Shown: positions 1 to 64,000 of the stretch, piece by piece | Layout: each line of letters begins with the position of its first letter | Numbering within the stretch: position 1 is the first letter of the stretch | Notes under the pieces: generated by a model | What the model saw: the letters and a program-made list of their open reading frames with translations, nothing else | Databases searched by the model: none | What the model was told of the DNA's origin: nothing | Made by a program: the position numbers and the translations under genes | Source: a virus | DNA: 64,000 nt | IMG/VR virus record: IMGVR_UViG_3300037421_000032 | Coordinates: 1-64,000 of that record | Strand: one strand, 5' to 3'

Positions 1-793
1 GGTTAAAGGAAAATGGGCCGCTGAGACTACCGCTTGCTGGCCCGCTTTGTGTGACATTGAGCGCCCGAGTTGGGCTAAGCGCACCTGGCGACAGAGATAA
101 AGTGCCAGCCTGCGTCATCGAGAGCAGCGTAGTATTGCTGTTGGCGTCACTGTTAATCAGGGAGAGTGTATCACTAGCACCCCCGGTATTTTGAAGATAC
201 CAGACTTTGGCTAGATTATCGACCCAAACGAAGTTAGCATTCTTGCTGGCCGGCGCTAGGACTTGGACTTGAGTATTTGAGTTCCCGTCAACATTGATGG
301 ACTGAACAGGTAGGTATCCCCCACCATTGACTTGAAAGGACGTGACAAGGAAACCATCTGGCTGTACCGCGTCTTGGTATATTTGCAATTCGACAATAGC
401 ATCCATCTGTTGACTGGCGGCAGTCGCATTGGTTTTCCAGCCGAAGCCGCTCCAATGCAAGCGCGGCGACCATTGCTGGGCACCAGCGGCAGCGGCTGTG
501 GGGTTTTGCAGTATAAGACCATCGGTAGAAACTGAACCGATGGGGCCGCCATTGATCGTGGCGATTGAGCTACCAACGTTGGAGCATTGTGAGAGACCCC
601 CACCAAGTCCAACGGAGAAAGCACCGAGAGTTGTGCAATTTGAACCCCCGCTCGCGGTAACGAACCGGGTATTGGCGCAGAAAAACGTACTATCGCCGGG
701 CGGCCTATCCGGGCAGGTAACATTCTGTGGGCTCGCTGGCGAGGCAAACAGCGAGAGGGCGAGCGCCGCGAGCGCAAGAATCCGCCGCATCAT
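1..793 (-). CDS. Tail-fibre-like secreted protein, partial (3' end outside window)
   Basis: The frame is open from an ATG at 793 to the left window edge (264 codons, no stop seen), so only the N-terminal part is present. The first ~22 residues (MMRRILALAALALSLF, then ASPASPQ) are a Sec signal peptide. The rest is Ser/Thr/Gly/Asn-rich and beta-like. A block containing QQWSPRLHW, then APASKNANF and INSDANSN, closely parallels QQWSPRAHW, APSGKNANM and LNSDANGN in the protein at the right edge (62486-64000). The start overlaps the stop of the upstream gene (ATGA). Probably a receptor-contacting fibre; function inferred from context and composition. Confidence 0.75.
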   Translation of the reverse strand, partial: MMRRILALAALALSLFASPASPQNVTCPDRPPGDSTFFCANTRFVTASGGSNCTTLGAFSVGLGGGLSQCSNVGSSIATINGGPIGSVSTDGLILQNPTAAAAGAQQWSPRLHWSGFGWKTNATAASQQMDAIVELQIYQDAVQPDGFLVTSFQVNGGGYLPVQSINVDGNSNTQVQVLAPASKNANFVWVDNLAKVWYLQNTGGASDTLSLINSDANSNTTLLSMTQAGTLSLSPGALSPTRALNVTQSGPASGSLSGPFSFN

Positions 794-1464
794 AGAAACT
801 CCAAGACCGTCAGAGAATGGTTGGCGCCGCTTGCCGCGATGGCATTGAACGCGCAGTTGACGCGGACGCGGCCCTTCGCTGGAATGCGCAATTCCTGGCC
901 CGGCAAAATGACGATGCTGCCAGCGCCGATGACGGCGGCGAGATTCGACGGACTGACCGCGATAAGCACCGTATCGGGATTGTGCAAGAGAATGCCGCGA
1001 CGGACGATGTTCTGCCCGATGATCTGCGCCGACGCGGTTCCGAGCGTCGAGATTTGCGTACCAAGGGGCGACGTGATCTGCACATCGACATTCATGTCGG
1101 CGAGCGGCGCGGGCTTGGCTGAGCTTTGATCCGTGAAATTCCAGATGGTCAGCGTCGCGTCGGCGTTGTTGTCCGTGACCGCGATCCATGCCGTGTTGAC
1201 GTTGAAGCGTTCATCGTCGCCCTGGTCGAGCAGCATGAAGGTCGATTGCGGCGCGATCTCGATGCCGCCGGAGCCGCCCGCGAGCGCCATGTTGGCCGGA
1301 GCAACGCGCTTGGCGACCGTCGCCGAGGGATTATGAAAGATCACACCATGCCGCACGGCGTCGCTGGCGAGCACTTGCGATGAAACGGTCGTCAAGTTCG
1401 TGATGGCGATTGCCACCGGGCCGATGACCGGAACGTCGCCGGCAAGTCTTGCGAGCACGGTCAT
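790..1464 (-). CDS. Fibre-associated protein with internally duplicated beta domain
   Basis: 224 residues made of two copies of one domain. Residues ~31-111 contain RHGVIFHNPS, VAPANMA and GGIEIAPQS. Residues ~140-224 contain RRGILLHNPD, VSPSNLA and GSIVILPGQ in the same order. Such short beta domains suggest a sandwich fold in a fibre or decoration protein. It abuts the upstream fibre gene without a gap and overlaps the next one by 4 nt, so the three are translated together. No signal peptide or catalytic motif is seen. Function unknown; a virion role is inferred from its neighbours. Confidence 0.75.
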   Translation of the reverse strand: MTVLARLAGDVPVIGPVAIAITNLTTVSSQVLASDAVRHGVIFHNPSATVAKRVAPANMALAGGSGGIEIAPQSTFMLLDQGDDERFNVNTAWIAVTDNNADATLTIWNFTDQSSAKPAPLADMNVDVQITSPLGTQISTLGTASAQIIGQNIVRRGILLHNPDTVLIAVSPSNLAAVIGAGSIVILPGQELRIPAKGRVRVNCAFNAIAASGANHSLTVLEFL

Positions 1465-3270
1465 CTAAAGATTGTCCTCCCAACCGAGCACGGAAGCATT
1501 TTCGACGTTGATCGTGGCCGCGCCGCTCCCGCCGACGTAGACATTCGTACTTTCCAAAACCATGTCGCAACTCATGCTGACTGATTGAGTTACGGCGCTC
1601 GCCGACGCCGTGGCGAAGGCGTTGGAACACGGGGGGAACGGTGACGTTCCCGCGGCGGTGGCGTAAGTGTTCGATGGTGCTACCGCCGAGAACCGCGTGG
1701 TATTGCTCGCCGATGTAATAGAGACTTGCAGCACGACCTTGACCCTACCGGCGGTCGGCGGCACGAAAGAAGCAACCGCGACCGCTTGCCATGGCGCGCC
1801 AAACGAACTCGCCAAGCTCGGCAATGCTACCGCACTTGTCAGATATTGCGCGCTGCGCCCACGAATGCGAATGCGCCGCTGTGCGTTGTTGGCAGTCGCG
1901 TAGATCGCCCCGACCCGCTTCTTGAAACTGTAGCCTGACGGCATGGTTGGCGCCGTCGCCGAGAGCGAAGCCAGCCCAGCCGTGGTCGTCCCGTTCGAGA
2001 TGACGAACAGGTTGTACCAGGCATTGCCCATGCTGCCCGTATCAAGGCCGTTGGCTCCATTAGAGAGCATGGCGATCGTGACGGCGACCGAGGTTGCGCG
2101 CACACCGCGGCCACTCGTATCGACCATGACGACTTCATCTGCTGAAATATCCCAGGAGTTGTCAGGATTCCCGGCGTTGTTGTTGATAGCGAGATTGACG
2201 AAGCCTGAGAGCGCGAGCGGAACTGCGCCCGAGACGCCGCCGCCGATGTACCAGCTACCTGAACTTGCGGCGTCCGTCGTGATCCAGGCCCAGGTACCGA
2301 CCGGGATGGTCGCGTTAGTGCCGGAGGAATTTTGTTGCGCCTTGATCGTATCAGCGGCATTTGGAATGATTGTGACCACGCCGCCGCCAACCACATGAAC
2401 CCAAAAGCCAAAGCCGTTGAATAGCGTATTTGCCCGCGGCAGGCTGAAATTGATCGGACCAGTAGCGATATAAGTGGCGTTGTGGTTTGCCCCGGAGATC
2501 GACTGATTGATAGAAACCGCAGTTGTTCCTCCGTTGACGCGGGCATTGCCGGCGCCGTCGTCCTGCAAACCGACGCCGAAGCCCTCGACCGCGAGCGCGC
2601 CGAGGCCGAAGGCGGTACGGCCGGCGGCAAGCGACGCGGCGCCGACCACGGGCGCCATGGCGGACGATATGGTTCCGGTTGCCGGCGTAACGCCCGCGAT
2701 TACGTTCCCCGAGCCGTCGAATAGAAGGCCGGTATTTGCCCGCTGTGCGGCCGGCGGCAAGGTCAGGTTGACCGTGGACGGGTCGGATATGGGCGCCGAG
2801 ATAACCCGGTTCTGCGCCTCGGCGACCTGCTGCAACTGCATCTCGATCGTGTCGAGTGCCTGTTCGGTTGCGTTCGGGAGATTCGCCCCTTGATTGGCGA
2901 AGACCGTCGTTTGCGTGAGCGGCAGGTTGCGATAGATCGTGAGCGTCGTTCCCGAGGCTATCGGCGTGCCCGAGGGGTTGTAGGTGACGGAGCCGCCGAT
3001 GCCCCAGAGCTGGCCGGCGGGCGCGGCGTTCAAGGTCAATTGGTACTGAGTCACCCCAGGCCCGCGCACGAGCGTCGTCTGATTCCCCGAGGCGTCCGTG
3101 TAGAGGACGATGATATCGGCGGCGTTGACGCCGATGAATCCGAAGCCGAAGACGGTTTGGCTTCCGGTCCCGGCAACAATGACCTTGTTGGCCGATGAAG
3201 TAATGGTGGCGTTCGCGCAGGGCGCGAACGCGAAGGCAAAAGCGAGGAAGGCGAAGATCACCCGTCGCAT
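1465..3270 (-). CDS. Tail fibre protein with T7-fibre-like N-terminal domain and signal peptide
   Basis: 601 residues from the ATG at 3270, which has an AAGGGC ribosome site. An upstream in-frame ATG at 3309 would precede the signal peptide and is less likely. Residues 1-22 (MRRVIFAFLAFAFAFAPCANA) are a Sec-type leader. Residues ~25-150 match the pattern of podovirus fibre N-terminal (tail-attachment) domains: FGFGFIGV, DASGNQTTL, GTTLTIYRNLPLTQTT, NQGANLPNATEQALDTIEMQLQQ. The remainder is Gly/Ser/Ala-rich beta structure expected of a trimeric fibre. A signal peptide on a virion fibre is odd (see findings). Confidence 0.82.
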   Translation of the reverse strand: MRRVIFAFLAFAFAFAPCANATITSSANKVIVAGTGSQTVFGFGFIGVNAADIIVLYTDASGNQTTLVRGPGVTQYQLTLNAAPAGQLWGIGGSVTYNPSGTPIASGTTLTIYRNLPLTQTTVFANQGANLPNATEQALDTIEMQLQQVAEAQNRVISAPISDPSTVNLTLPPAAQRANTGLLFDGSGNVIAGVTPATGTISSAMAPVVGAASLAAGRTAFGLGALAVEGFGVGLQDDGAGNARVNGGTTAVSINQSISGANHNATYIATGPINFSLPRANTLFNGFGFWVHVVGGGVVTIIPNAADTIKAQQNSSGTNATIPVGTWAWITTDAASSGSWYIGGGVSGAVPLALSGFVNLAINNNAGNPDNSWDISADEVVMVDTSGRGVRATSVAVTIAMLSNGANGLDTGSMGNAWYNLFVISNGTTTAGLASLSATAPTMPSGYSFKKRVGAIYATANNAQRRIRIRGRSAQYLTSAVALPSLASSFGAPWQAVAVASFVPPTAGRVKVVLQVSITSASNTTRFSAVAPSNTYATAAGTSPFPPCSNAFATASASAVTQSVSMSCDMVLESTNVYVGGSGAATINVENASVLGWEDNL

Positions 3271-3322
3271 GGTTTGCCCTTGTAGCAGATTCGGACGCTC
3301 ACAACGCAACGGCTAACGGGCT

Positions 3323-3526
3323 TTATCCACCAGTCTTGAGCCCATGGCGGGCGATGTGCGGATGGTCGGCGCCGGGCCGATGCGGCGGTCCCGGCAGGAA
3401 CGGCGCGCGAGCGGCGCGCTTGCCGCGGCCTTTCCGGCGCAGTTTTGCCGGCGCCGCCGTTTGCGGGCGCGTCGCATCGGCCGGACGGTTAGCATCGATA
3501 GGAGGGATCGGCGGTTCGTCGATCAT
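3323..3526 (-). CDS. Small basic proline-rich protein
   Basis: 67 residues, rich in Pro, Arg and Ala, with no recognisable domain. The ATG overlaps the preceding stop (ATGA), which is the main support. It lies between the large internal virion protein operon and the fibre genes. The alternative frame at 3313-3495 lacks this coupling. Function unknown. Confidence 0.5.
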   Translation of the reverse strand: MIDEPPIPPIDANRPADATRPQTAAPAKLRRKGRGKRAARAPFLPGPPHRPGADHPHIARHGLKTGG

Positions 3527-3684
3527 TCCGTCTCCTTGCCGCGTGCAATTACGCGAGTAACATCCGTGAGTGCGATCAGCAACGCCGTCTTTTCCTTGCT
3601 CTCAGGCAGGCGGCAGGCAGCGGCTACTGTTTCCAAGGCCGCCATGACGAGCGCGAATTGTCGTTTCTCGGCGGCCTCGTTCAT
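3523..3684 (-). CDS. Small helical protein
   Basis: 53 residues (MNEAAEKRQFALVMAALETV...). The start at 3684 is preferred over 3714 because its ATG overlaps the TGA of the preceding gene and is preceded by CAGGGGAG. Predicted mostly helical, with a charged C-terminus. No family recognised. Confidence 0.6.
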   Translation of the reverse strand: MNEAAEKRQFALVMAALETVAAACRLPESKEKTALLIALTDVTRVIARGKETE

Positions 3685-6401
3685 CTCCCCTGCCCTAGTC
3701 CCCAAGGTGTCCAAGGCACACCCGCGCCCGGCTGATAGCCGGTCATCGTCCGTCCTTGTTCCTTCTCAAGCCTGCGATTCGTGCGCTGCCACCATCCGGG
3801 CGAAGCCGCCTCGAACAGATGATACCATAGCAGATAATCGAGCGCACCTTTCAGATAGACTAGATTCGCGAACGGGACATGGCGCACCCCGAAATGCGCA
3901 AGATCGGCCCATAGGTTCGAGAACCGCCCGCCCTTGGCGACGTGCTCCGTGTGCAGGTCTTCACGGAAGCGGTTGTAGATGCGAAACAGCGTGTCGATAT
4001 CGCTGCCGAGCGGCCCGGCCGCCGCCGCCCAGAATCCGGTTCCCATGCGCGAGGTTTCGCCGAACAGGAAGTCGCCGAACAGGCCGAGGCCGCCGCCCTG
4101 GGCGAGCCCGGCGAGAAGCGTTTTCCAATCGCGCGGATCGCGCACCGGATGGCCGGTCGCCAGATCGTTGATGACCATGCGGCTGTAGCCGGCGAGCGTC
4201 GACAAGCCGATCACAAGGCCCATGCCCTTCGCGAAGTCGGTCTTGCTCAGGCTCATGTAATACTCGCGGCCGAAGACTTGGTTGATTGCCGCAAGCGGCC
4301 AAATCTTGAATTGGAGCAAGAGGTGCTTCGCCTCGTAGTTCATTGAGCCGGGGCGGTCGCCGCCGTAGTACATCGCGCGCTCGCGCACGCCGGGGACGAC
4401 GACGGAATGATCGCCGATGTCGTGGAAGTACATCAAGAGCTTGTCGGCGACCCCTTGGCGGAAATTCCCCACGGCGCGGTCAAGTTCGGCCGTGCGGCCG
4501 GCGAGCCGCGCAGCCTCGGCGCCAGGCTCCAATAGCGACGGTTGTGCCGGGGCCAGCGTTTCGGGCGGCAATTGCTTGCGCGCCTGGAGCAGATCGAGAA
4601 CCTGTTGCCGATCGAGATTGAGCGCGTCGGTCGGCGTGAAATACTTGCGCCCTTCCCATTCCTTCAACTCGCCCGCGCGGCCTTGCAGCAATTTCCATTC
4701 CTCCGGCCCGATCCCGTATTTCTGGAGCATCTGGTTAAGATGCGGTTCCAGTTGCTCGAAAGCCGTCGTGAGATTGCGCGCGAGGTTGTGCGACGCCATT
4801 TCCTTGACGGCCGCGCGCGTCACGTCGAAGATGTAATGAATGCCGGTCGCGCGCATGAAGATGTTTTGCAGCGCGGCGACGCGGCCGGGGATTGTCTCTC
4901 CGGGCGAGGTTATGATTGCCCAATTGCGCGCGAAGTTGAAGACCGACCCTCCCGCAAACGCGCCCATGTCCGAAAGGATTTCTTGCCGCTCGATCGCGCC
5001 CTTGCCCTTGAGCAACGCACCTACGATCTTGCCGATGCCCTCCAGCGGCGAGATTCCATGGTGCCGAAGCTCGGTCGGCGCCGTCGCCCATACCGAAGCA
5101 AAGTGAGTCACGCCGACGCCGCCGAGCGATGTCATGTTGTAGGCCGCGCGGATTTGCGAGCCGAGCGAATGCCACAATTCATTGACCGGGATGTTTGCCG
5201 AGCCGTCGAGCCGCGCCATTTCGTTCTTGATCGAATCGACGTTCGTGTTGAACTTGCGCACGGCGTCAGGATCATCGCGGAATTTCTCGCGCACGCGATC
5301 GATCATGGTGTTGAGCGCAAGGCCAGGGTTCGTCCCGAACCGTTCCATCAAGGCAATGTTCTTGGCGGACTGGTCGATCGAGCGCAGCATGCCGTCGTGC
5401 AGCGAGCGATAGCGCCCGTATTGCTGCATGTAGTCGAGCCAGTCGCCGCCCGACTTCCACAACAGAACCCGTGGCTGCGATAGCCGCTTGGCGAGGTTGC
5501 GCGTGCCCTCGAACGTCCCGGCGATGTTTCCGCTTTCGTCTCCCAGCAGACCGAAAGCGCCGTCCGGCGTCATGTGAATGCCGGCAACGAGGGCGTCGAA
5601 CACACTCTTGCCGAACCGCATGCGCGCCCCGGCAATGCTTTCGCCTTCCTTTTGCACGATGCCGTCGAACGTCCGTTCGGCCAATTTGGGTTCGACGACC
5701 TTCCACCACCCGAGAAATGCGTCTTGCGCCGAGCCGGGCGGTCCTCCGGCCGCGTTGCGTCCGCCCCGCCGGAGCCAATAAGGATCGTGCCAGGTGTGCA
5801 GCACGAAATCGAAGGCATTGCCGATGCGCGCGCCGGCCGCGTTCAACCGCGAATGCACCTCGGCGAGCAACGGCGCGTAGGCTTCGGAAATCTGCCGGGC
5901 CGGATCGGATTCGGCGCGCGCCGATTTGCGCCCCGCCGAGATCAGCCGCATTTCGTCGGCGACTTCCGAATCAAGCCCGCCGCTGATTGCTGCCTGAAGC
6001 AGATTGGATTTCTTTAGCCTGACCTCCAAGGCCGAGAGCCATTGCGAGGCCATGCCGAGCCATTGCGATTGCGCATTCTCGCGCGAGCCGATGTTGGAGC
6101 CCCGTATCGCGTCGTGAAGAACCTGCGCCGCGTCGGCGGGACTGTCGATTTTCTCGAGAATCGCTTCGCGCTTGAGCGAGTTGCGCAAGGCATCGAGCTT
6201 GTCTTTCCGGGCGGTTTCCTTCAACCGCTCGGCCAATTGCTTTGCGGCCGTGACGAATGGATCAGGATCGCCCGTGCGGCGCATGCGCTCGGCCCGGTCG
6301 GCAACCTCGGCCAATAAAGCTTTTGCCGTCTCCGGTCCCATCGCGCCCTTCGTCGCGATGCGTTCGAGGCAGGCGCCGAATTTGTCGAATTTGATTCTCA
6401 T
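3681..6401 (-). CDS. Large internal (ejected) virion protein, LPD38-like C-terminus
   Basis: 906 residues from the ATG at 6401, which overlaps the previous stop (ATGA). The N-terminal ~300 residues are helical and charged. The C-terminal ~200 residues contain GGGLGLFGDFLFG, NLVYLKGALDYLLWY and a terminal ...SPGWWQRTNRRLEKEQGR segment. These are the traits I associate with the large-polyvalent-protein domain LPD38 at the end of podovirus internal proteins. It sits after the gp13/gp14-like genes and the transglycosylase-bearing protein, so it probably enters the host with the DNA. Assignment rests on context plus the C-terminal pattern. Confidence 0.65.
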   Translation of the reverse strand: MRIKFDKFGACLERIATKGAMGPETAKALLAEVADRAERMRRTGDPDPFVTAAKQLAERLKETARKDKLDALRNSLKREAILEKIDSPADAAQVLHDAIRGSNIGSRENAQSQWLGMASQWLSALEVRLKKSNLLQAAISGGLDSEVADEMRLISAGRKSARAESDPARQISEAYAPLLAEVHSRLNAAGARIGNAFDFVLHTWHDPYWLRRGGRNAAGGPPGSAQDAFLGWWKVVEPKLAERTFDGIVQKEGESIAGARMRFGKSVFDALVAGIHMTPDGAFGLLGDESGNIAGTFEGTRNLAKRLSQPRVLLWKSGGDWLDYMQQYGRYRSLHDGMLRSIDQSAKNIALMERFGTNPGLALNTMIDRVREKFRDDPDAVRKFNTNVDSIKNEMARLDGSANIPVNELWHSLGSQIRAAYNMTSLGGVGVTHFASVWATAPTELRHHGISPLEGIGKIVGALLKGKGAIERQEILSDMGAFAGGSVFNFARNWAIITSPGETIPGRVAALQNIFMRATGIHYIFDVTRAAVKEMASHNLARNLTTAFEQLEPHLNQMLQKYGIGPEEWKLLQGRAGELKEWEGRKYFTPTDALNLDRQQVLDLLQARKQLPPETLAPAQPSLLEPGAEAARLAGRTAELDRAVGNFRQGVADKLLMYFHDIGDHSVVVPGVRERAMYYGGDRPGSMNYEAKHLLLQFKIWPLAAINQVFGREYYMSLSKTDFAKGMGLVIGLSTLAGYSRMVINDLATGHPVRDPRDWKTLLAGLAQGGGLGLFGDFLFGETSRMGTGFWAAAAGPLGSDIDTLFRIYNRFREDLHTEHVAKGGRFSNLWADLAHFGVRHVPFANLVYLKGALDYLLWYHLFEAASPGWWQRTNRRLEKEQGRTMTGYQPGAGVPWTPWGLGQGR

Positions 6402-9400
6402 ACGCCCGCCTCGATCAGACATTCCGCCGCCTGGGCATAGGCTTGTTCGTGCGCCTCGGCAATCCGCATGGCCGCGTCGGCGTCCGCGAGCGCGGCCCGA
6501 TCGTCAGGATGGATGACGCCGCCTTTCTCCGCAACCGCCCGCTCGGCTTCCACCAATTGCCGCTCGATCGGCGTCTGCGGACCTCTCGCGAACAGGTCCG
6601 GCAGTTCCGGCTCCGGCGGGGCGAACATGCCGCCCGCTTCCCGTTGCGCAACCTCGGGGCGGATCATGCCGCGGCCTTGCGCCTCGCGCGCCGCGGCGAG
6701 CTGCACGGCTGACCGCTCGCCGCCGGGAAGGATGAGTTGCGGGCGGCCTTCGGCGCCCGGCTCGGCCTTCGTTTCCAGTCCCGCAAACAGCGGGGCCGCG
6801 CCGACTTCCGTAGAGATTGTCCAGTCTCCCCGCCGCCCTGCGGCGGCCACCCTATGCACTTCCTCCGTTGCTTCCTGTTCTCCTACGGGGCTTCCGGCAC
6901 GGTCGGTTGCTGGGGCTGACCGCTCGACTCGGCTTGCCGCGCCTTCATCGCCAGCATGCTCATCGCCTCGTTCGAGGCCATCTGCGAGCCGAGCGAGATT
7001 CCCGCCCTCAGCCTCGCGTCGGATGGCGGCGACGAACTCGCGGACGGCTCCGGCTGTGTTCCCATCGTCTCTTGCGCGCTTTGCTGCGGCGCCGAGCGCG
7101 TCGGAGATTGGCCCCTTGCGCGAGGCGAGGGTCTGGAGGACTTGGACGGCTTGCGCATCGGCGGTTGCCCTTTTCACGTTCATGTCGGCGGCAAGCACGT
7201 TGCCGACCGATTGGAGGATATCGGATTCCTTGACGATGGTGCTGAATATGGTGCGGTCGCGCTTCAATTGCCGCAACGCCCGATCGAGCACTTTCGCCCG
7301 GTCGAGGTAGAGATTCGTCGCCACGTCCTCGGCGCCGAACAGGCCGATTTGGGTTTCGACATGGGCGCCCGCCTCGATTCCCTGCCGCACGATCGCCTCG
7401 GCCTGCACGACGTTCGCCGGCTCGGTCTTGGCGAGCAATCCCAAAAGTGATTCCTGCATCTTCGGATCGGACGAAAGCCGACCGACGATCGCCGCATAGT
7501 TCGCCGGCACCACGTCGTTGACCACCATGCGGAAGGCTTCATCGGACAGGTTCACGAGCCCGCGCGCCTGGCGCACCAGTTCCAACCGCGGCGGCAGTTC
7601 CTTAATCAGTTCCGGCTTGTCGCGCAGCACCTTGGCCGCATCGACCGCCGTGCCGGTTCCCTCGGCGATGTTTTTCGATGCCGCGATCGTGCGCGCCTCG
7701 ATATCGGAAACGCCATCCGCCGCGCGCAATAGCCACCCGTTGAGCATCGGCCGCTGGTTCGGGTCCGCCTCGGCGATCCGCTTGGCGAGCCCCATGCGTT
7801 GATGCCCGTCGACCAAGAATCGTCTGCCGGTTTCGTCCTCCCAGGCGAGGACCATCCCGGCCTTGATCGGATCCCAAGTCGTGACCCCTTTGAGCCGATC
7901 CGTCACGCCGGCCTCATCGCCGCCTTCCTTGAATTGGAACCGCTTGGCGTCGATTATCAGCTCGTCGGGACTGAATGAGTGAACCGTGTTCGGGACTTCG
8001 GACGGGATGGCCGCCGGGGCGACTGGTTCGGACGGGATGACCGGGGCGGGAGGGGCGAGCGGCCTTAGAATTTCCGGCGGCTTTTCCGTCGGCTCGCCGA
8101 ATAGTATCTCGTTGAGCATGTCGCGATCGGCCGTGCTCATCCGCTTGGGATTCACGCCGTCGAGCAATGTCGAAACGTAATCGTTGCCTTCGGCCTCTTT
8201 CTTCGCTTCGCTGAGCAGCCATTGATCCATTCGGCCGAGGCTGGCAGTCGCCTTGCGTTCGGTCGTCATATCAATTCTTGGAGCCGGCGCCGTCTCCCTA
8301 CCGCTTTTCGTGCGGACTATGCCGCCCGTTTCGATCATGACGCCGGGAACTCCACCCGCTTCCCTTCCTTCCGCCGGAACGGCGGGCGGCTGCGCTTCTG
8401 GAATTGCAAGCCGCCGCCCCCATGGGTCCAGTCCGACTGCGCGCAATTCCTCGGTCGTGATCCCTTCGCCGCTTTCAAGTCGGCGCAAGGCGGCCTCTTG
8501 CTCGGGCGTCCGTGGAGCTACGGCCGGCGTCTCAGCCGGCCTTGCAGGAGCCCCTCCGACTTCTTCCTCTGCCTCCGTAGGCCGTTCCCCATAAATCCTC
8601 TCTGTGACCTCCGCAAGCTCGGCCTGGGGTATTCCTTGGGCGAAGCCATCCCGGTAAAGATCGGATTCGGCCCGCGCGATTTCCGCAAGATTGACCGGCG
8701 CCTGGGTGGCTTCGGCGTGAATTCGCACGACCTCGCGGATGGCCGCTTCGGTCGCGTTGATGCCGGCGTCGTCGGGACTGGCGAAGCCCCGCATTCGCAG
8801 GCTCGCCCTTACCTCATCGAGCGGAATGCGGGCGATCAGCCGGGGCTCGTAGCCCTGGCCGTGGCTCGGGAAAGAGTAGGAAACGGCGCCCTCGCGAATG
8901 CGACGGCCGACGAAAACAGGCTCGGCTCCCTGAATTTCGATCCCTCCGACCATCGGCGCATATTCGCCGAATCCTCGGCCTTGCTCGGCCCCATACTCGA
9001 ACTTCACCCCATAAACCGAGATTGTGTCGCCAGTTCCGCCGCGCGGAACCGGACCTTCCTCGCCCGTGATCCGCACGAGATGATCCGCCACGGACCGGGC
9101 ATTTCCCCCGTTGCGACCCGGCAGGCCGCCTTCGGCCGACCCCAGCCGCAGCACCATGATTTCCTCGCCGGGACCGATCGGCCCGCCGGTATCCTCTCTC
9201 GGCGGCCCTTCGGCAGCTTTGATAATGGGATCGACCTCGACGGGCTTCCCGTCGAGCACTTGCGAGACGGCCGTCTTTACGGCGTCGGCTTGGACGTGGG
9301 CTGGGGCTCCAAGGATGGTCTGGGCGACTCGCCACTGGTCGCCGAAGCGGGCTGTCGTCGTTCCGCCAATCGAGCTAGGCCCTTCTCCAAGGCCCGGTTC

Positions 9401-11248
9401 TCGACCCCCTCCCAGTCGTAGATCGCGGGCGAGGCTGGTATCGGCGCCTTCGTTGAAGGCGAGTTCGCCAGCGGGAACGTTCCCGTTGACATCGGCACTT
9501 TCACGGATTCCTCCTTCCGCCTTTAGAACATAGTAGTTTTTCGTCGGATTGCCATCGATCTTGTCGAAATAATCCGACCCGACGATGCGGCCGGTTTTCA
9601 GGAACCGCCGGACCATGCGCCGGTAGGCTTCGGCCGGGTCGACACTCATGTTCACGAGGTCGACCGTGTAGCCTTCCTTTTTGAGCCCTTCGATCAGGGC
9701 GCGCATCGTCTCGATGCTGCCGCCGACGCGCGGGATCACGAGATTGTCGCCGTTCGGGATGAGCTTGTCGAACAGCACCCGTTGCCATAATTCGGCGCTT
9801 TCTTCGTGAACGGCTTGCGTTCCCTGCCCGCCGTCGTATTCCGGCATGGTCAATTTGGCATCGTCAGGGTCAGGGATGGCCGCCCTGCGGGCGGCAGCAA
9901 GGGCTTCCGACAGCCGGGATTTGCCCGAGGCCGGCGGCCCGAGCACGAGGATTGCCTGCCGTCCCTGTTCGACCGGCCCGGCGGTCGAATAGGACCGCGC
10001 CCTTTCGGCCAGCTTATCGACGGCGGCCGTGTAGCCCGTGACTTCCTGCCCGTCGACAACGAACCGGCGGTTCGCTTCGTATTCGGGCGTGCCGTAGCCG
10101 GAGGCATCCTTGGTCTGCGGGCGGCTTTCGTTCTCGCGCTGCACGCGCTCGATGAACGGGTGCTTGGCGATTTCCTCCGGCGATGCCTTGGCGTCGATCA
10201 GCCCTTGCACCTCGGCACGCTCGGCATCGGTCCCCAGCCGTCCCGCTGTTGCGGCAGGCTCGGCCGCGCGCACTTGTTCGGCTTCGATCTTGGACGGCTC
10301 GGCAATACGCGCTGCATAACCTAGCCGCTGCGCTTCTTCATCCGACATGCCCTCTGGGCGCCGGACATGCTCGCCGCGAACAATCTCCGGCCCCTCCGGT
10401 TCCGGCACGGGCGCCATTCCCGGCAGTTCCGTGCGGGCTTCCCGAATCATCCGGTCGGGCTTGAGGATGCCTGCCTCGCGCAGACCGCCGAACACGCCGG
10501 CATGCAAGATCGCCCCGCCGGCCGCTCCGTAGAACAGATCGCGGAATGCATCGCGCAGGCCGTAGTCGGAATCATCAAAATTGGCGATGCCCGCCCGGAT
10601 CGCACTTAACGGCACTTGGCCTGCCGCGCCGGCACTTGCCCCGGCACCCACCCTTGCGAGCGTCCGGCCTACGGCGCCCGCTCCCAAGCGCGCCATCAAG
10701 GCTTCCTCGCCCACGCCCGGAACGACTGACGCTGCCGCATTGAGCGGGTCCATCATGAAGGCGATCGTTCCGGTCGCGAATTTCGTCGGCCACGAGTATT
10801 GTTCTTCGTACCGCCGCAGCACGTCCTCGCGCTCGGACTGGACTTTATGCCGCTCGGCGATCATCGCCGCCACGGGCTCGGGAAAATCCTCGCGGCCTTT
10901 GAAGGCTTCGGCCGCTTCCGGGTATCGCTTGCGCGCTTCTTCCGCCGTGATCTTCGGCGCTGGAATCGCGGCGAGCGAGCGATCAAGCCCGATGTCCTCC
11001 GGCGATATGCCCTGCGCTTCCGCGCCGGCCGCCGCAAGCGCGCGCCCGAATAGACCGCCCGCGCCTTCCTCGTACTGCGCCTGTTCGATGAATCCGGTCA
11101 GCGATTGTTTCGAGGTCGGGTCGAGCGGCGCCGCTTCGTGAAACTGTGCCGTGAGCCCTTGCAATCGCGAAACCGGCATGTGGCCGTACCAGTCTCCCCA
11201 CGCGCTTTGCGGGGTCTGATAGGGCGCGTCGGCGACGAAATCGGGCAT
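6398..11248 (-). CDS. Giant polyvalent virion protein with zeta-like kinase and ParB-like domains
   Basis: 1616 residues. Residues ~425-580 carry a P-loop kinase module: ILVLGPPASGKS (Walker A, 437-444), a buried-strand LVIPRVGG, then VDLVNMSVDPAEAYRR and RRFLKTGRIV, as in zeta-toxin/UDP-GlcNAc-kinase-like proteins. Residues ~1085-1200 carry a ParB-superfamily (ddrB-like) signature: WDPIKAGMVLAW, RFLVDGHQRMGLAKR (1143-1157), ASKNIAEGTGT. Long Pro/Glu linkers separate the modules. Multi-enzyme giant proteins ejected with phage DNA are known as polyvalent proteins. Neighbours before and after are internal virion proteins, so ejection into the host is the likely fate. The target of either domain is unknown. 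Confidence 0.78.
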   Translation of the reverse strand: MPDFVADAPYQTPQSAWGDWYGHMPVSRLQGLTAQFHEAAPLDPTSKQSLTGFIEQAQYEEGAGGLFGRALAAAGAEAQGISPEDIGLDRSLAAIPAPKITAEEARKRYPEAAEAFKGREDFPEPVAAMIAERHKVQSEREDVLRRYEEQYSWPTKFATGTIAFMMDPLNAAASVVPGVGEEALMARLGAGAVGRTLARVGAGASAGAAGQVPLSAIRAGIANFDDSDYGLRDAFRDLFYGAAGGAILHAGVFGGLREAGILKPDRMIREARTELPGMAPVPEPEGPEIVRGEHVRRPEGMSDEEAQRLGYAARIAEPSKIEAEQVRAAEPAATAGRLGTDAERAEVQGLIDAKASPEEIAKHPFIERVQRENESRPQTKDASGYGTPEYEANRRFVVDGQEVTGYTAAVDKLAERARSYSTAGPVEQGRQAILVLGPPASGKSRLSEALAAARRAAIPDPDDAKLTMPEYDGGQGTQAVHEESAELWQRVLFDKLIPNGDNLVIPRVGGSIETMRALIEGLKKEGYTVDLVNMSVDPAEAYRRMVRRFLKTGRIVGSDYFDKIDGNPTKNYYVLKAEGGIRESADVNGNVPAGELAFNEGADTSLARDLRLGGGREPGLGEGPSSIGGTTTARFGDQWRVAQTILGAPAHVQADAVKTAVSQVLDGKPVEVDPIIKAAEGPPREDTGGPIGPGEEIMVLRLGSAEGGLPGRNGGNARSVADHLVRITGEEGPVPRGGTGDTISVYGVKFEYGAEQGRGFGEYAPMVGGIEIQGAEPVFVGRRIREGAVSYSFPSHGQGYEPRLIARIPLDEVRASLRMRGFASPDDAGINATEAAIREVVRIHAEATQAPVNLAEIARAESDLYRDGFAQGIPQAELAEVTERIYGERPTEAEEEVGGAPARPAETPAVAPRTPEQEAALRRLESGEGITTEELRAVGLDPWGRRLAIPEAQPPAVPAEGREAGGVPGVMIETGGIVRTKSGRETAPAPRIDMTTERKATASLGRMDQWLLSEAKKEAEGNDYVSTLLDGVNPKRMSTADRDMLNEILFGEPTEKPPEILRPLAPPAPVIPSEPVAPAAIPSEVPNTVHSFSPDELIIDAKRFQFKEGGDEAGVTDRLKGVTTWDPIKAGMVLAWEDETGRRFLVDGHQRMGLAKRIAEADPNQRPMLNGWLLRAADGVSDIEARTIAASKNIAEGTGTAVDAAKVLRDKPELIKELPPRLELVRQARGLVNLSDEAFRMVVNDVVPANYAAIVGRLSSDPKMQESLLGLLAKTEPANVVQAEAIVRQGIEAGAHVETQIGLFGAEDVATNLYLDRAKVLDRALRQLKRDRTIFSTIVKESDILQSVGNVLAADMNVKRATADAQAVQVLQTLASRKGPISDALGAAAKRARDDGNTAGAVREFVAAIRREAEGGNLARLADGLERGDEHAGDEGAASRVERSAPATDRAGSPVGEQEATEEVHRVAAAGRRGDWTISTEVGAAPLFAGLETKAEPGAEGRPQLILPGGERSAVQLAAAREAQGRGMIRPEVAQREAGGMFAPPEPELPDLFARGPQTPIERQLVEAERAVAEKGGVIHPDDRAALADADAAMRIAEAHEQAYAQAAECLIEAGV

Positions 11249-14215
11249 CTACTCGATCCCCGGCGCGCTACCCATGGCCCCGCGCTCGCGCACACCCCAT
11301 GGCTGCAATGGCTCGTTGAACTTCACTTCGATCGGATGCCCGGCGTCGTCATGTACGAATCGGCCGCCGCCGTCCTTGAGCCATATCCCGTCGCCCCTCG
11401 GCGACGTGACCCACGTCGGTTTCGACTTGAGCAGGTCGAGCCATTCCTGCGCTCGCGCGCCGGTCGGCATCATGACGTTCTCGGCCGTGAGTCCTTCGAT
11501 CCTACCCCGCGCGTTCGCCGCAACCGTGTCGTAAGCCGTAGCCGGCACGCGCGCGCCGCCGTCCGGCATGAACCGGAGCTTATCGGTAAACGCCTTCACG
11601 GCATCGATCGTCGCATTGTCGCTTTTGTTCTCGAACTTGTAGGCTTGCGCCAGGCCCTCGATGCCGTCGAGCACGCCGGCGATTTGCGTGGTCGAGAGCC
11701 CCGAATCGCGCAGCGAGCGCATGTAGGACTGGATATCCGCATTGCCACGGATATCCTTGCGAATTGCGCCCGTGATGTCGGCGCCGAGAATATCGGTCGC
11801 GGTCTTCTCTTTCGTCGTTTCATTGATCCAGCGTGAGAGCGTGGCCGCGGCCTGCGGATTATTCAAGGTCGATTCATCGGCGAGCGCCGCGACTGCCTGA
11901 TAGGTCGAGGGCATCTTGCCCAGGGTCACAAGATCGCGGAACACGGCGGGCCATGCCGCGCCGTAGCGTTGCTGCATCTGCCCGAACAATACGGCCGGAT
12001 CGCCCTTGGCGACCGCTTGCGTCAGTCCCATCGCCTGCCCGCGCGTGAGAACGTGGCGCATGTCTTCCGGCACGCCGAGCTGCCCTTGCACGGCGAGTTG
12101 CGCCGTGGCGTAGGCATTGAATTGTTCCGGGCTCTTGTCGGCGGTCGCCCGCGCCGTGAGAACGGCCGGATTCGTCTTGGCATATTCGGCCGGGTCGGCA
12201 TGCTCGCCGATCAGGAGCGCGTCGCGCTGCGATAGCGCACGCTCCAATTGCCGCCCCGCGCCCGCGCGCAATCGAAAATACATCGCCTGCCCTTCGGTAT
12301 CCGCTTCGGGCTCGGCAATGCCTGGCCCCGTCGTCGCGCGTTTCGCATGTGCGCGCAACCGTTCCGACAAGAGTCCCTGCCCGCTTTCGATGTCCTTTCT
12401 TGCCGATTCGACTTCCTGCGGGCTTGCCCATTGCATGCCGCGGATCGTCGTCCCGACGTTCTGGGCGATATTGAATTCCTCGATCATTCGCTGGGCGACG
12501 TTGGGCGGAAAGACCGCGCGGATTCGATCCTCGGGGATCGTGAGCCCTTCGACGCCGTTCTCGGCGGCGGCAATCCAGTTACCTACGTTGTGCTGGAGAT
12601 CGTCGCGCTCCGTCCGATTCATCGAATCGTAGACGCCGAACTCGTGATTGATGCCGGCGAAGACTTTATCCTGCACCCGCGGCGGCACGTTGAACCCGGT
12701 CATCATCCGCGCCGCGCGGCCGAACACTTCCGACTTGTCGGCCCGCTCCGGCGCGTAGCCTTCCGGCGGCGCAAAATCGGTAGGCAATGCGCTGCCAAAT
12801 CGGCCAACTTTCGCCTGCCAGTAGTTCATGAATTGGCCGGAGGTCACGTTGTCGACCGAGCCGAACCGGCGCTTGTCGTCGTCGGCGATGTTTCCCCAGA
12901 TCGCGGCCTTGGCCCAGCGTTCGCCCTTTTGCTGGCCTTCGGCCGTGGAAAGCATGTTGATCCAGGCCGGCGCATTGGGATTAGCCATGTGGGCGGTAAA
13001 ACCGCCCCAGCCCTGTTGATGCACCAGATAGAGTTGCCACGGGTCGGGCTTTTGTCCGAAGACTTCCTCGAAATGGTCGGACTCGGCCTTGAGCTTGCGC
13101 GCGGCGGCCATCGCATTGTCGCCGGCACTGTAGATATTGCCGCCGCCGTAGCGCGTAAACTCATCGTTCGACAGTTGGAACAGCCCGCGATAGCTCCCCG
13201 TCGTTGCCGTCGCCCGGCCGCCGGATTCGATCCGCGCGATCGTGCGCAGCAATCCCGCATCGAGTCCCGTCGCCTTGGCGGCATTGTCGACGGCCGCGTT
13301 CGCATCCTGCGGCAACGATCGCAGCGGCACGCTCGGGATCGGCTGCATGCCGGACGGCGCCGAGCCGGGCGGCGCGACCTTGCCCATGAGCATGTCGACC
13401 ATACCGCGGGCGCGCGCGTCCTCCAGTTTTCCCCGGAGGTTCGAGCCTACGGCGAGAATATCCTGGGCCGTCATCTGGGCTTGATAGTGCTCCAGCATGG
13501 CGGCGGCGCGCTGCGGTTCGCCCAATTGTCCACCCGTGCCGACACCCACGGTTTCAATGATGGTTTTCAGCGCGCTTGAACGCGCCGTGGTCATTGCCCG
13601 ATTGATGCTCGGCTCATCGAGCCCGCGCAATTCGCCCCAATCGCGCATTTTCTGATCGCCGGACCGAAGCAGCAATTCCATGTGGGCCGGATCGTCGCGC
13701 GCCAAGGCCGCTTGGTTATAGAACTCGGACGCCGCGTCCTTGCTTGAGGCGTCGACCCATTTCTTTTGCTGTCCGTCCGCGTAGCTTTGCCCCGAGCGCA
13801 AGTAGTAGTCCGCCATGCGCCGCATGGTGTTGGAAAGCAACTGCTTGGCCTGCAAATTCGGCGCGGCGTCGAGCGTATCGCGGTAGCTGTGTTCGATTTC
13901 CTCGTTGAACTGAGGCAGATGGTCGACCGCGCCCTTGCCTTCCAGCGTATTAAGCTTGCTCCAAGAATCGGTAAACCGCTTCATGCCGGGCACGGCGGCG
14001 TCGTTCGCATAAAGCTCGTTGGCAATGTGGGCGCGCTGGATCGCTACGTCCATCCCGGCAACGCCGGCCGCCTCGATGCCTGTGCCTAGCTTTTCTTGCG
14101 CTTGCGCCGTAAGCCCCCCGAACATCTGCGGCGTGGATTTGATATCCAGATAATCGCCGCCCGGCGCTCCGGTCGGCTTTTCCTCTGGCACATTGATATC
14201 GAGAATGTGCGCCAT
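11249..14215 (-). CDS. Internal virion protein with lytic transglycosylase (SLT) domain
   Basis: 988 residues. Residues ~315-410 form a soluble-lytic-transglycosylase-like domain: LLRTIARIESGG with the putative catalytic Glu330, then SYRGLFQLS (342-349), GDNAMAAARKL and WQLYLVHQQGWGG. The rest is long helical sequence like T7-type internal core proteins. It would cut peptidoglycan locally during DNA ejection. The gene directly follows the gp14-like gene (TAATG overlap) and abuts the giant polyvalent gene with no gap. No signal peptide, as expected for a packaged enzyme. Confidence 0.85.
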   Translation of the reverse strand: MAHILDINVPEEKPTGAPGGDYLDIKSTPQMFGGLTAQAQEKLGTGIEAAGVAGMDVAIQRAHIANELYANDAAVPGMKRFTDSWSKLNTLEGKGAVDHLPQFNEEIEHSYRDTLDAAPNLQAKQLLSNTMRRMADYYLRSGQSYADGQQKKWVDASSKDAASEFYNQAALARDDPAHMELLLRSGDQKMRDWGELRGLDEPSINRAMTTARSSALKTIIETVGVGTGGQLGEPQRAAAMLEHYQAQMTAQDILAVGSNLRGKLEDARARGMVDMLMGKVAPPGSAPSGMQPIPSVPLRSLPQDANAAVDNAAKATGLDAGLLRTIARIESGGRATATTGSYRGLFQLSNDEFTRYGGGNIYSAGDNAMAAARKLKAESDHFEEVFGQKPDPWQLYLVHQQGWGGFTAHMANPNAPAWINMLSTAEGQQKGERWAKAAIWGNIADDDKRRFGSVDNVTSGQFMNYWQAKVGRFGSALPTDFAPPEGYAPERADKSEVFGRAARMMTGFNVPPRVQDKVFAGINHEFGVYDSMNRTERDDLQHNVGNWIAAAENGVEGLTIPEDRIRAVFPPNVAQRMIEEFNIAQNVGTTIRGMQWASPQEVESARKDIESGQGLLSERLRAHAKRATTGPGIAEPEADTEGQAMYFRLRAGAGRQLERALSQRDALLIGEHADPAEYAKTNPAVLTARATADKSPEQFNAYATAQLAVQGQLGVPEDMRHVLTRGQAMGLTQAVAKGDPAVLFGQMQQRYGAAWPAVFRDLVTLGKMPSTYQAVAALADESTLNNPQAAATLSRWINETTKEKTATDILGADITGAIRKDIRGNADIQSYMRSLRDSGLSTTQIAGVLDGIEGLAQAYKFENKSDNATIDAVKAFTDKLRFMPDGGARVPATAYDTVAANARGRIEGLTAENVMMPTGARAQEWLDLLKSKPTWVTSPRGDGIWLKDGGGRFVHDDAGHPIEVKFNEPLQPWGVRERGAMGSAPGIE

Positions 14216-14769
14216 TAGGGCACCGAGGCGTCAACCGGCGCCTTGGTCTGGAATTGCGCGAACTTAGAACCGGCCGTCGAAATTCCTGAAAGCAGCGATC
14301 CGGTTGCCGCGAGCGGTCCAGCGGCGGCGGCCTGTTCCGATTCCGCAGTGAAAAGTCCGGCCTGGGCAATGTCGCTCGTGGCCGCCGTCGCGTAGCCGTA
14401 AGCCTTGCGTGCATAGTTCGAGCGGATCGTGAGCGCATCGAGCGCGCCGACCTCGGTCGCCCCGGCGCGAACATCGACCGCCGAACCGCGGTTCACGTCG
14501 ATCCCGGCACCCGCCTGGGCCGCCTTGATGTTTCCGACCGCAGCCCGCGTCTTCAAGGCGCCGATCGCCGCCGCCTGTTCGCCCGACTGGATCTCCAGCG
14601 TTTCGTTCATCGCCGCTATTTTCGCGTTATTCTGGGCGACCTGCGCCTGATAGGCGGCGTTGGCCGACTGCGCTTGCATCGCGTTATACGATCCGGCCGC
14701 CGATACGCCCGCGCCCGCGACTCCGGCGACCGCCGAGCCGATCGCAATCATGGAAATCGGATCGCCCAT
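14215..14769 (-). CDS. T7 gp14-like internal virion protein
   Basis: 184 residues. The N-terminus is a Gly/Ala hydrophobic segment (SAVAGVAGAGVSAAGSY), followed by NAAYQAQVAQNNAKIAAMNE and GNIKAAQAGAGIDVNRGSA. This layout is typical of small podovirus internal proteins that form the outer-membrane end of the ejection channel. Its position between the gp13-like and transglycosylase genes matches T7 gene order. Assignment is by pattern and synteny. Confidence 0.72.
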   Translation of the reverse strand: MGDPISMIAIGSAVAGVAGAGVSAAGSYNAMQAQSANAAYQAQVAQNNAKIAAMNETLEIQSGEQAAAIGALKTRAAVGNIKAAQAGAGIDVNRGSAVDVRAGATEVGALDALTIRSNYARKAYGYATAATSDIAQAGLFTAESEQAAAAGPLAATGSLLSGISTAGSKFAQFQTKAPVDASVP

Positions 14770-15303
14770 TTATGCCGCTTCTTTCCAAAACCGCCGGAAC
14801 GGACGGCCATCGATGCCGTTTGCATGCGGCTCATCGATGGTGAATCCGAGCACTTCAAGCAGCCGAATCGCTTGAGCGTAGTCCGCGGCGACGAAGTTTT
14901 CCAATCGCCGCTTGATCTTTAACATTCGCTCCACTTCTTTCTTTGCTTCGCGAATGAATGCGACCGGCATTTTCTCGATCTGCGGCGAGGTCAAGAGCCA
15001 CGGAACGCCCAGGTCGGACAACAAGCTCACGCCGCCGCGCATGGAAATGGCGAGGCCCCACATGGCGGCAATCTCGCCCTCGATAAAGGCCGTCCGGCAC
15101 ATGACCGAATTGCGGTAGCCGCGCCACAGGCTTTTCTTCGGGCTGTGCCCGAGGCTCGTTAATTCCGCCGCATCCCGAATGCGCAGATTGTTTGCGAGCT
15201 GATAAACGTGCGTCGCTTCCGCTTCCATGATGACATAACCGTTGCCCCGGCGAAGAACGCCGGGGATCGCGGGACGGGCGTTGTTCACAACGAGGTCGAG
15301 CAT
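14770..15303 (-). CDS. T7 gp13-like internal protein (DUF2833, GNAT-like fold)
   Basis: 177 residues from the ATG at 15303, whose A overlaps the previous TAA (TAATG). A start at 15381 would lie inside the exonuclease gene. Family-like features include LGVPWLLTSPQIEKMPVAF near the middle and the ending RLLEVLGFTIDEPHANG...PFRRFWKEAA, as in phage gp13/DUF2833 proteins with an acetyltransferase-like fold. In T7 this protein assists virion assembly or is ejected first. No evidence of an active acetyl-CoA site was sought beyond the pattern. Confidence 0.75.
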   Translation of the reverse strand: MLDLVVNNARPAIPGVLRRGNGYVIMEAEATHVYQLANNLRIRDAAELTSLGHSPKKSLWRGYRNSVMCRTAFIEGEIAAMWGLAISMRGGVSLLSDLGVPWLLTSPQIEKMPVAFIREAKKEVERMLKIKRRLENFVAADYAQAIRLLEVLGFTIDEPHANGIDGRPFRRFWKEAA

Positions 15304-15917
15304 TACGCCGCCCTCGGCAAGAGATCGCGCTCGCGCATGGCGCGAAGTAGTTTCAGGCAAGCCTTTGCGTCCGTGACGCAATTATGCGCGTCCGCCAGTT
15401 CTTCTTTCAAGATGATCTGGCATGCCTCGGTCAAGCGCGGAAACTTGTACCGATCCGGTTTGCTCGGGTGAGGAAGTTTGCATTCGTTGACCAGCGACCG
15501 CATCGTGCAGATACCGCCGCGCACCGATCGCGCAGTTGCCCAGAAACCAAAATCTTCCACATGCGCCCCTATTGCTCGCCGCAATTCCCCACGCATGATC
15601 TTGGCGTCGAACTCGATATTGTGTGCCGCGAGGATTCGCCCTTGTTGGACGGCCAGCGCCAAGAGCGAGAGAGGCCAGAGGATGCTATGGCCCTCGGCGT
15701 TCAATCGTTCCGTCGAGAGGCCGTTGATTCGCTGCGCCTGTTCCGGCATTTCCCACCCGTCCGGTTTCACCAGCGCGGAGAAAGTAAATTCCACATCGAG
15801 GTCGTCAGTACAGAAGATCATGCACCAGCTCGCAAGCCGCGGCTGGCCTTCGGCGTCCGCTGGCCGCTGCCAGTCGGGGAGTCCGGTCGTCTCAGTATCG
15901 AGCACCAAATAGGGCAT
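15303..15917 (-). CDS. DnaQ-like 3'-5' exonuclease
   Basis: 204 residues with all DEDDh motifs: LDTETTG (Asp7, Glu9), HNIEFD (99-104) and DAHNCVTDAKA with His178 and Asp183. It would remove nucleotides from 3' ends, as in proofreading or DNA processing. No DNA polymerase is encoded in the window, so it is not an obvious proofreading partner. It lies within the tail/internal protein operon, overlapping both neighbours, so it is expressed late or with virion proteins. Confidence 0.88.
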   Translation of the reverse strand: MPYLVLDTETTGLPDWQRPADAEGQPRLASWCMIFCTDDLDVEFTFSALVKPDGWEMPEQAQRINGLSTERLNAEGHSILWPLSLLALAVQQGRILAAHNIEFDAKIMRGELRRAIGAHVEDFGFWATARSVRGGICTMRSLVNECKLPHPSKPDRYKFPRLTEACQIILKEELADAHNCVTDAKACLKLLRAMRERDLLPRAA

Positions 15918-18883
15918 CAGTGGTCATCCGGCATGTCGCCAATATCTACATCGGGCACGAGCGCGAGCAGTTCGAGCGGAAGGCAGTATGATTGCTGTAC
16001 CGCGATCATTCCCGGCGAAGCCTGCTTGTCCGGCGTCTGGAAGTCCGATTCGATCACGTAGTACCGATCGCCGGTAAACAGCGGTTCGGCATTGCCCGCT
16101 GTTATCAGGTTCGACCTCTCGGCGATTTCTGTCAATCGCCCGTAGGGCGATTGACCCCATGGAATTTCGCCCTGGTTCGGTTGCACGGCCGCGATCGGCT
16201 GATCCTGCCCGACCGCGACGCCGCGGCTATTGGCAAGCCTGACGGTCACGCCGGGAATCCGCTTGCGCTTGCCTTGGATCATGGCGCCAGGGATTTCCGC
16301 GTGCAGCGATTGCGCCTGGGCGATGAAGGGAAGGCCGATCGTGACCTGGCTTGCCGGCGCCGGCAACGCGATCGACCCATTGACCACGGTCGCGTTCGGG
16401 GCGACCGATCCGTCCGCCAATATCGAAATCTGCATTCCCTCAAGGTGATCGAGGCCAAACACGGTCGAGACCGGCGTCGTGATGCTCCAATTACCGGCCG
16501 TAGCCGGGACCGGCGTATTCGTCGGGTCGTCCTTGATGACGGTTGCGATCGGGACGCTCAGTTGCCCTTGGACCTGGGTCGGCGACACGAAGGCCGTGAC
16601 CGCGGCGATGCCGCCGCCCATGCGCACGACCTGCCCGACGACGCCGGTATTCACGCCATCGAACACGCCCGCCGAGGCCGTGAATGTGACCGGGTTGTCG
16701 AGATTGAGCGCAATCTGACCGCCCGCGCCGGTCGAGTCGGTAATCACGAGCTGCGGCGAGGTATAGCCCTTGCCTTCCGTGAGGATGGCCGGCGCCCCGG
16801 TAATCACGCCTCCAGCAACCGGGATAGGGCCGACCATGGCGCCCGAGCCCGTGCCGCCGAGGTCGATCACGGCGCCAGCCGGCGCTGTGTAGTTCGATCC
16901 CCCCTGGATCACGATCGGGTTTGTGATCCCGCCGAGCAGGGTTGCCGTCGAGGCGTTGAGCGTCGCATTCGGCGCCGGCTGCGGCAGGTTCAAGCCGCAA
17001 TCGACGCACCAGCATTGCTCGACGTTCGCCCAGATGCGGTTGTCCATCCGCTCTACGTAATACATCCACTTGTTCGGCCCACGGATGAACCGCTGCACCA
17101 CGACATAGATCGCATCGACCGGAGGCTCGGACGCGGTTGCGACCGAAACAAAAAGCCCATTCGTATCATGCCGCGTCCATCCGCTTAGCTCTTGCTCTTT
17201 CAGGAAGGTCAATGAAAGCATCTGCCCGTCGTCGCGCACCGCCCAAATGACCTTGTTGGGCTCGCGCGCCCAGGCCCATTGCAGCAATGTCCGACCGGAA
17301 AACAGGTGCGACGAAAGAATCGTAACGTCGGTTCCCGCGTAGATGTTGTAGAACAGATTATATTGCAGGTCGCGCACGATCGAGCCGAGCGCCTGACCGT
17401 AGAGGATATCGTAATTGATCTTGATCGGCTGGAGGAACGGGCTTGAGCCATTCGACTCTTGCTGGGCCGCGCTTTGCTGCGCGGGAGTTATCGGCGAGCC
17501 CGCGCCCGCCGTTCCTGACAATTGCCACGCATCCTCGCCCGTGAGCGCTACTAAACCGCCCGGCATGGGCGTGAGCCACTGGATTCCGTTGACTTGCAGC
17601 GACCAGGGCGTCGTCGTGATGGCATCGGAATCGATCGGCGGGTCGGCCGAATCGAAATTGGTGAACGATCCGGGCTGCGAAAGAAAGAGCGTATCGGGCT
17701 CGTTCAACGTGTCCGCATACGTCCGCCGTTGCTGGAAGTAGGAAACCACCCCTGGATAATTCCCGGTTCCAGGGAACGGATTATTATGCAGCGGCGGCGT
17801 GACCGCAAAATCAGGGATTATGTTTGTGTCCTGCCAGACCGTCGCGTTGCCGAGCGTCGTTCCGACGAAGCCGAATAATTGTCCGGTCTGGGCGCCATTC
17901 GTGAATGATGGTGTCGCCTTATAGATATTGAACTGCCCGATCGTCTGCCCCGGATTGAGCGCGGGCGGCGTCCAATTGACCGTGATCGTTCCGAACGTGA
18001 TCGAGATATCGACGGAATTGATGCCCGTGCCGATGTTCGAGGCGATGCTTTCATCGCCGGTCGCGTCGTCGATCGCCGTCACCACGTAGGAATAGGCGCA
18101 CGGATTCGTCCCCGTCGTGACCGATGGAGTTGCCGTGACGCCGGTCGGCGCCCCGATCGATGACGCAAACGTCGTCGGCGTGAGCGTCCAATGGTTCGCG
18201 GTTAGCCTAGTCAAATCCTGCGGCGGATAGTCGACGTGCGTTTGCTGATTGACGCAGCAAAGCGACATGACATCGGCGGACTGAGTGAATTTTAGATAGG
18301 GAAGATCGACCGCCGCATAGGGCGTCGCGAGCGTATAGACGCGCCCCGCCGTCCCGCCCGAGGTGTAAGCCCCATAGCCGAGCGAATTGATTGGGTTGCC
18401 GAAGACATCGTTGAGCGTGAACGTGTTTCCCGCGACACTCGACACGATGAAGGTGCGGCCGTTGAGCTGCACCATGCCGCCGATGGCGGCCAGAAAGACG
18501 TAATCGCCCACAACGAAGTTGTGGCCGACTGCCGTCAGAACAGCCGGATTTGCTTGCGTCGCCGCCGAGATCGCAAACGGCACCTCCAGCACGTAGCCGC
18601 CAGTGGCGATGAATCGAACATATTTTTCCCCGAACTCAAGAATGTACGACTGGAAAATATTGAACTTGAACCTGATGAGCCGCGGCGGCGCCGCGCTCCC
18701 CGGCTGCTTCGATGCCCCGACGAAGGCCGTTCCGCCGCGCGAGGCAAGGCCGCCTTTGTAGGAGACGTAGCAATTTCTGGCTGTGCTAGCCCCGGAGTGC
18801 CACTTAGACAGGTCGAACCGTCCGTATAAAGACGGCGAAATTTCTCCCGATGAGAATGAGGATTTGGCAAAGGGGACGGTCAT
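15917..18883 (-). CDS. Tail tubular protein B-like (T7 gp12-like nozzle)
   Basis: 988 residues. The N-terminus has the family hallmark FSSGEISPSLYGRFDLSKWHSG...NCYVSYKGGLASRGGTAFVG. The rest is beta-rich with repeated Gly/Asn/Thr runs. The C-terminal part contains an RKRIPGVTVRLANSRG-type segment usual for these proteins. It forms the distal tail tube and the platform for fibres in podoviruses. It sits next to the gp11-like gene as in T7. Confidence 0.88.
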   Translation of the reverse strand: MTVPFAKSSFSSGEISPSLYGRFDLSKWHSGASTARNCYVSYKGGLASRGGTAFVGASKQPGSAAPPRLIRFKFNIFQSYILEFGEKYVRFIATGGYVLEVPFAISAATQANPAVLTAVGHNFVVGDYVFLAAIGGMVQLNGRTFIVSSVAGNTFTLNDVFGNPINSLGYGAYTSGGTAGRVYTLATPYAAVDLPYLKFTQSADVMSLCCVNQQTHVDYPPQDLTRLTANHWTLTPTTFASSIGAPTGVTATPSVTTGTNPCAYSYVVTAIDDATGDESIASNIGTGINSVDISITFGTITVNWTPPALNPGQTIGQFNIYKATPSFTNGAQTGQLFGFVGTTLGNATVWQDTNIIPDFAVTPPLHNNPFPGTGNYPGVVSYFQQRRTYADTLNEPDTLFLSQPGSFTNFDSADPPIDSDAITTTPWSLQVNGIQWLTPMPGGLVALTGEDAWQLSGTAGAGSPITPAQQSAAQQESNGSSPFLQPIKINYDILYGQALGSIVRDLQYNLFYNIYAGTDVTILSSHLFSGRTLLQWAWAREPNKVIWAVRDDGQMLSLTFLKEQELSGWTRHDTNGLFVSVATASEPPVDAIYVVVQRFIRGPNKWMYYVERMDNRIWANVEQCWCVDCGLNLPQPAPNATLNASTATLLGGITNPIVIQGGSNYTAPAGAVIDLGGTGSGAMVGPIPVAGGVITGAPAILTEGKGYTSPQLVITDSTGAGGQIALNLDNPVTFTASAGVFDGVNTGVVGQVVRMGGGIAAVTAFVSPTQVQGQLSVPIATVIKDDPTNTPVPATAGNWSITTPVSTVFGLDHLEGMQISILADGSVAPNATVVNGSIALPAPASQVTIGLPFIAQAQSLHAEIPGAMIQGKRKRIPGVTVRLANSRGVAVGQDQPIAAVQPNQGEIPWGQSPYGRLTEIAERSNLITAGNAEPLFTGDRYYVIESDFQTPDKQASPGMIAVQQSYCLPLELLALVPDVDIGDMPDDH

Positions 18884-18895
18884 GCGATGACCGTC

Positions 18896-19690
18896 TTAAA
18901 TGAATCCGCCGCCCGGAAGTCCCAATGGATCCCAGGAATACCACGCCTGCGGCTCTAGGATTCTTCCCCATCCGGTATCGCCGCGCACGCGCATCCAGTC
19001 GGGAAGATGATCTATATCGGTTACGCCTTCGTTGCCGTCCGATATGCGCGCCTGCGTGACGATCGAGGACGCGACTTGGATTTGCTGATTCAAGAGCGCC
19101 TTGTCGGCCTTGATCGGATTGGCGAGCCATGCTCCGAGCGTGGCGGCGGCGGCCAGCAGGAAATGTGGGTCCCACAAGTCGGGATTATCGATCCGGGCCG
19201 TGTAGACCAACTGCGCAAATTCCATATTGGTTACGAGCACCTTGATCGGGTTTCCGTTCTGGTCGTTGTCGACCATGACGACAAATTTCTCGCCCGTGGC
19301 CGGCAACCATGGCGGCGTGAAGCCGAAGCCGCCGGCAAGCACCGGAAACCCCGCGCCAGCGGCCATCGGCGGATTTGGAAGAATGAACCGTGCTTTCAAA
19401 CAATCCGGCGGCAATTGATATTCGTACTGCCAGTAGACCGGCGGAATCGGCAAGGTCGTCCCATTCGGATTCTCCGGCGTTCCCTGCGCGGCCTTGAGCA
19501 CGGTCAAACCGACTTGCCGGCGCGCACAGTTCCAATGCGCGGCCCGGAACAGCGCGTCCATTTTCGGTTGATAGTGCCGGGCGCAGAGGTCGGCGTTCGG
19601 CGGCGGCAGCGGCGGGCTAAGCGAGGTGATCGAGAACCGCGCCGAAATGTTGTCGAGCGCCATGTTGCAAACGTCGACGGGCGAGGTCAT
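18896..19690 (-). CDS. Tail tubular protein A-like adaptor (T7 gp11-like)
   Basis: 264 residues. It begins VDVCNMALDNI and continues with LCARHYQPKMDALFRAAHW, YQLPPDCLKARF, VYTARIDNPDLWDPHF and AWLANPIKADKALLNQQ, the pattern of podovirus adaptor proteins that bind below the portal. The gene ends 12 nt before the nozzle gene. Confident on pattern plus synteny. Confidence 0.87.
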   Translation of the reverse strand: MTSPVDVCNMALDNISARFSITSLSPPLPPPNADLCARHYQPKMDALFRAAHWNCARRQVGLTVLKAAQGTPENPNGTTLPIPPVYWQYEYQLPPDCLKARFILPNPPMAAGAGFPVLAGGFGFTPPWLPATGEKFVVMVDNDQNGNPIKVLVTNMEFAQLVYTARIDNPDLWDPHFLLAAAATLGAWLANPIKADKALLNQQIQVASSIVTQARISDGNEGVTDIDHLPDWMRVRGDTGWGRILEPQAWYSWDPLGLPGGGFI

Positions 19691-19709
19691 TGGAAATCCT
19701 AGAGGGAAG

Positions 19710-19865
19710 TCAGGAAGTCGGCGATTCCTGATTCGTTTCTGATTCGGCCGATTTCTGTTCGGCCGGCTTCGGCGGATGAATGACGACGTGCGTCTGCCGG
19801 TCGGTTGCGTCCTCGCCCTTGCGTTCGACGATCGTCTTGTCCGCGAGCGTTGGGTAGATCGTCAT
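19710..19865 (-). CDS. Small acidic/charged protein
   Basis: 51 residues starting MTIYPTLADKTIVERKGED. The ATG overlaps the TGA of the preceding gene (ATGA). Short linear proteins of this kind often sit between head and tail genes. No family recognised. Confidence 0.6.
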   Translation of the reverse strand: MTIYPTLADKTIVERKGEDATDRQTHVVIHPPKPAEQKSAESETNQESPTS

Positions 19866-20122
19866 GCGGGTTTCTCCTGCTCTGCGGCGGCGGCTTTAAG
19901 CGGCTTGCCTTCGTCGTCGACGGCCTCGGCGAGCGGAACGTCCTCGAACTCGCCGACCGTGTGATTGGCGTCTATCGGCGGGTCCGTGCTGTAGTCGATG
20001 CGGTCGTGCGATTTCCGTTGGGCACGAAGCGGAATCTTCCAATCGTCCGGCACCTCGATTATCTCACCGCGCTCGTGAACGCGGCCTTGATAATGGATTG
20101 CCTCGTGCAGCCGGACCTTCAT
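19862..20122 (-). CDS. Small virion-region protein, paralogue of the 21370-21891 N-terminus
   Basis: 86 residues. The first ~25 residues (MKVRLHEAIHYQGRVHERGE) resemble the start of the 173-residue protein at 21370-21891 (MKISLKTPMQLHGHVYASGD), which suggests a shared small beta domain. The C-terminus is acidic and Ala/Glu-rich. Function unknown; probably head completion or virion-associated. Confidence 0.65.
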   Translation of the reverse strand: MKVRLHEAIHYQGRVHERGEIIEVPDDWKIPLRAQRKSHDRIDYSTDPPIDANHTVGEFEDVPLAEAVDDEGKPLKAAAAEQEKPA

Positions 20123-20126
20123 GGTC

Positions 20127-20519
20127 CTACTCCGCGGCTTCTTTGTAGAACCGCCCGCGCCGGGCTTCCGCGGCTTCCTCGGCCTCTTCCGCCGGGTCTT
20201 GGGTTGCCGGCGACATGCGGCAGATTTGCAGCTCGACCCGCGTGCAAACCTCCTTGGTGCCGTCCGCCTGCACTTCCTCGCGCTGCGAGGTGCAGGTCAC
20301 GCGCGCCTCGCAACAGAAATGGATTTCATCGCCCGCCGAGGGAAGATCGCCGTCGAGCCCGAGCTTTTCGAGCGTGTCATCGTCGAGCGAAATGCACAGC
20401 CCGTAGGGATAGACCGGCGTCTTGATTTCAGCGGCCGGCATTGAGGTCGGCGCCGGCATGTCTTCTTTGATTTCCTCGGGGGTCTTCGCCAAATCCACCA
20501 TACGGCCGAAGTGTAGCAT
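20127..20519 (-). CDS. Capsid-staple-like protein
   Basis: 130 residues. The core YPYGLCISLDDDTLEKLGL, followed by LPSAGDEIHFCCEARVT, resembles small phage head proteins annotated as capsid staple or capsid-associated. The ATG at 20519 has a strong ribosome site (AGGGGAGGA), which supports this start over the internal Met at 20501. The acidic C-terminal tail (EEAEEAAEA) is unusual. Assignment moderate. Confidence 0.55.
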   Translation of the reverse strand: MLHFGRMVDLAKTPEEIKEDMPAPTSMPAAEIKTPVYPYGLCISLDDDTLEKLGLDGDLPSAGDEIHFCCEARVTCTSQREEVQADGTKEVCTRVELQICRMSPATQDPAEEAEEAAEARRGRFYKEAAE

Positions 20520-20530
20520 TTGATCCTCCC

Positions 20531-20842
20531 CTAAGCCGCCGCCTGGGCCGGGATTGCGGGCGCCGCCGGCCCAGCGGGCGCGGCTCCAGCGGCGGGCGGT
20601 GCCGGGGCCACAGCTCCCGCGGGCGCGCCCGCGGCCATCTCATCTTCGTGGCGAGCGGCCATATCGGCGAAGTCTTTCTCATGCCGCTTGTGCATGTCGG
20701 TCCGCTCGGAGGCGTGCCTTTCGTGGGCTTCCCCGCGCTCGCGCGCATGGCGCCCGTGGACGGTTTCGGGACCGCCCGTCTTGGCATCGCCGGCCTTCGG
20801 CTTGGGGCCGTAGTGATCGCGCAACATTTTTATAAACTCCAT
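20531..20842 (-). CDS. His/Arg-rich protein with Ala-Pro tail
   Basis: 103 residues. The first 65 are very rich in His, Arg, Glu and Asp (repeated ERHASERTDMHKRHEKDF-like heptads), and the last 35 are almost only Ala, Pro and Gly. It starts 3 nt after the stop of the HNH remnant. No known domain; it could be a nucleic-acid or metal-binding virion protein. Confidence 0.6.
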   Translation of the reverse strand: MEFIKMLRDHYGPKPKAGDAKTGGPETVHGRHARERGEAHERHASERTDMHKRHEKDFADMAARHEDEMAAGAPAGAVAPAPPAAGAAPAGPAAPAIPAQAAA

Positions 20843-20845
20843 GTT

Positions 20846-20989
20846 CTAGAGAAGGAGACCGTGTTCACGCGCCCAATCCAGAGGATGTTTAGCGTTCTTC
20901 GAGAGATTGCAGGATGGGCACAAAAGCTGGAGATTCGCCACCACATTCCGGCCACCCAGCGCGATAGGAAGGATGTGGTCGATCCGCAA
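20846..20989 (-). pseudogene. C-terminal remnant of an HNH endonuclease
   Basis: This minus-strand frame encodes RIDHILPIALGGRNVVANLQ, then LLCPSCNLSKNAK and a terminal HPLDWAREHGLLL. That is the complete C-terminal half of a phage HNH nuclease (D-H-I ... N ... CPSC). The frame is closed 21 nt upstream of a TTG codon by a TGA at 21011-21013, so the N-terminal CxxC half is missing. The opposite strand at the break carries a different HNH gene. Read as a degraded homing-type endonuclease. Confidence 0.7.
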
Positions 20990-21272
20990 TGCCGGCGTCG
21001 GCGGATGGGATCACATACGAGAACACACGAAACGCGAGCGCGGCTTTAGGTGTGAGGATTGTGGATACAAGCGAATCCCAAAGCTTCTTGTTGTGCATCA
21101 TCTTGATGGTGTTCATGGCAGGAACAATGCGCCCGACAATCTGCGCGTACTTTGTCCAACTTGCCATGCTGAACATCATTTTCGTCTCGGTTCGCGGCGA
21201 CTTGGGCCTACTTGGCGAGGGGGTGGCTTCCGTACCACCTCTCCGAGCGAGGACGAATCGGTCGTGGTTTGA
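20973..21272 (+). CDS. HNH endonuclease, possibly truncated, opposite to its neighbours
   Basis: The reading frame carries FRCEDCGYKR, then LLVVHHLDGVHGRNNAPDN and LRVLCPTCHAEHHF. These are both zinc-binding CxxC pairs and the His-His-Asn catalytic centre of HNH nucleases. It is the only plus-strand gene in the late block. The start is uncertain (in-frame ATGs at 20907 and 20973). Everything before about residue 12 overlaps the minus-strand HNH remnant and may not be ancestral. Likely an inserted selfish endonuclease. Confidence 0.65.
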   Translation: MWSIRNAGVGGWDHIREHTKRERGFRCEDCGYKRIPKLLVVHHLDGVHGRNNAPDNLRVLCPTCHAEHHFRLGSRRLGPTWRGGGFRTTSPSEDESVVV

Positions 21273-21363
21273 CCATTCTCGATTTCCACTTCTTCGCCAC
21301 TTTCTTCTCCCCATCGCCCGGCATGGTTCGCCGGGCGATATCGGCAAGTGTGAGCGAGGCCAT
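21208..21363 (-). CDS. Short peptide sharing the major capsid protein N-terminus
   Basis: 51 codons. The first 12 residues, MASLTLADIARR, match the start of the major capsid protein (MASLTLADIGRR) at one mismatch, while synonymous codons differ widely. The sequence then diverges to a basic segment (KKVAKKWKSRMVKPRP). It starts 6 nt after the preceding stop and its 3' part overlaps the HNH gene on the other strand. It may be a truncated capsid-related gene or a genuine small protein; status uncertain. Confidence 0.45.
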   Translation of the reverse strand: MASLTLADIARRTMPGDGEKKVAKKWKSRMVKPRPIRPRSERWYGSHPLAK

Positions 21364-21369
21364 GCCGGG

Positions 21370-21891
21370 CTAGGCGACTTTCTTCTCGGCCACCTTGGCG
21401 TCCGCGCGTTCCTTCTCGGCCGCGGCGAGCGCGTCCTTTTCGGCCTTGTGTTTGGCCGCAAGGGCTTCGGCTTCGGCCTTGTGCCGCTGCTCCAACTCAG
21501 CCGCGGTTGCCTCACGCGGCTCGGGAACGGTAGGCTTGCGGTCTTTGAGCAACTTCGCTTCCGCTTCCTGCTTGGCCTTGAGGATTTCGCCTTCGCGCTT
21601 GTGGCGGGCTTCGACTTCCTTCGCGGCGTGTTTGCGAGCGAGTTCCGCCGATTCCTCGGAATGTTTCGCGGCTAGTTCCGCATGCGCGTCCGACGCCTTG
21701 GCATCGGCCATCTCCTGGCGATGGCGGGCGGTCAATTCCTGCCGCTCCTTCCACGCTTCTTCATCGACCACATCGAACATCGGCACGCCGTTGCTGTACG
21801 GGCCGTCGACGCCGGGCGGCAGGTCGACGATATCGCCCGAGGCGTAGACATGGCCGTGGAGTTGCATCGGGGTTTTGAGGGAGATTTTCAT
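21370..21891 (-). CDS. Charged coiled-coil virion-region protein
   Basis: 173 residues. Residues 1-~35 are a small domain shared with the protein at 19862-20122 (xxLHGHVYASGDIVDLPPG). Residues ~45-173 are a long Glu/Ala/Lys/His coiled coil (RHRQEMADAKAS, KHKAEKDALAAAEKE). The stop falls 6 nt before the capsid-like peptide. Function unknown; a head or assembly role is inferred from location. Confidence 0.7.
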   Translation of the reverse strand: MKISLKTPMQLHGHVYASGDIVDLPPGVDGPYSNGVPMFDVVDEEAWKERQELTARHRQEMADAKASDAHAELAAKHSEESAELARKHAAKEVEARHKREGEILKAKQEAEAKLLKDRKPTVPEPREATAAELEQRHKAEAEALAAKHKAEKDALAAAEKERADAKVAEKKVA

Positions 21892-21909
21892 CTAGGTTGC
21901 TCCTGTTTT

Positions 21910-22089
21910 TTAGTCCTTGGGTGCGTACCATTTCTCGCCGCGCGAGACTCGCTCGGGAAGCTTGCCGCCTTTGTCCGCTTGCGTGAACTCCTTGGCGACG
22001 GACGGCTTGATTCCGCGTTTGGCCGCGGCCTTCGGATTGGCCTTGGCCCAGAACATGAGCCGCCGCTGGGCTTGCGAGATGGCGGGCAT
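21910..22089 (-). CDS. Small basic protein, DUF3008-like
   Basis: 59 residues beginning MPAISQAQRRLMFWAKANP and ending KGGKLPERVSRGEKWYAPKD. The opening motif MPA-S-AQ-RLM and the KxxPERV ending recall the small phage/bacterial DUF3008-type proteins. It precedes the coiled-coil gene by 18 nt. Role unknown. Confidence 0.6.
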   Translation of the reverse strand: MPAISQAQRRLMFWAKANPKAAAKRGIKPSVAKEFTQADKGGKLPERVSRGEKWYAPKD

Positions 22090-22101
22090 CGCGCCCTCCG
22101 T

Positions 22102-23406
22102 TTAGAGTTCCGCGCTGGCCTGAATCTTTCCGGTTCCGTTGTTCGAGTAGAGGAAGGATGCAACGCCGGCCGCCGGCACTGTGCCGGCGGTACAGTTCAC
22201 AAGCGCGGTCCCTGTGCTCGCAACCGTGCTGGTGACGGTCGTCGCTGCCGCGAGCGTGGTGCAGTTGCCAAGCGTCGCTTGCGTGGTCGAGGTCGGCGTT
22301 GCAAAGCCGTTGGCAAAGGAAAGCGTCGGCGCGGCCCGCATGGTGACGGGGAATTGAACGAGGCAGTTCGTGTGTGTCGTATCGACTGCCGCGCACGGAG
22401 CTACCGGGGCGATCGCCGCGCTTTCGGTAAGCTGGTAGTAATAGCGTTGCTGCCGCGAGGTTTCATCCTCGATGCCACGCCGGGCAAAAGCCTTGGCGCG
22501 GGCGTCATTGGCGGGCAAGACCACTCCGGCGCTTCCGGCCACCGTGGTCAGGGTACTATTGCGGGTAAGCTGGATGCCCGATAACGCGATGTAATCATTG
22601 GTGCCGGCAGTTCCGACCGGCGTGAAACACAACGCCACGGCGATTTCGGCCGTGCCGGCTGGTATCGGCGCCGCCGCCGTATAGTGCGTGTTGGTCGCGG
22701 AGATCGTGACGTTGAGGGTGACGTTTGCCTGCGTCGTCCAACCCGAGCCGCCGCCGCCGCCGCCATTGAGTCCGAACGCAGCCTTCGCCGCGCCCTCATC
22801 CACGACGCTCCCGGTAATGAAATTCACCGTCATCACGGAATTGGCGGCCGAGAAATTTGCGCCCGCCGTGGCGTGGAAATCGACTTCGGCGGTCAGGCCG
22901 GAATAGGCGAAGGATTCCGTCCCCTCGACCACCTGAATCATGCAGACCGGGAGGACGCCGGTCTGCCCGGAGGTCCGGGCCATCTTGAAAGCGGCCTGGA
23001 ACGTCTTGGAGGGAGGCAGATCCGCCGCGGTCGTGTCCCGGCTGACCGTCATCGCCGTTGCGGTTCCCGACCAATAGGCCCAGCGGTCGGGGCCGCCGTA
23101 GGTCAGGGTCGTGGTGACGGATGAGCCGGTCGTCGCCCGCTGGAACAGGTTTGTGGTGGCATCCCCGCCGATCAGGCTGTTGTCGTAGTTTCCCCCAGGG
23201 AGCGATTGGGTATAGCCGGAAAGCGTTGAGCTGGTCGCGTAACAGGAAACCGTGCAGGGGAAGTTGAGCGGGATCTGTTCGGTCCCCGCGAGGTTCGTGA
23301 TCTGTTGCATTCCCTGGCCGATGGCCCGCTGCGCGGGGCCGAAGGCAAAAACTGCGGCGATAGCCGCCCCCAGAAGCGCCAATCCGATGCGGAAGGTGGA
23401 CTTCAT
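22102..23406 (-). CDS. Secreted-type receptor-binding/virion protein with carbohydrate-binding-like domain
   Basis: 434 residues from the ATG at 23406. The upstream part of the open frame (to 23559) is Arg-rich and precedes the leader, so it is excluded. Residues 1-~28 are a signal peptide (IGLALLGAAIAAVFAFG). The middle is a jelly-roll-like lectin/CBM pattern (FSAANSVMTVNFITG, TTQANVTLNVTIS, AEIAVALCFTPVG). Residues ~320-345 hold the phage tail-protein motif RRGIEDETSRQQRYYYQ, usually the start of a C-terminal receptor-binding beta domain. Role inferred. Confidence 0.72.
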   Translation of the reverse strand: MKSTFRIGLALLGAAIAAVFAFGPAQRAIGQGMQQITNLAGTEQIPLNFPCTVSCYATSSTLSGYTQSLPGGNYDNSLIGGDATTNLFQRATTGSSVTTTLTYGGPDRWAYWSGTATAMTVSRDTTAADLPPSKTFQAAFKMARTSGQTGVLPVCMIQVVEGTESFAYSGLTAEVDFHATAGANFSAANSVMTVNFITGSVVDEGAAKAAFGLNGGGGGGSGWTTQANVTLNVTISATNTHYTAAAPIPAGTAEIAVALCFTPVGTAGTNDYIALSGIQLTRNSTLTTVAGSAGVVLPANDARAKAFARRGIEDETSRQQRYYYQLTESAAIAPVAPCAAVDTTHTNCLVQFPVTMRAAPTLSFANGFATPTSTTQATLGNCTTLAAATTVTSTVASTGTALVNCTAGTVPAAGVASFLYSNNGTGKIQASAEL

Positions 23407-23521
23407 CGTCTGATCCGCCGCCTTGCGGCGCCTCCGGTTCGAGGTTAATTCCAAGTCACTAGACCTTCGCCTGATTCCCGTCAACGGACGGGTTGAGGTT
23501 TCCCCTTGTTTTCGGCGCATC

Positions 23522-23617
23522 CTACGGAATGCGCCGCAACGCAACGCCATCCTCGGCAAGCTGGGCTACGACCTCCCGCAGCTTGGCGTTCTCGGCTTCG
23601 AGTTCGGCGGGCGTCAT
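23522..23617 (-). CDS. 31-residue coiled-coil peptide
   Basis: The frame MTPAELEAENAKLREVVAQL is a perfect leucine-zipper-like heptad, 31 residues in total. The ATG lies 6 nt after the stop of the preceding gene. Too short to assign; similar zipper peptides are common between phage virion genes. Confidence 0.45.
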   Translation of the reverse strand: MTPAELEAENAKLREVVAQLAEDGVALRRIP

Positions 23618-23623
23618 GTGGCC

Positions 23624-24313
23624 TCAGAAAGTGAATATGGTGATGGCATTATTGGTCCATGCCGTGCTGCCAGCAATCCCCACCGCAAGCCAGTATTGCG
23701 TGTTAGGCGTTCCGGTAAAGGTTCCCGCGATCGAGGTCAAAGTGAAACCAGTGCCGCAAGCCGTTGCGTGCATGACGGGGGTGAGTATCGTCGCGCCTCC
23801 GGGAATCGGATTGAGGGAAAACATTGGCTCGCTGCCAATGGTGCCCGGAGAGCCGTTGACACTGTACGTTCCCGCCAATCCTGGGGAACCCGTCAACTGC
23901 CCAGTGATCGTCACGGGAGCAAACCCCGCGCCGTTCAAAATTTGCCCTGTTGCAATCGACCAGGGTGGCGCTGGCGGCACGAAACTTCCTGCGGTCAGGA
24001 CGTTGCTGGCAATTGACCCCATAAAATTCGCACCAGTAATAGAGGAAGCCCCAGCGCCGATATAAAGCTGCGCCGACATCTGGGTTGTGGGGCTGCTGCC
24101 ACAAAGAACCTGCCCGGTTGCAAGGGCGTAAACCACTCCATAGGGGCCGGTCGTGAAAGTGCAAGACAGCAGCACGCCGAGAATTGTGCCGGGCGTGCCG
24201 TTCACCGTGGTATCGAAACCATCGCAGGTTATTGCCTGCGGATTGCCGGCGCGCGCCGCTGTCGGGCATAAAACGGCGATGGCGACAGAGAGTGCAAGAA
24301 GCAGTCGCCTCAT
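23624..24313 (-). CDS. Secreted-type virion protein with GTYxV module
   Basis: 229 residues from the ATG at 24313, which overlaps the previous stop (ATGA). Residues 1-22 are a signal peptide (MRRLLLALSVAIAVLCP). Residues ~96-165 contain a phage beta repeat (FMGSIASNVLTAGSF, IATGQILNG, ITGQLTGSPGLAGTYSV, GSEPMFS), also present in the next two upstream genes. Probably a tandem duplicate of 24310-25089. Surface or adhesin role inferred. Confidence 0.68.
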   Translation of the reverse strand: MRRLLLALSVAIAVLCPTAARAGNPQAITCDGFDTTVNGTPGTILGVLLSCTFTTGPYGVVYALATGQVLCGSSPTTQMSAQLYIGAGASSITGANFMGSIASNVLTAGSFVPPAPPWSIATGQILNGAGFAPVTITGQLTGSPGLAGTYSVNGSPGTIGSEPMFSLNPIPGGATILTPVMHATACGTGFTLTSIAGTFTGTPNTQYWLAVGIAGSTAWTNNAITIFTF

Positions 24314-25089
24314 TGCACGATCCCGTATGATGGGGGAAGTTTTGGCGGGGCGACTATAGAGATTTGCCCGTTGCTCCAACTAGCCAGTTGGGGATCCCCG
24401 GTCACTCGTTCTGCCGTAAGCGTGAGGCCGACCCATATAATCTCGTTCGGAGGCTGCGATGCTATTGGCATGATCCCAGCAATCGTTACCGTTTCCGTTG
24501 ATCCGTTTTGACACTTCAAATCCTGTAGTATGCGTGCGGATATAGGGCCGCCACCTGGGAAAGCCCCCTGGTAGGGCACCTCAGTAAGCGCCCACATCAC
24601 TTCGCTCCCAACCGAAACCGTATTATCGGACACCGTGTAATGGCCGGTCCCGCCAGTAGGACCGTCCGTTTGCCCTGTGACCGACAGCGTGGAGCCGTTG
24701 AACCCGGTCGGGATGCCCGCTCCTGATTGGGCATCGTAAAGTATCTGCCCTGTCCCGATCTTGAATGCCGGTGGTGTTATCATGCTTGGCACGGTCAGGA
24801 CGCCGCCGGAAATCGAGCCGTTGAACTGAGCCCCGAGGGCAGCAGGCGGCCCATTGGCGCTGGCAATCAAAATCAACGAGGCTGTGTTGGTGGCGGCACA
24901 ACTGACCGTTCCGGTCGCTGACACGTAAATGGTGCCGTAGAATCCGTTGTTTAGCGTACAATTGGAAAGCACCACGTTGCCGCTGAATGAAAATGAGGTC
25001 GTGTCGTAGGTCGGGCAGGTTACGGCGGACTGCGCCCAGGCGGGTGCACACCAGAGCAGCAACGCGAGTGCGACCAGCCAGCGGCGCAT
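24310..25089 (-). CDS. Secreted-type virion protein with GTYxV module (paralogue)
   Basis: 259 residues. Residues 1-20 are a signal peptide (MRRWLVALALLLWCAPAWAQ). Residues ~89-166 carry the same repeat as the downstream neighbour (FNGSISGGVLTVPSM, IGTGQILYD, GGTGHYTVSDN, GSEVMWA). The C-terminal ~90 residues align in character with the neighbour but are longer. Gene pair likely arose by duplication. Function unknown. Confidence 0.68.
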   Translation of the reverse strand: MRRWLVALALLLWCAPAWAQSAVTCPTYDTTSFSFSGNVVLSNCTLNNGFYGTIYVSATGTVSCAATNTASLILIASANGPPAALGAQFNGSISGGVLTVPSMITPPAFKIGTGQILYDAQSGAGIPTGFNGSTLSVTGQTDGPTGGTGHYTVSDNTVSVGSEVMWALTEVPYQGAFPGGGPISARILQDLKCQNGSTETVTIAGIMPIASQPPNEIIWVGLTLTAERVTGDPQLASWSNGQISIVAPPKLPPSYGIVQ

Positions 25090-25091
25090 TC

Positions 25092-26987
25092 TCAGTCCCC
25101 GATTATGGAGCTGTCGAGCAAGATCATCCCCGGAGAAATCAAAGACACATACCCAACTTGCCCGGCGGTCATTCCAGAACTGGTGGCGGCAATTTGAATG
25201 CTGTTAAGCCCGTACTTGTTGACGCTAAGTGCTGTAGCTGCAAACGTAGCCGCAGCGGTCGTGAACGTATAATCCGCGACGTTTTCAAAATAGACATTGG
25301 GCGGCGGACAAAGCGGCGCAGTTTTTGCAGCGGTATCCCACACATTGCAGCGCAAGGTTACAGGCAGCGGCCACGTCGACAGAAAGTCAGTCGTGGTGTC
25401 GGAAAAACCCATCGTGGTTTCGATTGCGCCGTTGTTGCCGGGGTTGATGGCGGTTTCCAATCCCGTTCCGATCAATTGAGCAAACCGCGCATTGCGCAGC
25501 ATGTCGGACACGGCGTCCGGGATTTCCAGCGGCCCTGGGTACAGTTGAATGCACGGAGGCGCAGCACCGGCGCAGGTCGCTCCCGGCGTCTGCTTCAATT
25601 CAAATCCGTCGATGGTGAAATATTGACCGTTCGTCATGGCTCCGGTGTGAAACTCGACTTCCATGTCACCATGAATGCCGGTCGGAACCCACGTATAGGC
25701 ATAGTTGCATTGGCTCGGCGACGCGACGTTCGTGCAGGCAGTCAGGGTGACCGGCGCTATATCCGTTGTCGCGTTCGTCCAGGCGTTAAGGCAAACTCCG
25801 ACCGTCAAGGGACAGGCATTTTTGCTGCTAAAGCTCGGTGCCGAAGTAAAATTAGTTGAGAAATTTATATTCATTTGAAACGTAATGGCCTGGATCAGCA
25901 TGTTAGACGAGACGCAAACTGAGGTCGAACCCGCATAGAGCGCACAGTTGATCCGTGAGGCATCAACATAGTCTATCGGGAAGCGAATAATCAAATCGGT
26001 CAGAGTGCCGCCGGCCGTACATTGAATTGCCAGCGGGGCAAAGTTGCCCCCTGGGCCGTTAGTTCCGACCCCGGTACAACTGACGCTGCTAGTGCCTGCG
26101 GTCCCAACCGGAATGGCGTAGATGCCCTCTGCCGACCAGCCGCCCGCCGATCGCATCGTCTCGCTGGCAACCAATTGCGAAGTATCGACTTGATAAGTAC
26201 CGGCGCCTCCGGCCGAGCCGGTAAGTTGCCGGACGATCTTAGTCCCTCGTGCGACGGTGCTGAATACGATGACATCACCGCTTCCCACGCCCGGCCCGAC
26301 AAGCGTGCATTGACTGGCGTTGGTGTTAAACCCCACACCGCCGTTCAGGGATGGGCACGCGCTAGTATTGCCGGTCAGCGTGACCGTGTTGCTCGTAGTA
26401 GACGCTACGGTGTAATTTCCGGCGATGGCGCGAGGGTTGGTCAGGTCCGTAGCATACATCCCGGCTGCGATGCCTGTTGTGGACGCGAAATGAAGCACAT
26501 TGTTGCCAACAGCGGTCGTTCCATTGGTCACGCAGTTAGTTTGAGACGGACAATTAACGGTGTCCGTCACCCGCTGGTCTTGTTGGATCGTCCCCGTCAC
26601 GCTGCTCGCAGTCAGCGTTGTGCCGGCCGATCCGCTACCGTTGTCAATCGTTGCGGTGAAGCTCGCGATGCCGTTGACATAAGGGTTGGAGTTAGGCACG
26701 TCTTTCGTGAGCCATTTGTAATGTGCCCAACTCGTCATTGAACCGTTGCGCAGCGCGTTCGTCGTGCCGGTCGTTTGCAACAGGACGTTCTGGTTGACGT
26801 ATGCGCCCTGGTCGGGATTGAAAAATGGAATGTTGACTGAAAGACCGCTGCCGAGCGTGAAGTTGCCCGCGAAGCCGTTTATAAAGTTGACGGCGGCCTG
26901 CGCCAGTTGCGGCGACCAGCCTGCGGCCATGACTTGCCCGACCAAGGCGCCAAGAAACAGAATGCCGAGTAGTCGAAGTTTTGTCAT
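25092..26987 (-). CDS. Large secreted-type virion protein, split GTYxV module
   Basis: 631 residues. Residues 1-~22 are a leader (LRLLGILFLGALVGQVMAAG). The first half of the repeat module lies at ~108-141 (FTATIDNGSGSAGTTLTASS) and its second half at ~248-278 (LTGSAGGAGTYQV, SETM), with about 100 residues of another Thr/Asn-rich domain between. Cys pairs are frequent (NCPSQTNC, CPLTVGVC), which fits an oxidising, extracellular environment. Probable structural or adhesin protein. Confidence 0.68.
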   Translation of the reverse strand: MTKLRLLGILFLGALVGQVMAAGWSPQLAQAAVNFINGFAGNFTLGSGLSVNIPFFNPDQGAYVNQNVLLQTTGTTNALRNGSMTSWAHYKWLTKDVPNSNPYVNGIASFTATIDNGSGSAGTTLTASSVTGTIQQDQRVTDTVNCPSQTNCVTNGTTAVGNNVLHFASTTGIAAGMYATDLTNPRAIAGNYTVASTTSNTVTLTGNTSACPSLNGGVGFNTNASQCTLVGPGVGSGDVIVFSTVARGTKIVRQLTGSAGGAGTYQVDTSQLVASETMRSAGGWSAEGIYAIPVGTAGTSSVSCTGVGTNGPGGNFAPLAIQCTAGGTLTDLIIRFPIDYVDASRINCALYAGSTSVCVSSNMLIQAITFQMNINFSTNFTSAPSFSSKNACPLTVGVCLNAWTNATTDIAPVTLTACTNVASPSQCNYAYTWVPTGIHGDMEVEFHTGAMTNGQYFTIDGFELKQTPGATCAGAAPPCIQLYPGPLEIPDAVSDMLRNARFAQLIGTGLETAINPGNNGAIETTMGFSDTTTDFLSTWPLPVTLRCNVWDTAAKTAPLCPPPNVYFENVADYTFTTAAATFAATALSVNKYGLNSIQIAATSSGMTAGQVGYVSLISPGMILLDSSIIGD

Positions 26988-26991
26988 CTAA

Positions 26992-28071
26992 CTATCCAGT
27001 GGGTGTGACGACGATTATGCCATTTGCTCCTGACCCGCCCGCATTGGTAGCCCCGGTGAACCCACCGCCACCGCCGCCTGCTCCATAGTTGCCGCCGTTC
27101 CCACCTGGGGCGTCAGTGACAGAGGTCGGACCGGCGCCGCCGCCACCGCCACCGCCGGAACCGTGGGAGGCATCAAAATCAACCCCGGCACCACCAGCGC
27201 ACGCTGGCCCCATATTGCTGACACCAGAGTTAGCAGCACCACCGCCGCCCGATCCATGTGATCCAGCAGTGCAAACTGAAACGTTTGACACACCACCCAA
27301 CCCGCCTGCCGTACTATCTTGAGCCGTGCCGCCGTTACCGCCACCATTCGCAACAGAATCCGCTCCGTTACCACCGCCGCCATTGCCCCCACCGCCGCCG
27401 CCGCCGTTTTGAACACCCGCACCGGAAGCCCCGCCATGCCCGCCAGCTCCGTTCGGACCGGCCGCACCGCCGCCGCCGCCCGCTCCATTTGCTACTTGCG
27501 TCTGCGCGCCGCCGGCACCACCAGCATTCTTGGTAGAGCCAACCGCGCCCGTGGTAGACCCGCCCGCCGCCGTCGATGTTGATCCCACGCCCCCAGCGCC
27601 GCCGTTCGATCCGACGACAACTGCCGTGCCTCCGATTGTCGCGCAGTTGGTTGTGGCGTTGCACAGCCAAGTATTGCCGCCCGCAACACCGGGGCTCCCG
27701 TTCGCGCCGCCGGTTCCGATGTTGATCCCGATAGTGCCGGACAAAGAAAGTCCGGTGGCTTTGGAATATCCGCCCCCGCCGCCTCCAGCACCGATTACGG
27801 TTCCGGTCGCATTCGCGCCGCCACCACCCCCGGCGATGGTTTCGGCAGTAAAGACCGAGCAGTTTGGAAAATCGACCGTGAGGTTGATCGTAGTCGTGGC
27901 AGTGTTAGTGTAAAATGCTGCTGTGCCCGCGGAAGCACAACTGCCCCCACCACTCGGCGCCGTGATGCTGCAAAACCCCGCCGCGCAGCCGTTGAACTGC
28001 GCCCATGAGGCGAGCGGCAGGCCAACGCAAATGCCGGCAAGCGCCGCGAGAACAACAACCCACCGTTTCAT
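26992..28071 (-). CDS. Glycine-rich adhesin-like protein
   Basis: 359 residues. Residues 1-24 are a signal peptide (VVVLAALAGICVGLPLASWAQ). From about residue 80 onward the protein is dominated by Gly runs (GGGGG, GGAGG, NGGGG). This is the composition of polyglycine-II receptor-binding tips such as phage S16 gp38. A short N-terminal Cys-containing region precedes it. Host-range determinant suspected; the assignment rests on composition. Confidence 0.65.
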   Translation of the reverse strand: MKRWVVVLAALAGICVGLPLASWAQFNGCAAGFCSITAPSGGGSCASAGTAAFYTNTATTTINLTVDFPNCSVFTAETIAGGGGGANATGTVIGAGGGGGGYSKATGLSLSGTIGINIGTGGANGSPGVAGGNTWLCNATTNCATIGGTAVVVGSNGGAGGVGSTSTAAGGSTTGAVGSTKNAGGAGGAQTQVANGAGGGGGAAGPNGAGGHGGASGAGVQNGGGGGGGNGGGGNGADSVANGGGNGGTAQDSTAGGLGGVSNVSVCTAGSHGSGGGGAANSGVSNMGPACAGGAGVDFDASHGSGGGGGGGAGPTSVTDAPGGNGGNYGAGGGGGGFTGATNAGGSGANGIIVVTPTG

Positions 28072-28541
28072 GTGAGGTCATTCCCGATCAGATAGAGATC
28101 ACACGTCGCGGCCGTGCCCTGCCCGGTCGTCAGCGAGAGATACACCGTGTTGACCGTATAGCGTGTAGTTGCGATGTTCGCCGCCAAGGTCAGCCCGAGC
28201 ACGATCGTCGCCCCGGTCAGCGCGGTATAAATCTGCGCCGCTGCAACGAGTGCCGTGCCGCCCTTGCTGACCGCCGGATAGACACCGCCCGCTGCGAGCG
28301 TCAGCGAAGCCGAGCAATTGGTGACGATGATCGAAGTCGGCACCCATGCGGTCACACCGGCCGGAATGGTGCAGGCTTGATCCGTGGTGACATTAAAGTT
28401 GGCGGCGCGGATCGAGCATAGGACGCGCGTGGCGCCTGCCGCCGTGTTATTGATCGTGACAGCGCCGCCGCTGCCAAACCCGGCTATAGCCTGCGAACAT
28501 GCCAGCCAAGCCGCACAAAAGAATGCAAGAACTCGGCGCAT
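28068..28541 (-). CDS. Small secreted-type beta protein
   Basis: 157 residues from the ATG at 28541 (28589 would lie before the leader). Residues 1-20 are a signal peptide (MRRVLAFFCAAWLACSQAIA). The remainder is a Thr/Ala-rich beta domain with several single Cys residues. It overlaps the glycine-rich gene by ATGA, and similar short proteins flank it. Function unknown. Confidence 0.65.
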   Translation of the reverse strand: MRRVLAFFCAAWLACSQAIAGFGSGGAVTINNTAAGATRVLCSIRAANFNVTTDQACTIPAGVTAWVPTSIIVTNCSASLTLAAGGVYPAVSKGGTALVAAAQIYTALTGATIVLGLTLAANIATTRYTVNTVYLSLTTGQGTAATCDLYLIGNDLT

Positions 28542-28545
28542 GGCA

Positions 28546-29403
28546 TCACCAATATGTGCAGGAGAACTTGTGCCCGGTCGTCGCGGCAATGACCGACAGG
28601 GCCGTATTCATGCCGAAGCCGAGGGGCGTCGTGAAACTCGATAGGCCGGCAAATGTCGTCGCTGTCGGAGCGGCCAGAGGGTAGGACGCGGCGGTTGAAG
28701 CAGCGGCCGTGGTGGTGAAAGAAATCCATAACGGCTCACCGGAGCCCGCCGACGTGTCAATGTTGGCGATGGTGAATCCATGGATCGTCGCCGTTGCCGC
28801 GATGGCATTCTGCGCCGTGCCGCCTGATGTGATCGTACTGGAACAATTGGTCGGGGTGACATTGACATTGCCGGTGACGGTTCCGATCGCGGCAGTGCCG
28901 GCCGCTAGACCGACCGTTCCCCCGCTTGAGCCCATAGCACCCGTTGGCAGCGGCAACGATGCCGCGCTTATCGGAATCACCGTTCCAGAGGCAATACCTT
29001 GGACCGTTACCACCTCGGCCGATGCCGTTCCGGCCGTGCCCACACCCGCGCCAGCAACGGTCGAACCCGTGCCCGAGTTTTTCGAGACGGCGACGGGCGC
29101 CGCAGATGCGGCGACGGCCTGCCCGTTGGGATTAAGCGTTCCCGATGCAAGGTTGACTGTTTGGTGTCCGCTACTATCCACCGCCGCGCATTGCGACGGC
29201 ATCGTCGGATCGCATAGAAGTAGTTGCATGTAATGCACGGAGGCGACGACGATAGACCCGAACGTCGTTCCGCTTCCTTGGGTCAACGTATAGTTGGCAA
29301 ACGCCCATATTCCGCCGACCATCACGACAAGCAGAGTGCCGCGGAATATCGTTCCGAAACACCATAGCAGGGTGCGCAGCAGGAACATCGCCGTGCGTTT
29401 CAT
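28546..29403 (-). CDS. Membrane-anchored or secreted Thr/Ala-rich virion-region protein
   Basis: 285 residues. A hydrophobic N-terminus (LLRTLLWCFGTIFRGTLLVVMVGGIWAFA) may be a transmembrane anchor or an uncleaved signal. The C-terminal ~70 residues contain GEPLWISFTTTAAAS and end ATTGHKFSCTYW, a pattern seen at the ends of phage decoration and structural proteins. The middle is a low-complexity Gly/Ala/Val stretch. Function inferred only from location. Confidence 0.65.
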   Translation of the reverse strand: MKRTAMFLLRTLLWCFGTIFRGTLLVVMVGGIWAFANYTLTQGSGTTFGSIVVASVHYMQLLLCDPTMPSQCAAVDSSGHQTVNLASGTLNPNGQAVAASAAPVAVSKNSGTGSTVAGAGVGTAGTASAEVVTVQGIASGTVIPISAASLPLPTGAMGSSGGTVGLAAGTAAIGTVTGNVNVTPTNCSSTITSGGTAQNAIAATATIHGFTIANIDTSAGSGEPLWISFTTTAAASTAASYPLAAPTATTFAGLSSFTTPLGFGMNTALSVIAATTGHKFSCTYW

Positions 29404-29573
29404 TGTCCTAATCCTGTGACGCAGCCGAGGGAGAGATCGAGAACACCGTTACAGGTCGAAGGTGTGGATACCCCATGTCCCGATTGATTAGCCGGCGACA
29501 TGATCCACACTTGCGCGTCCGCTCCCGCTGCCAGGGCGAGGGCCAAGAGCAGGATGAAGACGGTCACGCGCAT
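29400..29573 (-). CDS. Small secreted peptide
   Basis: 57 residues. A signal peptide (VFILLLALALAAGADAQ) is followed by a short mature part with two Cys residues. The stop overlaps the next start (ATGA). It belongs to the same series of secreted-type proteins. Function unknown. Confidence 0.6.
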   Translation of the reverse strand: MRVTVFILLLALALAAGADAQVWIMSPANQSGHGVSTPSTCNGVLDLSLGCVTGLGQ

Positions 29574-29576
29574 GGG

Positions 29577-30041
29577 CTAGAATTGCGTGTAGTAGACGAT
29601 CGCCTGGACGGCAACGCCGGCATTCGTCAGGATGCACAGGTCATTCGAGACTGGAACCGGGGGAATCCCGGTATAGACCGGGAGATGGTCGACCTCGGCG
29701 ATCTGCGCCGTGAGTGCAAAGGGCGGCGTGACCGCCGCCTGTCCCGTCCCGCAAGTTCCGCCCGTGCCGTAGACGAAACTGACACTGACCGTCCCGCCGG
29801 GCATGATGTTCCAGCCGCAGACGTAGATCTGCTTGGTCGCCGTGCCGGTTACGAGCTTCGTCGCGCCGTTGGTCGAGGCATTGTACTGCGCCGACTGATT
29901 GCAGCCGAACATCTGGTTTGGCGACACGCCCTGGGCGTGAGCAGGAAACAGCCCTACCCACCACAAGAACCAAACGACGATGACAGCCGTTATCCAGTCG
30001 CCAGCATTGGGCTTGTAAGTCAGCCAAATCGGGCGCCGCAT
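29577..30041 (-). CDS. Secreted-type virion-region protein
   Basis: 154 residues from the ATG at 30041. A GTG at 30050 overlapping the previous stop (GTGA) is an alternative. The much longer open frame to 30587 is a shadow of the upstream gene. The leader is ITAVIVVWFLWWVGLFPAHAQ. The mature part is beta-rich (VTGTATKQIYVCGWNIMPGG, VSFVYGTGGTCG) with paired Cys. I recognise similar small proteins in podovirus virion clusters but know no function. Confidence 0.65.
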   Translation of the reverse strand: MRRPIWLTYKPNAGDWITAVIVVWFLWWVGLFPAHAQGVSPNQMFGCNQSAQYNASTNGATKLVTGTATKQIYVCGWNIMPGGTVSVSFVYGTGGTCGTGQAAVTPPFALTAQIAEVDHLPVYTGIPPVPVSNDLCILTNAGVAVQAIVYYTQF

Positions 30042-30046
30042 CGTCG

Positions 30047-30670
30047 TCACCCCGCCTGCGGCCCTTGGGCCGGATTCGTGCCCGGCATGGGCGGGCGCAC
30101 GGCTTGGCGCCGCTGGCGCTCGGCCTGCGCCCGTTGCGACGGGATATGATCGGCGACGCCCTGCGGCGGTGGACGTGACGGATCGGGCGGCAACGCCATG
30201 CCGCTGACCGCGGCGTTCGGCATGATCGGCAGCGACGACGGCGCCGGACGATAGCCGACCGCGGGGCCGACCGGGCGCGCTCCCGCGCGCTTTTCCTTGA
30301 TGGCGACGGCATACTTCATGACGGCGCCCCACCACTGATCGTGCGGGATTTCCGGTTCGCCCTCGCGCGGACGCATGGCAAAGGCGGCTTCCGAGATTTC
30401 TTCCTGGCTCAAGCCCTTCCCAACCACGGGAAGCGAATTGATCCACATCTCGAACCGTTCGCCGGCCGCCTTGTTCAACGGCTGCATCTGGTGGTTCGGC
30501 GTCATCTCCGTGGTGATGACCTGGCCTTCCTCGACCAAGGTCGGCCCGGTCAAGCCGGTTTCCGCCGAGCGCATGACCATGTGACAATCGGCGAGCAAGA
30601 GATAGGTCGGGCCATGGACGTGCTGGCCGTCCTCGGTCACGTAGGATTCGGGAAGCTGATGGTTATTCAT
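30047..30670 (-). CDS. Hypothetical head-region protein with Pro/Arg-rich tail
   Basis: 207 residues. The N-terminal ~130 residues are a folded-looking domain (YVTEDGQHVHGPTYLLLADC, GERFEMWINSLP, EIPHDQWWGAVMKYA). The last ~70 are disordered Pro/Arg/Ala. A TGAGGT ribosome site precedes the start, and a strong hairpin separates it from the cement gene. Likely first gene of the secreted-virion-protein block. Function unknown. Confidence 0.68.
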   Translation of the reverse strand: MNNHQLPESYVTEDGQHVHGPTYLLLADCHMVMRSAETGLTGPTLVEEGQVITTEMTPNHQMQPLNKAAGERFEMWINSLPVVGKGLSQEEISEAAFAMRPREGEPEIPHDQWWGAVMKYAVAIKEKRAGARPVGPAVGYRPAPSSLPIMPNAAVSGMALPPDPSRPPPQGVADHIPSQRAQAERQRRQAVRPPMPGTNPAQGPQAG

Positions 30671-30698
30671 TGGGATACCTCAAAAGGATCAAAGAGGG

Positions 30699-30743
30699 CT
30701 GTGGGCGGCCTCACGAGGTCGCGGCGCAACAGGCCGCCCACAG
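30699..30743 (-). terminator. Strong hairpin after the cement protein gene
   Basis: A perfect 13-bp stem CTGTGGGCGGCCT/AGGCCGCCCACAG with a 19-nt loop, followed on the minus-strand transcript by a pyrimidine-rich tail (CCCTCTTTGATCC). It lies 32 nt past the cement gene stop. Probably an intrinsic terminator or attenuator that lowers transcription from capsid into downstream genes. Confidence 0.7.
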
Positions 30744-30775
30744 GATCATGCCGGGGATTCGCGTACCCGGCAGAG

Positions 30776-31336
30776 TTACGACGCAACCTTGTAGTTCGAG
30801 CCGTACTGGTTGAGCGTCGATTGGGCGTCTTCGTCTCCCAGAGTAACGTCGGCAGTAAGCGTGCCGGCGGTCGCGCTCGACCCGGTGATGGCGTAGTGCA
30901 GGTCGATGAACCGCGGCAAGCCCGCCCCGGTCTTTCGCATCGGCCAGTCGAATGAGGCGATGCGCGTGTTCGCGGTCAGAAGCGCGAGCGCGATCGTGTC
31001 GGTCTGCATGTAGATGACGAAGGCCAGATCCGAACGATTGCCCGAGGCGTGCGCGGTCGCGTTTTCCGGCGCGCCGCGGAACTGCACTTGGATCGTGGTC
31101 ACGGTCAGGAACGCCGTGCCCGTATTGACCTGCACGCGCGGCGTGCCCGGACCCTTGCCGATGCCAAGGTCTTCCCCGAAGAACGTCTGGTTCACGGAGA
31201 AGATATTGCTGGGCGACGGCGTGAAGGTCGTCGTGCCCATCGAACCGTTGAGCTGGTCGTAGAAGTTCGTCGAGTCCGCCGCGGCGGTCAAAGCCTGGGC
31301 GTTCGAGAACTGGAGGTTTGCATCAAGCATACCCAT
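30776..31336 (-). CDS. Bbp16-like capsid cement protein
   Basis: 186 residues. The start MGMLDANLQFSNAQALTAAADS and the ending region PRFIDLHYAITGSSATAGTL follow the pattern of the Bbp16 capsid cement (decoration) family. In BPP-1-type heads such trimers sit on the capsid and stabilise it. It follows the major capsid gene with a 42-nt spacer. Confidence 0.82.
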   Translation of the reverse strand: MGMLDANLQFSNAQALTAAADSTNFYDQLNGSMGTTTFTPSPSNIFSVNQTFFGEDLGIGKGPGTPRVQVNTGTAFLTVTTIQVQFRGAPENATAHASGNRSDLAFVIYMQTDTIALALLTANTRIASFDWPMRKTGAGLPRFIDLHYAITGSSATAGTLTADVTLGDEDAQSTLNQYGSNYKVAS

Positions 31337-31360
31337 TGGGGTGCTCCTGTTTCAAGGTTG

Positions 31361-31384
31361 ACCTAAGCTATTGATAGCTCAGGT
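31361..31384 (-). other. Short hairpin overlapping the capsid gene stop
   Basis: ACCTAAGCTAT/ATAGCTCAGGT forms an 11-bp inverted repeat with a 2-nt spacer. On the minus-strand RNA it is paired throughout with one G-U. It covers the stop of the major capsid gene and has no U-tract. It could stabilise capsid mRNA or adjust the capsid-to-cement ratio. Confidence 0.4.
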
Positions 31385-32410
31385 AATTCGACTCTCAGTG
31401 TCCAGAATTTGGTCTGTGACCCCGATGGGTATGTTGCGGAAGTTCACGATCGGGCGCCCGGCGTAGTCCTCCGGCCGGAGCAGCACGTTCTTGTCGCGGA
31501 TGGCCTGAATGTCGAGGTATTCGCGCCAGGTACGGTCGCCGTACCAGTTGAGCCGCACCGGAGGCGCGACGCGATCGGGAGCGTCGGTCTTGGTGATGCC
31601 CGATACCATGCGGCCGGCGGTCGGCAGGCGAACGACGGCCTTCGACATGATCGCGAACAGGTCGGGCGGCGTTGCACCCGCGAGGCCCGCCGTGGTCGTG
31701 TCGATGTTGCACATGCGAACGACATAGCGCCAGTCCTCGATGCACAACCCGGCGTTCCACGAGAAATACGACGTGTATGCCTCATAGCGCCGGCTGGAGC
31801 TATCGTAGGCCGGAACCGTGTCGCCCTTGTTCTCGAACGTCAGGCCGGCTTTCGTTCCCTTGGGGAAGATGCCGTAGGCGGTCTGATCGCCCCAGCCGAT
31901 GAGCCAAGCGGAAGTGTTCGACGATCCGGTGCCGCCGCAGTCGAAGACGTTGACGCCGTTCTGCGCCGCCGCGATGGCCGCGAAATAGGTGGCAAAGCCC
32001 GACATCTGTTCCGGCGTCGTCCACGAGTTGCCGTAGATGTAGAAGCCGGACATCTGTTGCGACATGCCCTCCATGTGGGCAACGTCTTCCTTTTCCCGAT
32101 TTGCGGCGGTGTTACCGCCCAAATCGGCCAGCTTCTTGTCGATCTGCGAATAGGCGTCGAGCATCATCATGCCGAACGTGAGCTGCGCCGCAGACGACTT
32201 GGTGTAGGCAACGCCCTGGTTGAACCGGCGGGCGGTGCCCTTCGGCAAGGCGGTGCGCAAAGTAACCACATGCCCCGTCGTCAGGTTGCCCTCGACCCAC
32301 GGGATATGATCGATGATTTCGTTGCACTGGGAGAGCAATTCCGCCATGTCGGCGATCTTGCCCGAAGGATCCATGCGCCGACCGATATCGGCGAGGGTCA
32401 AGGAAGCCAT
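31379..32410 (-). CDS. Major capsid protein (Bbp17-like)
   Basis: 343 residues. Family-like features are MASLTLADIGRRMDPSGK at the start, NEIIDHIPWVEGN, RRFNQGVAYTKSSAAQL, and the ending FRNIPIGVTDQILDTESRIT typical of BPP-1-type HK97-fold capsid proteins. It lies between scaffold and cement genes. Forms the head shell. Among the most confident calls here. Confidence 0.92.
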   Translation of the reverse strand: MASLTLADIGRRMDPSGKIADMAELLSQCNEIIDHIPWVEGNLTTGHVVTLRTALPKGTARRFNQGVAYTKSSAAQLTFGMMMLDAYSQIDKKLADLGGNTAANREKEDVAHMEGMSQQMSGFYIYGNSWTTPEQMSGFATYFAAIAAAQNGVNVFDCGGTGSSNTSAWLIGWGDQTAYGIFPKGTKAGLTFENKGDTVPAYDSSSRRYEAYTSYFSWNAGLCIEDWRYVVRMCNIDTTTAGLAGATPPDLFAIMSKAVVRLPTAGRMVSGITKTDAPDRVAPPVRLNWYGDRTWREYLDIQAIRDKNVLLRPEDYAGRPIVNFRNIPIGVTDQILDTESRIT

Positions 32411-32434
32411 AGGTTTAAGCCCCTGGGTGCGAGG

Positions 32435-33481
32435 TTAAGCTGCGCGCCCGGACTCTCCGTCAACCTTGTCGTACCAGCCGCGTTGCCCGCGCTCGCGCGA
32501 GGCATCCGGCCTAAAGGGTGCTGGATTGGCCGAGGCGATTTCCGGCTCGCGAAAACGCTCGTAGATGTTGTTGAGCAATCGGATGAAGCCTACGAAATTG
32601 GAAACCCCGCCCGCATCGGCCACGCGCAGAATCTCTTGCGCGGCTGACAATCGGGAAGGATCGCCGGGCGGCTTCGTCAGATCGCCCGCGAACGCCTCGA
32701 TGACGTATTTCGCGTTGCCCAGCGTGGTATCCTGCCTGTTGCCGCCAAGCTGCGGATCGGCCTTGAACTCGTTGATCCGTTGCTCGTTGAGGCGGTTCCA
32801 GACATCGATCTGGTGCTGGGCGACGTGCTCGCCGATGCGCTGCACCTCGGAGGTGTAGAAGTCCACGAGCTTTTGCCCGAACGCCTGGGTCTGTACGTGA
32901 TCGGCTTTGGCGCCGACCTCGAACTCGCCGAGCATTGAGGAAAACTCGCCGACTTTCTTGTCATCCAAGGCAAAGCCGTCTGGGGCTTTGAACGCATCGT
33001 ACACGGGAGCCGGTGGCTTTTCGGCCGGGGCTTCAACGACCGGGGCGGTCCCGTCTGCTTTCGGCTCGGCTGGCTTGTCGCCAGGGGGAGCCTCAGCCTT
33101 GACGGCCGGTTCCGGCTTATCCGCAGCTTTCGCGGGAGCGGGCGCCGGTTCGGGCGCCCCCTCTCGCTTGGCCGCATCCGCCCCTGCGAGCAGCGAGGGC
33201 GTGGATTCCTTGGGAGCCGCGGCCGGTTCTGGCGCTTTGGCGCCATCGGCTTTCGCAGGCTCGGGTGAAGAAGGAGCGGCAGCAGCCGCCGGGGCGGCAG
33301 TTTGGGAGGCGGCGTCAGGAGTCGGAGATGGCGCCGGGTTCGTCGATCCCGCCTCGGCTGGAGCCGGGATGGCCGTGGCCGCTGCCGCGGAGTCAGGTGC
33401 CGCGCTCGAACCCGTACCGGCCTCGGCCGCATAAAGAATCTGCGGCAACCAAGAGGCTGATCCAAGGAGCGCGTTGCGCAT
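32435..33481 (-). CDS. Scaffolding protein
   Basis: 348 residues. Residues ~15-160 are a disordered Ala/Pro/Glu/Lys stretch. Residues ~160-300 are helical (FKAPDGFALDDKKVGEFSSM, FGQKLVDFYTSEVQRIGEHV). The C-terminus is basic/polar (DASRERGQRGWYDKVDGES). Position just upstream of the capsid gene and this composition identify a scaffold that leaves the procapsid. Confidence 0.8.
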   Translation of the reverse strand: MRNALLGSASWLPQILYAAEAGTGSSAAPDSAAAATAIPAPAEAGSTNPAPSPTPDAASQTAAPAAAAAPSSPEPAKADGAKAPEPAAAPKESTPSLLAGADAAKREGAPEPAPAPAKAADKPEPAVKAEAPPGDKPAEPKADGTAPVVEAPAEKPPAPVYDAFKAPDGFALDDKKVGEFSSMLGEFEVGAKADHVQTQAFGQKLVDFYTSEVQRIGEHVAQHQIDVWNRLNEQRINEFKADPQLGGNRQDTTLGNAKYVIEAFAGDLTKPPGDPSRLSAAQEILRVADAGGVSNFVGFIRLLNNIYERFREPEIASANPAPFRPDASRERGQRGWYDKVDGESGRAA

Positions 33482-33482
33482 G

Positions 33483-33860
33483 CTAGACGCCTAGTGTTCC
33501 CTGTTCGTCCGCTTCCTTGGCTCTTTTCTCAGCCTTGGCGCGGCGGTTTTCCTGCCGAAGATTTTCTTCGGCCATCATCTTTGCGTACAGTTCGGGCACG
33601 AATCGGATCAAGTCAAGCATCAACTGCTTGCCAATGTGTTCTTCCCCCAACTTATAGGCGGTGGTGTCGGGCTCGCCCGCGGTGAACGAGCCCTGGTAAA
33701 TGTGGCACTTGTCGAGGAAGCGGAGCATGTAATAGCGGCCTTCTTGGCCGCCCATCCATTCTTCGAGCACACGCCGATCGGCCGCCTCGATCCGGCCGGC
33801 TTCGCGGCGGCGTTCTTCTTCGTCGCGCTCGGAACCGGCGTCGTAGGCGTAGTCGGTCAT
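33483..33860 (-). CDS. Bbp19-like protein
   Basis: 125 residues. The central GQEGRYYMLRFLDKCHIYQG, followed by FTAGEPDTTAYKLGEEHIGK and LMLDLIRFVPELYAKMM, matches the Bbp19-like phage domain. The ends are charged helices. It lies directly before the scaffold gene. Its role in head assembly is not established. Confidence 0.75.
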   Translation of the reverse strand: MTDYAYDAGSERDEEERRREAGRIEAADRRVLEEWMGGQEGRYYMLRFLDKCHIYQGSFTAGEPDTTAYKLGEEHIGKQLMLDLIRFVPELYAKMMAEENLRQENRRAKAEKRAKEADEQGTLGV

Positions 33861-34135
33861 TCGGCAAGTGCCTCGCGCGCCACGCGAACCGAACCGGATT
33901 CATCAAAGGCACCATAGCTGCCGTGAGCTTCCAGATGATTCGATGCCAGTGGGTCATCAAATGCGGCAATGCGCGTCAGAGCCGCTTGCAAGCGATCTAT
34001 CTTCGCCTGCTGGCTTTCGATCAAATCCGCGATGATTGCGCAATCGCAACCGCTTGCGGCATTTCTTATACGACAACGGTCATTCTCGACGCACAGGCCA
34101 TCACGTAATTGGTCAATCAGTGCGACGATGTTCAC
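33857..34135 (-). CDS. Hypothetical protein, GTG start
   Basis: 92 residues. GTG at 34135 overlaps the TGA of the preceding gene (GTGA). The longer open frame to 34246 is not needed. Contains VENDRCRIRNAASGCDCAII (three Cys) and a helical segment LIESQQAKIDRLQAALTRI typical of small phage proteins. Function unknown. Confidence 0.65.
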   Translation of the reverse strand: MNIVALIDQLRDGLCVENDRCRIRNAASGCDCAIIADLIESQQAKIDRLQAALTRIAAFDDPLASNHLEAHGSYGAFDESGSVRVAREALAE

Positions 34136-34536
34136 GTCTGCCTCTCCCGTGCCCAATCCACGAACACCTTGACCATGGCGATATCGTTGCCAAACCCCGT
34201 GACCTCGAACCATCGCTTGATGCCGGGGATCATTTTCTCCAGCCATTCGACTAGCGGGACGGTCACGAGCAAGGTTTCGTGAAGCCGGTCGCCGTAGTGC
34301 TGTTGCGCTTCCTTGGCGCCGCCCTTTGACGGACCGCGCTGGAGGATCACGCGGATATCGTGCGCGATCGAGGGGGATTCCAGTTCCGCCAGTTCCACAA
34401 GCTGCCGGCGCATGGCGCGGTCAACGTCGGCGCGCACGGCCACGATCTTGTTGTCGGCGACGAACTCAGGGATAGGCTGAGCGCGATGCGACGAGAACGC
34501 CGTCGAGCTGAGAAGTTTGCCGGCACGCGGGAACAT
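34132..34536 (-). CDS. Hypothetical protein
   Basis: 134 residues, mixed helical (VAVRADVDRAMRRQLVELAE), ending MVKVFVDWARERQT. It begins 1 nt after the preceding stop and overlaps the next gene. No family recognised. Accessory gene between portal and scaffold. Confidence 0.65.
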   Translation of the reverse strand: MFPRAGKLLSSTAFSSHRAQPIPEFVADNKIVAVRADVDRAMRRQLVELAELESPSIAHDIRVILQRGPSKGGAKEAQQHYGDRLHETLLVTVPLVEWLEKMIPGIKRWFEVTGFGNDIAMVKVFVDWARERQT

Positions 34537-34537
34537 G

Positions 34538-35059
34538 CTACTGCCGCCACTCCGGCAGGATCAGCGATGCCGTCTTCTTCTTCGCCGCGGCGGTCATCTT
34601 CGCCTGCATGCTTTCGAGCATCTTTGCCATTTTCGACCATGCAAAATCGTTGCGGAAGCAGATTGCGAGTTGCCGCATTCCTCCCGCCGCTTGGCGGCAT
34701 CCTTCCCGGAATCGATCACGCGCCGGACGCCATGGCATCGAGGACGATCCGCGCGGTTCTTCCGTCTGCCGTTCCTTGATGGTCAGGCCGAGGCCGGCGA
34801 TTTGAACGGAAATGCGCCGGCATTGGTCGAGGTTTGAGGCGAGCCTGCGCCAGATCCCATGGTTCTCCGGCTCGTTGCGGGCCAAGTGCTCTGCGGCGTC
34901 CGCCGCCATCTTCAAGCCTTCGATGACGCGCTCGTAGCTCTCGCGCTCGGTCATTGCGACCATGCGCGGATCGCGCACTGGATCACCGTCGCTGCCGCGG
35001 ACGATGAGATCGTTAGCCTCGGGCGTGCCGGGGATTGGCGGGACAGATTCGTCGGTCAT
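34538..35059 (-). CDS. Hypothetical helical protein
   Basis: 173 residues from the ATG at 35059, chosen for its ATGA overlap with the previous stop; the open frame to 35155 is rejected. Helical, with a basic C-terminal part (MAKMLESMQAKMTAAAKKK). No family recognised. Confidence 0.65.
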   Translation of the reverse strand: MTDESVPPIPGTPEANDLIVRGSDGDPVRDPRMVAMTERESYERVIEGLKMAADAAEHLARNEPENHGIWRRLASNLDQCRRISVQIAGLGLTIKERQTEEPRGSSSMPWRPARDRFREGCRQAAGGMRQLAICFRNDFAWSKMAKMLESMQAKMTAAAKKKTASLILPEWRQ

Positions 35060-35244
35060 GCGAGCTTGCCTAGCAATTCGTCGTAGGTCGCGCATTCGTG
35101 CGACAAACGAAAGAGCGCCCCACTCGCCATCATATCGAGCGCGTCGTCGGACCATTCGATTCCGCGCTCGCGGCCCGCGGCGAGTTTCGATTCCATGACG
35201 ATCCTGCGCGCGTGCGCGTATTGAGACAGTGTGAGAAGAATCAT
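35056..35244 (-). CDS. Small hypothetical protein
   Basis: 62 residues (MILLTLSQYAHARRIVMESK...). Overlaps both neighbours by ATGA. It looks like a small folded helical protein. Function unknown. Confidence 0.6.
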   Translation of the reverse strand: MILLTLSQYAHARRIVMESKLAAGRERGIEWSDDALDMMASGALFRLSHECATYDELLGKLA

Positions 35245-35480
35245 AGCGGCTTCACCACCTCGACGGTCTGGATTTGCTGCCGGCCGAAGCCGTCAGGGCC
35301 GATATTAAACCCGACCTTGAGGCCGTTGCTCTGCGCTTCTTGAATGATCGCGAGGACGGGCACGAGCGCCGCGCGCAAACGGTCGCGATAGTCCTGCGCG
35401 CGTTCCGCATCGGTCGAGCCCGGCACGATATGAACCGGCCCGTCGCTTTTGCTCAGGTTCATCCTGTCTCCCGCCGTCAT
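35241..35480 (-). CDS. Small hypothetical protein following portal
   Basis: 79 residues from the ATG at 35480, which overlaps the portal stop. An ATG at 35462 is an alternative. Ends with a beta-like segment NGLKVGFNIGPDGFGRQQIQ; this pattern is frequent in small phage proteins but has no known role. Confidence 0.6.
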   Translation of the reverse strand: MTAGDRMNLSKSDGPVHIVPGSTDAERAQDYRDRLRAALVPVLAIIQEAQSNGLKVGFNIGPDGFGRQQIQTVEVVKPL

Positions 35481-37333
35481 CCTGGCCCTCCCGCTCCTGG
35501 CGCACCAGCCCCGCCGCCTTGGAGCATCAATTGCAGCGCGTTCAATCCGCCGCCCGTATCGGTCTGCGAAAGCGTCTGCGCCGCGGTTGCCATATCCGCA
35601 GCAGGTTTTGCCGCTTCGGTCAAGTGCTGCGCCTGGGCGGCTTGCTGTTGTGCCTTCGCTCTTGCCTGGCGCATCTGGTCGCGGATTTCGGGCGTGCGCC
35701 AGTCCTTCGACGGATAGGCGAGCTTTTCGCCGTAGTCGCGGATATAGGCGTCGGGATCGATATTGTCGATGGTGCCGGGCCATACCCCTTCCATCTTGCC
35801 GGCCATGGCGACGGTGCGTTCCATGCCGGCGGTCGCGGCGGCGGCCTGAGTGAGCGCGAGGATCGAGACATAGCGGATTTCGATCGGGACGTTGCGCAGC
35901 GCCGCCGGTTTCGGCGGCAGCAGGCCACGCCTCGCCATGATCGAGGCAATGCGATTGATCGCGGGCGTCATCGCTTCGTTGAGATTCTTTTCGATGACCG
36001 GGCCGAGTTGCAATAGTTTCTCGCCGCGGCGTTCGGTCAGCTCAAGCTCGTTTCGCGGCTGCACACCTTCCATCTGCGAGATCATCAGGAACACGTCGTT
36101 GTAGAACCATTTTTCGACGCGCTGCTCGATGACCTCGATCACCTTCGCCATTTCGGCGACCTGGGGATTGACCGTGTAGGCCGGCCGCATGCCGGTCTGC
36201 GGGCCGAGATTGGCGACGTAGGTCACGCGGCCGGGCAGGATCGACGATGGCTCGTTCTTCATGCTCACGTCGGCGAGCATGGGCGGGCGGACCATCTTGT
36301 CGATTGCCTCGCCGAAACGGCGCGTCATCTGGTGAAGCTGCCGCACGTCGGGCAGCGCGTTCATGCCGGGCGAGCGGCCGTAGGGATCGTTCGACCGCTG
36401 CGTCCAACGCGGCGCGATGAAGGGCTTTTCGTTGAAGCCCCGGATGGATAGCGGCTGCGGCGTGGCGATGCCGCGCAGCCAATAGACCTCGCGATAGGCA
36501 AAGCCGCCGGGGACGACGCCGAGCTTGGGATTCTGTCCTTCCTGCCCGGCCGGGAAATTCGGCTCGATCAGGTGCCCGACGATGAATTCCGTATCGAGAT
36601 TGGCGCCCTTGGTGTTCCACAGCGTTCCGACGTTAGTTCCGGCAACGGCCCTCGATCCGAACATATTGACGATCTGGAGCACGGTTTGCACGTACTCGCG
36701 CACGATGCCGCAGACGCGGTTGGCTGCGTCCGACATCAGGTAGTATTCGCCCGCGCATGGGTTGTAGCAGCGAATGATATCCTCGCGGTCCTCGTAGATT
36801 ATCATCGGGCCGGTGCCGAAGACCGCCTCGTCCTCGTACATCTGGAAAAGGGCGTCGTACCAGTTCGAGCCGGCGAGCACGGCATAGATTCGCGCCTCGA
36901 CTTCCTCGAACCAAGCGGAGGATTGCGCGTCCATCTTGAAGCCGCGGTCGATCCACCATTTCGGCGGCCCGAGCTTGAACCATGGCCGCGACGGCGAGGT
37001 CAGCCCATTGAGCATGCCGGCGGCGCAGACGTTGATCGCCTGGGTCGGCGTTGAATCGACGACCTCTTGATTGATCGGCGACCCACGCGTCATCTGGTTT
37101 GGTGTAATGAGCCAGTGATAGCGCCGCGGCAGCATGTTGGTGGCGATTTCCGCCCAATGCACCCACCATGATGTTCGCCAGTTGCGAAGCCCGAGCAACC
37201 GTTGCTCGCAGTAAAGCCGCATGTCCTCCCAATCTTGGTCGGACCGCCATTCCTTCCAGGGGATGATTGCCGGCGCCCGCGAGAGCAGCGAGGCGTTCAT
37301 CATCTCGTAATTGACGATGACGGGGGCGTTCAC
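35477..37333 (-). CDS. Portal protein (head-to-tail connector)
   Basis: 618 residues, GTG start at 37333 coupled to the previous stop (GTGA). Typical podovirus portal features: RNWRTSWWVHWAEIATNMLP, TPTQAINVCAAGMLNGLTSP, LFQMYEDEAVFGTGPMIIYED, RWTQRSNDPYGRSPGMNALP and a C-terminal Gln/Ala-rich helical barrel followed by a Gly-rich tail. Forms the dodecameric DNA channel and docks the terminase. Confidence 0.92.
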   Translation of the reverse strand: MNAPVIVNYEMMNASLLSRAPAIIPWKEWRSDQDWEDMRLYCEQRLLGLRNWRTSWWVHWAEIATNMLPRRYHWLITPNQMTRGSPINQEVVDSTPTQAINVCAAGMLNGLTSPSRPWFKLGPPKWWIDRGFKMDAQSSAWFEEVEARIYAVLAGSNWYDALFQMYEDEAVFGTGPMIIYEDREDIIRCYNPCAGEYYLMSDAANRVCGIVREYVQTVLQIVNMFGSRAVAGTNVGTLWNTKGANLDTEFIVGHLIEPNFPAGQEGQNPKLGVVPGGFAYREVYWLRGIATPQPLSIRGFNEKPFIAPRWTQRSNDPYGRSPGMNALPDVRQLHQMTRRFGEAIDKMVRPPMLADVSMKNEPSSILPGRVTYVANLGPQTGMRPAYTVNPQVAEMAKVIEVIEQRVEKWFYNDVFLMISQMEGVQPRNELELTERRGEKLLQLGPVIEKNLNEAMTPAINRIASIMARRGLLPPKPAALRNVPIEIRYVSILALTQAAAATAGMERTVAMAGKMEGVWPGTIDNIDPDAYIRDYGEKLAYPSKDWRTPEIRDQMRQARAKAQQQAAQAQHLTEAAKPAADMATAAQTLSQTDTGGGLNALQLMLQGGGAGAPGAGGPG

Positions 37334-37497
37334 GGGTAATCCCGCATGCGTGCGGCCAGCTTCTTGAATTGCTGGGCGGCCTGGTCAGCGAGTTGGGCGG
37401 CTCGTTTTGATCGCTTCTGGCCCCACTCGAATTGCGCCGTCATGGCCTTGGCGATGGCCGCGTCGAAGCGAAGTGCGATTTCGTCGGGCTTGCTCAT
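37330..37497 (-). CDS. Small protein, tandem paralogue A
   Basis: 55 residues from the ATG at 37497 (coupled ATGA). Contains AMTAQFEWGQKRSKRAAQLA. The next gene upstream carries ITAAQFEWSQGSSEQAERF at the equivalent position, so the pair probably arose by duplication. Helical. Function unknown. Confidence 0.55.
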   Translation of the reverse strand: MSKPDEIALRFDAAIAKAMTAQFEWGQKRSKRAAQLADQAAQQFKKLAARMRDYP

Positions 37498-37673
37498 TCG
37501 GCGGCAATCTTCGTCGAGCCCATGTGGATTCGCGCGTGGATCAGGCAGAGCGACGCGGCCTTGATGAATCTCTCGGCCTGTTCCGAACTTCCCTGCGACC
37601 ACTCGAATTGAGCGGCCGTGATCTTGTTGGCCGCGTCCGAGAGCAGGCTTTCGACCGCGGCGAGGTGATTCAT
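37494..37673 (-). CDS. Small protein, tandem paralogue B
   Basis: 59 residues (MNHLAAVESLLSDAANK...). Shares the AQFEW-Q core with its downstream neighbour. Both ends overlap neighbours by ATGA. No family recognised. Confidence 0.55.
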   Translation of the reverse strand: MNHLAAVESLLSDAANKITAAQFEWSQGSSEQAERFIKAASLCLIHARIHMGSTKIAAE

Positions 37674-37918
37674 GACGACGACGTTTGCCCGAGCAACGAT
37701 GCCTTGCCGGTGAAGGGCGCGGAATCGCCGCCGCTGCTTTCCAGTGTTCCGCCATAGCCTCCCTTGCCGCTGGCCTGTGCGGCACGGCCGCGTTGTTGGG
37801 CTCCGGCAAGGGCTACGGCGGTTTCCGCCATGGTCGGGGGGATCGCTGCGGGCGGCAATGGCGGCGGGGCTGGAGGTGGCGGCGGCGACGCGCCGCCGGG
37901 AGAGAAGATCGCGCCCAT
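37670..37918 (-). CDS. Proline-rich small virion-region protein
   Basis: 82 residues. It begins MGAIFSPGGASPPPPPAPPP and ends GDSAPFTGKASLLGQTSSS. Short Pro-rich proteins with a C-terminal LLG motif are common beside portal genes of podoviruses. Role unknown. Confidence 0.6.
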   Translation of the reverse strand: MGAIFSPGGASPPPPPAPPPLPPAAIPPTMAETAVALAGAQQRGRAAQASGKGGYGGTLESSGGDSAPFTGKASLLGQTSSS

Positions 37919-37933
37919 GGTGAATGTCTCCGG

Positions 37934-38248
37934 TTAGAACAGAAGCGCAAGGCCGGCGGCAATGCCGATGACGAATGACGCGCCGGTCACGAATAGCACC
38001 GCGCGCATGGGCACCGGCTCAATCAGTTGCACGACGTAGCTGCAATAGCTCAAGCCCATGCTGGCGAGTGCCAAGCGCCAAGCGACGCCGTTATGCAGAA
38101 CCATGCCGGCCATGAAACAGCCGACAAGGTAAATCGCGGAGTTGACCAAGACGCCGCCCAGAATGGCGCTTCGGTGAACGCGCTTCATGGCGTCGGCCGG
38201 CGTATCGGTTCCGGGTCCGCCCAATGCTCTAGGCCATTCCGCGCCCAT
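37934..38248 (-). CDS. Small membrane protein
   Basis: 104 residues with about three hydrophobic helices (ILGGVLVNSAIYLVGCFMAGM, LALASMGLSYCSYVVQL, AVLFVTGASFVIGIAAGLALL). The ATG at 38248 has GAGG upstream; Met21 is an alternative. It lies between terminase and portal, away from the lysis genes, so a holin role is possible but not favoured. Confidence 0.6.
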   Translation of the reverse strand: MGAEWPRALGGPGTDTPADAMKRVHRSAILGGVLVNSAIYLVGCFMAGMVLHNGVAWRLALASMGLSYCSYVVQLIEPVPMRAVLFVTGASFVIGIAAGLALLF

Positions 38249-38251
38249 GGC

Positions 38252-38485
38252 TTACCTCGCAAACGGATCGTAATCGGCGGTGAAGTCGTTGCCGCGCGGA
38301 GAGCCCATGCGCAGTTCGAGGATGACCAGATCCGCAGCGGTCATCGATGCAAGCTCGCGCTCGGCGCGGACAAGGCATTGCTGGGCGTCGGCGATGCCCG
38401 CCGGATTGAAAGCCGCCCGCGCGATGAAGGCAATCATGGCCTTGCGCTGATCGGGAGGAAGCTGGGCGGCGGGGGAATTAAGCAC
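38252..38485 (-). CDS. Small protein, GTG start, shares C-terminal YDPFAR with terminase
   Basis: 77 residues from GTG at 38485, which has AAGGA upstream. The open frame to 38671 runs into non-coding sequence. Helical core ADAQQCLVRAERELASMTAA. The last residues, DYDPFAR, recur near the end of the large terminase (EYDPFARPAR). Role unknown. Confidence 0.55.
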   Translation of the reverse strand: MLNSPAAQLPPDQRKAMIAFIARAAFNPAGIADAQQCLVRAERELASMTAADLVILELRMGSPRGNDFTADYDPFAR

Positions 38486-38612
38486 GGGCGGGCATCCTTG
38501 AACGCGAGAAATGCCATGGAGAACGACCGGAGCGCAGGATGCCTTTCTGAAAGCCGAGCCCCGTGCTGCCCGACCAAGGAGTCCCGATCGTTCTAGCCGA
38601 AGACATTGGGAA

Positions 38613-38912
38613 TCAGAGGCCGCGATCGATGCGAGCCGATACGACGCTAAGCTGCGAGAGCAGATTGTCAAAGCGCGCCGCGTTTTCCGACATGCGATGG
38701 ATCAGTGGGGCGGGATTCTGAGCACTCCCAGGCTTGCCGGTCGGGACGGCGTGCGGCTCTCCTCCGTGCAGACGGTCGGCGTGACCTCGCAGCCCACCGA
38801 TTTCCTTTTCTAGCCGGTCGAGCAGGTTGTCGTATTCGGCCAGCGTCGAATTGATCGATGGCGACGGCGGAGCGTCTGACGGGGCGGTCTGGGCACTCTT
38901 CCATGGTTCCAT
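38613..38912 (-). CDS. Hypothetical coiled-coil protein
   Basis: 99 residues. The centre (LAEYDNLLDRLEKEIGGLRG) and the end (RFDNLLSQLSVVSARIDRGL) are amphipathic helices flanking a polar loop. An AGGACCAC sequence precedes the start. The 127 nt that follow (38486-38612) show no gene. Confidence 0.6.
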   Translation of the reverse strand: MEPWKSAQTAPSDAPPSPSINSTLAEYDNLLDRLEKEIGGLRGHADRLHGGEPHAVPTGKPGSAQNPAPLIHRMSENAARFDNLLSQLSVVSARIDRGL

Positions 38913-38932
38913 GTGGTCCTCCTATCGCCGGA

Positions 38933-40474
38933 CTATCGCGCCGGCCTCGCGAACGGATCATATTCCACTTCCATTTGCGGGCGCTTCTCGAACGCGGCCG
39001 AGTGATCGGACTGGCCGAGCGCGTAGGCGAAGGTTAATGCTAAGCTGTCACCGTCGTCTGGACTCGCTAGGCCGCGCTTTTTCATGTGTTCCTTCTTTTC
39101 GAGCAGAATCGCCTCGCGGCCCTGCTTCATCGTGTAGCCGTATTCTACGGCGGTCAAGTCGGCGATCAGCTCGGGATCGTTGTCGATCATGCCGCCTTTG
39201 AGCCATTCGCGCGTCGCACCCCACATTTCGGCGCGTTTATTGGCAAACCATTCGCCAGCGGCATGTCCGTGCGGGTCGCGATCGGGCTCGGACCCGAAGT
39301 TGACCTCTCGGAAGGGGATACGCAAAAGGCGCAGGTTGTCCACAACAGAAGCGCCGGGACCGCCGCCATCCACAAAAATCGCGTCAGGCTGGTATTTCCG
39401 CCATAGCTCGGCGACGCGGGCGGCGACCTGCATGCCGTCCATGTTGCGCAGCTTGAGCGGCGGGATGGTGCGGGCGTCGCGGCCTCGGCGAAGGCGGATC
39501 ACGGTCTTGTCGTCGCCGAAGCGGGCCACGTCGACGCCCATCACCAGCGGATCGTAGAGACTGACCGGCATGTCGCGGGCAGGATCGGCCGCGGCATTGA
39601 CCACCTCGCCCGAGATGAACTGCATCGAGTCGACGCGCGGGAACTCGCCTTTCACGCGCACGCGCACGAAGTCGGAGTCTTCGCCGTAGTCGGTGATCCA
39701 GCCGGCGATTTCCTCCTTGTTGGTGATCGGCACGTCGCGACTGTCGATTTGCGCCGTGTCCCAGCGATGCGAGAACTTGCCGCCCGCGAATAGCTCACGG
39801 AACCGGCCGGTATTCCGGGTCGGGTTGCCGAAAGCACACCAGATGATTTCGGTCCCGGTATCGGTTAGCGCCCCGGTCGACACGTCCCAGATCACGTCGG
39901 GAATGCCGGATGCTTCGTCGAACAGCAGGACGATGCGCTTGCCCTGGTTATGCAGGCCGGCGAAGGCTTCCGTCCGCGTCTCATTCCAAGTGATCGCATC
40001 GATGCGCCAGGTCGCCGCGTGCGCCGGATCGACCGAATAGATCGACTTTGCCGTGAGCGCAAACCAATGGCCGCAGATGCACAGCCGTTTCCAGCGCGCA
40101 AGGCTGGCCCAGGTCTTGAGCCGGAGCTGATCGGCGGTGTTCGCCGTGACCACGCCGAGCGTGTCGACGCGGGTCGAGATCGCCCAGAGGATGATGATGG
40201 CGATAAGGGTCGACTTGCCGATGCCGTGGCCGGATGCCCGCGCAATGCGGATGGCTTCGCCTACCGTGACGAGCCCGTCGCGGATATCGGCGAGAATCTT
40301 GCGCTGCCAGGCTTGCAGCTCTTGCTTGGCGAGTTCGCCCTCGCCCCAGGGAAATGCGAAGTCCGCGAAGCCGAGCGGGTCGTGCGCGTAGGCTTCGATC
40401 TCATCGATCAGTTGGATTTCAGGATCGACGGCGGCCGGCGAAGACGGGCGGGATTCGTCGGCTTGCAGGGACAT
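38933..40474 (-). CDS. Terminase large subunit
   Basis: 513 residues from the ATG at 40474, which leaves 4 nt after the preceding gene; 40504 is an alternative. ATPase: a Walker A-like RASGHGIGKS (79-88) and Walker B IVLLFDEAS (181-189). Nuclease: GVDVARFGDD (313-322), then FVDGGGPGASVVDNL, and DDGDSLALTFAYALG with a late Asp. Packages DNA through the portal. Followed downstream by portal-region genes. Confidence 0.92.
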   Translation of the reverse strand: MSLQADESRPSSPAAVDPEIQLIDEIEAYAHDPLGFADFAFPWGEGELAKQELQAWQRKILADIRDGLVTVGEAIRIARASGHGIGKSTLIAIIILWAISTRVDTLGVVTANTADQLRLKTWASLARWKRLCICGHWFALTAKSIYSVDPAHAATWRIDAITWNETRTEAFAGLHNQGKRIVLLFDEASGIPDVIWDVSTGALTDTGTEIIWCAFGNPTRNTGRFRELFAGGKFSHRWDTAQIDSRDVPITNKEEIAGWITDYGEDSDFVRVRVKGEFPRVDSMQFISGEVVNAAADPARDMPVSLYDPLVMGVDVARFGDDKTVIRLRRGRDARTIPPLKLRNMDGMQVAARVAELWRKYQPDAIFVDGGGPGASVVDNLRLLRIPFREVNFGSEPDRDPHGHAAGEWFANKRAEMWGATREWLKGGMIDNDPELIADLTAVEYGYTMKQGREAILLEKKEHMKKRGLASPDDGDSLALTFAYALGQSDHSAAFEKRPQMEVEYDPFARPAR

Positions 40475-40478
40475 GGAA

Positions 40479-40616
40479 TCAACTGGCAAACATTCCGACC
40501 GCAAAGGCGTAAAGGACGATGCCGCAAAGCGCAGCGATCGAGCCGAGCAGGATCGCCATCACGATCCGATGCGCGCGGGGTTCGTCGAAGTCGTCCCATA
40601 TGTCAGGCTGGCGCAT
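40479..40616 (-). CDS. Single-span membrane peptide
   Basis: 45 residues: a polar start MRQPDIWDDFDEPRAH, then one hydrophobic helix (IVMAILLGSIAALCGIVLYAF). The ATG overlaps the TAA of a tiny upstream frame. It lies between the two terminase genes. Function unknown. Confidence 0.6.
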   Translation of the reverse strand: MRQPDIWDDFDEPRAHRIVMAILLGSIAALCGIVLYAFAVGMFAS

Positions 40617-40693
40617 TAGTCCTCCAGTCGCCAGAAGGGCTCAGGAAGTGGGTAACGCCATCCCATTCGCCGGCAAAATTCCGGCAACGTCAA
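40616..40693 (-). CDS. Possible 25-residue peptide, TTG start
   Basis: The frame ends in TAATG coupled to the membrane peptide and begins at TTG 8 nt after the small-terminase stop. Contains FCRRMGWRYPLPEPFWRLED. The coupling is the only positive evidence. Confidence 0.35.
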   Translation of the reverse strand: MTLPEFCRRMGWRYPLPEPFWRLED

Positions 40694-40700
40694 TGGCGGC

Positions 40701-41318
40701 TCACGCCGCGGAGGCGTTCGGCTGATGCTCGATGACGCGGGTCGGCTCGCTGCCGATTTGGCGTTGGGCGCGGCGGGCTCGGGCGGCATTGAGACGTTCC
40801 CCCAATCCTTCGATGATTTCGACCGATCCGGCCGGGCTGTCGATTCTCGTAACGCGGGCGGCCTGCGGCTTCTCAGGCTTGAGGTAGTCGAGCAGTGCCT
40901 TGTTGGCAACCGTCTTGTCGTGGAATTTGAGCTTCGGGCGGCCGTCGCTGTCAAAGCCGACCTCGGCGATGGCATAGGCTTGCTCGGGCGTGAGTTTGGA
41001 TAGATCCACGCGGAAGCTGCCGTCTGTCGGATCGATCTTGATAACGTCGATCACGTTCGCCTCGGCGATCTTCTTGAGGTTGGCGAGTGTCCAGGCGAGA
41101 TGCACGCCGGCCATTTCGTCGGCCCGCTTGACGGCGGCGCGGAGCATCTTTTGCGCCCGCGGATCGTTGAGGATTTTCCGGCCGTTACCGGCGTTCTGAG
41201 TGTAGGGAGGTGAGGCGCGGCTTTGCGCCAGCTTGATGTCGCAGCACACCGCGAATTCGCGAATGAATGACTTGGCGCGCTCGCTCAGTTCCTCGGGTCT
41301 ATGCTGCTTACGGCTCAT
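40701..41318 (-). CDS. Terminase small subunit
   Basis: 205 residues. It begins with an HTH-like segment (ELSERAKSFIREFAVCCDIK...YTQNAGNGRKILNDPRAQ). The centre has LANLKKIAEANVIDVIKID, LSKLTPEQAYAIAEVGFDSD and TVANKALLDYL, all typical of phage small terminases. Recognises the packaging site and hands DNA to the large subunit. Confidence 0.85.
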   Translation of the reverse strand: MSRKQHRPEELSERAKSFIREFAVCCDIKLAQSRASPPYTQNAGNGRKILNDPRAQKMLRAAVKRADEMAGVHLAWTLANLKKIAEANVIDVIKIDPTDGSFRVDLSKLTPEQAYAIAEVGFDSDGRPKLKFHDKTVANKALLDYLKPEKPQAARVTRIDSPAGSVEIIEGLGERLNAARARRAQRQIGSEPTRVIEHQPNASAA

Positions 41319-41392
41319 GACAGAGATTCGCTTGAGTCATTCCCGCCACAATTTCGCCCAGGTTGCCCCCTGCATCGATTCAGGATTTAGCA

Positions 41393-41421
41393 AAGATGGA
41401 TTAAGGCGGCCCGAGAGTCAA
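41393..41421 (-). promoter_or_regulatory. Weak candidate promoter before the terminase genes
   Basis: On the minus strand, TTGACT (41421-41416), 17 nt and CATCTT (41398-41393) resemble a sigma70 promoter with a good -35 and a poor -10. It lies in the ~100-nt gap before the small terminase. Confidence 0.25.
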
Positions 41422-41651
41422 GACTCAGCCGGTTCCCCGGCCTTGCGGGCTTGGAAGGCGCGTTCTTCCGCGCTCGGCTCGCCGCGGTCGTAAAAGCACT
41501 CTCGAATGCCAAGGTGGGCGAGCGCACGCGCTCGCTTGGCAGAAAGCTGCCGACGGATGCCGCAGGGTTCAGCGGGCTCGATTGCGAGCCCACTTACCGG
41601 GCGGCGCGTGCCTTTCGTGGCCGAGCCGCCTCGCCGTAGTAGCAGAACCAT
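41418..41651 (-). CDS. Doubtful small basic protein
   Basis: The frame shows a plausible coding segment (LSAKRARALAHLGIREC, GEPSAEERAFQARKAGEP) after the replication-type gene. Its only ATG, at 41651, overlaps that gene by 58 nt. An overlapping GTG-started frame (41387-41593) is less protein-like. Kept at low confidence. Confidence 0.35.
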   Translation of the reverse strand: MVLLLRRGGSATKGTRRPVSGLAIEPAEPCGIRRQLSAKRARALAHLGIRECFYDRGEPSAEERAFQARKAGEPAES

Positions 41652-42337
41652 TTGCCACGCTTTCCTTCACGCACCTCGGGACATATACGCGTTCCCGTGA
41701 CGTTTTGGAAGTCATCGGCGAAGATCGCCCATTGAGGATCGTCGCAATTGATCCACACGAACTGCCCGTCCTCGCTTCGCGCGCCTTGCCGCGGCCTCGA
41801 CAGCTTGCTGATCCTGAATGCCTCTTTCTTATCCTTTGATTCTGTGGTTATGCTGCTTTCGGCCGTGTTTTCCCGCATGATTCCAGGCAGTTGCGGGGCG
41901 TCTTGTACGAAAGCGCGCACCGAAGATCGCGCGGAGCCGCCCGCCGCGCCGCGTAGCTGGCCCTGGAAATCATTGTAGTTGCAGATCGTTATGCGCGTCG
42001 CATTACGCGACACTTGCGTATGAATCTGCGTATGAATCTCCGTACGAATAGCTTCGGACAAAATTTTTTCGTGCCGTCTCAGGAGCGAAAGGAAGTATTG
42101 GACGGTACTCGGCGGCCATTCCCACGCCTCAGCGAGCCCGCGGACGGTCGTGGCAAGCTGGCCGCGCTGCACCTCGACCACGGCGAGGCCGACGCGCTGG
42201 CCGCCAGGCTTCCATGCCGCCTTGGCTACCAGCCATTGGAAAGCGTAGAGCCGCTGCGGGCGGCCGAGGAATAGCGGATCATCGAGGATTCGCCGATCAA
42301 TGGCGATGTAGCCTATCGACTGGCGCTCGCGGCTCAT
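41594..42337 (-). CDS. Replication-type winged-helix DNA-binding protein
   Basis: 247 residues. The N-terminal ~90 residues read like phage replisome organiser/DnaT-type wing helices: FLGRPQRLYAFQWLVAKAAW, VQRGQLATTVRGLAEAWEW and PPSTVQYFLSLLRRHEKI. The remainder is a variable linker and a C-terminal basic region (GKRGKWFCYYGEAARPRKARA). Possibly initiates phage DNA replication with host enzymes. The helicase-loader role is inference. Confidence 0.65.
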   Translation of the reverse strand: MSRERQSIGYIAIDRRILDDPLFLGRPQRLYAFQWLVAKAAWKPGGQRVGLAVVEVQRGQLATTVRGLAEAWEWPPSTVQYFLSLLRRHEKILSEAIRTEIHTQIHTQVSRNATRITICNYNDFQGQLRGAAGGSARSSVRAFVQDAPQLPGIMRENTAESSITTESKDKKEAFRISKLSRPRQGARSEDGQFVWINCDDPQWAIFADDFQNVTGTRICPEVREGKRGKWFCYYGEAARPRKARAAR

Positions 42338-42525
42338 TTTGGCCGCTGGTTATCATTGCGGGCCTTTTTGGGCCGCTCCCACGGCAACATGCACCCGATC
42401 ATCGTATATGCCGGCTCGCGGTCGCCCTTGGGGTATGGATCGTATTTCATGATTGGCCCGTGCCACCAATTTTGGAGAACCGAAGCCTTTTCCACAAAGA
42501 CGATAAAGCTGTAATCTCGTACCAT
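42334..42525 (-). CDS. Small hypothetical protein
   Basis: 63 residues from the ATG at 42525, coupled by TAATG to the preceding gene. Contains NWWHGPIMKYDPYPKGDREP and ends with a polar basic tail. No family recognised. Confidence 0.6.
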   Translation of the reverse strand: MVRDYSFIVFVEKASVLQNWWHGPIMKYDPYPKGDREPAYTMIGCMLPWERPKKARNDNQRPK

Positions 42526-43067
42526 TACCCCCTCCCGCTCCACCTTCGCCCGCGCTCATACGGACCTTCTTTGAACGGCGCCGTGAGCGGGATTGCGGCG
42601 CCGGGCGGCGCCGGGGTGCCGAGATTCTGGCCCATGGGAGCCATGGGCGGCGCGCCTTTTGCGATTAGCTCGGCTAGGCGGCGATCGCGCATGGCTTCGG
42701 ATTCACGCTCCGCGGGGCTTATTTCGGGAGGATATTCAACTTCCGCGTGGGGGCCCAATGGTTCGGCAACCGTAGGAGAGGGAGGAAAGTCGGCCGCCTG
42801 CGGCGGGGGAGCGGCCTGCTCGGCTGCGGAACCTCGATAGGGATCAGCGGGTTGCGGCGCGGATGGCTCGGCCGTACCATAAACGGGCATCAATGGCGGT
42901 AGCTCGGCTGGGTTCCCCGGCGCGAAAGCGCCGGCCAGCCTTCCCTTTCTAATCATCATCCGCACGAGCGTTGCTTTATCGCAGCCGATTCGTTCGGATT
43001 CTGAGGAAAGCCATGCGTCATCGTCATTGGAAATGCGCACGACGATTCGATAGTCGGAATTGGACAT
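42525..43067 (-). CDS. Ribbon-helix-helix-like protein with proline-rich arm
   Basis: 180 residues. The N-terminus (YRIVVRISNDDDAWLSSESE, then RIGCDKATLVRMMIRKGRLAG) has the strand-helix-helix spacing of RHH DNA-binding proteins. Residues ~55-130 are Pro/Ala/Glu-rich. It could regulate transcription of the leftward operon. Start overlap with the upstream gene is absent; they abut. Confidence 0.55.
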   Translation of the reverse strand: MSNSDYRIVVRISNDDDAWLSSESERIGCDKATLVRMMIRKGRLAGAFAPGNPAELPPLMPVYGTAEPSAPQPADPYRGSAAEQAAPPPQAADFPPSPTVAEPLGPHAEVEYPPEISPAERESEAMRDRRLAELIAKGAPPMAPMGQNLGTPAPPGAAIPLTAPFKEGPYERGRRWSGRG

Positions 43068-43280
43068 TCAGTTCGGCCGCAGATCGCAGGGATGGCCGCC
43101 TTTGGCGGAAGAAAGTTCCGCCTCGGCCACGAGGTCGAGGATATCATTCGCCAGAGCTTCGGCGACATCAAGGGCAAGCACCGCCTCGCAAACGGCTTTA
43201 CCCTCGGGATTTAGTACTCGCACCGTGACCGTTTTGTCAGGCGAGAGGGCGAGGTCGATGGAGCCGGCGCGGTTTTCCAT
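43068..43280 (-). CDS. Small hypothetical protein, first of the leftward block
   Basis: 70 residues from the ATG at 43280. A GTG at 43322 would add 14 residues, and neither has a clear ribosome site. Compact domain with SPDKTVTVRVLNPEGKAVCE and a helix AEALANDILDLVAEAE. It lies just left of the divergent control region. Confidence 0.55.
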   Translation of the reverse strand: MENRAGSIDLALSPDKTVTVRVLNPEGKAVCEAVLALDVAEALANDILDLVAEAELSSAKGGHPCDLRPN

Positions 43281-43342
43281 GGAGCGGGAAGGTGCGCCGG
43301 GATTCGCCGGGGCTTTGATCACAACTTCGTGATCGGACGATA

Positions 43343-43354
43343 TTGCATGTGCAA
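43343..43354. promoter_or_regulatory. Inverted repeat TTGCATGTGCAA, putative operator
   Basis: Arms TTGCA/TGCAA with a 2-nt spacer, 5 nt upstream of the -35 of the rightward early promoter. The same arms occur as a perfect palindrome in the other divergent control region (51167-51178). Probable binding site of a shared regulator. Confidence 0.55.
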
Positions 43355-43359
43355 GCCTG

Positions 43360-43388
43360 TTGACAAGCCGGAAATCGTTTCCTATTGT
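43360..43388 (+). promoter_or_regulatory. Sigma70-type early promoter
   Basis: TTGACA (43360-43365), 17 nt, TATTGT (43383-43388): a consensus -35, ideal spacing and a good -10. The first gene starts at 43417 behind AAGGAAAGGAG. It drives the first plus-strand operon. Confidence 0.75.
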
Positions 43389-43416
43389 CATTGCGTAGGC
43401 AAGGAAAGGAGAACAG

Positions 43417-43590
43417 ATGACCGAACGCCCGACCGACATCACGCTGCCCGCCGGCTGGACCTGGGAGCACGTCGAGGCTTCCCGCGCGAAGTGGGACATC
43501 GCGGCAAACATGGTGCCGATCGCCGTCGCCCCTGGTGTTGTTGCCTGGGGCACAATCAATAGCGTCCGACAAGAGAGGGGGACACGATGA
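43417..43590 (+). CDS. Small early protein
   Basis: 57 residues (MTERPTDITLPAGWTWEHVE...). Excellent ribosome site (GGAAAGGAG, 6 nt before ATG). First gene after the early promoter; its stop overlaps the next start. Contains a hydrophobic patch MVPIAVAPGVVAWG. Function unknown; first-position early genes often alter the host. Confidence 0.7.
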   Translation: MTERPTDITLPAGWTWEHVEASRAKWDIAANMVPIAVAPGVVAWGTINSVRQERGTR

Positions 43591-44153
43591 AGCACACATT
43601 CCCGCGCGATTTCTACCTGCCAAAGAGCGAGACGCTGACGCCGTTCGATTGTGCCGGCACCGATGCTGCGATCTGGACCTACGAGCACGGAACGCAGCCC
43701 TACGCGATCGGATTCCACGGCAAGGCGGCAAAGCCGGACTTTCATCTGTCGTTCCGCACGGTCGAGCGCCGCGCGGGATACATCGCCGGTTATCTCGACG
43801 GGCGCAAGCGGCGCGCCGTCATGATGGCAGAGCGCAGGACGACGCGCTCGGCGCCGCACACGCTCAAGGTCGGCGATATCCTGGTGTCCTCGTGGGGCTA
43901 CGATCAGACAAACATCGACTACTACCAAGTGACCCGCGTTCCCGGTCCCTCGACGGTCGAGATTCGCAAGATCGCCGCCAACTCGGGACCGGAGGAAGGA
44001 TTCATGACGGCTTCCTGCACGGCCGCGCGCGACAAGTTCATCGGCGAGCCGATGATAAAGCGGGCGAGCGCCGGCAACTGTGTGCGGATCGCAAGCTACG
44101 CTTCCGCCTCACCATGGGACGGAAAGCCGGATCGTTATTCTTGGTACGCTTAG
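43587..44153 (+). CDS. Conserved hypothetical early protein
   Basis: 188 residues. Segments KVGDILVSSWGYDQTNIDYY, VEIRKIAANSG and CVRIASYASASPWDGKP are familiar from proteins of proteobacterial phages and mobile elements, without a known function. Start coupled by ATGA. The predicted fold has many beta strands. Confidence 0.65.
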   Translation: MKHTFPRDFYLPKSETLTPFDCAGTDAAIWTYEHGTQPYAIGFHGKAAKPDFHLSFRTVERRAGYIAGYLDGRKRRAVMMAERRTTRSAPHTLKVGDILVSSWGYDQTNIDYYQVTRVPGPSTVEIRKIAANSGPEEGFMTASCTAARDKFIGEPMIKRASAGNCVRIASYASASPWDGKPDRYSWYA

Positions 44154-44190
44154 ACGGCCGCCGCTGCGCGGCGGAAGGAAAGGAAGGCAG

Positions 44191-44481
44191 ATGACAAAGA
44201 GCTTTCGCTTCTACTACGATCCGGGCCACGGCTGGCTCGAAGTGAGCCTCGCCGATATGGCTGAGGTTGGTTTGCCGCTCTCGGCAATCAGCCGCTACAG
44301 CTACCGCAAGGGTGATGTGCTCTATTTGGAGGAAGACTGCGACTGCGGCAAGTTCGTCGACGCCTTTCAGGCGAAGTTTGATTGCTCGCCGCACATATGG
44401 GAGTGCGACGGCGGCGAGTTCATTCGCGGCCTAAAGCGCGTCAATGAGTGGTTTAATTTCCCGGCGACGGAGGATGCATGA
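44191..44481 (+). CDS. Hypothetical early protein
   Basis: 96 residues from the ATG at 44191 with GGAAGG upstream. Contains FRFYYDPGHGWLEVSLADMA and LYLEEDCDCGKFVDAFQAKF. I have seen similar short proteins in plasmids and phages but know no function. Confidence 0.65.
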   Translation: MTKSFRFYYDPGHGWLEVSLADMAEVGLPLSAISRYSYRKGDVLYLEEDCDCGKFVDAFQAKFDCSPHIWECDGGEFIRGLKRVNEWFNFPATEDA

Positions 44482-44660
44482 GTGCATGCCCGTGGTGCGG
44501 AAGCGACAAGGCTCCGCTTCCCACTATCGATCACTTGGACGAAGCCGAGTTCGTCTATGTCAAGCCGTCCAAGTGTGCGGCTCAACGTAACCCCTGCATG
44601 TGCCCGGATTGTCACGGAGTCGGCGGGCGCGAGGATTTCATGGGATGGGTGTCCGAATGA
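44478..44660 (+). CDS. Small zinc-ribbon-like protein
   Basis: 60 residues. CPWC at the start and CMCPDCHG near the end can bind zinc. The spacer holds acidic residues. Coupled to both neighbours. Function unknown. Confidence 0.6.
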   Translation: MSACPWCGSDKAPLPTIDHLDEAEFVYVKPSKCAAQRNPCMCPDCHGVGGREDFMGWVSE

Positions 44661-44887
44661 AACTTTCTCCGCAAATGTCATCCGCTCTCGCTGCGATAAG
44701 CGAGAGCGGCGGATTAGCGATTCCGTTTGGCGGGGGATTCTGGATCGGCAAAGGCGGGGAAACTTTCGACTTCGCCAATGCGACTCAGACGATCTACGCG
44801 CTGGAACGGAGAGGACTCTTGAAGCGGCTCATGAAGCGCAAGGAATCATGGGCGGATACTTACGAGATCGTGCAGGGGGGATTCTGA
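44657..44887 (+). CDS. Small hypothetical protein
   Basis: 76 residues from the ATG at 44657, overlapping the previous stop. A segment TIYALERRGLLKRLMKRKES resembles the recognition half of a winged-helix domain. Nucleic-acid binding is possible. Confidence 0.6.
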   Translation: MKLSPQMSSALAAISESGGLAIPFGGGFWIGKGGETFDFANATQTIYALERRGLLKRLMKRKESWADTYEIVQGGF

Positions 44888-45681
44888 TGAACTGGTACGA
44901 GGAAAAGCAGGAACGGCGCCGCGAGCGGCTGGAAGCGAAAGCCGGCCGCCTTCGGCGGGAAGGCGAAGCGAAGTGGAAGCAAGGGGAACTGATGTTCTCC
45001 GCGATTCCCTTCGGGCAACCGATCCTTGTCGGACACCACAGCGAGGGCCGTGATCGGCGCTACCGCGAGCGGGCGCGCAACAATCTGCGCAAGGGCGCCG
45101 AATTGACGAAGGAAGCCCAAGAGGCCGAGCGGCGCGCGGAGTCGGTCGGCAGCGGCGGGATTTCCTCGGATGATCCTGCGGCCGTGGTCAAGCTGCGCGA
45201 GCAGCTTGTCAAGCTGGAGGAACGGCAAGCCAAGATGGCGGCAGCGAACAAGCTTGTTCGCAAGTACAAAGCAACGCCGGAGGAATCACTCACGGCTTTC
45301 GCCCAACTTGGCTTCCCCGAGGGGATCGCCCGCAAGCTGTTCGAGCCGGACTTTTGCGGGCGCATCGGATTCCCGGCGTATGAGTTGACCAACAACGGCG
45401 CCAACATTCGCCGGATCAAGGCGCGCATTCAAGCCCTCGGCCGCAAGCCGACCGAGACGAAAGAGACGGAGATCGGCAACGTCCGCCTGGTCGAGAACGC
45501 CGAGATAAACCGCGTTCAACTGTTCTTCCCGGCGAAGCCGGCCTCTGAAATTCGCCAAATGCTCAAGACCGCCGGATTCAAATGGGCGCCCACAGAGGGC
45601 GCTTGGCAGCGGCAGTTGAGCGCCTGGGCCGTTCATGCGGCGCAGAGTCTAATCGAGAAGATCGGAAAGGGGGAATCATGA
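44887..45681 (+). CDS. DUF3560-containing protein
   Basis: 264 residues. The N-terminus YEEKQERRRERLEAKAGRLR followed by IPFGQPILVGHHSEGRDRRY is the DUF3560 signature. The C-terminal ~70 residues contain NRVQLFFPAKPASEIRQMLK and GFKWAPTEGAWQRQLSA, the usual partner domain. Found in plasmids and phages; biochemical role unknown. Confidence 0.8.
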   Translation: MNWYEEKQERRRERLEAKAGRLRREGEAKWKQGELMFSAIPFGQPILVGHHSEGRDRRYRERARNNLRKGAELTKEAQEAERRAESVGSGGISSDDPAAVVKLREQLVKLEERQAKMAAANKLVRKYKATPEESLTAFAQLGFPEGIARKLFEPDFCGRIGFPAYELTNNGANIRRIKARIQALGRKPTETKETEIGNVRLVENAEINRVQLFFPAKPASEIRQMLKTAGFKWAPTEGAWQRQLSAWAVHAAQSLIEKIGKGES

Positions 45682-45851
45682 AGGAAACAGCACAACAGAG
45701 TGTCGAGTTGAAATACCGTTTCAAGCGGCATTTCCTAGTGTGCGGCTACTACATTCCATTGCCACTCGACTTGGCGCGCGAACGCGACGAATATCCTCTT
45801 GAGTGGGCGGAAGCCTGCCAAGAGTGGGAACAGTACGGCACACTCGAATGA
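45678..45851 (+). CDS. Small hypothetical protein
   Basis: 57 residues from the ATG at 45678 with AAAGGGGG upstream. Contains FLVCGYYIPLPLDLARERDE, a short beta-hairpin-like core. Coupled to the next gene by ATGA. Function unknown. Confidence 0.6.
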   Translation: MKETAQQSVELKYRFKRHFLVCGYYIPLPLDLARERDEYPLEWAEACQEWEQYGTLE

Positions 45852-46054
45852 CTCTCGCTCAAACTCTCTCCGGCGAGCGCCAAGTCGAGCGCGAGCTAAA
45901 CGCTCTCGGCTGGTATCGCGTGCGAGGATTCGCAACTTCAATATGGGAGCATGAGCCGCGCTTGCATTTCTATCTGACAGGAAGCGCGGTTATTGCTCTG
46001 CATCAACTCAAACAGAAGGAGTCTGAAAGTGCCACGTCCGAAAACAGGATATAG
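45848..46054 (+). CDS. Small hypothetical protein
   Basis: 68 residues. Contains GERQVERELNALGWYRVRGF and IWEHEPRLHFYLTGSAVIAL. Its last 25 codons overlap the next gene in another frame. No family recognised. Confidence 0.55.
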   Translation: MTLAQTLSGERQVERELNALGWYRVRGFATSIWEHEPRLHFYLTGSAVIALHQLKQKESESATSENRI

Positions 46055-46844
46055 GCTGGCCGATGGAACGGAAGTTCCCGGCGTTACCACGATCGCCGGC
46101 CGCTTCAAAAATTCCGGCGCAATAGTCCAATGGGCTTTCAGGCAAGGGCGCCTCGGCTTGCCGAGCCTTTACGCCAAGCTCGATCAAGAAGCCGACATCG
46201 GAACGTGCGTTCACGATATGGTCGGCCTCGCATTCCGGGGAAAGGGTGATGAGGAAATCCAGTTCTTCGCCCAGCAGGCTTTGCCTGATCCGGTCGACTT
46301 CGGCCGAGCCATGGCGGGCTTCCGCGCCTATCGCGCATGGGAGCAGAGCTTCAAGGTGCGCGTCGTCGATAGCGAATTGTCGCTTGTGTCCGAAAAGCAC
46401 AAGTACGGCGGCACGCTCGACTTTACCGCCGTCGTCGGCAACGAGCTGGCGTTGCTGGAGATCAAGACGGCCTCCGGCATTTATGCCGACCATTTGATTC
46501 AAGGGAGCGCGTACAAGCCGCTCTATGAAGAACGCTTCCCCGAGCGGGCGTTGACCGGCGGTTATCACGTCATCCGTCTGCCGAAGGACGGTTCATCGTT
46601 CGCCCATCATCACTACCCTTGGAAGCAATTGCGCCCGTGCTGGCGGTTGTTTAAGCTTTACCGTCAGGCGTTCGATCTTGCGAAACAAGTTGAGGATCGC
46701 AAGTTCCTCGCAGGAGCGAGGATTACCGCTGAGCCAAGGGCGAAGCGGCAATCTTCTAAGAAATCGTATCCCGCGATGATTCTTCCAAATTACGATGTGA
46801 AGGTGGCCGTCGCCTTCGGCAACGGGAAGGAAGGTAGCACATGA
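46029..46844 (+). CDS. RecB/Cas4-like PD-(D/E)XK nuclease
   Basis: 271 residues from GTG at 46029 (AAGGAG upstream). Motifs in order: GTCVHD (58-63), KYGGTLDF with Asp131, LLEIKTAS with Glu144 and Lys146, and YADHLIQGSAY (152-162). This is a single-domain RecB-type exonuclease as used in phage recombination or host DNA degradation. No partner single-strand annealing protein was recognised nearby. Confidence 0.8.
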   Translation: MPRPKTGYRLADGTEVPGVTTIAGRFKNSGAIVQWAFRQGRLGLPSLYAKLDQEADIGTCVHDMVGLAFRGKGDEEIQFFAQQALPDPVDFGRAMAGFRAYRAWEQSFKVRVVDSELSLVSEKHKYGGTLDFTAVVGNELALLEIKTASGIYADHLIQGSAYKPLYEERFPERALTGGYHVIRLPKDGSSFAHHHYPWKQLRPCWRLFKLYRQAFDLAKQVEDRKFLAGARITAEPRAKRQSSKKSYPAMILPNYDVKVAVAFGNGKEGST

Positions 46845-47038
46845 CCCCACACTGGTCCGCTTACTGGAATCTCATCAAGGCCGCGCCCGAATTGTTGGCC
46901 GCGCTGAAAGACCTCGCGGACGACTGCGACGAATACGTCCGCATCAACAATCTGCACAACAAAGACGGCGGCCCGGCCACTAACCACGCCATGCGGCGCG
47001 CTCGCGCCGCCATTGCCAAGGCTGAGGGCCGAACATGA
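46841..47038 (+). CDS. Small hypothetical protein
   Basis: 65 residues. The pattern KAAPELLAALKDLADDCDEY followed by RARAAIAKAEGR is a common short phage protein of unknown role. Overlaps the next gene by ATGA. Confidence 0.65.
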   Translation: MTPHWSAYWNLIKAAPELLAALKDLADDCDEYVRINNLHNKDGGPATNHAMRRARAAIAKAEGRT

Positions 47039-47217
47039 CCCGGATCAAAGTCTATTTGGACGGCCGCCTTCGCATCGACGAATCGGCAACTAATGCCGAT
47101 CTTGAACGCTTGGACGAAGCAGTCGAGCAGATGGAAACCGATTGCCTCGCCTATAATCATCGTTTGTTGATCGTTGCTCAAGAGGGCAACGTGCATGCGA
47201 TCTTGGTTCGGATATGA
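47035..47217 (+). CDS. Small hypothetical protein
   Basis: 60 residues (MTRIKVYLDGRLRIDESATN...). Looks like a compact alpha/beta domain with a VAQEGNVHAILVRI final strand pair. Function unknown. Confidence 0.6.
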   Translation: MTRIKVYLDGRLRIDESATNADLERLDEAVEQMETDCLAYNHRLLIVAQEGNVHAILVRI

Positions 47218-47507
47218 GGCTCCTTTTCAATCCGGCAAAACTCCCGCGCACGATGACGCGGAAGGAATGGAAAGAGATCGATCGCTGGCGGCGCGTGGTC
47301 ACGCGCAAGCTGCGCGAATCGCTGGAACAGCGACTTAGCGAGGTCTTCATTCGCGGCGGCGAAAAATTCCTCATCGACGTGCTCGACGAAGCCGTCAATC
47401 CGCCGCTGCTGCTAGGGCCGTATCAGGAGAGCACAATCGACTGCACCGATATTGTCCCTGGAAAGATCGCCAGTACGGACCCTCGCATCCGGCGTCGTTT
47501 GCCATGA
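47214..47507 (+). CDS. Hypothetical protein
   Basis: 97 residues. Basic helical N-terminal half (TRKEWKEIDRWRRVVTRKLR), then GGEKFLIDVLDEAVNPPLLL. Coupled to both neighbours. No family recognised. Confidence 0.6.
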   Translation: MRLLFNPAKLPRTMTRKEWKEIDRWRRVVTRKLRESLEQRLSEVFIRGGEKFLIDVLDEAVNPPLLLGPYQESTIDCTDIVPGKIASTDPRIRRRLP

Positions 47508-47755
47508 CCGGCGCCGAGTTCCGCGACCAGCTCAAACGCTACAGCCTTTCGCAGACGGCGGCGGCGGCGTTCTTCGGCGTGACCGATCGCACCGTGCGCA
47601 ATTGGGTAACGGAAGGCCGCCCGCCCGTGGCGGTCATTGTCTGTCTGGATCTGCTTGCGGAGTTCGATTCAGTGACGGCGCGGGAATTGATCTTCAAGAT
47701 CATGGAAGAAGAAAAACAGCGGCTCGCCAGAGTGACGAAGGAGATTATCGCGTGA
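47504..47755 (+). CDS. Helix-turn-helix DNA-binding protein
   Basis: 83 residues. SLSQTAAAAFFGVTDRTVRN followed by WVTEGRPPVAVIVCLDLL is a XRE/YdaS-like HTH with a short dimerisation helix. Located near the end of the first early operon, where a Cro-like timing regulator could sit. The target site is unknown. Confidence 0.75.
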   Translation: MTGAEFRDQLKRYSLSQTAAAAFFGVTDRTVRNWVTEGRPPVAVIVCLDLLAEFDSVTARELIFKIMEEEKQRLARVTKEIIA

Positions 47756-47955
47756 GCATCGTAAGAACCACTCAAATGACTTTCCGCGACATCGCCAGAT
47801 TGTTCGACCGGCCGACCGCGCTCCAAGCCCTGACGATCGCCTGGGGCGGCTGGTGCCAGGATGAAAAGTGCCCCGATTATCCGCATGGTCCGCGGCCGAG
47901 CTTCAATGAATATTACTTCGCAACCGCCCAAAAAGCACAAGGCCGTCAGCCTTAG
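47752..47955 (+). CDS. Small hypothetical protein, GTG start
   Basis: 67 residues, GTG coupled to the previous stop (GTGA). Contains FRDIARLFDRPTALQALTIA and WCQDEKCPDYPHGPRP with two Cys. Last gene of the first early operon. Confidence 0.6.
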   Translation: MSIVRTTQMTFRDIARLFDRPTALQALTIAWGGWCQDEKCPDYPHGPRPSFNEYYFATAQKAQGRQP

Positions 47956-48055
47956 CTGACAGCCCTGCGATTCCTGGTTAATCGCTTCTCGTGTTGCAGC
48001 CCATCAATGGGTTGATCCCGCCTGCCTCCATGGTTCGATGCGATCCCGCAGAATA

Positions 48056-48096
48056 ACACGCCGGCCGCAGGAGGGCAATCCTTACGGCCGGCGTGT
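48056..48096. terminator. Hairpin between convergent operons
   Basis: Perfect 12-bp inverted repeat ACACGCCGGCCG/CGGCCGGCGTGT with a 17-nt loop, flanked by AAT and ATT. The plus operon ending at 47955 and the minus operon ending at 48197 converge here, so it can act on both. The U-tract is weak. The 241-nt gap holds no other gene; a small CCCAT/ATGGG hairpin lies near 48001. Confidence 0.65.
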
Positions 48097-48196
48097 CATT
48101 TCGCGTCGCGCTCCCTCGGGACAGGGGGCTGGCCGTACAGAAGCGCATACGCTGGAGAACCGCCCCTACGGCAACCAGTTCGGAGCGTGGGTAAAT

Positions 48197-49243
48197 CTAT
48201 GCGGCGGGCAGGGCAGATTCGTCAACGAAAGACGGCGCGTTGTCCACCGTTTCGTTCCCCCAGGCGGCCCATCCTGGCCGCGGCGCGCCGCGCCGGTTAA
48301 GCTCGATCTTCGGCAGGTTTGGGAAATAGTGCTCGATGATCTCGTGAAACGCCTCGGGCTTTGCCGAGTGATCCGTGGCCGCGATCGACAGCAATCCCTC
48401 GGCCTGGTCGCCCATGGCCGGGGCCACGATGGCGCCTTTGGTGCCCACCAAGAGCAGTTCAAGGCGGTTGCGGAACCAATAGCCGGTTCCGATCTTCACC
48501 TTGTCCCACCCGATCAGGCTTTTGTAGACGAATCCCCACCTTTCCATGACCACGAGAGCAGCCGGCAGCATCGGAACGGTCGCCCACAGGAACAGCGCAC
48601 AGTCATCGGCCGCGATCGATGGCACGTCGAGCGCCGCAATGGCGTCGACCGTTTGCGTCGGGTAGTGGTTATCGGCCGCCCGGTCCATGCCCGTGAGTCT
48701 TGAGTAGGGCGAGAATGACCAAGCTGGGTCCGCGAGAATAACGCCGTACTTGGCTGCTGGGAGTGCCTTTTGTCGCTTGGCAAGCTCAGCCTCGCGCTCC
48801 GCGCGCCGCTGGCGCTTTTCCTCCGTGGTCACGGGATTGATGATCGTGGCGCCTTTGGCGCCTATCGCGGCCAAGCGTTGCTCGATCATGAGCGCATACG
48901 CTCGCTCCGAGATCGAAGCGGCCTTTTGGCATCGCGACGACAGGTTCCGGCTGACGCCTATTTCTTCAAGGCTGACCTTGCCATTAGTACCATCGCCGGT
49001 ACTTTTCTTTCGCCGCCCTGGTGTCAGATGCCCGGCGGCCTTCTCGGCGATCAGCATTTCTCCAAGGCGCCGTTCGGCCCGCATCTGTAGCCCGGCAACA
49101 CTCTTTGCCATTTCGGTATCTTGCGCCTGCTGGGCGTACAGCCGCAGCCGTTGGGCCATATCGCGGACGCCGAGCACTTCGTCAATGTTTGCGGCCTCGG
49201 CCAGCATTCTTTTGGCTTGGTCGTAAAGGGCCAGAGCGGTCAT
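48197..49243 (-). CDS. MT-A70-like adenine N6 methyltransferase
   Basis: 348 residues. The C-terminal half has VILADPAWSFSPY with the catalytic motif as DPAW (172-175) instead of DPPW, then DDCALFLWATVPMLPAALVV, GYWFRNRLELLLVGTKG and SAKPEAFHEIIEHYFP. The N-terminal half is helical and DNA-binding-like (ERRLGEMLIAEKAAG, LEEIGVSRNLSSRCQKAA). Phages use such orphan enzymes to protect DNA from restriction. Confidence 0.87.
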   Translation of the reverse strand: MTALALYDQAKRMLAEAANIDEVLGVRDMAQRLRLYAQQAQDTEMAKSVAGLQMRAERRLGEMLIAEKAAGHLTPGRRKKSTGDGTNGKVSLEEIGVSRNLSSRCQKAASISERAYALMIEQRLAAIGAKGATIINPVTTEEKRQRRAEREAELAKRQKALPAAKYGVILADPAWSFSPYSRLTGMDRAADNHYPTQTVDAIAALDVPSIAADDCALFLWATVPMLPAALVVMERWGFVYKSLIGWDKVKIGTGYWFRNRLELLLVGTKGAIVAPAMGDQAEGLLSIAATDHSAKPEAFHEIIEHYFPNLPKIELNRRGAPRPGWAAWGNETVDNAPSFVDESALPAA

Positions 49244-49785
49244 TTGCGGCCCACAACTTCGACCGATTCGACTTCAAATCCCTCGCCGCCAATCTCCCAA
49301 TCTATTTCCGCTTCGGAAAGTTCATCCGCCGCTTTGTCGGCCTCATCTTGCGACGACGCGAGCACGATTGCACGCCCGGTCATTACCGCGGTACAGCGAA
49401 CTTCCCACTCGAATTTCTCGCCATCCCGGCGTCCCCATTGGGGATCATACTTTTGGATTTCCTTGGCGGCGTGCCCGTGCGGAGCTTCCACCAGTTCCCT
49501 TAGCCGCTCCCGCGGCAGCGGGCCGCTTACGGCATCTTTAGCAGCCATCCACCCGCGTTGCTTAGCAACCCATTCCGGCATGGCGTAGAGTCCGTTGCCG
49601 TAATCCTCCACCAGCGATCTTGGAATCCACTTTGCCCGATTTTTGTCCGTATCGCTCAAAAACAGCGCCTTGTCGGTCGCGGCGAAGACGTTGAGCGCGA
49701 TGTCGACCAGATCGGACCGCTGGGCCTGATCTTCATCCCGGCTGCGGCCGGGACCGGAGCGCATCAGGTCGACGAGATCCTTCAT
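49240..49785 (-). CDS. Hypothetical protein
   Basis: 181 residues from the ATG at 49785 (coupled ATGA); 49845 would overlap the previous gene. Contains ALFLSDTDKNRAKWIPRSLV and PEWVAKQRGW, a pattern of phage early proteins that may bind nucleic acid. Acidic C-terminus. Function unknown. Confidence 0.65.
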   Translation of the reverse strand: MKDLVDLMRSGPGRSRDEDQAQRSDLVDIALNVFAATDKALFLSDTDKNRAKWIPRSLVEDYGNGLYAMPEWVAKQRGWMAAKDAVSGPLPRERLRELVEAPHGHAAKEIQKYDPQWGRRDGEKFEWEVRCTAVMTGRAIVLASSQDEADKAADELSEAEIDWEIGGEGFEVESVEVVGRK

Positions 49786-50048
49786 GCACTGCCCTCGATC
49801 GCAGCTCGGGCGTTCATCCATGCCCGGCAGAGCCGCCAGCGACATTCCGGCAACACCCGATAGACGTTCCCGTGGCGGTCGGCTGCGGCCCCGTCAGGGT
49901 CGCGCACAGCTACGCTCTCGTGGCAGTAGAACGGTTCGCCGCTCTCGATGCAGCCTGCGAGGTCCGCCATCGTCTCGGCGCAGGCGTTCGCCTCCGTGCC
50001 CTTGCGGCCGGCGCACGATCCGCACATTTCGCCGCGCCGCCAGCTCAC
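49782..50048 (-). CDS. Cys-rich putative metal-binding protein
   Basis: 88 residues with CGSC near the start, CAETMADLAGC, FYCHESV and CRWRLCRAW. The arrangement suggests zinc or iron-sulfur binding. Similar short Cys-rich proteins occur in actinobacterial and proteobacterial phages. Function unknown. Confidence 0.6.
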   Translation of the reverse strand: MSWRRGEMCGSCAGRKGTEANACAETMADLAGCIESGEPFYCHESVAVRDPDGAAADRHGNVYRVLPECRWRLCRAWMNARAAIEGSA

Positions 50049-50419
50049 GCCGCATCCCCTTGGACAACCTGCAAAAGCTCGCCGTTGCAGATGACGATCG
50101 GCCGGCCTTGCCGCTTGGCTATTGCCTCGATCCAGTCGGAAAGGGCGTGCAGCGCCTGCCTAATGATGTAGGCTTCCGTAAAATCGCCCGCGAGTTCAGC
50201 CCCATGGAACCGCCCGGCGGCGATCAGGAGCGTCCGCAGGGGATCGTAGAGGCTATCCATGGCGGCGTTCGTTCGGCGCCAGTCGACCGATTCTAGCTGT
50301 TGCCGATGCAGAAAAGCCATTTCCGCCATCTCGCGCGAGCTGATTCGGCAAGTCAGAAAGCAATAGACGTTCAAGACAGCGTTGGCCGCAAGATGCGGTA
50401 AGGGAGAATGGGCGGTCAT
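50045..50419 (-). CDS. Hypothetical helical protein
   Basis: 124 residues from the ATG at 50419 (coupled ATGA). Almost entirely helical (LESVDWRRTNAAMDSLYDPL, IRQALHALSDWIEAIAKRQG). The open frame to 50518 overlaps other genes and is rejected. No family recognised. Confidence 0.6.
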   Translation of the reverse strand: MTAHSPLPHLAANAVLNVYCFLTCRISSREMAEMAFLHRQQLESVDWRRTNAAMDSLYDPLRTLLIAAGRFHGAELAGDFTEAYIIRQALHALSDWIEAIAKRQGRPIVICNGELLQVVQGDAA

Positions 50420-50529
50420 TTTTGCGTGCCCCAGGCGCGCTCGTAAAGCCGCCCGCGCCACCAGCCTACCCAAAACATGACCTGGCAGGCCGCGAAAAAG
50501 AGCATCCAATGGTCCCATGTTTTCAGCAC
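50416..50529 (-). CDS. 37-residue membrane peptide, GTG start
   Basis: One hydrophobic helix (HWMLFFAACQVMFWVGWWRG) with a positively charged C-terminus. GTG at 50529 lies 2 nt after the preceding stop; the end overlaps the next gene. Function unknown. Confidence 0.5.
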   Translation of the reverse strand: MLKTWDHWMLFFAACQVMFWVGWWRGRLYERAWGTQK

Positions 50530-50531
50530 GT

Positions 50532-50948
50532 TCAGGCTCTCCCGGCCGGGCCGGGCCAGTGATCGGCGGCCAAGTCCTTCAAGGCTTCGTCGAGGGTGCG
50601 GCCGTCGCGGGTTGGGGCGAGATAATGGCCTATGTCGGTGCCGGTATATTCCCGGCATTGAAAATCGGCGGCCAGGGGTTCCGTTGCGCTCCTTATCGGC
50701 CGGCGGCCAAATTGAGTAGGCTCCGGTCGACAGAGCGCGTTTTCCAATTCGCCGGCCTGCGGCCAAGCAACCGGATAGGCCCGGCCGCATATGACCTCCC
50801 AGGCCGACCGGAGCCGCGCCAGCCATCCGTCGTAGAACGGCTCGGGGACCGCTCGGACATACCGGCCGTCCGGCAAACCAGCGCAGCACGAAGGCGAGCC
50901 CACCATATCGCGAAGCTCGAAGATCACCGCTATGCCGGCTCGTTTCAT
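50532..50948 (-). CDS. Hypothetical protein
   Basis: 138 residues. The segment GRYVRAVPEPFYDGWLARLR followed by SAWEVICGRAYPVAWP recurs in small proteins of alphaproteobacterial phages. The C-terminal half is polar. Overlaps the HTH regulator gene by ATGA, so it is translated with it. Confidence 0.65.
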   Translation of the reverse strand: MKRAGIAVIFELRDMVGSPSCCAGLPDGRYVRAVPEPFYDGWLARLRSAWEVICGRAYPVAWPQAGELENALCRPEPTQFGRRPIRSATEPLAADFQCREYTGTDIGHYLAPTRDGRTLDEALKDLAADHWPGPAGRA

Positions 50949-51142
50949 TGTCTTTCCTCGAATCTCTTGAGAGATGCGTCAAGACGCCGCAGGGTGATGT
51001 CCTTGGTATTCGCCCCGCCGAGCATTCGCCAGTAGGTCGCGGGGTCGACGAGCGCATCCGCGCAAAGCGCGGCCGTCTTTAGCCCGAGCCGCATTCTCCG
51101 CTGTTCGATCAGCGAAGGCGTCATTTGGCTTTGTGCGTCCAT
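50945..51142 (-). CDS. Small helix-turn-helix regulator, probably leaderless
   Basis: 65 residues from the ATG at 51142. LIEQRRMRLGLKTAALCADA and LVDPATYWRMLGG, then ITLRRLDASLKRF, match a single XRE-type HTH. No ribosome site precedes the start. The -10 box TACATT (51155-51150) lies 7 nt before the ATG, so the transcript should begin at or next to the start codon, as for lambda cI from PRM. First gene of the leftward regulatory operon, beside a perfect palindrome. Likely binds that operator and its copy near 43.35 kb. Confidence 0.72.
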   Translation of the reverse strand: MDAQSQMTPSLIEQRRMRLGLKTAALCADALVDPATYWRMLGGANTKDITLRRLDASLKRFEERQ

Positions 51143-51149
51143 GGACGGA

Positions 51150-51195
51150 AATGTAATCGATTGCCCTTGCATATGCAATAGCGGCTTGCTATCTT
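51150..51195. promoter_or_regulatory. Divergent promoters sharing the palindrome TTGCATATGCAA
   Basis: The 12-bp palindrome at 51167-51178 supplies both -35 boxes. Rightward: TTGCAT (51167-51172), 17 nt, TATCTT (51190-51195). Leftward: TTGCAT (51178-51173), 17 nt, TACATT (51155-51150). A dimer on the palindrome would block both. The rightward gene at 51237 has AGGGGG upstream; the leftward gene has no leader. Confidence 0.68.
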
Positions 51196-51236
51196 CCTTA
51201 TGCGAGTACGTCAATCTTATCCACAGGGGGATTCAC

Positions 51237-51503
51237 ATGATCGAGCCGGGTAAATCCGGCGATGGCGGCGCCGGGGCGAAAGCTCCGGCAACCGCTGCCG
51301 TCCAGCGCATCTTCGATGAATTGCCGGATGAAGCCTCCGGGGAAGTACCGACCATGCGCGAAGCTGCGATCGAAGTAGTAGCATCGGCACACAAGCTGCA
51401 AGACGGTCGCCACGATACGCCGAAAGGATTGGTTTTGGTGAATGAATCGGCACTCCTTGCCCTTGGTGCGGCTATCTCCAAGCGAGGCGAAAATGCGCCG
51501 TGA
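51237..51503 (+). CDS. Small early protein
   Basis: 88 residues from the ATG at 51237 (AGGGGG 6 nt upstream); 51141 would place the start inside the promoter. Ala/Glu-rich with a helical core REAAIEVVASAHKLQDGR. First gene of the second early operon. Function unknown. Confidence 0.65.
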   Translation: MIEPGKSGDGGAGAKAPATAAVQRIFDELPDEASGEVPTMREAAIEVVASAHKLQDGRHDTPKGLVLVNESALLALGAAISKRGENAP

Positions 51504-51933
51504 CCGCGCCAAGTACCGCGAGGCTCTTTATGAGCGGTGCCGCGGCAACCTTCCATTTCCCATCTGCAATCTGTGCAATCTGGAAATCGCGACGGGGCAG
51601 GACTGGGAGGAATCCCACCAGCCGGTTCCCCGCGCCCTCGGCGGCAAGAAGACCGGCATCGCGCATGTCCGCTGCAACCGCGACCATGGTGCCAAGGTCG
51701 TCACGCCCGCCGTTGCCAAGGGCAAGCGCGTCCGTCGCCGGCATTTGGGAATAGTCCGCGAGGGCCTGGGCCGCTCGCGCATGCCCGGCGGCCGGCATTC
51801 CAAGGTGAAAATAACGATGGACCGCCGAATCGTTCCGCGGCTCTCGCTGCGCGACAAGCTGATCCTCGCGGGCATCATCATGCTTGAGGATTGTACCGAG
51901 GAAGAAGTCGAAGCGCATTTCGGGAATCTGTGA
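51493..51933 (+). CDS. HNH endonuclease
   Basis: 146 residues from the ATG at 51493 (ends of neighbours overlap). CNLCNLEIATGQDWEESHQP, ALGGKKTGIAHVRCNRDHG and the basic run VAKGKRVRRRHLGI fit a phage HNH enzyme with an N-terminal CxxC. The C-terminal ~30 residues form an added helical segment (LILAGIIMLEDCTEEEVEAH). Could nick DNA for replication, packaging or homing. Confidence 0.75.
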   Translation: MRRDRAKYREALYERCRGNLPFPICNLCNLEIATGQDWEESHQPVPRALGGKKTGIAHVRCNRDHGAKVVTPAVAKGKRVRRRHLGIVREGLGRSRMPGGRHSKVKITMDRRIVPRLSLRDKLILAGIIMLEDCTEEEVEAHFGNL

Positions 51934-52298
51934 TGCGCGATCACACGTCACCCGACCGCTTCGCCTTTTCCTCAGATCCATGGGAGCTTGGGCTATCCGG
52001 CTCGATGCAGCGGGCGTTCATGGCGATCGCCGAGATTGGGCGGCTATTCCGGCTAGGGCCGGTCTACGGTATGCCGCCGGATGACCGGCGGTTTCCCGCT
52101 CGCTCGATCCAGGCCCTTTGTGACCGCAGTCTCGTTGCGATACGCTGTGATCGATACCGGCATGACTATGCGGTCCTGACCGGCCTCGGCCGGCTGTTGC
52201 TCAAGGCAGGCGATCAGAGCTTCGCCCGCGAGATTTCCGAAATGAACGGCCAGCGTGCCGCAATTCTCAGGAGAAACCATGTCCAAGACGAACGGTAA
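51933..52298 (+). CDS. Hypothetical protein with winged-helix-like region
   Basis: 121 residues from the ATG at 51933 (overlaps the previous stop). SIQALCDRSLVAIRCDRYRH followed by YAVLTGLGRLLLKAG resembles a winged-helix DNA-binding fold. No family recognised. Confidence 0.55.
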   Translation: MRDHTSPDRFAFSSDPWELGLSGSMQRAFMAIAEIGRLFRLGPVYGMPPDDRRFPARSIQALCDRSLVAIRCDRYRHDYAVLTGLGRLLLKAGDQSFAREISEMNGQRAAILRRNHVQDER

Positions 52299-52674
52299 CG
52301 GCGAAGTCGAACAGAGCCTAGCGGAACTTGCCCGCAAGCACTCGCCGACGATCGACGCGATCAAACGCGCGATGGTTTCAGGGCACTTCAAGATCAATGA
52401 CGAACTGGCGCAGGCCGCCCAGGAGGCGGTAGACTTCGCCAGCTCCGTCCGTTCCGAGGTCGACGAGTTCAATAAGATCGTCGAGGAACACGGCGGCAAG
52501 GTCATCGAACATCTGGAAGCGAGCATCGCCAAGACGGCAAGCGTTCTTGCCATGATGCAAGCGGCGAAGCAGGGATTTGGCGGTGCGCTGAGCGCGCCGA
52601 AGCCAGAAGCGCGTGAGCCCGGAGAGGTTGCCCAGGGTGCCACGACGGCGGTCGCGGAAGCCCTGGGACAATAG
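52279..52674 (+). CDS. Helical early protein
   Basis: 131 residues from the ATG at 52279 (AGGAGAAACC upstream). Almost entirely helical (AQAAQEAVDFASSVRSEVDE, ASIAKTASVLAMMQAAKQG). Possible host-interacting or DNA-mimic-like acidic protein, but nothing diagnostic. Function unknown. Confidence 0.65.
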   Translation: MSKTNGNGEVEQSLAELARKHSPTIDAIKRAMVSGHFKINDELAQAAQEAVDFASSVRSEVDEFNKIVEEHGGKVIEHLEASIAKTASVLAMMQAAKQGFGGALSAPKPEAREPGEVAQGATTAVAEALGQ

Positions 52675-52696
52675 GGCACTCGGTGAGATACAGCTT

Positions 52697-52710
52697 TTGG
52701 GGACCAAATG
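52697..52710 (+). repeat. Leader motif TTGGGGACCAAATG, copy 1
   Basis: TTGG-GGA-CCAA places the Shine-Dalgarno GGGGA in the loop and arm of a small inverted repeat, ending exactly at the ATG of the 79-residue coiled-coil protein. Two more copies begin genes at 55525 and 55674. Confidence 0.6.
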
Positions 52711-52947
52711 ACGACTTGGGACGATCTTGAAGAAATGCGGCGGCTGCGGGCCGAACTCGCCACCCTCCGCGCCAACCACGAAGACCTGCGGCATAACTGT
52801 AGCCGGCTGAACGAGGCGAATGAGCGGTTGCGGGCGGCACTAATCCAAGTTCGCGAGGTCTGCCGCGACAATGCCGCCGCATCATGCAATCAGGCAATGG
52901 CACTGAAATTCGTGGATAGTGTCGCGCGGGAGGCGCTTGGAAAATGA
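52708..52947 (+). CDS. Coiled-coil protein
   Basis: 79 residues, a continuous heptad (EEMRRLRAELATLRANHEDL, SRLNEANERLRAALIQVRE). Preceded by leader motif copy 1. Could dimerise with other early proteins. Function unknown. Confidence 0.65.
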   Translation: MTTWDDLEEMRRLRAELATLRANHEDLRHNCSRLNEANERLRAALIQVREVCRDNAAASCNQAMALKFVDSVAREALGK

Positions 52948-53120
52948 CGGTCCCGCAGTTCTATGGCCCTCACACTCTCTGCGATGATGGCCGCATTTGC
53001 ACCCTTCCTCAATGCGCCGTTCATGGCTGTATGATGGGCGCAGTCTGTGAGAAGTGCGGCGAACTCATTGATCTAATCGACGGTTGCCGTTGTGCATGGG
53101 AGACTGACGAGCATGACTAA
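52944..53120 (+). CDS. Small Cys-rich protein
   Basis: 58 residues with CDDGRICTLPQCAVHGCMM and VCEKCGELIDLIDGCRC. Probably binds zinc. Its stop lies inside the start of the next gene. Too short to appear in a simple ORF scan; supported by ATGA coupling. Confidence 0.6.
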   Translation: MTVPQFYGPHTLCDDGRICTLPQCAVHGCMMGAVCEKCGELIDLIDGCRCAWETDEHD

Positions 53121-53640
53121 GTTCTACCGCTCAAGCGAATCCGGCACGGAGGAATTGGTGCTGACGCCACGAGCTACGGACGAGCAGATTGAGGCGGCGG
53201 CGAAAGCCATTCAACAAGTCATATGCCCTGACGATCCGTTTGATACACTTAGTAACGCAGGGCAAGAAGAACATCGCGAAACCGCCCGCGCCGCGCTCGC
53301 CGCAGCGCAGGTCGCGCAGATTTGGAAGTGTGATCGCTGCGGGTGGACGGGTAATCAACCCGACTTTGCCTCGATCCAACACCCTGCGGGCTATGGTTAT
53401 CAGGCTCCGCATTGCCCAAACTGCGGCCGATATTTCGGCGAAATGCCGCTCGCCGCAGCGCAGGCCACAGCCCCCGCACCCTGGCCCACGGAGGAACAGA
53501 TCGCACAGGAGATTTTATCTTGCGTCGAACAGCGATCTGTTAGCTACATTGCCAATGCGATCCGTCCGATTTCATTGGACATTGCTCGCGACGTCGGTGC
53601 CCTCTACCGCAACGCCTTGCGCTCCAAGGTGAAGACATGA
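53113..53640 (+). CDS. Zinc-ribbon early protein
   Basis: 175 residues. A central zinc ribbon WKCDRCGWTGNQ ... APHCPNCGRYF lies between two helical Ala-rich domains (DEQIEAAAKAIQQV and TEEQIAQEILSCVEQ). The duplicated EEQI-A-xI start of both helical units suggests an internal repeat. Function unknown. Confidence 0.6.
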   Translation: MTKFYRSSESGTEELVLTPRATDEQIEAAAKAIQQVICPDDPFDTLSNAGQEEHRETARAALAAAQVAQIWKCDRCGWTGNQPDFASIQHPAGYGYQAPHCPNCGRYFGEMPLAAAQATAPAPWPTEEQIAQEILSCVEQRSVSYIANAIRPISLDIARDVGALYRNALRSKVKT

Positions 53641-54410
53641 CCCAAGGCGCAGCATGGAAAGAGGGACATGACCAAGGCTTCGCGGCAGGAGTCAAGGCGG
53701 CGGCCGAGATAGCCGTTCACATTCTTCGTGAGTGGGGAAAGTATGGCACTATATATCGCATCGACGATCGCGCATTGAAAGACTTGGAAATGGACGTGCA
53801 GCGACGCACCCCACGGCCTCCCACAGTGCAGGCCGTGGTGCCTAACGACTCATTTGTGGCGGGGCTAAAGGCAGCGGCTAAGGCCGCGCAGACGGCTTAT
53901 GCCGAGGCTCGTGACAGCGAATGGGATGACGGATTCAACGATGCGAGGACAATCATTGCGAATGCGATCCGCGCCTTGCGGCCTCCCGCAGCGCCGGCAA
54001 ATCCAACCGGCATAACCGGCGACTATGCCGGCGATCTGACTGAGCAGCCCCTGTCAGCTTCCGAGCCCGCAGGGGCGAAACAGCCGCAGTATGATTGCTG
54101 GGATGAGGGCTTTCCACGAAGCGCCGAGCCGGCAGGGGCGCCAATTCACAGCGCGGCAGTCGAGGCCGCAGCCGAGCAGTTGTGGGAAGCCATGCTGCCG
54201 CGCCGCACTATGCAGTGGTGCATATCAACTGCCAAGACAATGCTTACCACCGCTCAACGCAATGAGCCGGCAGGGGCGCCAAGCGAGGAAGATGTGGCGC
54301 GGGCTTTGGAAGATGCGGACCGACGAGCAAGTCAGCGCATTTTTTCAAGGGATTATTGGAACTACCTCGCTCGAGCGGTGCTGGCCCTTTTACGCCAATC
54401 CACGAAATGA
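53637..54410 (+). CDS. Mosaic hypothetical protein with EPAGA spacers
   Basis: 257 residues made of helical units (EGHDQGFAAGVKAAAEIAVH, DSFVAGLKAAAKAAQTAYAE, EAAAEQLWEAMLP, EEDVARALEDADRR) separated by short EPAGA linkers. It looks like shuffled pieces of a repeat family. Coupled to both neighbours. Function unknown. Confidence 0.58.
   Translation: MTQGAAWKEGHDQGFAAGVKAAAEIAVHILREWGKYGTIYRIDDRALKDLEMDVQRRTPRPPTVQAVVPNDSFVAGLKAAAKAAQTAYAEARDSEWDDGFNDARTIIANAIRALRPPAAPANPTGITGDYAGDLTEQPLSASEPAGAKQPQYDCWDEGFPRSAEPAGAPIHSAAVEAAAEQLWEAMLPRRTMQWCISTAKTMLTTAQRNEPAGAPSEEDVARALEDADRRASQRIFSRDYWNYLARAVLALLRQSTK
54126..54144 (+). repeat. 19-nt direct repeat, copy 1
   Basis: GAGCCGGCAGGGGCGCCAA recurs exactly at 54264-54282, and a diverged copy lies at 54063-54077. 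It encodes the EPAGAP linkers and may mark recombination points between helical units. Confidence 0.6.
54264..54282 (+). repeat. 19-nt direct repeat, copy 2
   Basis: Exact copy of 54126-54144 in the same reading frame. Confidence 0.6.
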
Positions 54411-55177
54411 ATGCGTACTACAACGAGATCGACCCCTATGCCGCCCAATGGCTCCGCAACCTCATCGCCGCCGGCCACATCGCACCAGGCGACGTTGACG
54501 AGCGAAGCATCGTTGACGTGCAGCCCGACGACCTCGCCGGATACGGACAATGCCATTTCTTCGCCGGCATCGGCGGGTGGTCGGTTGCCCTCAGACTTGC
54601 CGGATGGCCCGACGACCGACCTGTTTGGACAGGCTCTTGCCCGTGCCAACCTTTCAGCCCGGCAGGCACAAAGGGCGGATTTGCTGACGAGCGGCATGTA
54701 TGGCCATCCTGGCACCATCTTATTCGAGAGCGTGAGCCTTCAATTATTTTTGGCGAACAGGTTGCGTCGCGCGCTGGGCTTGAATGGTTCGATCTTGTGG
54801 CGCTTGATTTGGAAGGTGAGGGCTACGCCGTTGGAGCGGCCGATCTATGCGCTGCGGGCATCGGCGCTCCGCACATCAGGCAACGGCTATGGTTCGTGGC
54901 CCACGCCAAACCACAACTCGACTGGCTCAGGGACACAAGGCCGACAGGGCGGATTGAACCTGCAAACGGCGGTTCAGACCGTGCGGTACAGAATGGCGCA
55001 TGGATCGATTGCGATTTTCTATCCTGTGAGGATGGGCGAATACGGTTCACTCGATCCGGCCTTTTCCCAATGGCTCATGGGATACCCGCCCGAGTGGCTA
55101 AGCTGCGCGCCTACGGCAATGCCATCGTCCCGCAAGTCGCGGTCGAGTTCATCAAAGCGGCGGGCGATTGGCGTTAA
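54407..55177 (+). CDS. DNA (cytosine-5) methyltransferase
   Basis: 256 residues. Motif I FFAGIGGWSVAL (51-62), motif IV GSCPCQPFS with nucleophile Cys80, motif VI-like IIFGEQV, motif VIII APHIRQRLWFVA, motif X LRAYGNAIVPQVAVEFI. The target-recognition region between VIII and X is short (~60 residues). Would methylate cytosine in phage DNA against restriction. The start is coupled to the previous stop (ATGA). Almost the whole gene is overlapped by a second long frame (54411-55208). Confidence 0.88.
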   Translation: MNAYYNEIDPYAAQWLRNLIAAGHIAPGDVDERSIVDVQPDDLAGYGQCHFFAGIGGWSVALRLAGWPDDRPVWTGSCPCQPFSPAGTKGGFADERHVWPSWHHLIREREPSIIFGEQVASRAGLEWFDLVALDLEGEGYAVGAADLCAAGIGAPHIRQRLWFVAHAKPQLDWLRDTRPTGRIEPANGGSDRAVQNGAWIDCDFLSCEDGRIRFTRSGLFPMAHGIPARVAKLRAYGNAIVPQVAVEFIKAAGDWR

Positions 55178-55208
55178 CGACAGCTTAGCCACGGAGGGGA
55201 AGAAGTGA
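54411..55208 (+). CDS. Overprinted protein in the alternative frame of the methyltransferase gene
   Basis: 265 codons in the +1 frame, ATG 4 nt after the methylase ATG. Ser/Thr/Pro-rich start, then PTTDLFGQALARANLSARQA, LFLANRLRRALGLNGSILWR, TSGNGYGSWPTPN, QGGLNLQTAVQ, PAFSQWLMGYPPEWLSCAPT and a basic Ser-rich tail. I recall similar frames annotated as proteins beside phage cytosine methylases, including the WLMGxPPEW motif, but cannot verify this here. Its stop is coupled to the next gene by GTGA, whereas the methylase ends 28 nt short, which favours real translation. It could still be a conserved by-product of methylase codon constraints. Confidence 0.5.
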   Translation: MRTTTRSTPMPPNGSATSSPPATSHQATLTSEASLTCSPTTSPDTDNAISSPASAGGRLPSDLPDGPTTDLFGQALARANLSARQAQRADLLTSGMYGHPGTILFESVSLQLFLANRLRRALGLNGSILWRLIWKVRATPLERPIYALRASALRTSGNGYGSWPTPNHNSTGSGTQGRQGGLNLQTAVQTVRYRMAHGSIAIFYPVRMGEYGSLDPAFSQWLMGYPPEWLSCAPTAMPSSRKSRSSSSKRRAIGVNDSLATEGKK

Positions 55209-55528
55209 AACACGAATCAGCCGCCAAAAGATTTGTCCTCAGAGCAATTCAGGACTGGGGACAGAGCGATGCCGATAGAATAGGGGCAGTGCAAGCCGTT
55301 CTGGATGCCGCCGGCATCAGAGCTACGGCGACTTGTGGTCCCGTCTTTGGCGGCATCTGGCCAAAGTCGTGCAATGGGCCGGAAGCCCAGCGCGCAACGG
55401 CTTGGCTCAAGTCACTCACCGAAAGTATGAAGCGAGGCGAATTTAACCGCGAGGCCCAGCACGTGGACGACATGATTGAGGCCGCGCGGGTTGGTAATGA
55501 CAACAGTACGAATTTGGGGACCAAATGA
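55205..55528 (+). CDS. Hypothetical protein, GTG start
   Basis: 107 residues, GTG at 55205 with GGAGGGGAAGAA upstream and coupled to the overprinted frame's stop. Mixed alpha/beta; SCNGPEAQRATAWLKSLTES. Its end merges with leader motif copy 2 and the next start. Confidence 0.6.
   Translation: MKHESAAKRFVLRAIQDWGQSDADRIGAVQAVLDAAGIRATATCGPVFGGIWPKSCNGPEAQRATAWLKSLTESMKRGEFNREAQHVDDMIEAARVGNDNSTNLGTK
55514..55527 (+). repeat. Leader motif TTGGGGACCAAATG, copy 2
   Basis: Same 14 nt as copy 1, here inside the last codons of the preceding gene. AACAGTAC lies a few nt upstream, as it does before copy 3. Confidence 0.6.
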
Positions 55529-55644
55529 CACCCGATGAAGCTGACGCCGTTCTGCATCGACTGGCCTATTGGGGGTCTATAGCAGTAGGAACGACAGTAG
55601 GAACGATCTTCGGTAATGTTCTCGGCACCTATATCTTTTGGTAA
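55525..55644 (+). CDS. 39-residue membrane peptide
   Basis: MTPDEADAVLHRLAYWG then one hydrophobic helix (SIAVGTTVGTIFGNVLGTYIF). Starts at leader motif copy 2. Function unknown. Confidence 0.5.
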   Translation: MTPDEADAVLHRLAYWGSIAVGTTVGTIFGNVLGTYIFW

Positions 55645-55662
55645 ACTGAAAACAGTACAGGA

Positions 55663-55676
55663 TTGGGGACCAAATG
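55663..55676 (+). repeat. Leader motif TTGGGGACCAAATG, copy 3
   Basis: Third copy, ending at the ATG of the 78-residue protein. AACAGTAC precedes it as in copy 2. Confidence 0.6.
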
Positions 55677-55910
55677 AACCGGCAATTCTATCTTGTGACT
55701 GATGCGACCGCCGAAGAAGTGGAGCGCCGCACCGGCCTGCAAGGACACAATACGCATTTGGGCGCGCTCGTGGAGACGCCGACGCCATTCGATCTCGGCG
55801 AAGCCATGGCGCGGCTTGACAGGCTGCTACACCCAAACCGCTGCACTTGCGGCGCCTACGCCGTCTTTCATAGGCCAGGATGCCCAGCGGCCTATTGGGG
55901 GACAATATAG
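55674..55910 (+). CDS. Small Cys-containing protein
   Basis: 78 residues. It ends with CTCGAYAVFHRPGCPAAYWG, a likely zinc-binding knuckle, after a helical N-terminal part (LGEAMARLDRLLHPNR). Preceded by leader motif copy 3. Function unknown. Confidence 0.6.
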   Translation: MNRQFYLVTDATAEEVERRTGLQGHNTHLGALVETPTPFDLGEAMARLDRLLHPNRCTCGAYAVFHRPGCPAAYWGTI

Positions 55911-55933
55911 TCACGGCATCCAAGGAGTAATCC

Positions 55934-56071
55934 ATGTTTGAGCGCGATGAGTATGGAAATACGTTTTGGGATCGGTATAGCGACATAATCAACATATGCG
56001 TATTTGTTCTATCACCATTCAGTCTCGGAGTGCTTGTGGGAATACTGATCTGCGCCATACATGGTAAATGA
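55934..56071 (+). CDS. 45-residue membrane peptide
   Basis: MFERDEYGNTFWDRYSD then IINICVFVLSPFSLGVLVGI, one membrane span. An AAGGAG ribosome site lies upstream. Function unknown. Confidence 0.5.
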   Translation: MFERDEYGNTFWDRYSDIINICVFVLSPFSLGVLVGILICAIHGK

Positions 56072-56086
56072 GCAGTTTACCCCATG
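56064..56086 (+). repeat. GTAAA..TTTAC leader, copy 1
   Basis: GTAAA (56064-56068) and TTTAC (56076-56080) form an inverted repeat directly before ATGG of the gene at 56084. A similar GTAA-N4-TTTAC-acc-ATGG precedes the gene at 56267 (56251-56269). Confidence 0.4.
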
Positions 56087-56254
56087 GCTGAAATTGAACG
56101 GATGATAGCCGAGGTTCACGAGTGGCGAGTGTTCCACCGCGAGCAATATCGGCGCGGCGTTAATGGCGCGCAGATTGACGCTGCGGCGTGTGCCATTCGA
56201 GAGATCGCTTTGAAGGACGCAAGAGCCGCAATCCTGCGGGAACGTGGCAAGTAA
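56084..56254 (+). CDS. Small helical protein
   Basis: 56 residues, fully helical and charged (MAEIERMIAEVHEWRVFHRE). Too short for assignment. Supported by codon continuity and spacing within the operon. Confidence 0.5.
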   Translation: MAEIERMIAEVHEWRVFHREQYRRGVNGAQIDAAACAIREIALKDARAAILRERGK

Positions 56255-56266
56255 GCGATTTACACC

Positions 56267-56566
56267 ATGGGCCAAGACGTTCTCAACGAGATTGCATGGC
56301 GGGACTTTGTGACCTTTGCGTGGTCACGGCCAGATGCACATGCCGCCTTTCGTGGCGCGACGGGTCGTCCGCAGCGACGAGAAACAGGTTTCTTTCTTGA
56401 TGCCGCAATCGACAGAGCTTGTGGCGTAGACATAGACAGCGAAGCCTACATGCGCGAGTTTGTCGATTGGGTTACAAAAAACCATTGGGGCGAAAACTAC
56501 GCGCCGGAGAAATGGAAGAAGCTGCGGGGCGTAAATGGGCAAATAACGACGGAGGACAAGCGGTGA
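56267..56566 (+). CDS. Hypothetical protein
   Basis: 99 residues. WRDFVTFAWSRPDAHAAFRG and FVDWVTKNHWGENYAPEKWK suggest a small helical fold. The stop overlaps the next GTG. No family recognised. Confidence 0.6.
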   Translation: MGQDVLNEIAWRDFVTFAWSRPDAHAAFRGATGRPQRRETGFFLDAAIDRACGVDIDSEAYMREFVDWVTKNHWGENYAPEKWKKLRGVNGQITTEDKR

Positions 56567-56742
56567 AGCTGCTGGAGACGAAACGCAATGTCACCTGCTA
56601 CTGCGACTTCTGTGGCGCCTCTGATCGCGAGAGGTCCCTAATTGACGGCAAGCACGCCTTCATCTGTGAGGGATGTGTCCGTGAAGCAATCGCACTATTC
56701 GCACGCCGCGGCCTGCGCGTGGTGCCAATGAGTCGTACTTAG
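56563..56742 (+). CDS. ClpX-type zinc-finger protein, GTG start
   Basis: 59 residues, GTG coupled to the previous stop (GTGA). CDFCGASDRERSLIDGKHAF followed by ICEGCVREAIALFARR fits the four-Cys ClpX N-terminal zinc finger. In phages such fingers may capture the host ClpXP protease or adaptors. Confidence 0.65.
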   Translation: MKLLETKRNVTCYCDFCGASDRERSLIDGKHAFICEGCVREAIALFARRGLRVVPMSRT

Positions 56743-56922
56743 ATGATTTACTTTCGACGATACGGCTTTAAGATTGGCCGTCTACATGTGACATGGATTG
56801 ATCTTTGGACGCGCGAACTTGGCTTGTGGGTTGAATGGGACCACAGCCCATCGCAGGCTACTATAGATCGGTGGGAGGCTGAGGCAAAACGATTGTGGGA
56901 TACATGGCGTGGGCGTAGCTAA
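56743..56922 (+). CDS. Small Trp-rich protein
   Basis: 59 residues with six Trp (VTWIDLWTRELGLWVEWDHS). Follows the zinc-finger gene directly. Last gene of the second early operon; it converges with the leftward gene ending at 56941. No terminator hairpin is evident in the 18-nt gap. Confidence 0.5.
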   Translation: MIYFRRYGFKIGRLHVTWIDLWTRELGLWVEWDHSPSQATIDRWEAEAKRLWDTWRGRS

Positions 56923-56940
56923 CAAGAGAACTAGTCGATC

Positions 56941-57624
56941 TCATGGAACGTGTTTTGTCAGTAACGCAATTAATGCGACGACCCCAACGACCATGCCTAC
57001 AGCGCCAAAAATCCAACCTGTAAAGTCAGACACGCCCTTTCCGTGGCCCTCGCCACGATCCAATCGACCTTTGAGATCATCGATCTTGTCATTGGTCGCC
57101 TTGCTGTCGGAAATGAACAGCGTTTGAAGCTGCCGCAGGCTTTCCGCAGTCGCCTGCTCGCTTTTATTGATCGCCAGAGAGTTGGACTTGTTCTGCTCGC
57201 TCACAGCCTCCTTTTGCGCTGCAAACGCGGCGGTCACGGCAGTTTGCGCCGCGACGGTAAGCTGGTCGGTACGCTTATCCCGCTCGATGAACTGATTCGA
57301 GACGCCGGAAAACTTCTCATCCGTCACGATGGCGAGCTTATTGATCTCGCTTTTTAGCAATTCGCGCAGGGCTAGTGCGGATGCATCGATTTCCTCTTTC
57401 CGGTTATTTAGGGTCTCCTTCAATGTCATAGCATTAGACTCGACCCCATCAATTCGTATCATCACGACTTCGCGCAGGGCACTAATCTCTCGACGAAGCT
57501 GGTCGGTCGTCAGGGCGGTTGGGTCGGGGACTGGAACTAGCCGGCCGCCCGAACGGTAGCCACGGCGGCCATTATTATCGGCATCTTCTTCATCGAGCTG
57601 GGTGATTTGCCGTCGCGTCGCCAT
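56941..57624 (-). CDS. Coiled-coil membrane protein
   Basis: 227 residues: polar N-terminus, long coiled coil (~40-190, e.g. LRREISALREVVMIRIDGVE), and a C-terminal membrane helix (TGWIFGAVGMVVGVVALIALL). Tail-anchored coiled-coil proteins are common near phage lysis genes. The exact role is unknown. Confidence 0.68.
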   Translation of the reverse strand: MATRRQITQLDEEDADNNGRRGYRSGGRLVPVPDPTALTTDQLRREISALREVVMIRIDGVESNAMTLKETLNNRKEEIDASALALRELLKSEINKLAIVTDEKFSGVSNQFIERDKRTDQLTVAAQTAVTAAFAAQKEAVSEQNKSNSLAINKSEQATAESLRQLQTLFISDSKATNDKIDDLKGRLDRGEGHGKGVSDFTGWIFGAVGMVVGVVALIALLTKHVP

Positions 57625-57636
57625 CTTGGATTTCTC

Positions 57637-57789
57637 CTATCCCGGCCACAGCATCATCGAGACTTTCGTCAGCAAAAGAGCGATGACAATGGCGCCCATA
57701 ACCTCGACGAATATCTGCTCAAATGGCGAGAGTTTGCGCCACCAGTCGCGCCACCAAGCGAAGGCGCTAAGGGTTTGACGGCGGGTCAT
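57637..57789 (-). CDS. 50-residue membrane protein
   Basis: Basic Trp-rich N-terminus (FAWWRDWWRKLSPFEQIF) then one hydrophobic helix (VMGAIVIALLLTKVSMML). Start coupled by ATGA. Holin or antiholin-like in shape, but unassigned. Confidence 0.55.
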   Translation of the reverse strand: MTRRQTLSAFAWWRDWWRKLSPFEQIFVEVMGAIVIALLLTKVSMMLWPG

Positions 57790-58370
57790 TTGGTAGGTTC
57801 CCCCTCCGCATCGTCCGCCTTGCCGTGGCCGATGCGTTCCTGCGCGCGCTTGCGGCCCGTGGGGTTCTGTGCGGCGCCGATCGCAGCGTCGAGGTCAGCG
57901 ACCTGCTTCACAAACCCGGCGACTTCATCGTCGATCTGCGCCTCACGCCGCTTCATAATGTCGAGCGCGGTGCGGTCCTTGATCGTCTGCAAGGTCTGAT
58001 CAACACCCGCCCGCTCAGCCTTGGCGCGATCTAATGAGTTCTGAATGACGACCCGCTGCGTCTGCAATGACGTAACCTTGAGTTGGTCGCTATTGTCGTC
58101 GAGTTGGCCGGAAACTTTGTTGACGTTGCGCGAGACTTGGTTAACGAGTCGTAAGACCTCGGTCTTCGCCTTGACGATCTGGCCGTCCGTGTATTCGCGG
58201 GTTGCGAGCACCGGCCAGTCGAGCTTGACCCAAAGAAAAATGGCGCCCCCGATCGTCATGAAAATGCCGACGCCCGCGCTGATCCCCTTGCCGATCTGCC
58301 ACAGCGTAAGCGGACGGCGCAGCGGATCGGCTTGCCGTTGTCCTCGCTTGCGTGCCGCTTTCTTCGCCAT
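57786..58370 (-). CDS. Membrane-anchored coiled-coil protein (spanin-like shape)
   Basis: 194 residues: basic N-terminus, one membrane helix (ISAGVGIFMTIGGAIFLWVK) and a periplasmic coiled coil (TEVLRLVNQVSRNVNKVSGQ, RVVIQNSLDRAKAERAGVDQ), ending acidic. The shape is that of an inner-membrane spanin, but no matching outer-membrane lipoprotein was found with confidence. Confidence 0.6.
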   Translation of the reverse strand: MAKKAARKRGQRQADPLRRPLTLWQIGKGISAGVGIFMTIGGAIFLWVKLDWPVLATREYTDGQIVKAKTEVLRLVNQVSRNVNKVSGQLDDNSDQLKVTSLQTQRVVIQNSLDRAKAERAGVDQTLQTIKDRTALDIMKRREAQIDDEVAGFVKQVADLDAAIGAAQNPTGRKRAQERIGHGKADDAEGEPTK

Positions 58371-58438
58371 GGCGATTCGCCCTCACAATGCCATTATTGG
58401 AGCCTGATCGCCATGCCTCTGTAGGTCGCAATTCACAC

Positions 58439-58474
58439 AAAAAAATCGGCCACCGGAGGGGGCTCCGATGGCCG
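58439..58474 (-). terminator. Rho-independent terminator after the outer-membrane protein gene
   Basis: On the minus strand a 12-bp stem CGGCCATCGGAG/CTCCGGTGGCCG (one G-U), a CCCC loop, then seven U residues. Textbook intrinsic terminator, 40 nt past the stop of the 58515 gene. Confidence 0.88.
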
Positions 58475-58514
58475 ACTGTCGCTGCTGGGGGAAAGGCAGC
58501 GACGGGGATCGGTT

Positions 58515-59366
58515 TTACTTCGATGCGAGTGTGATCCCGCCCGGCGAGAACATATACCGCAACTCGACGGCATAGAGGTTCCCCATGGTGGTCGTCCCGG
58601 TGAACTTCGCGCCGGCCGCCGGGTCGAACACGTTGGAGAATTCCAGGCCGTTCTTGGCTAATACGATCTTGCCGCTCACGTCGAACACGCCGCCGGTCGG
58701 AGTGCCGGCCGAGTTGAGCTGTTGCCACAGGGCGCCGATTCGCACGCGCGGTGCCCATACGACATCGGCACCACCGACCCCGCCGAAGTTGCCGCTCACT
58801 CCAAACGCCTCGAAACCTGCGCCAATGTAGGTTCGCGGAGCTGCCGCGACGTGCGCGCCGGGTGGCGGGACCGGATTGAACGTCGGGAAGCTGATACTCC
58901 CGAGGCCGATGTTGCCGGCCGCGTTGGCAAGCAGGGTCATCGGATCGACCGACCCGCCTACCCTTGCTTCGCAACCGGCGGACCAGCGGCTTGCCACGCT
59001 CGCAACCCCGATCGTGCTGCCGCCCGGCATGACCGCCGTCACGTCGCCGCTGGAGATGTTGCGGTAGCTCGCGTCGCACTCGCCCGCGTACCAGTGTGCG
59101 GCCGAACCCTTCATGTAGCCGACGACACCGCCGATGTAGCCGCCGTCAGACTTGACGTTGCCGGACACAAGGCTGTTGAGCCCGAGCGCGCTGGTCGAGG
59201 TATTGGCGACCGCGGCCCCGGATTCCAGGCCCACGTAGAGGCCGCCAGTGTCCCAGAGAGTGGCCGGCGTGATCGGGGCCTTGGTGATGAGCGCCGGCAG
59301 ATCCGCAGCCCCAGCGGCGCCCGCAGCCAGCGCAAGCAGTATTCCAGTGATGATAGTCCGTTTCAT
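58515..59366 (-). CDS. Porin/outer-membrane-beta-barrel-like protein (phage-borne)
   Basis: 283 residues from the ATG at 59366 with a perfect AGGAGG. The open frame to 59486 is excluded. Signal peptide (MKRTIITGILLALAAGAAGA), then ADLPALITKAP, a start typical of Bradyrhizobium-type outer-membrane proteins. The body is beta-rich with Gly/Asn turns (GGLYVGLESGA, GGYIGGVVGYM) and ends GNLYAVELRYMFSPGGI, with near-terminal aromatic/Phe residues like outer-membrane barrels. It has its own terminator, so it behaves as an independent cargo gene. It could mask or replace a receptor. Confidence 0.75.
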   Translation of the reverse strand: MKRTIITGILLALAAGAAGAADLPALITKAPITPATLWDTGGLYVGLESGAAVANTSTSALGLNSLVSGNVKSDGGYIGGVVGYMKGSAAHWYAGECDASYRNISSGDVTAVMPGGSTIGVASVASRWSAGCEARVGGSVDPMTLLANAAGNIGLGSISFPTFNPVPPPGAHVAAAPRTYIGAGFEAFGVSGNFGGVGGADVVWAPRVRIGALWQQLNSAGTPTGGVFDVSGKIVLAKNGLEFSNVFDPAAGAKFTGTTTMGNLYAVELRYMFSPGGITLASK

Positions 59367-59512
59367 CGTTCGTCCCTCCTGTTCCGCCCCCTTGGCGGTA
59401 GGGACATTGGGCGCGCTTGCGCGCGCAAAGGCAAGGTAGCGACGACAATGGAATTGCAATGTTTTTACAGTGTGGCTTTTGGGCAACAGAAAACCTCAGC
59501 CGAAGCTGGGGG

Positions 59513-59647
59513 TCAGATATTCACCCACCAAAGCATTAGCGGTCGCTCGATTGCCCTGTAGACTATGATCGTGGTCGCCATCAGCGACATGGCGAGAACG
59601 AGAACGATCACCACCTTGACGGCCTGGATGGCGGCGTCAGGAATCAT
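59513..59647 (-). CDS. 44-residue membrane peptide
   Basis: One hydrophobic helix (VKVVIVLVLAMSLMATTIIV) with a short polar start and an aromatic end. Its ATG overlaps the previous stop by 1 nt (TGATG). The 146 nt between it and the outer-membrane protein gene carry that gene's leader only. Confidence 0.5.
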   Translation of the reverse strand: MIPDAAIQAVKVVIVLVLAMSLMATTIIVYRAIERPLMLWWVNI

Positions 59648-59940
59648 CAGCAACCGTCCCCTTTGCAGATTCCAATCGCACGGTCTATGCGGTCCTGCTC
59701 GCGCCAGAACTCGCGTTCGCGTTCCGCGCGAGCGGGGTCGTCTTGCGACGTTTTTGGCCTATTCAAGTACTGATCGCGCCGATACTCGCGCTCGCTATTG
59801 GCGCGATCGGTCTTCTGTTGAATCGTCTCGTATGACGGGGCGCCCGCCCCCGTCTGCGCGTCACTGAATGGGGCTTCCGAACAAGCGCCAGCCGAGCAGG
59901 CCCACGAGGATGAACAGCACACCCCAAGAGCCAAAGGCAC
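59647..59940 (-). CDS. Charged helical protein with Cys-rich N-terminus (start uncertain)
   Basis: 97 residues from GTG at 59940; ATG at 59994 and GTG at 59922 are possible. The C-terminal ~60 residues are highly charged helix (QKTDRANSEREYRRDQYL, ARAEREREFWREQDRID). The N-terminus is hydrophobic with several Cys residues and overlaps the next gene in another frame, which recalls nested spanin pairs without a clean lipobox. Confidence 0.45.
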   Translation of the reverse strand: MPLALGVCCSSSWACSAGACSEAPFSDAQTGAGAPSYETIQQKTDRANSEREYRRDQYLNRPKTSQDDPARAEREREFWREQDRIDRAIGICKGDGC

Positions 59941-60037
59941 CCATGCGGCCGCGATCGGCGCCCCAAGGGCCAAGGCCCCATATACCGAACACACCCACTA
60001 AAACGTATATGAGCCAGAACCATATATTCGCGCCCAT
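59861..60037 (-). CDS. 58-residue two-span membrane protein
   Basis: Two hydrophobic helices (IWFWLIYVLVGVFGIWGLG and WGVLFILVGLLGWRLFG) with a short basic loop between. Start at 60037; the open frame to 60127 is a shadow. Member of the tiny-membrane-protein cluster. Function unknown. Confidence 0.6.
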   Translation of the reverse strand: MGANIWFWLIYVLVGVFGIWGLGPWGADRGRMGAFGSWGVLFILVGLLGWRLFGSPIQ

Positions 60038-60057
60038 GTGAGTCTCCGTTGTTCGAG

Positions 60058-60132
60058 TTAGCGAGGAACCGCCAGTAGCAACAACGTCGCCACGACCAGC
60101 GGCAACATCAGTTGTTCGAACTGCCAAGGCAT
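60058..60132 (-). CDS. 24-residue hydrophobic peptide
   Basis: MPWQFEQLMLPLVVATLLLL with a short basic end. The ATG overlaps the stop of the preceding gene (TAATG). Resembles tiny transmembrane subunits; function unknown. Confidence 0.45.
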   Translation of the reverse strand: MPWQFEQLMLPLVVATLLLLAVPR

Positions 60133-60281
60133 TACAGCCTTCCCGTCAAGAGCAAAACCACGAGCACGATAAGTAAGATGCCAACGATCCCGATTCCCCC
60201 GCCGCCGATGTGGCCGCCATAGTAGCCGGCGCCACCACCGAATAGAAGGATCAGGATAATAATGAGTACAACCAGGTTCAT
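60132..60281 (-). CDS. Small membrane protein, DUF3309-like
   Basis: 49 residues: LVVLIIILILLFGGGAGYYG, a glycine loop, then IGIVGILLIVLVVLLLTGRL. The pattern of two Leu/Ile-rich helices around a glycine loop fits the DUF3309 type found in Bradyrhizobium-like genomes. Membrane role unknown. Confidence 0.6.
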   Translation of the reverse strand: MNLVVLIIILILLFGGGAGYYGGHIGGGGIGIVGILLIVLVVLLLTGRL

Positions 60282-60331
60282 GCGGTCCTCTCGGTCCTAT
60301 GGTAACGCGCTGCTACCTCGATTGGTTCCGC

Positions 60332-60679
60332 TCAGCCGCCCGCGCTCGCGCGGTCCATCCAAGCCTTTTCGTCCGCTGAGAGTGTGCCAGGCGCGACAAG
60401 CGCCTTGGCGACGATGTGCTTGCCTACGACCCGCGGCGGATCGACGTTCTCTCCCTCCGCGACGGGAGGCGACGCGCCGGCCGCCTTTACCAAGTCCGCC
60501 GTCACGGCCTCAAGATGCGGAATGATAGTCGGATCGGTCTTTTCGATTGCCTCGACTGCCTTGCCGCTGGTGGCGGCAAGGTCGGCAACCTTGTCACCGT
60601 GCGCGAGCAGGAACTTTGCGATCGGCACGTACTTGGCCGCGCCTGGAATAAGCCCGATCAGGTTGATGAGGGGGATCAT
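60332..60679 (-). CDS. Lysis-region hypothetical protein
   Basis: 115 residues from the ATG at 60679 (coupled ATGA); the much longer open frame to 61087 is a shadow. An amphipathic N-terminus (IPLINLIGLIPGAAKYVPIA) is followed by helical polar sequence (LEAVTADLVKAAGAS). It follows the holin gene, where a holin regulator might be. Confidence 0.55.
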   Translation of the reverse strand: MIPLINLIGLIPGAAKYVPIAKFLLAHGDKVADLAATSGKAVEAIEKTDPTIIPHLEAVTADLVKAAGASPPVAEGENVDPPRVVGKHIVAKALVAPGTLSADEKAWMDRASAGG

Positions 60680-61002
60680 GCGGCCGGTCTCGTGGCTTGA
60701 ACGACCGGCGCGGGCGCGACCATCTGCACGGCGGGCACGGTCGGATCGGCCGCCACCGCCTTGACCGCGGGCGAGGCGGTCGCGTCGATCTTGACCGTTG
60801 CACCCTGGACCGCCGCCGCGGCGATGACCGCGCTGGAGTCCGTGTGAACCTTGGCGGACCAGGCCGCGACGCCTGCCGTCGCGAGCGAAGCGAGAATGAT
60901 GTTCCAAGTGTCCGTGTCGAAGAACGCTCCCTTGGCCGCGAGATAGGCGGCAAGCGCCGGGATAACGGCGCGCAGGATGCCGGCGAGCTGACTTGAGTTC
61001 AT
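60676..61002 (-). CDS. Putative holin
   Basis: 108 residues. An N-terminal polar start, a helix ILRAVIPALAAYLAAKGAF, a second helix ILASLATAGVAAWSAK, then a long Ala/Val-rich tail. The RAVIPAL-AYLA-KG pattern occurs in alphaproteobacterial phage holins. It directly follows the lipase and endolysin, which supports the role. Confidence 0.65.
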   Translation of the reverse strand: MNSSQLAGILRAVIPALAAYLAAKGAFFDTDTWNIILASLATAGVAAWSAKVHTDSSAVIAAAAVQGATVKIDATASPAVKAVAADPTVPAVQMVAPAPVVQATRPAA

Positions 61003-61691
61003 GTGCTTTTCCTTTCGAGGACAGCATAAGCGGCGGCGATGTCGGCGTGATCGGCGCCGAGCGAATGGCCCGTGAAGATGACCTCATCGACGTCCGCGAT
61101 CAAGGGTTTGATCGCCGCCCAGGCGGCGTCCATCCCGATCACGAAGCCTTCCCACATGCGCCCGAGCCGGTCGTGCATGATGAGGCGCGTGAGCAAAGCC
61201 GGAACGTCGAAGCCGGTCAGATCGCGCAGCCAATCGAATAGGTCGTCGGATCCACGGAAGACGACGAAGGAGCGCCGGCCCTGGCGGCGGATAGCCCACA
61301 CAACGCCGACCGTCGAACTGCTCGCATCCCACGCTTCGGGAGGCGTGCCCGGCTTGGCGTAGATCGCGTTGCAGAGTCGCGCGGCCTCGACATGCGCGGG
61401 ATCGATTCCGGCCGCCTGCGTGCCGGCAACGTAAAGAGGGGCATGATGCCAGCGGAAGATTCCGAGCCCGTCGTTATCCGGCGGATCCGCGCGGACGAAC
61501 GCAAGCGGCGTCGGATGCACGAAGTCAAGCCCGAGCGCCGGGACCGCGAGTGGAAAGTCCGTCACCCGATCGTGCCCGAGCGGACCTGACCGATTACAGT
61601 AGGCGACGCTCTCATCAAGCCCTTTGAGGATATCGGCAAATTGCTGCATTCCTGGCAGGGCTTCCCCGAAGACGATGCGACGCAGGATCAT
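60999..61691 (-). CDS. Class-3-lipase-like esterase with swapped halves (circular permutation)
   Basis: 230 residues from the ATG at 61691, overlapping the endolysin stop. The nucleophile elbow TGHSLGADHA (Ser210) and the oxyanion strand VVFRGSDDLFDWLRDL (~143-158) lie in the second half, whose last ~20 residues end right after the elbow. The parts that normally follow the nucleophile come first: RRIVFGEALPGMQQFADIL (5-22), GHDRVTDFP (Asp region), FVHPTPLAFV and FRWHHAPLYV (His candidates). So the complete domain is present but permuted, with both junctions at gene boundaries. Likely attacks lipids or ester bonds at lysis. Activity unproven. Confidence 0.78.
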   Translation of the reverse strand: MILRRIVFGEALPGMQQFADILKGLDESVAYCNRSGPLGHDRVTDFPLAVPALGLDFVHPTPLAFVRADPPDNDGLGIFRWHHAPLYVAGTQAAGIDPAHVEAARLCNAIYAKPGTPPEAWDASSSTVGVVWAIRRQGRRSFVVFRGSDDLFDWLRDLTGFDVPALLTRLIMHDRLGRMWEGFVIGMDAAWAAIKPLIADVDEVIFTGHSLGADHADIAAAYAVLERKST

Positions 61692-62239
61692 GCGGTCGGC
61701 ACCATCTTGAGCGCCGCGGCCTCGATTTCTTCCGAGCGGCGAATCCAATCTTTGCCGAAGCGGCCGAATGTGGAGATCATCCGATAGACCGCCTCGCGTC
61801 GGGCTGTAAACGCCTTGATTTCGTCGGCGTCGACAATTTTCGCCGCCGCCGCTTCGGTCAGCGGCCCCCATTGCCCATCGGCTGGAATGCCGAGCGTATA
61901 CTGCATGATCTTGATCGCCTCGAATGACCCCTGGTTGACGGCGTCGTCGAAGAACACAAGGTCGAAGCCCGGCGGGAGCTTAGGACAATGAGGCTCCCAA
62001 TAGCTCGTGCGATAGATCGTGAAGCCTTCATCCTGCGTCATCTGACGCACATCACGCACAGGCAGTCCCTGTGCTTTACGCCAATGGTCATATTCTCTCT
62101 GAATGATGCCGTTGAAGGTCTTACCCCCTGGGTCGCCGGGATCGTTGCTGAAATTTCTCGGGTTGCTCCAGTCTTGCGGAACGGGAGCTTCTTGTCGAAG
62201 CGTGAAGGGAAGGCAGATTAGGAAGCGGTCCTCGGCCAT
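61688..62239 (-). CDS. Endolysin: GH108 muramidase with C-terminal peptidoglycan-binding domain
   Basis: 183 residues. FTLRQEAPVPQDWSNPRNFS (candidate catalytic Glu17), then NDPGDPGGKTFNGIIQREYD, and FDLVFFDDAVNQGSFEAIK are hallmarks of glycosyl-hydrolase-108 phage lysozymes, followed by a PG_binding_3-like end (LGIPADGQWGPLTEAA...). No signal peptide, so export depends on the holin. Heads the lipase-holin block (ATGA overlap). Confidence 0.87.
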   Translation of the reverse strand: MAEDRFLICLPFTLRQEAPVPQDWSNPRNFSNDPGDPGGKTFNGIIQREYDHWRKAQGLPVRDVRQMTQDEGFTIYRTSYWEPHCPKLPPGFDLVFFDDAVNQGSFEAIKIMQYTLGIPADGQWGPLTEAAAAKIVDADEIKAFTARREAVYRMISTFGRFGKDWIRRSEEIEAAALKMVPTA

Positions 62240-62249
62240 GCGCTACTCC

Positions 62250-62486
62250 CTATTTCTCGATCTTCGGCAGTTGCGAGGGCTGTACGTTGGACTCAAGTTC
62301 CTTGATCCGAGCCTGTAACTGCTCAATCTGCTTGTTCGCCCCGATCAATTGCTGTGTGCACTGTAACCCGGCGTTTATTTCCTGCATGAGTTTGGAGCCC
62401 AGCGCCTGCTCGGCAGGGGACTGCTGTGGTTGCTGCGCCAAGGCAGGGGTGATCGATAATAGAAATACCAATGGTGAGTATTTCAT
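62250..62486 (-). CDS. Secreted coiled-coil protein of the lysis region
   Basis: 78 residues from the ATG at 62486 (overlaps the fibre stop, TGATG). A signal peptide (YSPLVFLLSITPALAQ) and a C-terminal coiled coil (QQLIGANKQIEQLQARIKEL). Periplasmic; could act with the endolysin or as a spanin-like part, but there is no lipobox. Confidence 0.6.
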   Translation of the reverse strand: MKYSPLVFLLSITPALAQQPQQSPAEQALGSKLMQEINAGLQCTQQLIGANKQIEQLQARIKELESNVQPSQLPKIEK

Positions 62487-64000
62487 CAGCAAGTTCCTCC
62501 TGTCTTGATCCCGCCTGTAAATATCAATGTGCAGTCTGCCGCCCCGCCTGCTGCCCGAACGGTCGTTGTCACAGTCTGCCCGTTGTTGCCCGCCGCAACA
62601 AATTTAACGTTCGCACTGATACTTCCGATGCCGGGATCGGTCAGCGTGCCGACGCCGACGCCACCGCTTGGGAAGAAGCGTGTCGAGATGTTAATGCCGA
62701 GAGTCGTAAGTGGCGTCGTATAGACATCCAAGGCAGCGCCGCCGGCTGTCGATGACCATGTTTCTTGAGCGGTTGAGACAATACCGGACCCATTATAGTA
62801 GACGGTTCCGAAGCCGTACCAGAAGTTCGATCCAAGAATATCCCCACTCTGCGTCGCGGTCGGACTGGCAATTGTTCCCCGAGACGCGAAATAGTTTACG
62901 GAGTTTGATGCGCCTGTTCCAGCGGCGAACATCGCGATTCTCGTTGGAGCACCGTCCACATTGGCTATCGCGGCAACAATGTTGGAGCCTAAGCCAGCCG
63001 GGTTGCTTGGTAGGGTGCCGGAGTTAGCACTCGCACTGATGAAATAGACCGGCGCCGTCGATCCAAACATGACGCCGCTGTTATTGATAGTCGCAACAGT
63101 CGTAGCGCCGTTATTGCCGCGCTTGAACACGAACGCATCGGTTGTGCCGTTGCCGGTCGTGGTCTGGAAGGTCAGTTGTGTCCCGGTCGTTCCGCTGCCG
63201 CCAATAAGCAGCGGCGACGTGACAGAGACTGGACCGGACAGCGCCCCCGCCTGGGTGAGTACAAGCCGCGCGACATTGCCGTTCGCGTCGCTATTCAGAA
63301 TTTGATAAGTGTCCGTGGCCCCGGCGTTCTGCGCGTACCAGACATTATTTCCTCCGTCTTGGTAAGCCATATTAGCGTTCTTGCCGGAAGGAGCGTTCAA
63401 ATTCAGGCTCGAATTATTCGCGACGGCGCCGGAAAGGTGGAACGAGACGACGGGGACATAGCCGCCAGCGTTGAGCTGCGCTGAAAATACGAGGACATTA
63501 TCAAGCGACGTTGAGGTTCCCTGTCTCGGCTGCAACTCTGCAATCCAATCCAACGCCTGCGACGCGGCGGCGGTCGTATTCCAGACCTGGCCGATCCAAT
63601 GTGCGCGGGGGGACCATTGCTGTGCATTATTCGCAGCAGCAGTCAGGTTCTCCAAGACGAGGCGATCCGTCGAGACTGCGCCAATGTTGGCACCCAAACT
63701 CGTGATGAGTCCCGAGGGGGCGATGGAGACATTCGGCGCGTTGATGATATTACCACTGATCGTGAAGTTCGTCAGGTCGAGGATATGGTTGATCGGAGTT
63801 GCCGCCGTGTCGGCGGACAGGAATGTCGATGTGCTTGCGGTCGGGAACTGACCGTATAGCTTCGACAGAGAGATAATATTTTTCCATTCACCTCCAGCGG
63901 TATTGCTAGCAGCGAGAATGGCCGCGTCCAAAGTGGCGGCAACCCCGTTTTTTGTGTTGGTGATTGACACGCCGATGCGCCGGGTCGGGTTAACCCCCGA
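62486..64000 (-). CDS. Tail-fibre-like protein, partial (5' end outside window)
   Basis: At least 494 residues (GTG at 63970), and the frame is open to the right edge, so the true start is probably beyond it. Ser/Thr/Asn/Gly-rich beta protein with motifs QQWSPRAHW, ELQPRQG, APSGKNANM, LNSDANGN shared with the secreted fibre at the left edge, then VSVTSPLLIGG and a C-terminal beta region. Probably the C-terminal portion of a long fibre. Located directly upstream of the lysis cassette. Confidence 0.75.
   Translation of the reverse strand, partial: SGVNPTRRIGVSITNTKNGVAATLDAAILAASNTAGGEWKNIISLSKLYGQFPTASTSTFLSADTAATPINHILDLTNFTISGNIINAPNVSIAPSGLITSLGANIGAVSTDRLVLENLTAAANNAQQWSPRAHWIGQVWNTTAAASQALDWIAELQPRQGTSTSLDNVLVFSAQLNAGGYVPVVSFHLSGAVANNSSLNLNAPSGKNANMAYQDGGNNVWYAQNAGATDTYQILNSDANGNVARLVLTQAGALSGPVSVTSPLLIGGSGTTGTQLTFQTTTGNGTTDAFVFKRGNNGATTVATINNSGVMFGSTAPVYFISASANSGTLPSNPAGLGSNIVAAIANVDGAPTRIAMFAAGTGASNSVNYFASRGTIASPTATQSGDILGSNFWYGFGTVYYNGSGIVSTAQETWSSTAGGAALDVYTTPLTTLGINISTRFFPSGGVGVGTLTDPGIGSISANVKFVAAGNNGQTVTTTVRAAGGAADCTLIFTGGIKTGGTC

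Follow-up and report, generated by a model that had tools for sequence, protein, structure and literature searches.

A circularly permuted class-3 lipase homologue among the lysis genes of a phage

The lipase gene and its surroundings

The window analysed here comprises the first 64,000 nucleotides of the IMG/VR virus record IMGVR_UViG_3300037421_000032, which is 64,450 bp long in total. Its minus strand carries a compact lysis cassette, in which an ORF of 230 amino acids lies between an endolysin gene and a holin-like gene. The features of the cassette and of the ORF are as follows:

62250–62492, minus strand: 80-aa protein upstream of the endolysin, with an apparent signal peptide and a coiled coil but no lipobox
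61688–62239, minus strand: endolysin of glycosyl hydrolase family 108 (GH108), overlapping the lipase start by 4 bp (61688–61691)
60999–61691, minus strand: circularly permuted putative class-3 lipase P0001, 230 aa, assigned from its motifs, Lipase_3 match, rotation scan and structural model
61416–61691, minus strand: residues 1–92 of the lipase, corresponding to the ancestral C-terminal half (VVFG-type strand, Asp region, His region)
61569–61571, minus strand: codon of Asp41, predicted catalytic acid (GHDRVTD), invariant in the permuted and canonical alignments
61446–61448, minus strand: codon of His82, predicted catalytic base (FRWHH), likewise invariant in both alignments
61401–61415, minus strand: residues 93–97, approximate linker between the ancestral C- and N-termini, lying between helix 84–93 and helix 98–109 of the model
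60999–61400, minus strand: residues 98–230 and the stop codon, corresponding to the ancestral N-terminal half, whose last element is the helix past the nucleophile elbow GHSLGA
61062–61064, minus strand: codon of Ser210, predicted nucleophile (GHSLG), invariant in both alignments
60676–61002, minus strand: holin similar to Phage_holin_10 and Pam3 gp28 (26.0 bits, just under the 27-bit cut-off), overlapping the lipase stop by 4 bp (60999–61002)
60332–60679, minus strand: 115-aa ORF with no assigned function, next in the cassette, with a 4-bp overlap with the holin

Both overlaps of the lipase gene, on the endolysin side and on the holin side, consist of the four bases ATGA. When the lipase ORF was compared with Pfam and PHROGs, Lipase_3 (PF01764) and PHROG 21992 were the sole families reported. 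In the native chain, residues 142–226 align to positions 1–87 of the 140 positions of the Lipase_3 profile with 28.3 bits. Rotating the chain at residue 92 yields an unbroken match to positions 1–118 with 36.4 bits, and both scores pass the Lipase_3 gathering score of 22 bits.

Evidence for a circular permutation

An earlier reading of this DNA, made from the sequence only, had proposed a class-3 lipase whose C-terminal half precedes its N-terminal half. The motifs on which it relied are all present in the ORF in the order described. The canonical linear order of such enzymes, GxSxG followed by Asp and then His, is absent from the native chain and is restored only by rotation. Because Asp41 and His82 precede Ser210, the protein is classified here as a permuted derivative instead of an ordinary member of Lipase_3. 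A profile built exclusively from canonical relatives gave a best single match of 90.1 bits to the native sequence vs 176.5 bits to the sequence rotated at residue 97. With this profile, the best rotations of all five permuted proteins described below fell at residues 94–100, the four other than the window protein having their best cuts at 97–99, and shuffled sequences scored zero in the rotation scan. In tblastn searches, query residues 2–92 matched canonical relatives downstream of the match to residues ~100–223, and the rotated sequence could be aligned end to end with homologues of normal order.

Direct tblastn with the window protein found no relatives among cultured phages and plasmids, and single-sequence pattern scans of IMG/VR and GTDB likewise returned none. 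A weak match to Tsukamurella phage TPA2 was rejected as an antisense chance match. Relatives were first reached through a degenerate DNA pattern for GHDxVTDxPxx[h]P, and afterwards through proteins and alignments; the matches of the degenerate pattern in genome contigs were mostly due to chance and were discarded. A half-profile scan of the fetched loci recovered 80 frames with the N-terminal half before the C-terminal half vs four in the reversed order (the window, L173, L174 and L183). A fifth permuted protein was detected by scanning viral contigs with the permuted alignment, in L187 and L188, which come from two assemblies and are identical over 12,672 bp. After removal of duplicates, the family comprised 59 canonical and five permuted sequences, so that the reversed arrangement is not the standard topology of the family. 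The sequence-only reading had left it to be settled whether the order is ancestral or unique. It appears to be derived, as discussed below, but it is not unique to this phage, being shared by a small clade.

Besides the window, there are thus four further distinct permuted proteins, found at ~55% identity on five other IMG/VR contigs, with a common cut point and with pairwise identities among the permuted members of 53–68%. No permuted copy was found in 397 order-level genomes around a Xanthobacteraceae genome with the window protein as query, nor in 385 class-level alphaproteobacterial genomes around a Xanthobacteraceae genome with the permuted profile. Two observations concern the canonical family. 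The contig IMGVR_UViG_3300031251_000052 encodes two different canonical lipases (L156 and L160) far apart on one phage contig. In genome G1112, a 115-aa frame (L120; G1112:C4, 221083–221241) matches the N-terminal part of the lipase only; the same genome also has a full canonical copy, and the fragment is probably what remains of a degraded prophage copy.

As the window comes from an IMG/VR virus record, we considered whether a collapsed or chimeric repeat could have produced the swapped order. The probability of such an assembly artefact is practically negligible, because the five distinct permuted proteins, cut at the same point, span six contigs and because one of the loci is identical in two assemblies.

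Phylogeny, selection and origin

A maximum-likelihood tree was inferred from 62 sequences, of which five were permuted proteins in rotated form and 57 were canonical rows. The five permuted proteins form one clade with a support of 100/99, which requires a single change. The nearest canonical lineage to this clade was not resolved in the tree. Trees of either half alone recover the same permuted clade, with SH-aLRT values of 98 and 98. As the permuted clade is single and is recovered by each half separately, one derived permutation event is the simplest reading. The permuted order would be derived relative to the canonical one, in that the canonical group aligns with solved class-3 lipases without any rotation, although the root is not independently fixed.

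Synonymous and non-synonymous divergence indicates that the permuted genes are maintained. In pairs of permuted genes dN is about 0.25–0.45 vs a dS of 1.0–2.1 or at saturation, and dN lies well under dS in every pair with measurable dS, which corresponds to purifying selection. Both the open frame and the purifying selection continue through the permutation junction, which also argues against an assembly artefact.

A different origin of the same gene order would be the independent fusion of two genes, one encoding a C-terminal and the other an N-terminal lipase fragment, instead of the permutation of one gene. Isolated N-terminal halves do occur, for example the 115-aa frame of L120, but no stand-alone C-terminal half was found in the half-profile scan of the fetched loci. 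The two halves also add up to a single complete domain, with hardly any of it lost or duplicated, and the tree of each half recovers one and the same permuted clade. Both halves are consistent with one shared history, and we consider an independent fusion very improbable.

Circular permutations usually start from a duplicated gene whose copies are joined by read-through and then trimmed of their outer halves. As the sequence-only reading had proposed, such a tandem duplication with later trimming is a plausible origin for the permuted lipase. Duplicated, tandem or fused lipase intermediates were looked for and none was found. In a variant of this route, both deletions could have been internal, with the original start and stop sites kept, which would fit the 4-bp overlaps retained in the window.

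Predicted structure

Structure prediction had been suggested as a check of the proposed permutation, and it returned a high-confidence model with the elements of a class-3 lipase in rotated order. AlphaFold2 was given the native permuted sequence, together with an alignment of four permuted homologues and half-fragments of canonical relatives. The resulting model has a pLDDT of 93.5 and a pTM of 0.91, and the values for the canonical relative L048 are 93.1 and 0.91. The order of helices and strands in the permuted model is an exact rotation of that in the L048 model, begun at the strand past the nucleophile-elbow helix. The new ends of the permuted protein map to the loop between helix 108–122 and strand 129–133 of the canonical model.

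Foldseek, which keeps chain order, aligned the canonical model with solved class-3 lipases over ~195–260 columns, which is most of the chain, with TMq values of up to 0.68. The permuted model also matched class-3 lipases first, with the partial coverage that a permutant should show: mostly ~120–170 columns (one half), at TMq values of at most 0.42. No entry in BFVD aligned well over the full chain. The permuted protein is accordingly modelled with the core fold of a class-3 lipase.

Lysis modules of permuted and canonical lipases

Each of the five permuted genes is accompanied, within ~3 kb and on its own strand, by endolysin-like and holin-like genes. The endolysin-like neighbours include GH108 proteins (window, L173 and L187), M15 peptidases (L173 and L183) and a PG_binding-domain protein (L174). 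In L173 and L187, a gene resembling those of outer-membrane proteins separates the lipase from the holin and endolysin. Such a gene, with a signal peptide, is found near the lysis genes at window positions 58515–59369 (minus strand), L173:4991–5797 and L187:5183–5995, and there was no Pfam match in the two copies tested.

Canonical-order lipases with equal 4-bp overlaps also adjoin lysis genes in many alphaproteobacterial phages. In L087/G218, a peptidoglycan-binding protein, a lipase and a holin-like gene follow one another in the same order as in the window and with 4-bp overlaps at both joints. A set of 15 query proteins detected endolysin- or holin-like genes near at least 18 canonical loci, which is a minimum given the small size of the set; near many canonical relatives it detected no lysis gene. 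In other permuted members, the 4-bp overlaps are missing on one or both sides. Since canonical relatives have the same slot and overlaps and some permuted members lack them, slot and overlaps are independent of the permutation. The ATGA overlaps to endolysin and holin, which the sequence-only reading had linked to the new chain ends, are therefore real but mark the slot and not the ends. A lipase in this lysis slot is not itself unusual. Counts of protein families across 100 immediate neighbours varied too widely to be informative alone.

Near the lipase in L087 (470–1378) and L174 (2725–3606) lies a gene for a protein of ~300 aa that ends in a peptidoglycan-binding domain and whose N-terminal region matches nothing in Pfam; this protein possibly represents an undescribed type of endolysin. 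Seemingly related HExxE-motif proteins with no assigned function are located beside canonical lipases at L027:2182–2910 and L091:5858–6547.

The window endolysin is 59% identical to that of L187. The major capsid protein of the window, which shares ~40% identity with its counterparts in phiV10-like podoviruses and some Caulobacter phages, had no match in the other permuted records, an empty answer that by itself proves little. A common phage descent of the permuted carriers is accordingly not supported. The related endolysins and the unmatched capsid protein tentatively suggest that the lysis modules move between phages.

Possible function of the permuted lipase

Ser210, Asp41 and His82 are invariant in the four aligned permuted proteins, as are their equivalents in 17 canonical sequences. 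This conservation bears on the possibility that the protein is a catalytically dead lipase fold that assists the lysis proteins structurally or as a regulator. Some proteins of class-3 lipase kinship are signalling proteins, for example plant EDS1 and PAD4, which were among the Foldseek matches of the canonical model. The invariant Ser, Asp and His in both alignments and the purifying selection on the permuted genes speak against such a role, which we regard as improbable.

The lipase has no predicted hydrophobic segment, lipobox or visible signal peptide, and its model opens directly on a core strand. A spanin-type anchor, either a lipobox or a transmembrane segment, is thus absent from it, and a crude scan of the lysis cassette revealed no convincing lipobox gene. 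With no convincing lipobox protein in the cassette, the lipase could potentially disrupt the outer membrane in place of a spanin. Two candidates for spanin-like proteins are encoded downstream of the lysis genes (window 57786–58370 and 56941–57624, minus strand), each with a coiled coil and a single membrane segment; the latter is resembled by L173:7028–7537.

The favoured explanation is that P0001 is a natural circular permutant of a class-3 alpha/beta-hydrolase that has an intact triad and serves in a phage lysis module. We consider this probable, with activity and lysis role presumed. The proposal of a C-half-then-N-half class-3 lipase within a lysis cassette is borne out by sequence, phylogeny and structure prediction; we infer the enzymatic activity, substrate and lysis role of the permuted lipase, the last from gene position. 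The cut in the class-3 lipase chain would lie in the loop that leads from the nucleophile-elbow helix to the following core strand, with a short linker joining the old termini. A single such event most likely founded a small phage clade, which would later have spread among unrelated phages within the lysis module. The protein most likely folds to a normal lipase core with the Ser210-Asp41-His82 triad intact. Lacking a secretion signal, it would build up in the cytoplasm alongside the endolysin and may then be released by the holin; this holin-dependent release, like the duplication-and-loss origin, is a conjecture of the model. Once released, it could hydrolyse (phospho)lipid esters of the membrane and help to break the inner or outer membrane while the endolysin removes peptidoglycan.

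The fold could also be correct and the function be a different one. The enzyme might travel with the late genes and de-esterify exopolysaccharide, LPS or host lipids, or act after lysis. In two permuted loci the lipase lies behind the outer-membrane-protein-like gene instead of between endolysin and holin, many canonical loci had no lysis gene detected with the queries used, and a GDSL lipase in the lysis cassette of a Pseudomonas phage has been proposed to target exopolysaccharide (PMC12173070). We nevertheless consider a non-lysis role rather unlikely, given the closeness of endolysin- or holin-like genes to every one of the five permuted genes and to at least 18 canonical loci. The lipases of the window and of L087 sit between a peptidoglycan-acting or peptidoglycan-binding protein and a holin with 4-bp overlaps on both sides, and the absence of a visible signal peptide also weighs against it.

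The significance of the permuted lipase is twofold. Natural circular permutations of catalytic cores are uncommon, and the permuted lipase represents a rare case of a shuffled enzyme core. Five natural permutants can be set directly against dozens of canonical homologues that resemble them in size and genomic context, a comparison that serves as a natural experiment on the order of folding and the placing of the chain ends. In a survey of phage genomes, about 13% lacked a recognisable spanin, and how such phages get through the outer membrane is not known (PMC6139136). A lipase that recurs next to the endolysin and holin genes of alphaproteobacterial phages is a concrete and testable candidate for spanin-less passage of the outer membrane. 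That a selected core permutant breaks the outer membrane in phages without recognisable spanins, and that the canonical family does likewise in many uncultured alphaproteobacterial phages, is a tentative proposal that we hold to be possible but doubtful.

Comparison with known systems

A search of open-access papers turned up no previous report of a class-3 lipase permuted in nature. Within that literature, the suggestion that a permuted alpha/beta-hydrolase as a Gram-negative lysis factor is undescribed holds for the permuted class-3 lipase, but a lipase in a Gram-negative lysis cassette is already known. A GDSL lipase lies beside holin and endolysin in the lysis cassette of a Pseudomonas syringae phage (PMC12173070). 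That enzyme has a carbohydrate-binding domain, does not belong to class 3 and has not been reported as permuted.

With solved class-3 lipases (PF01764), such as those of Rhizomucor miehei (3TGL/4TGL) and the mono- and diacylglycerol lipase of Aspergillus oryzae (5XK2), the permuted protein shares the predicted core fold and the GHSLG elbow. Its profile match is significant, and Asp and His lie at the expected place of the rotated chain. Unlike in these enzymes, the chain is opened past the nucleophile-elbow helix and closed at the old ends, which places the nucleophile 20 residues from the C-terminus, with Asp and His before it. Canonical lipases of alphaproteobacterial phages and prophages (L087/G218, L047, L027 and L122–L130) share ~20–45% identity per half, are of the same size and often occupy the same lysis slot with 4-bp overlaps, but have their halves in normal order. 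PHROG 21992 is the nearest named phage family to these canonical-order lipases.

Mycobacteriophage Lysin B (LysB) is likewise a serine esterase encoded in a lysis cassette beside endolysin and holin. Published descriptions set it apart by its mycolic-acid hosts and its normal topology. Natural rearrangements within the alpha/beta-hydrolase superfamily have been described for the peripheral strands 1 and 2 (PMC11878206). Strand order is altered in those cases too, whereas the lipase described here is permuted within its core, beside the nucleophile elbow. Circularly permuted NlpC/P60 enzymes also have their nucleophile moved near the C-terminal end (PMC3142127), but they are papain-like cysteine enzymes of a fold unrelated to that of the permuted lipase.
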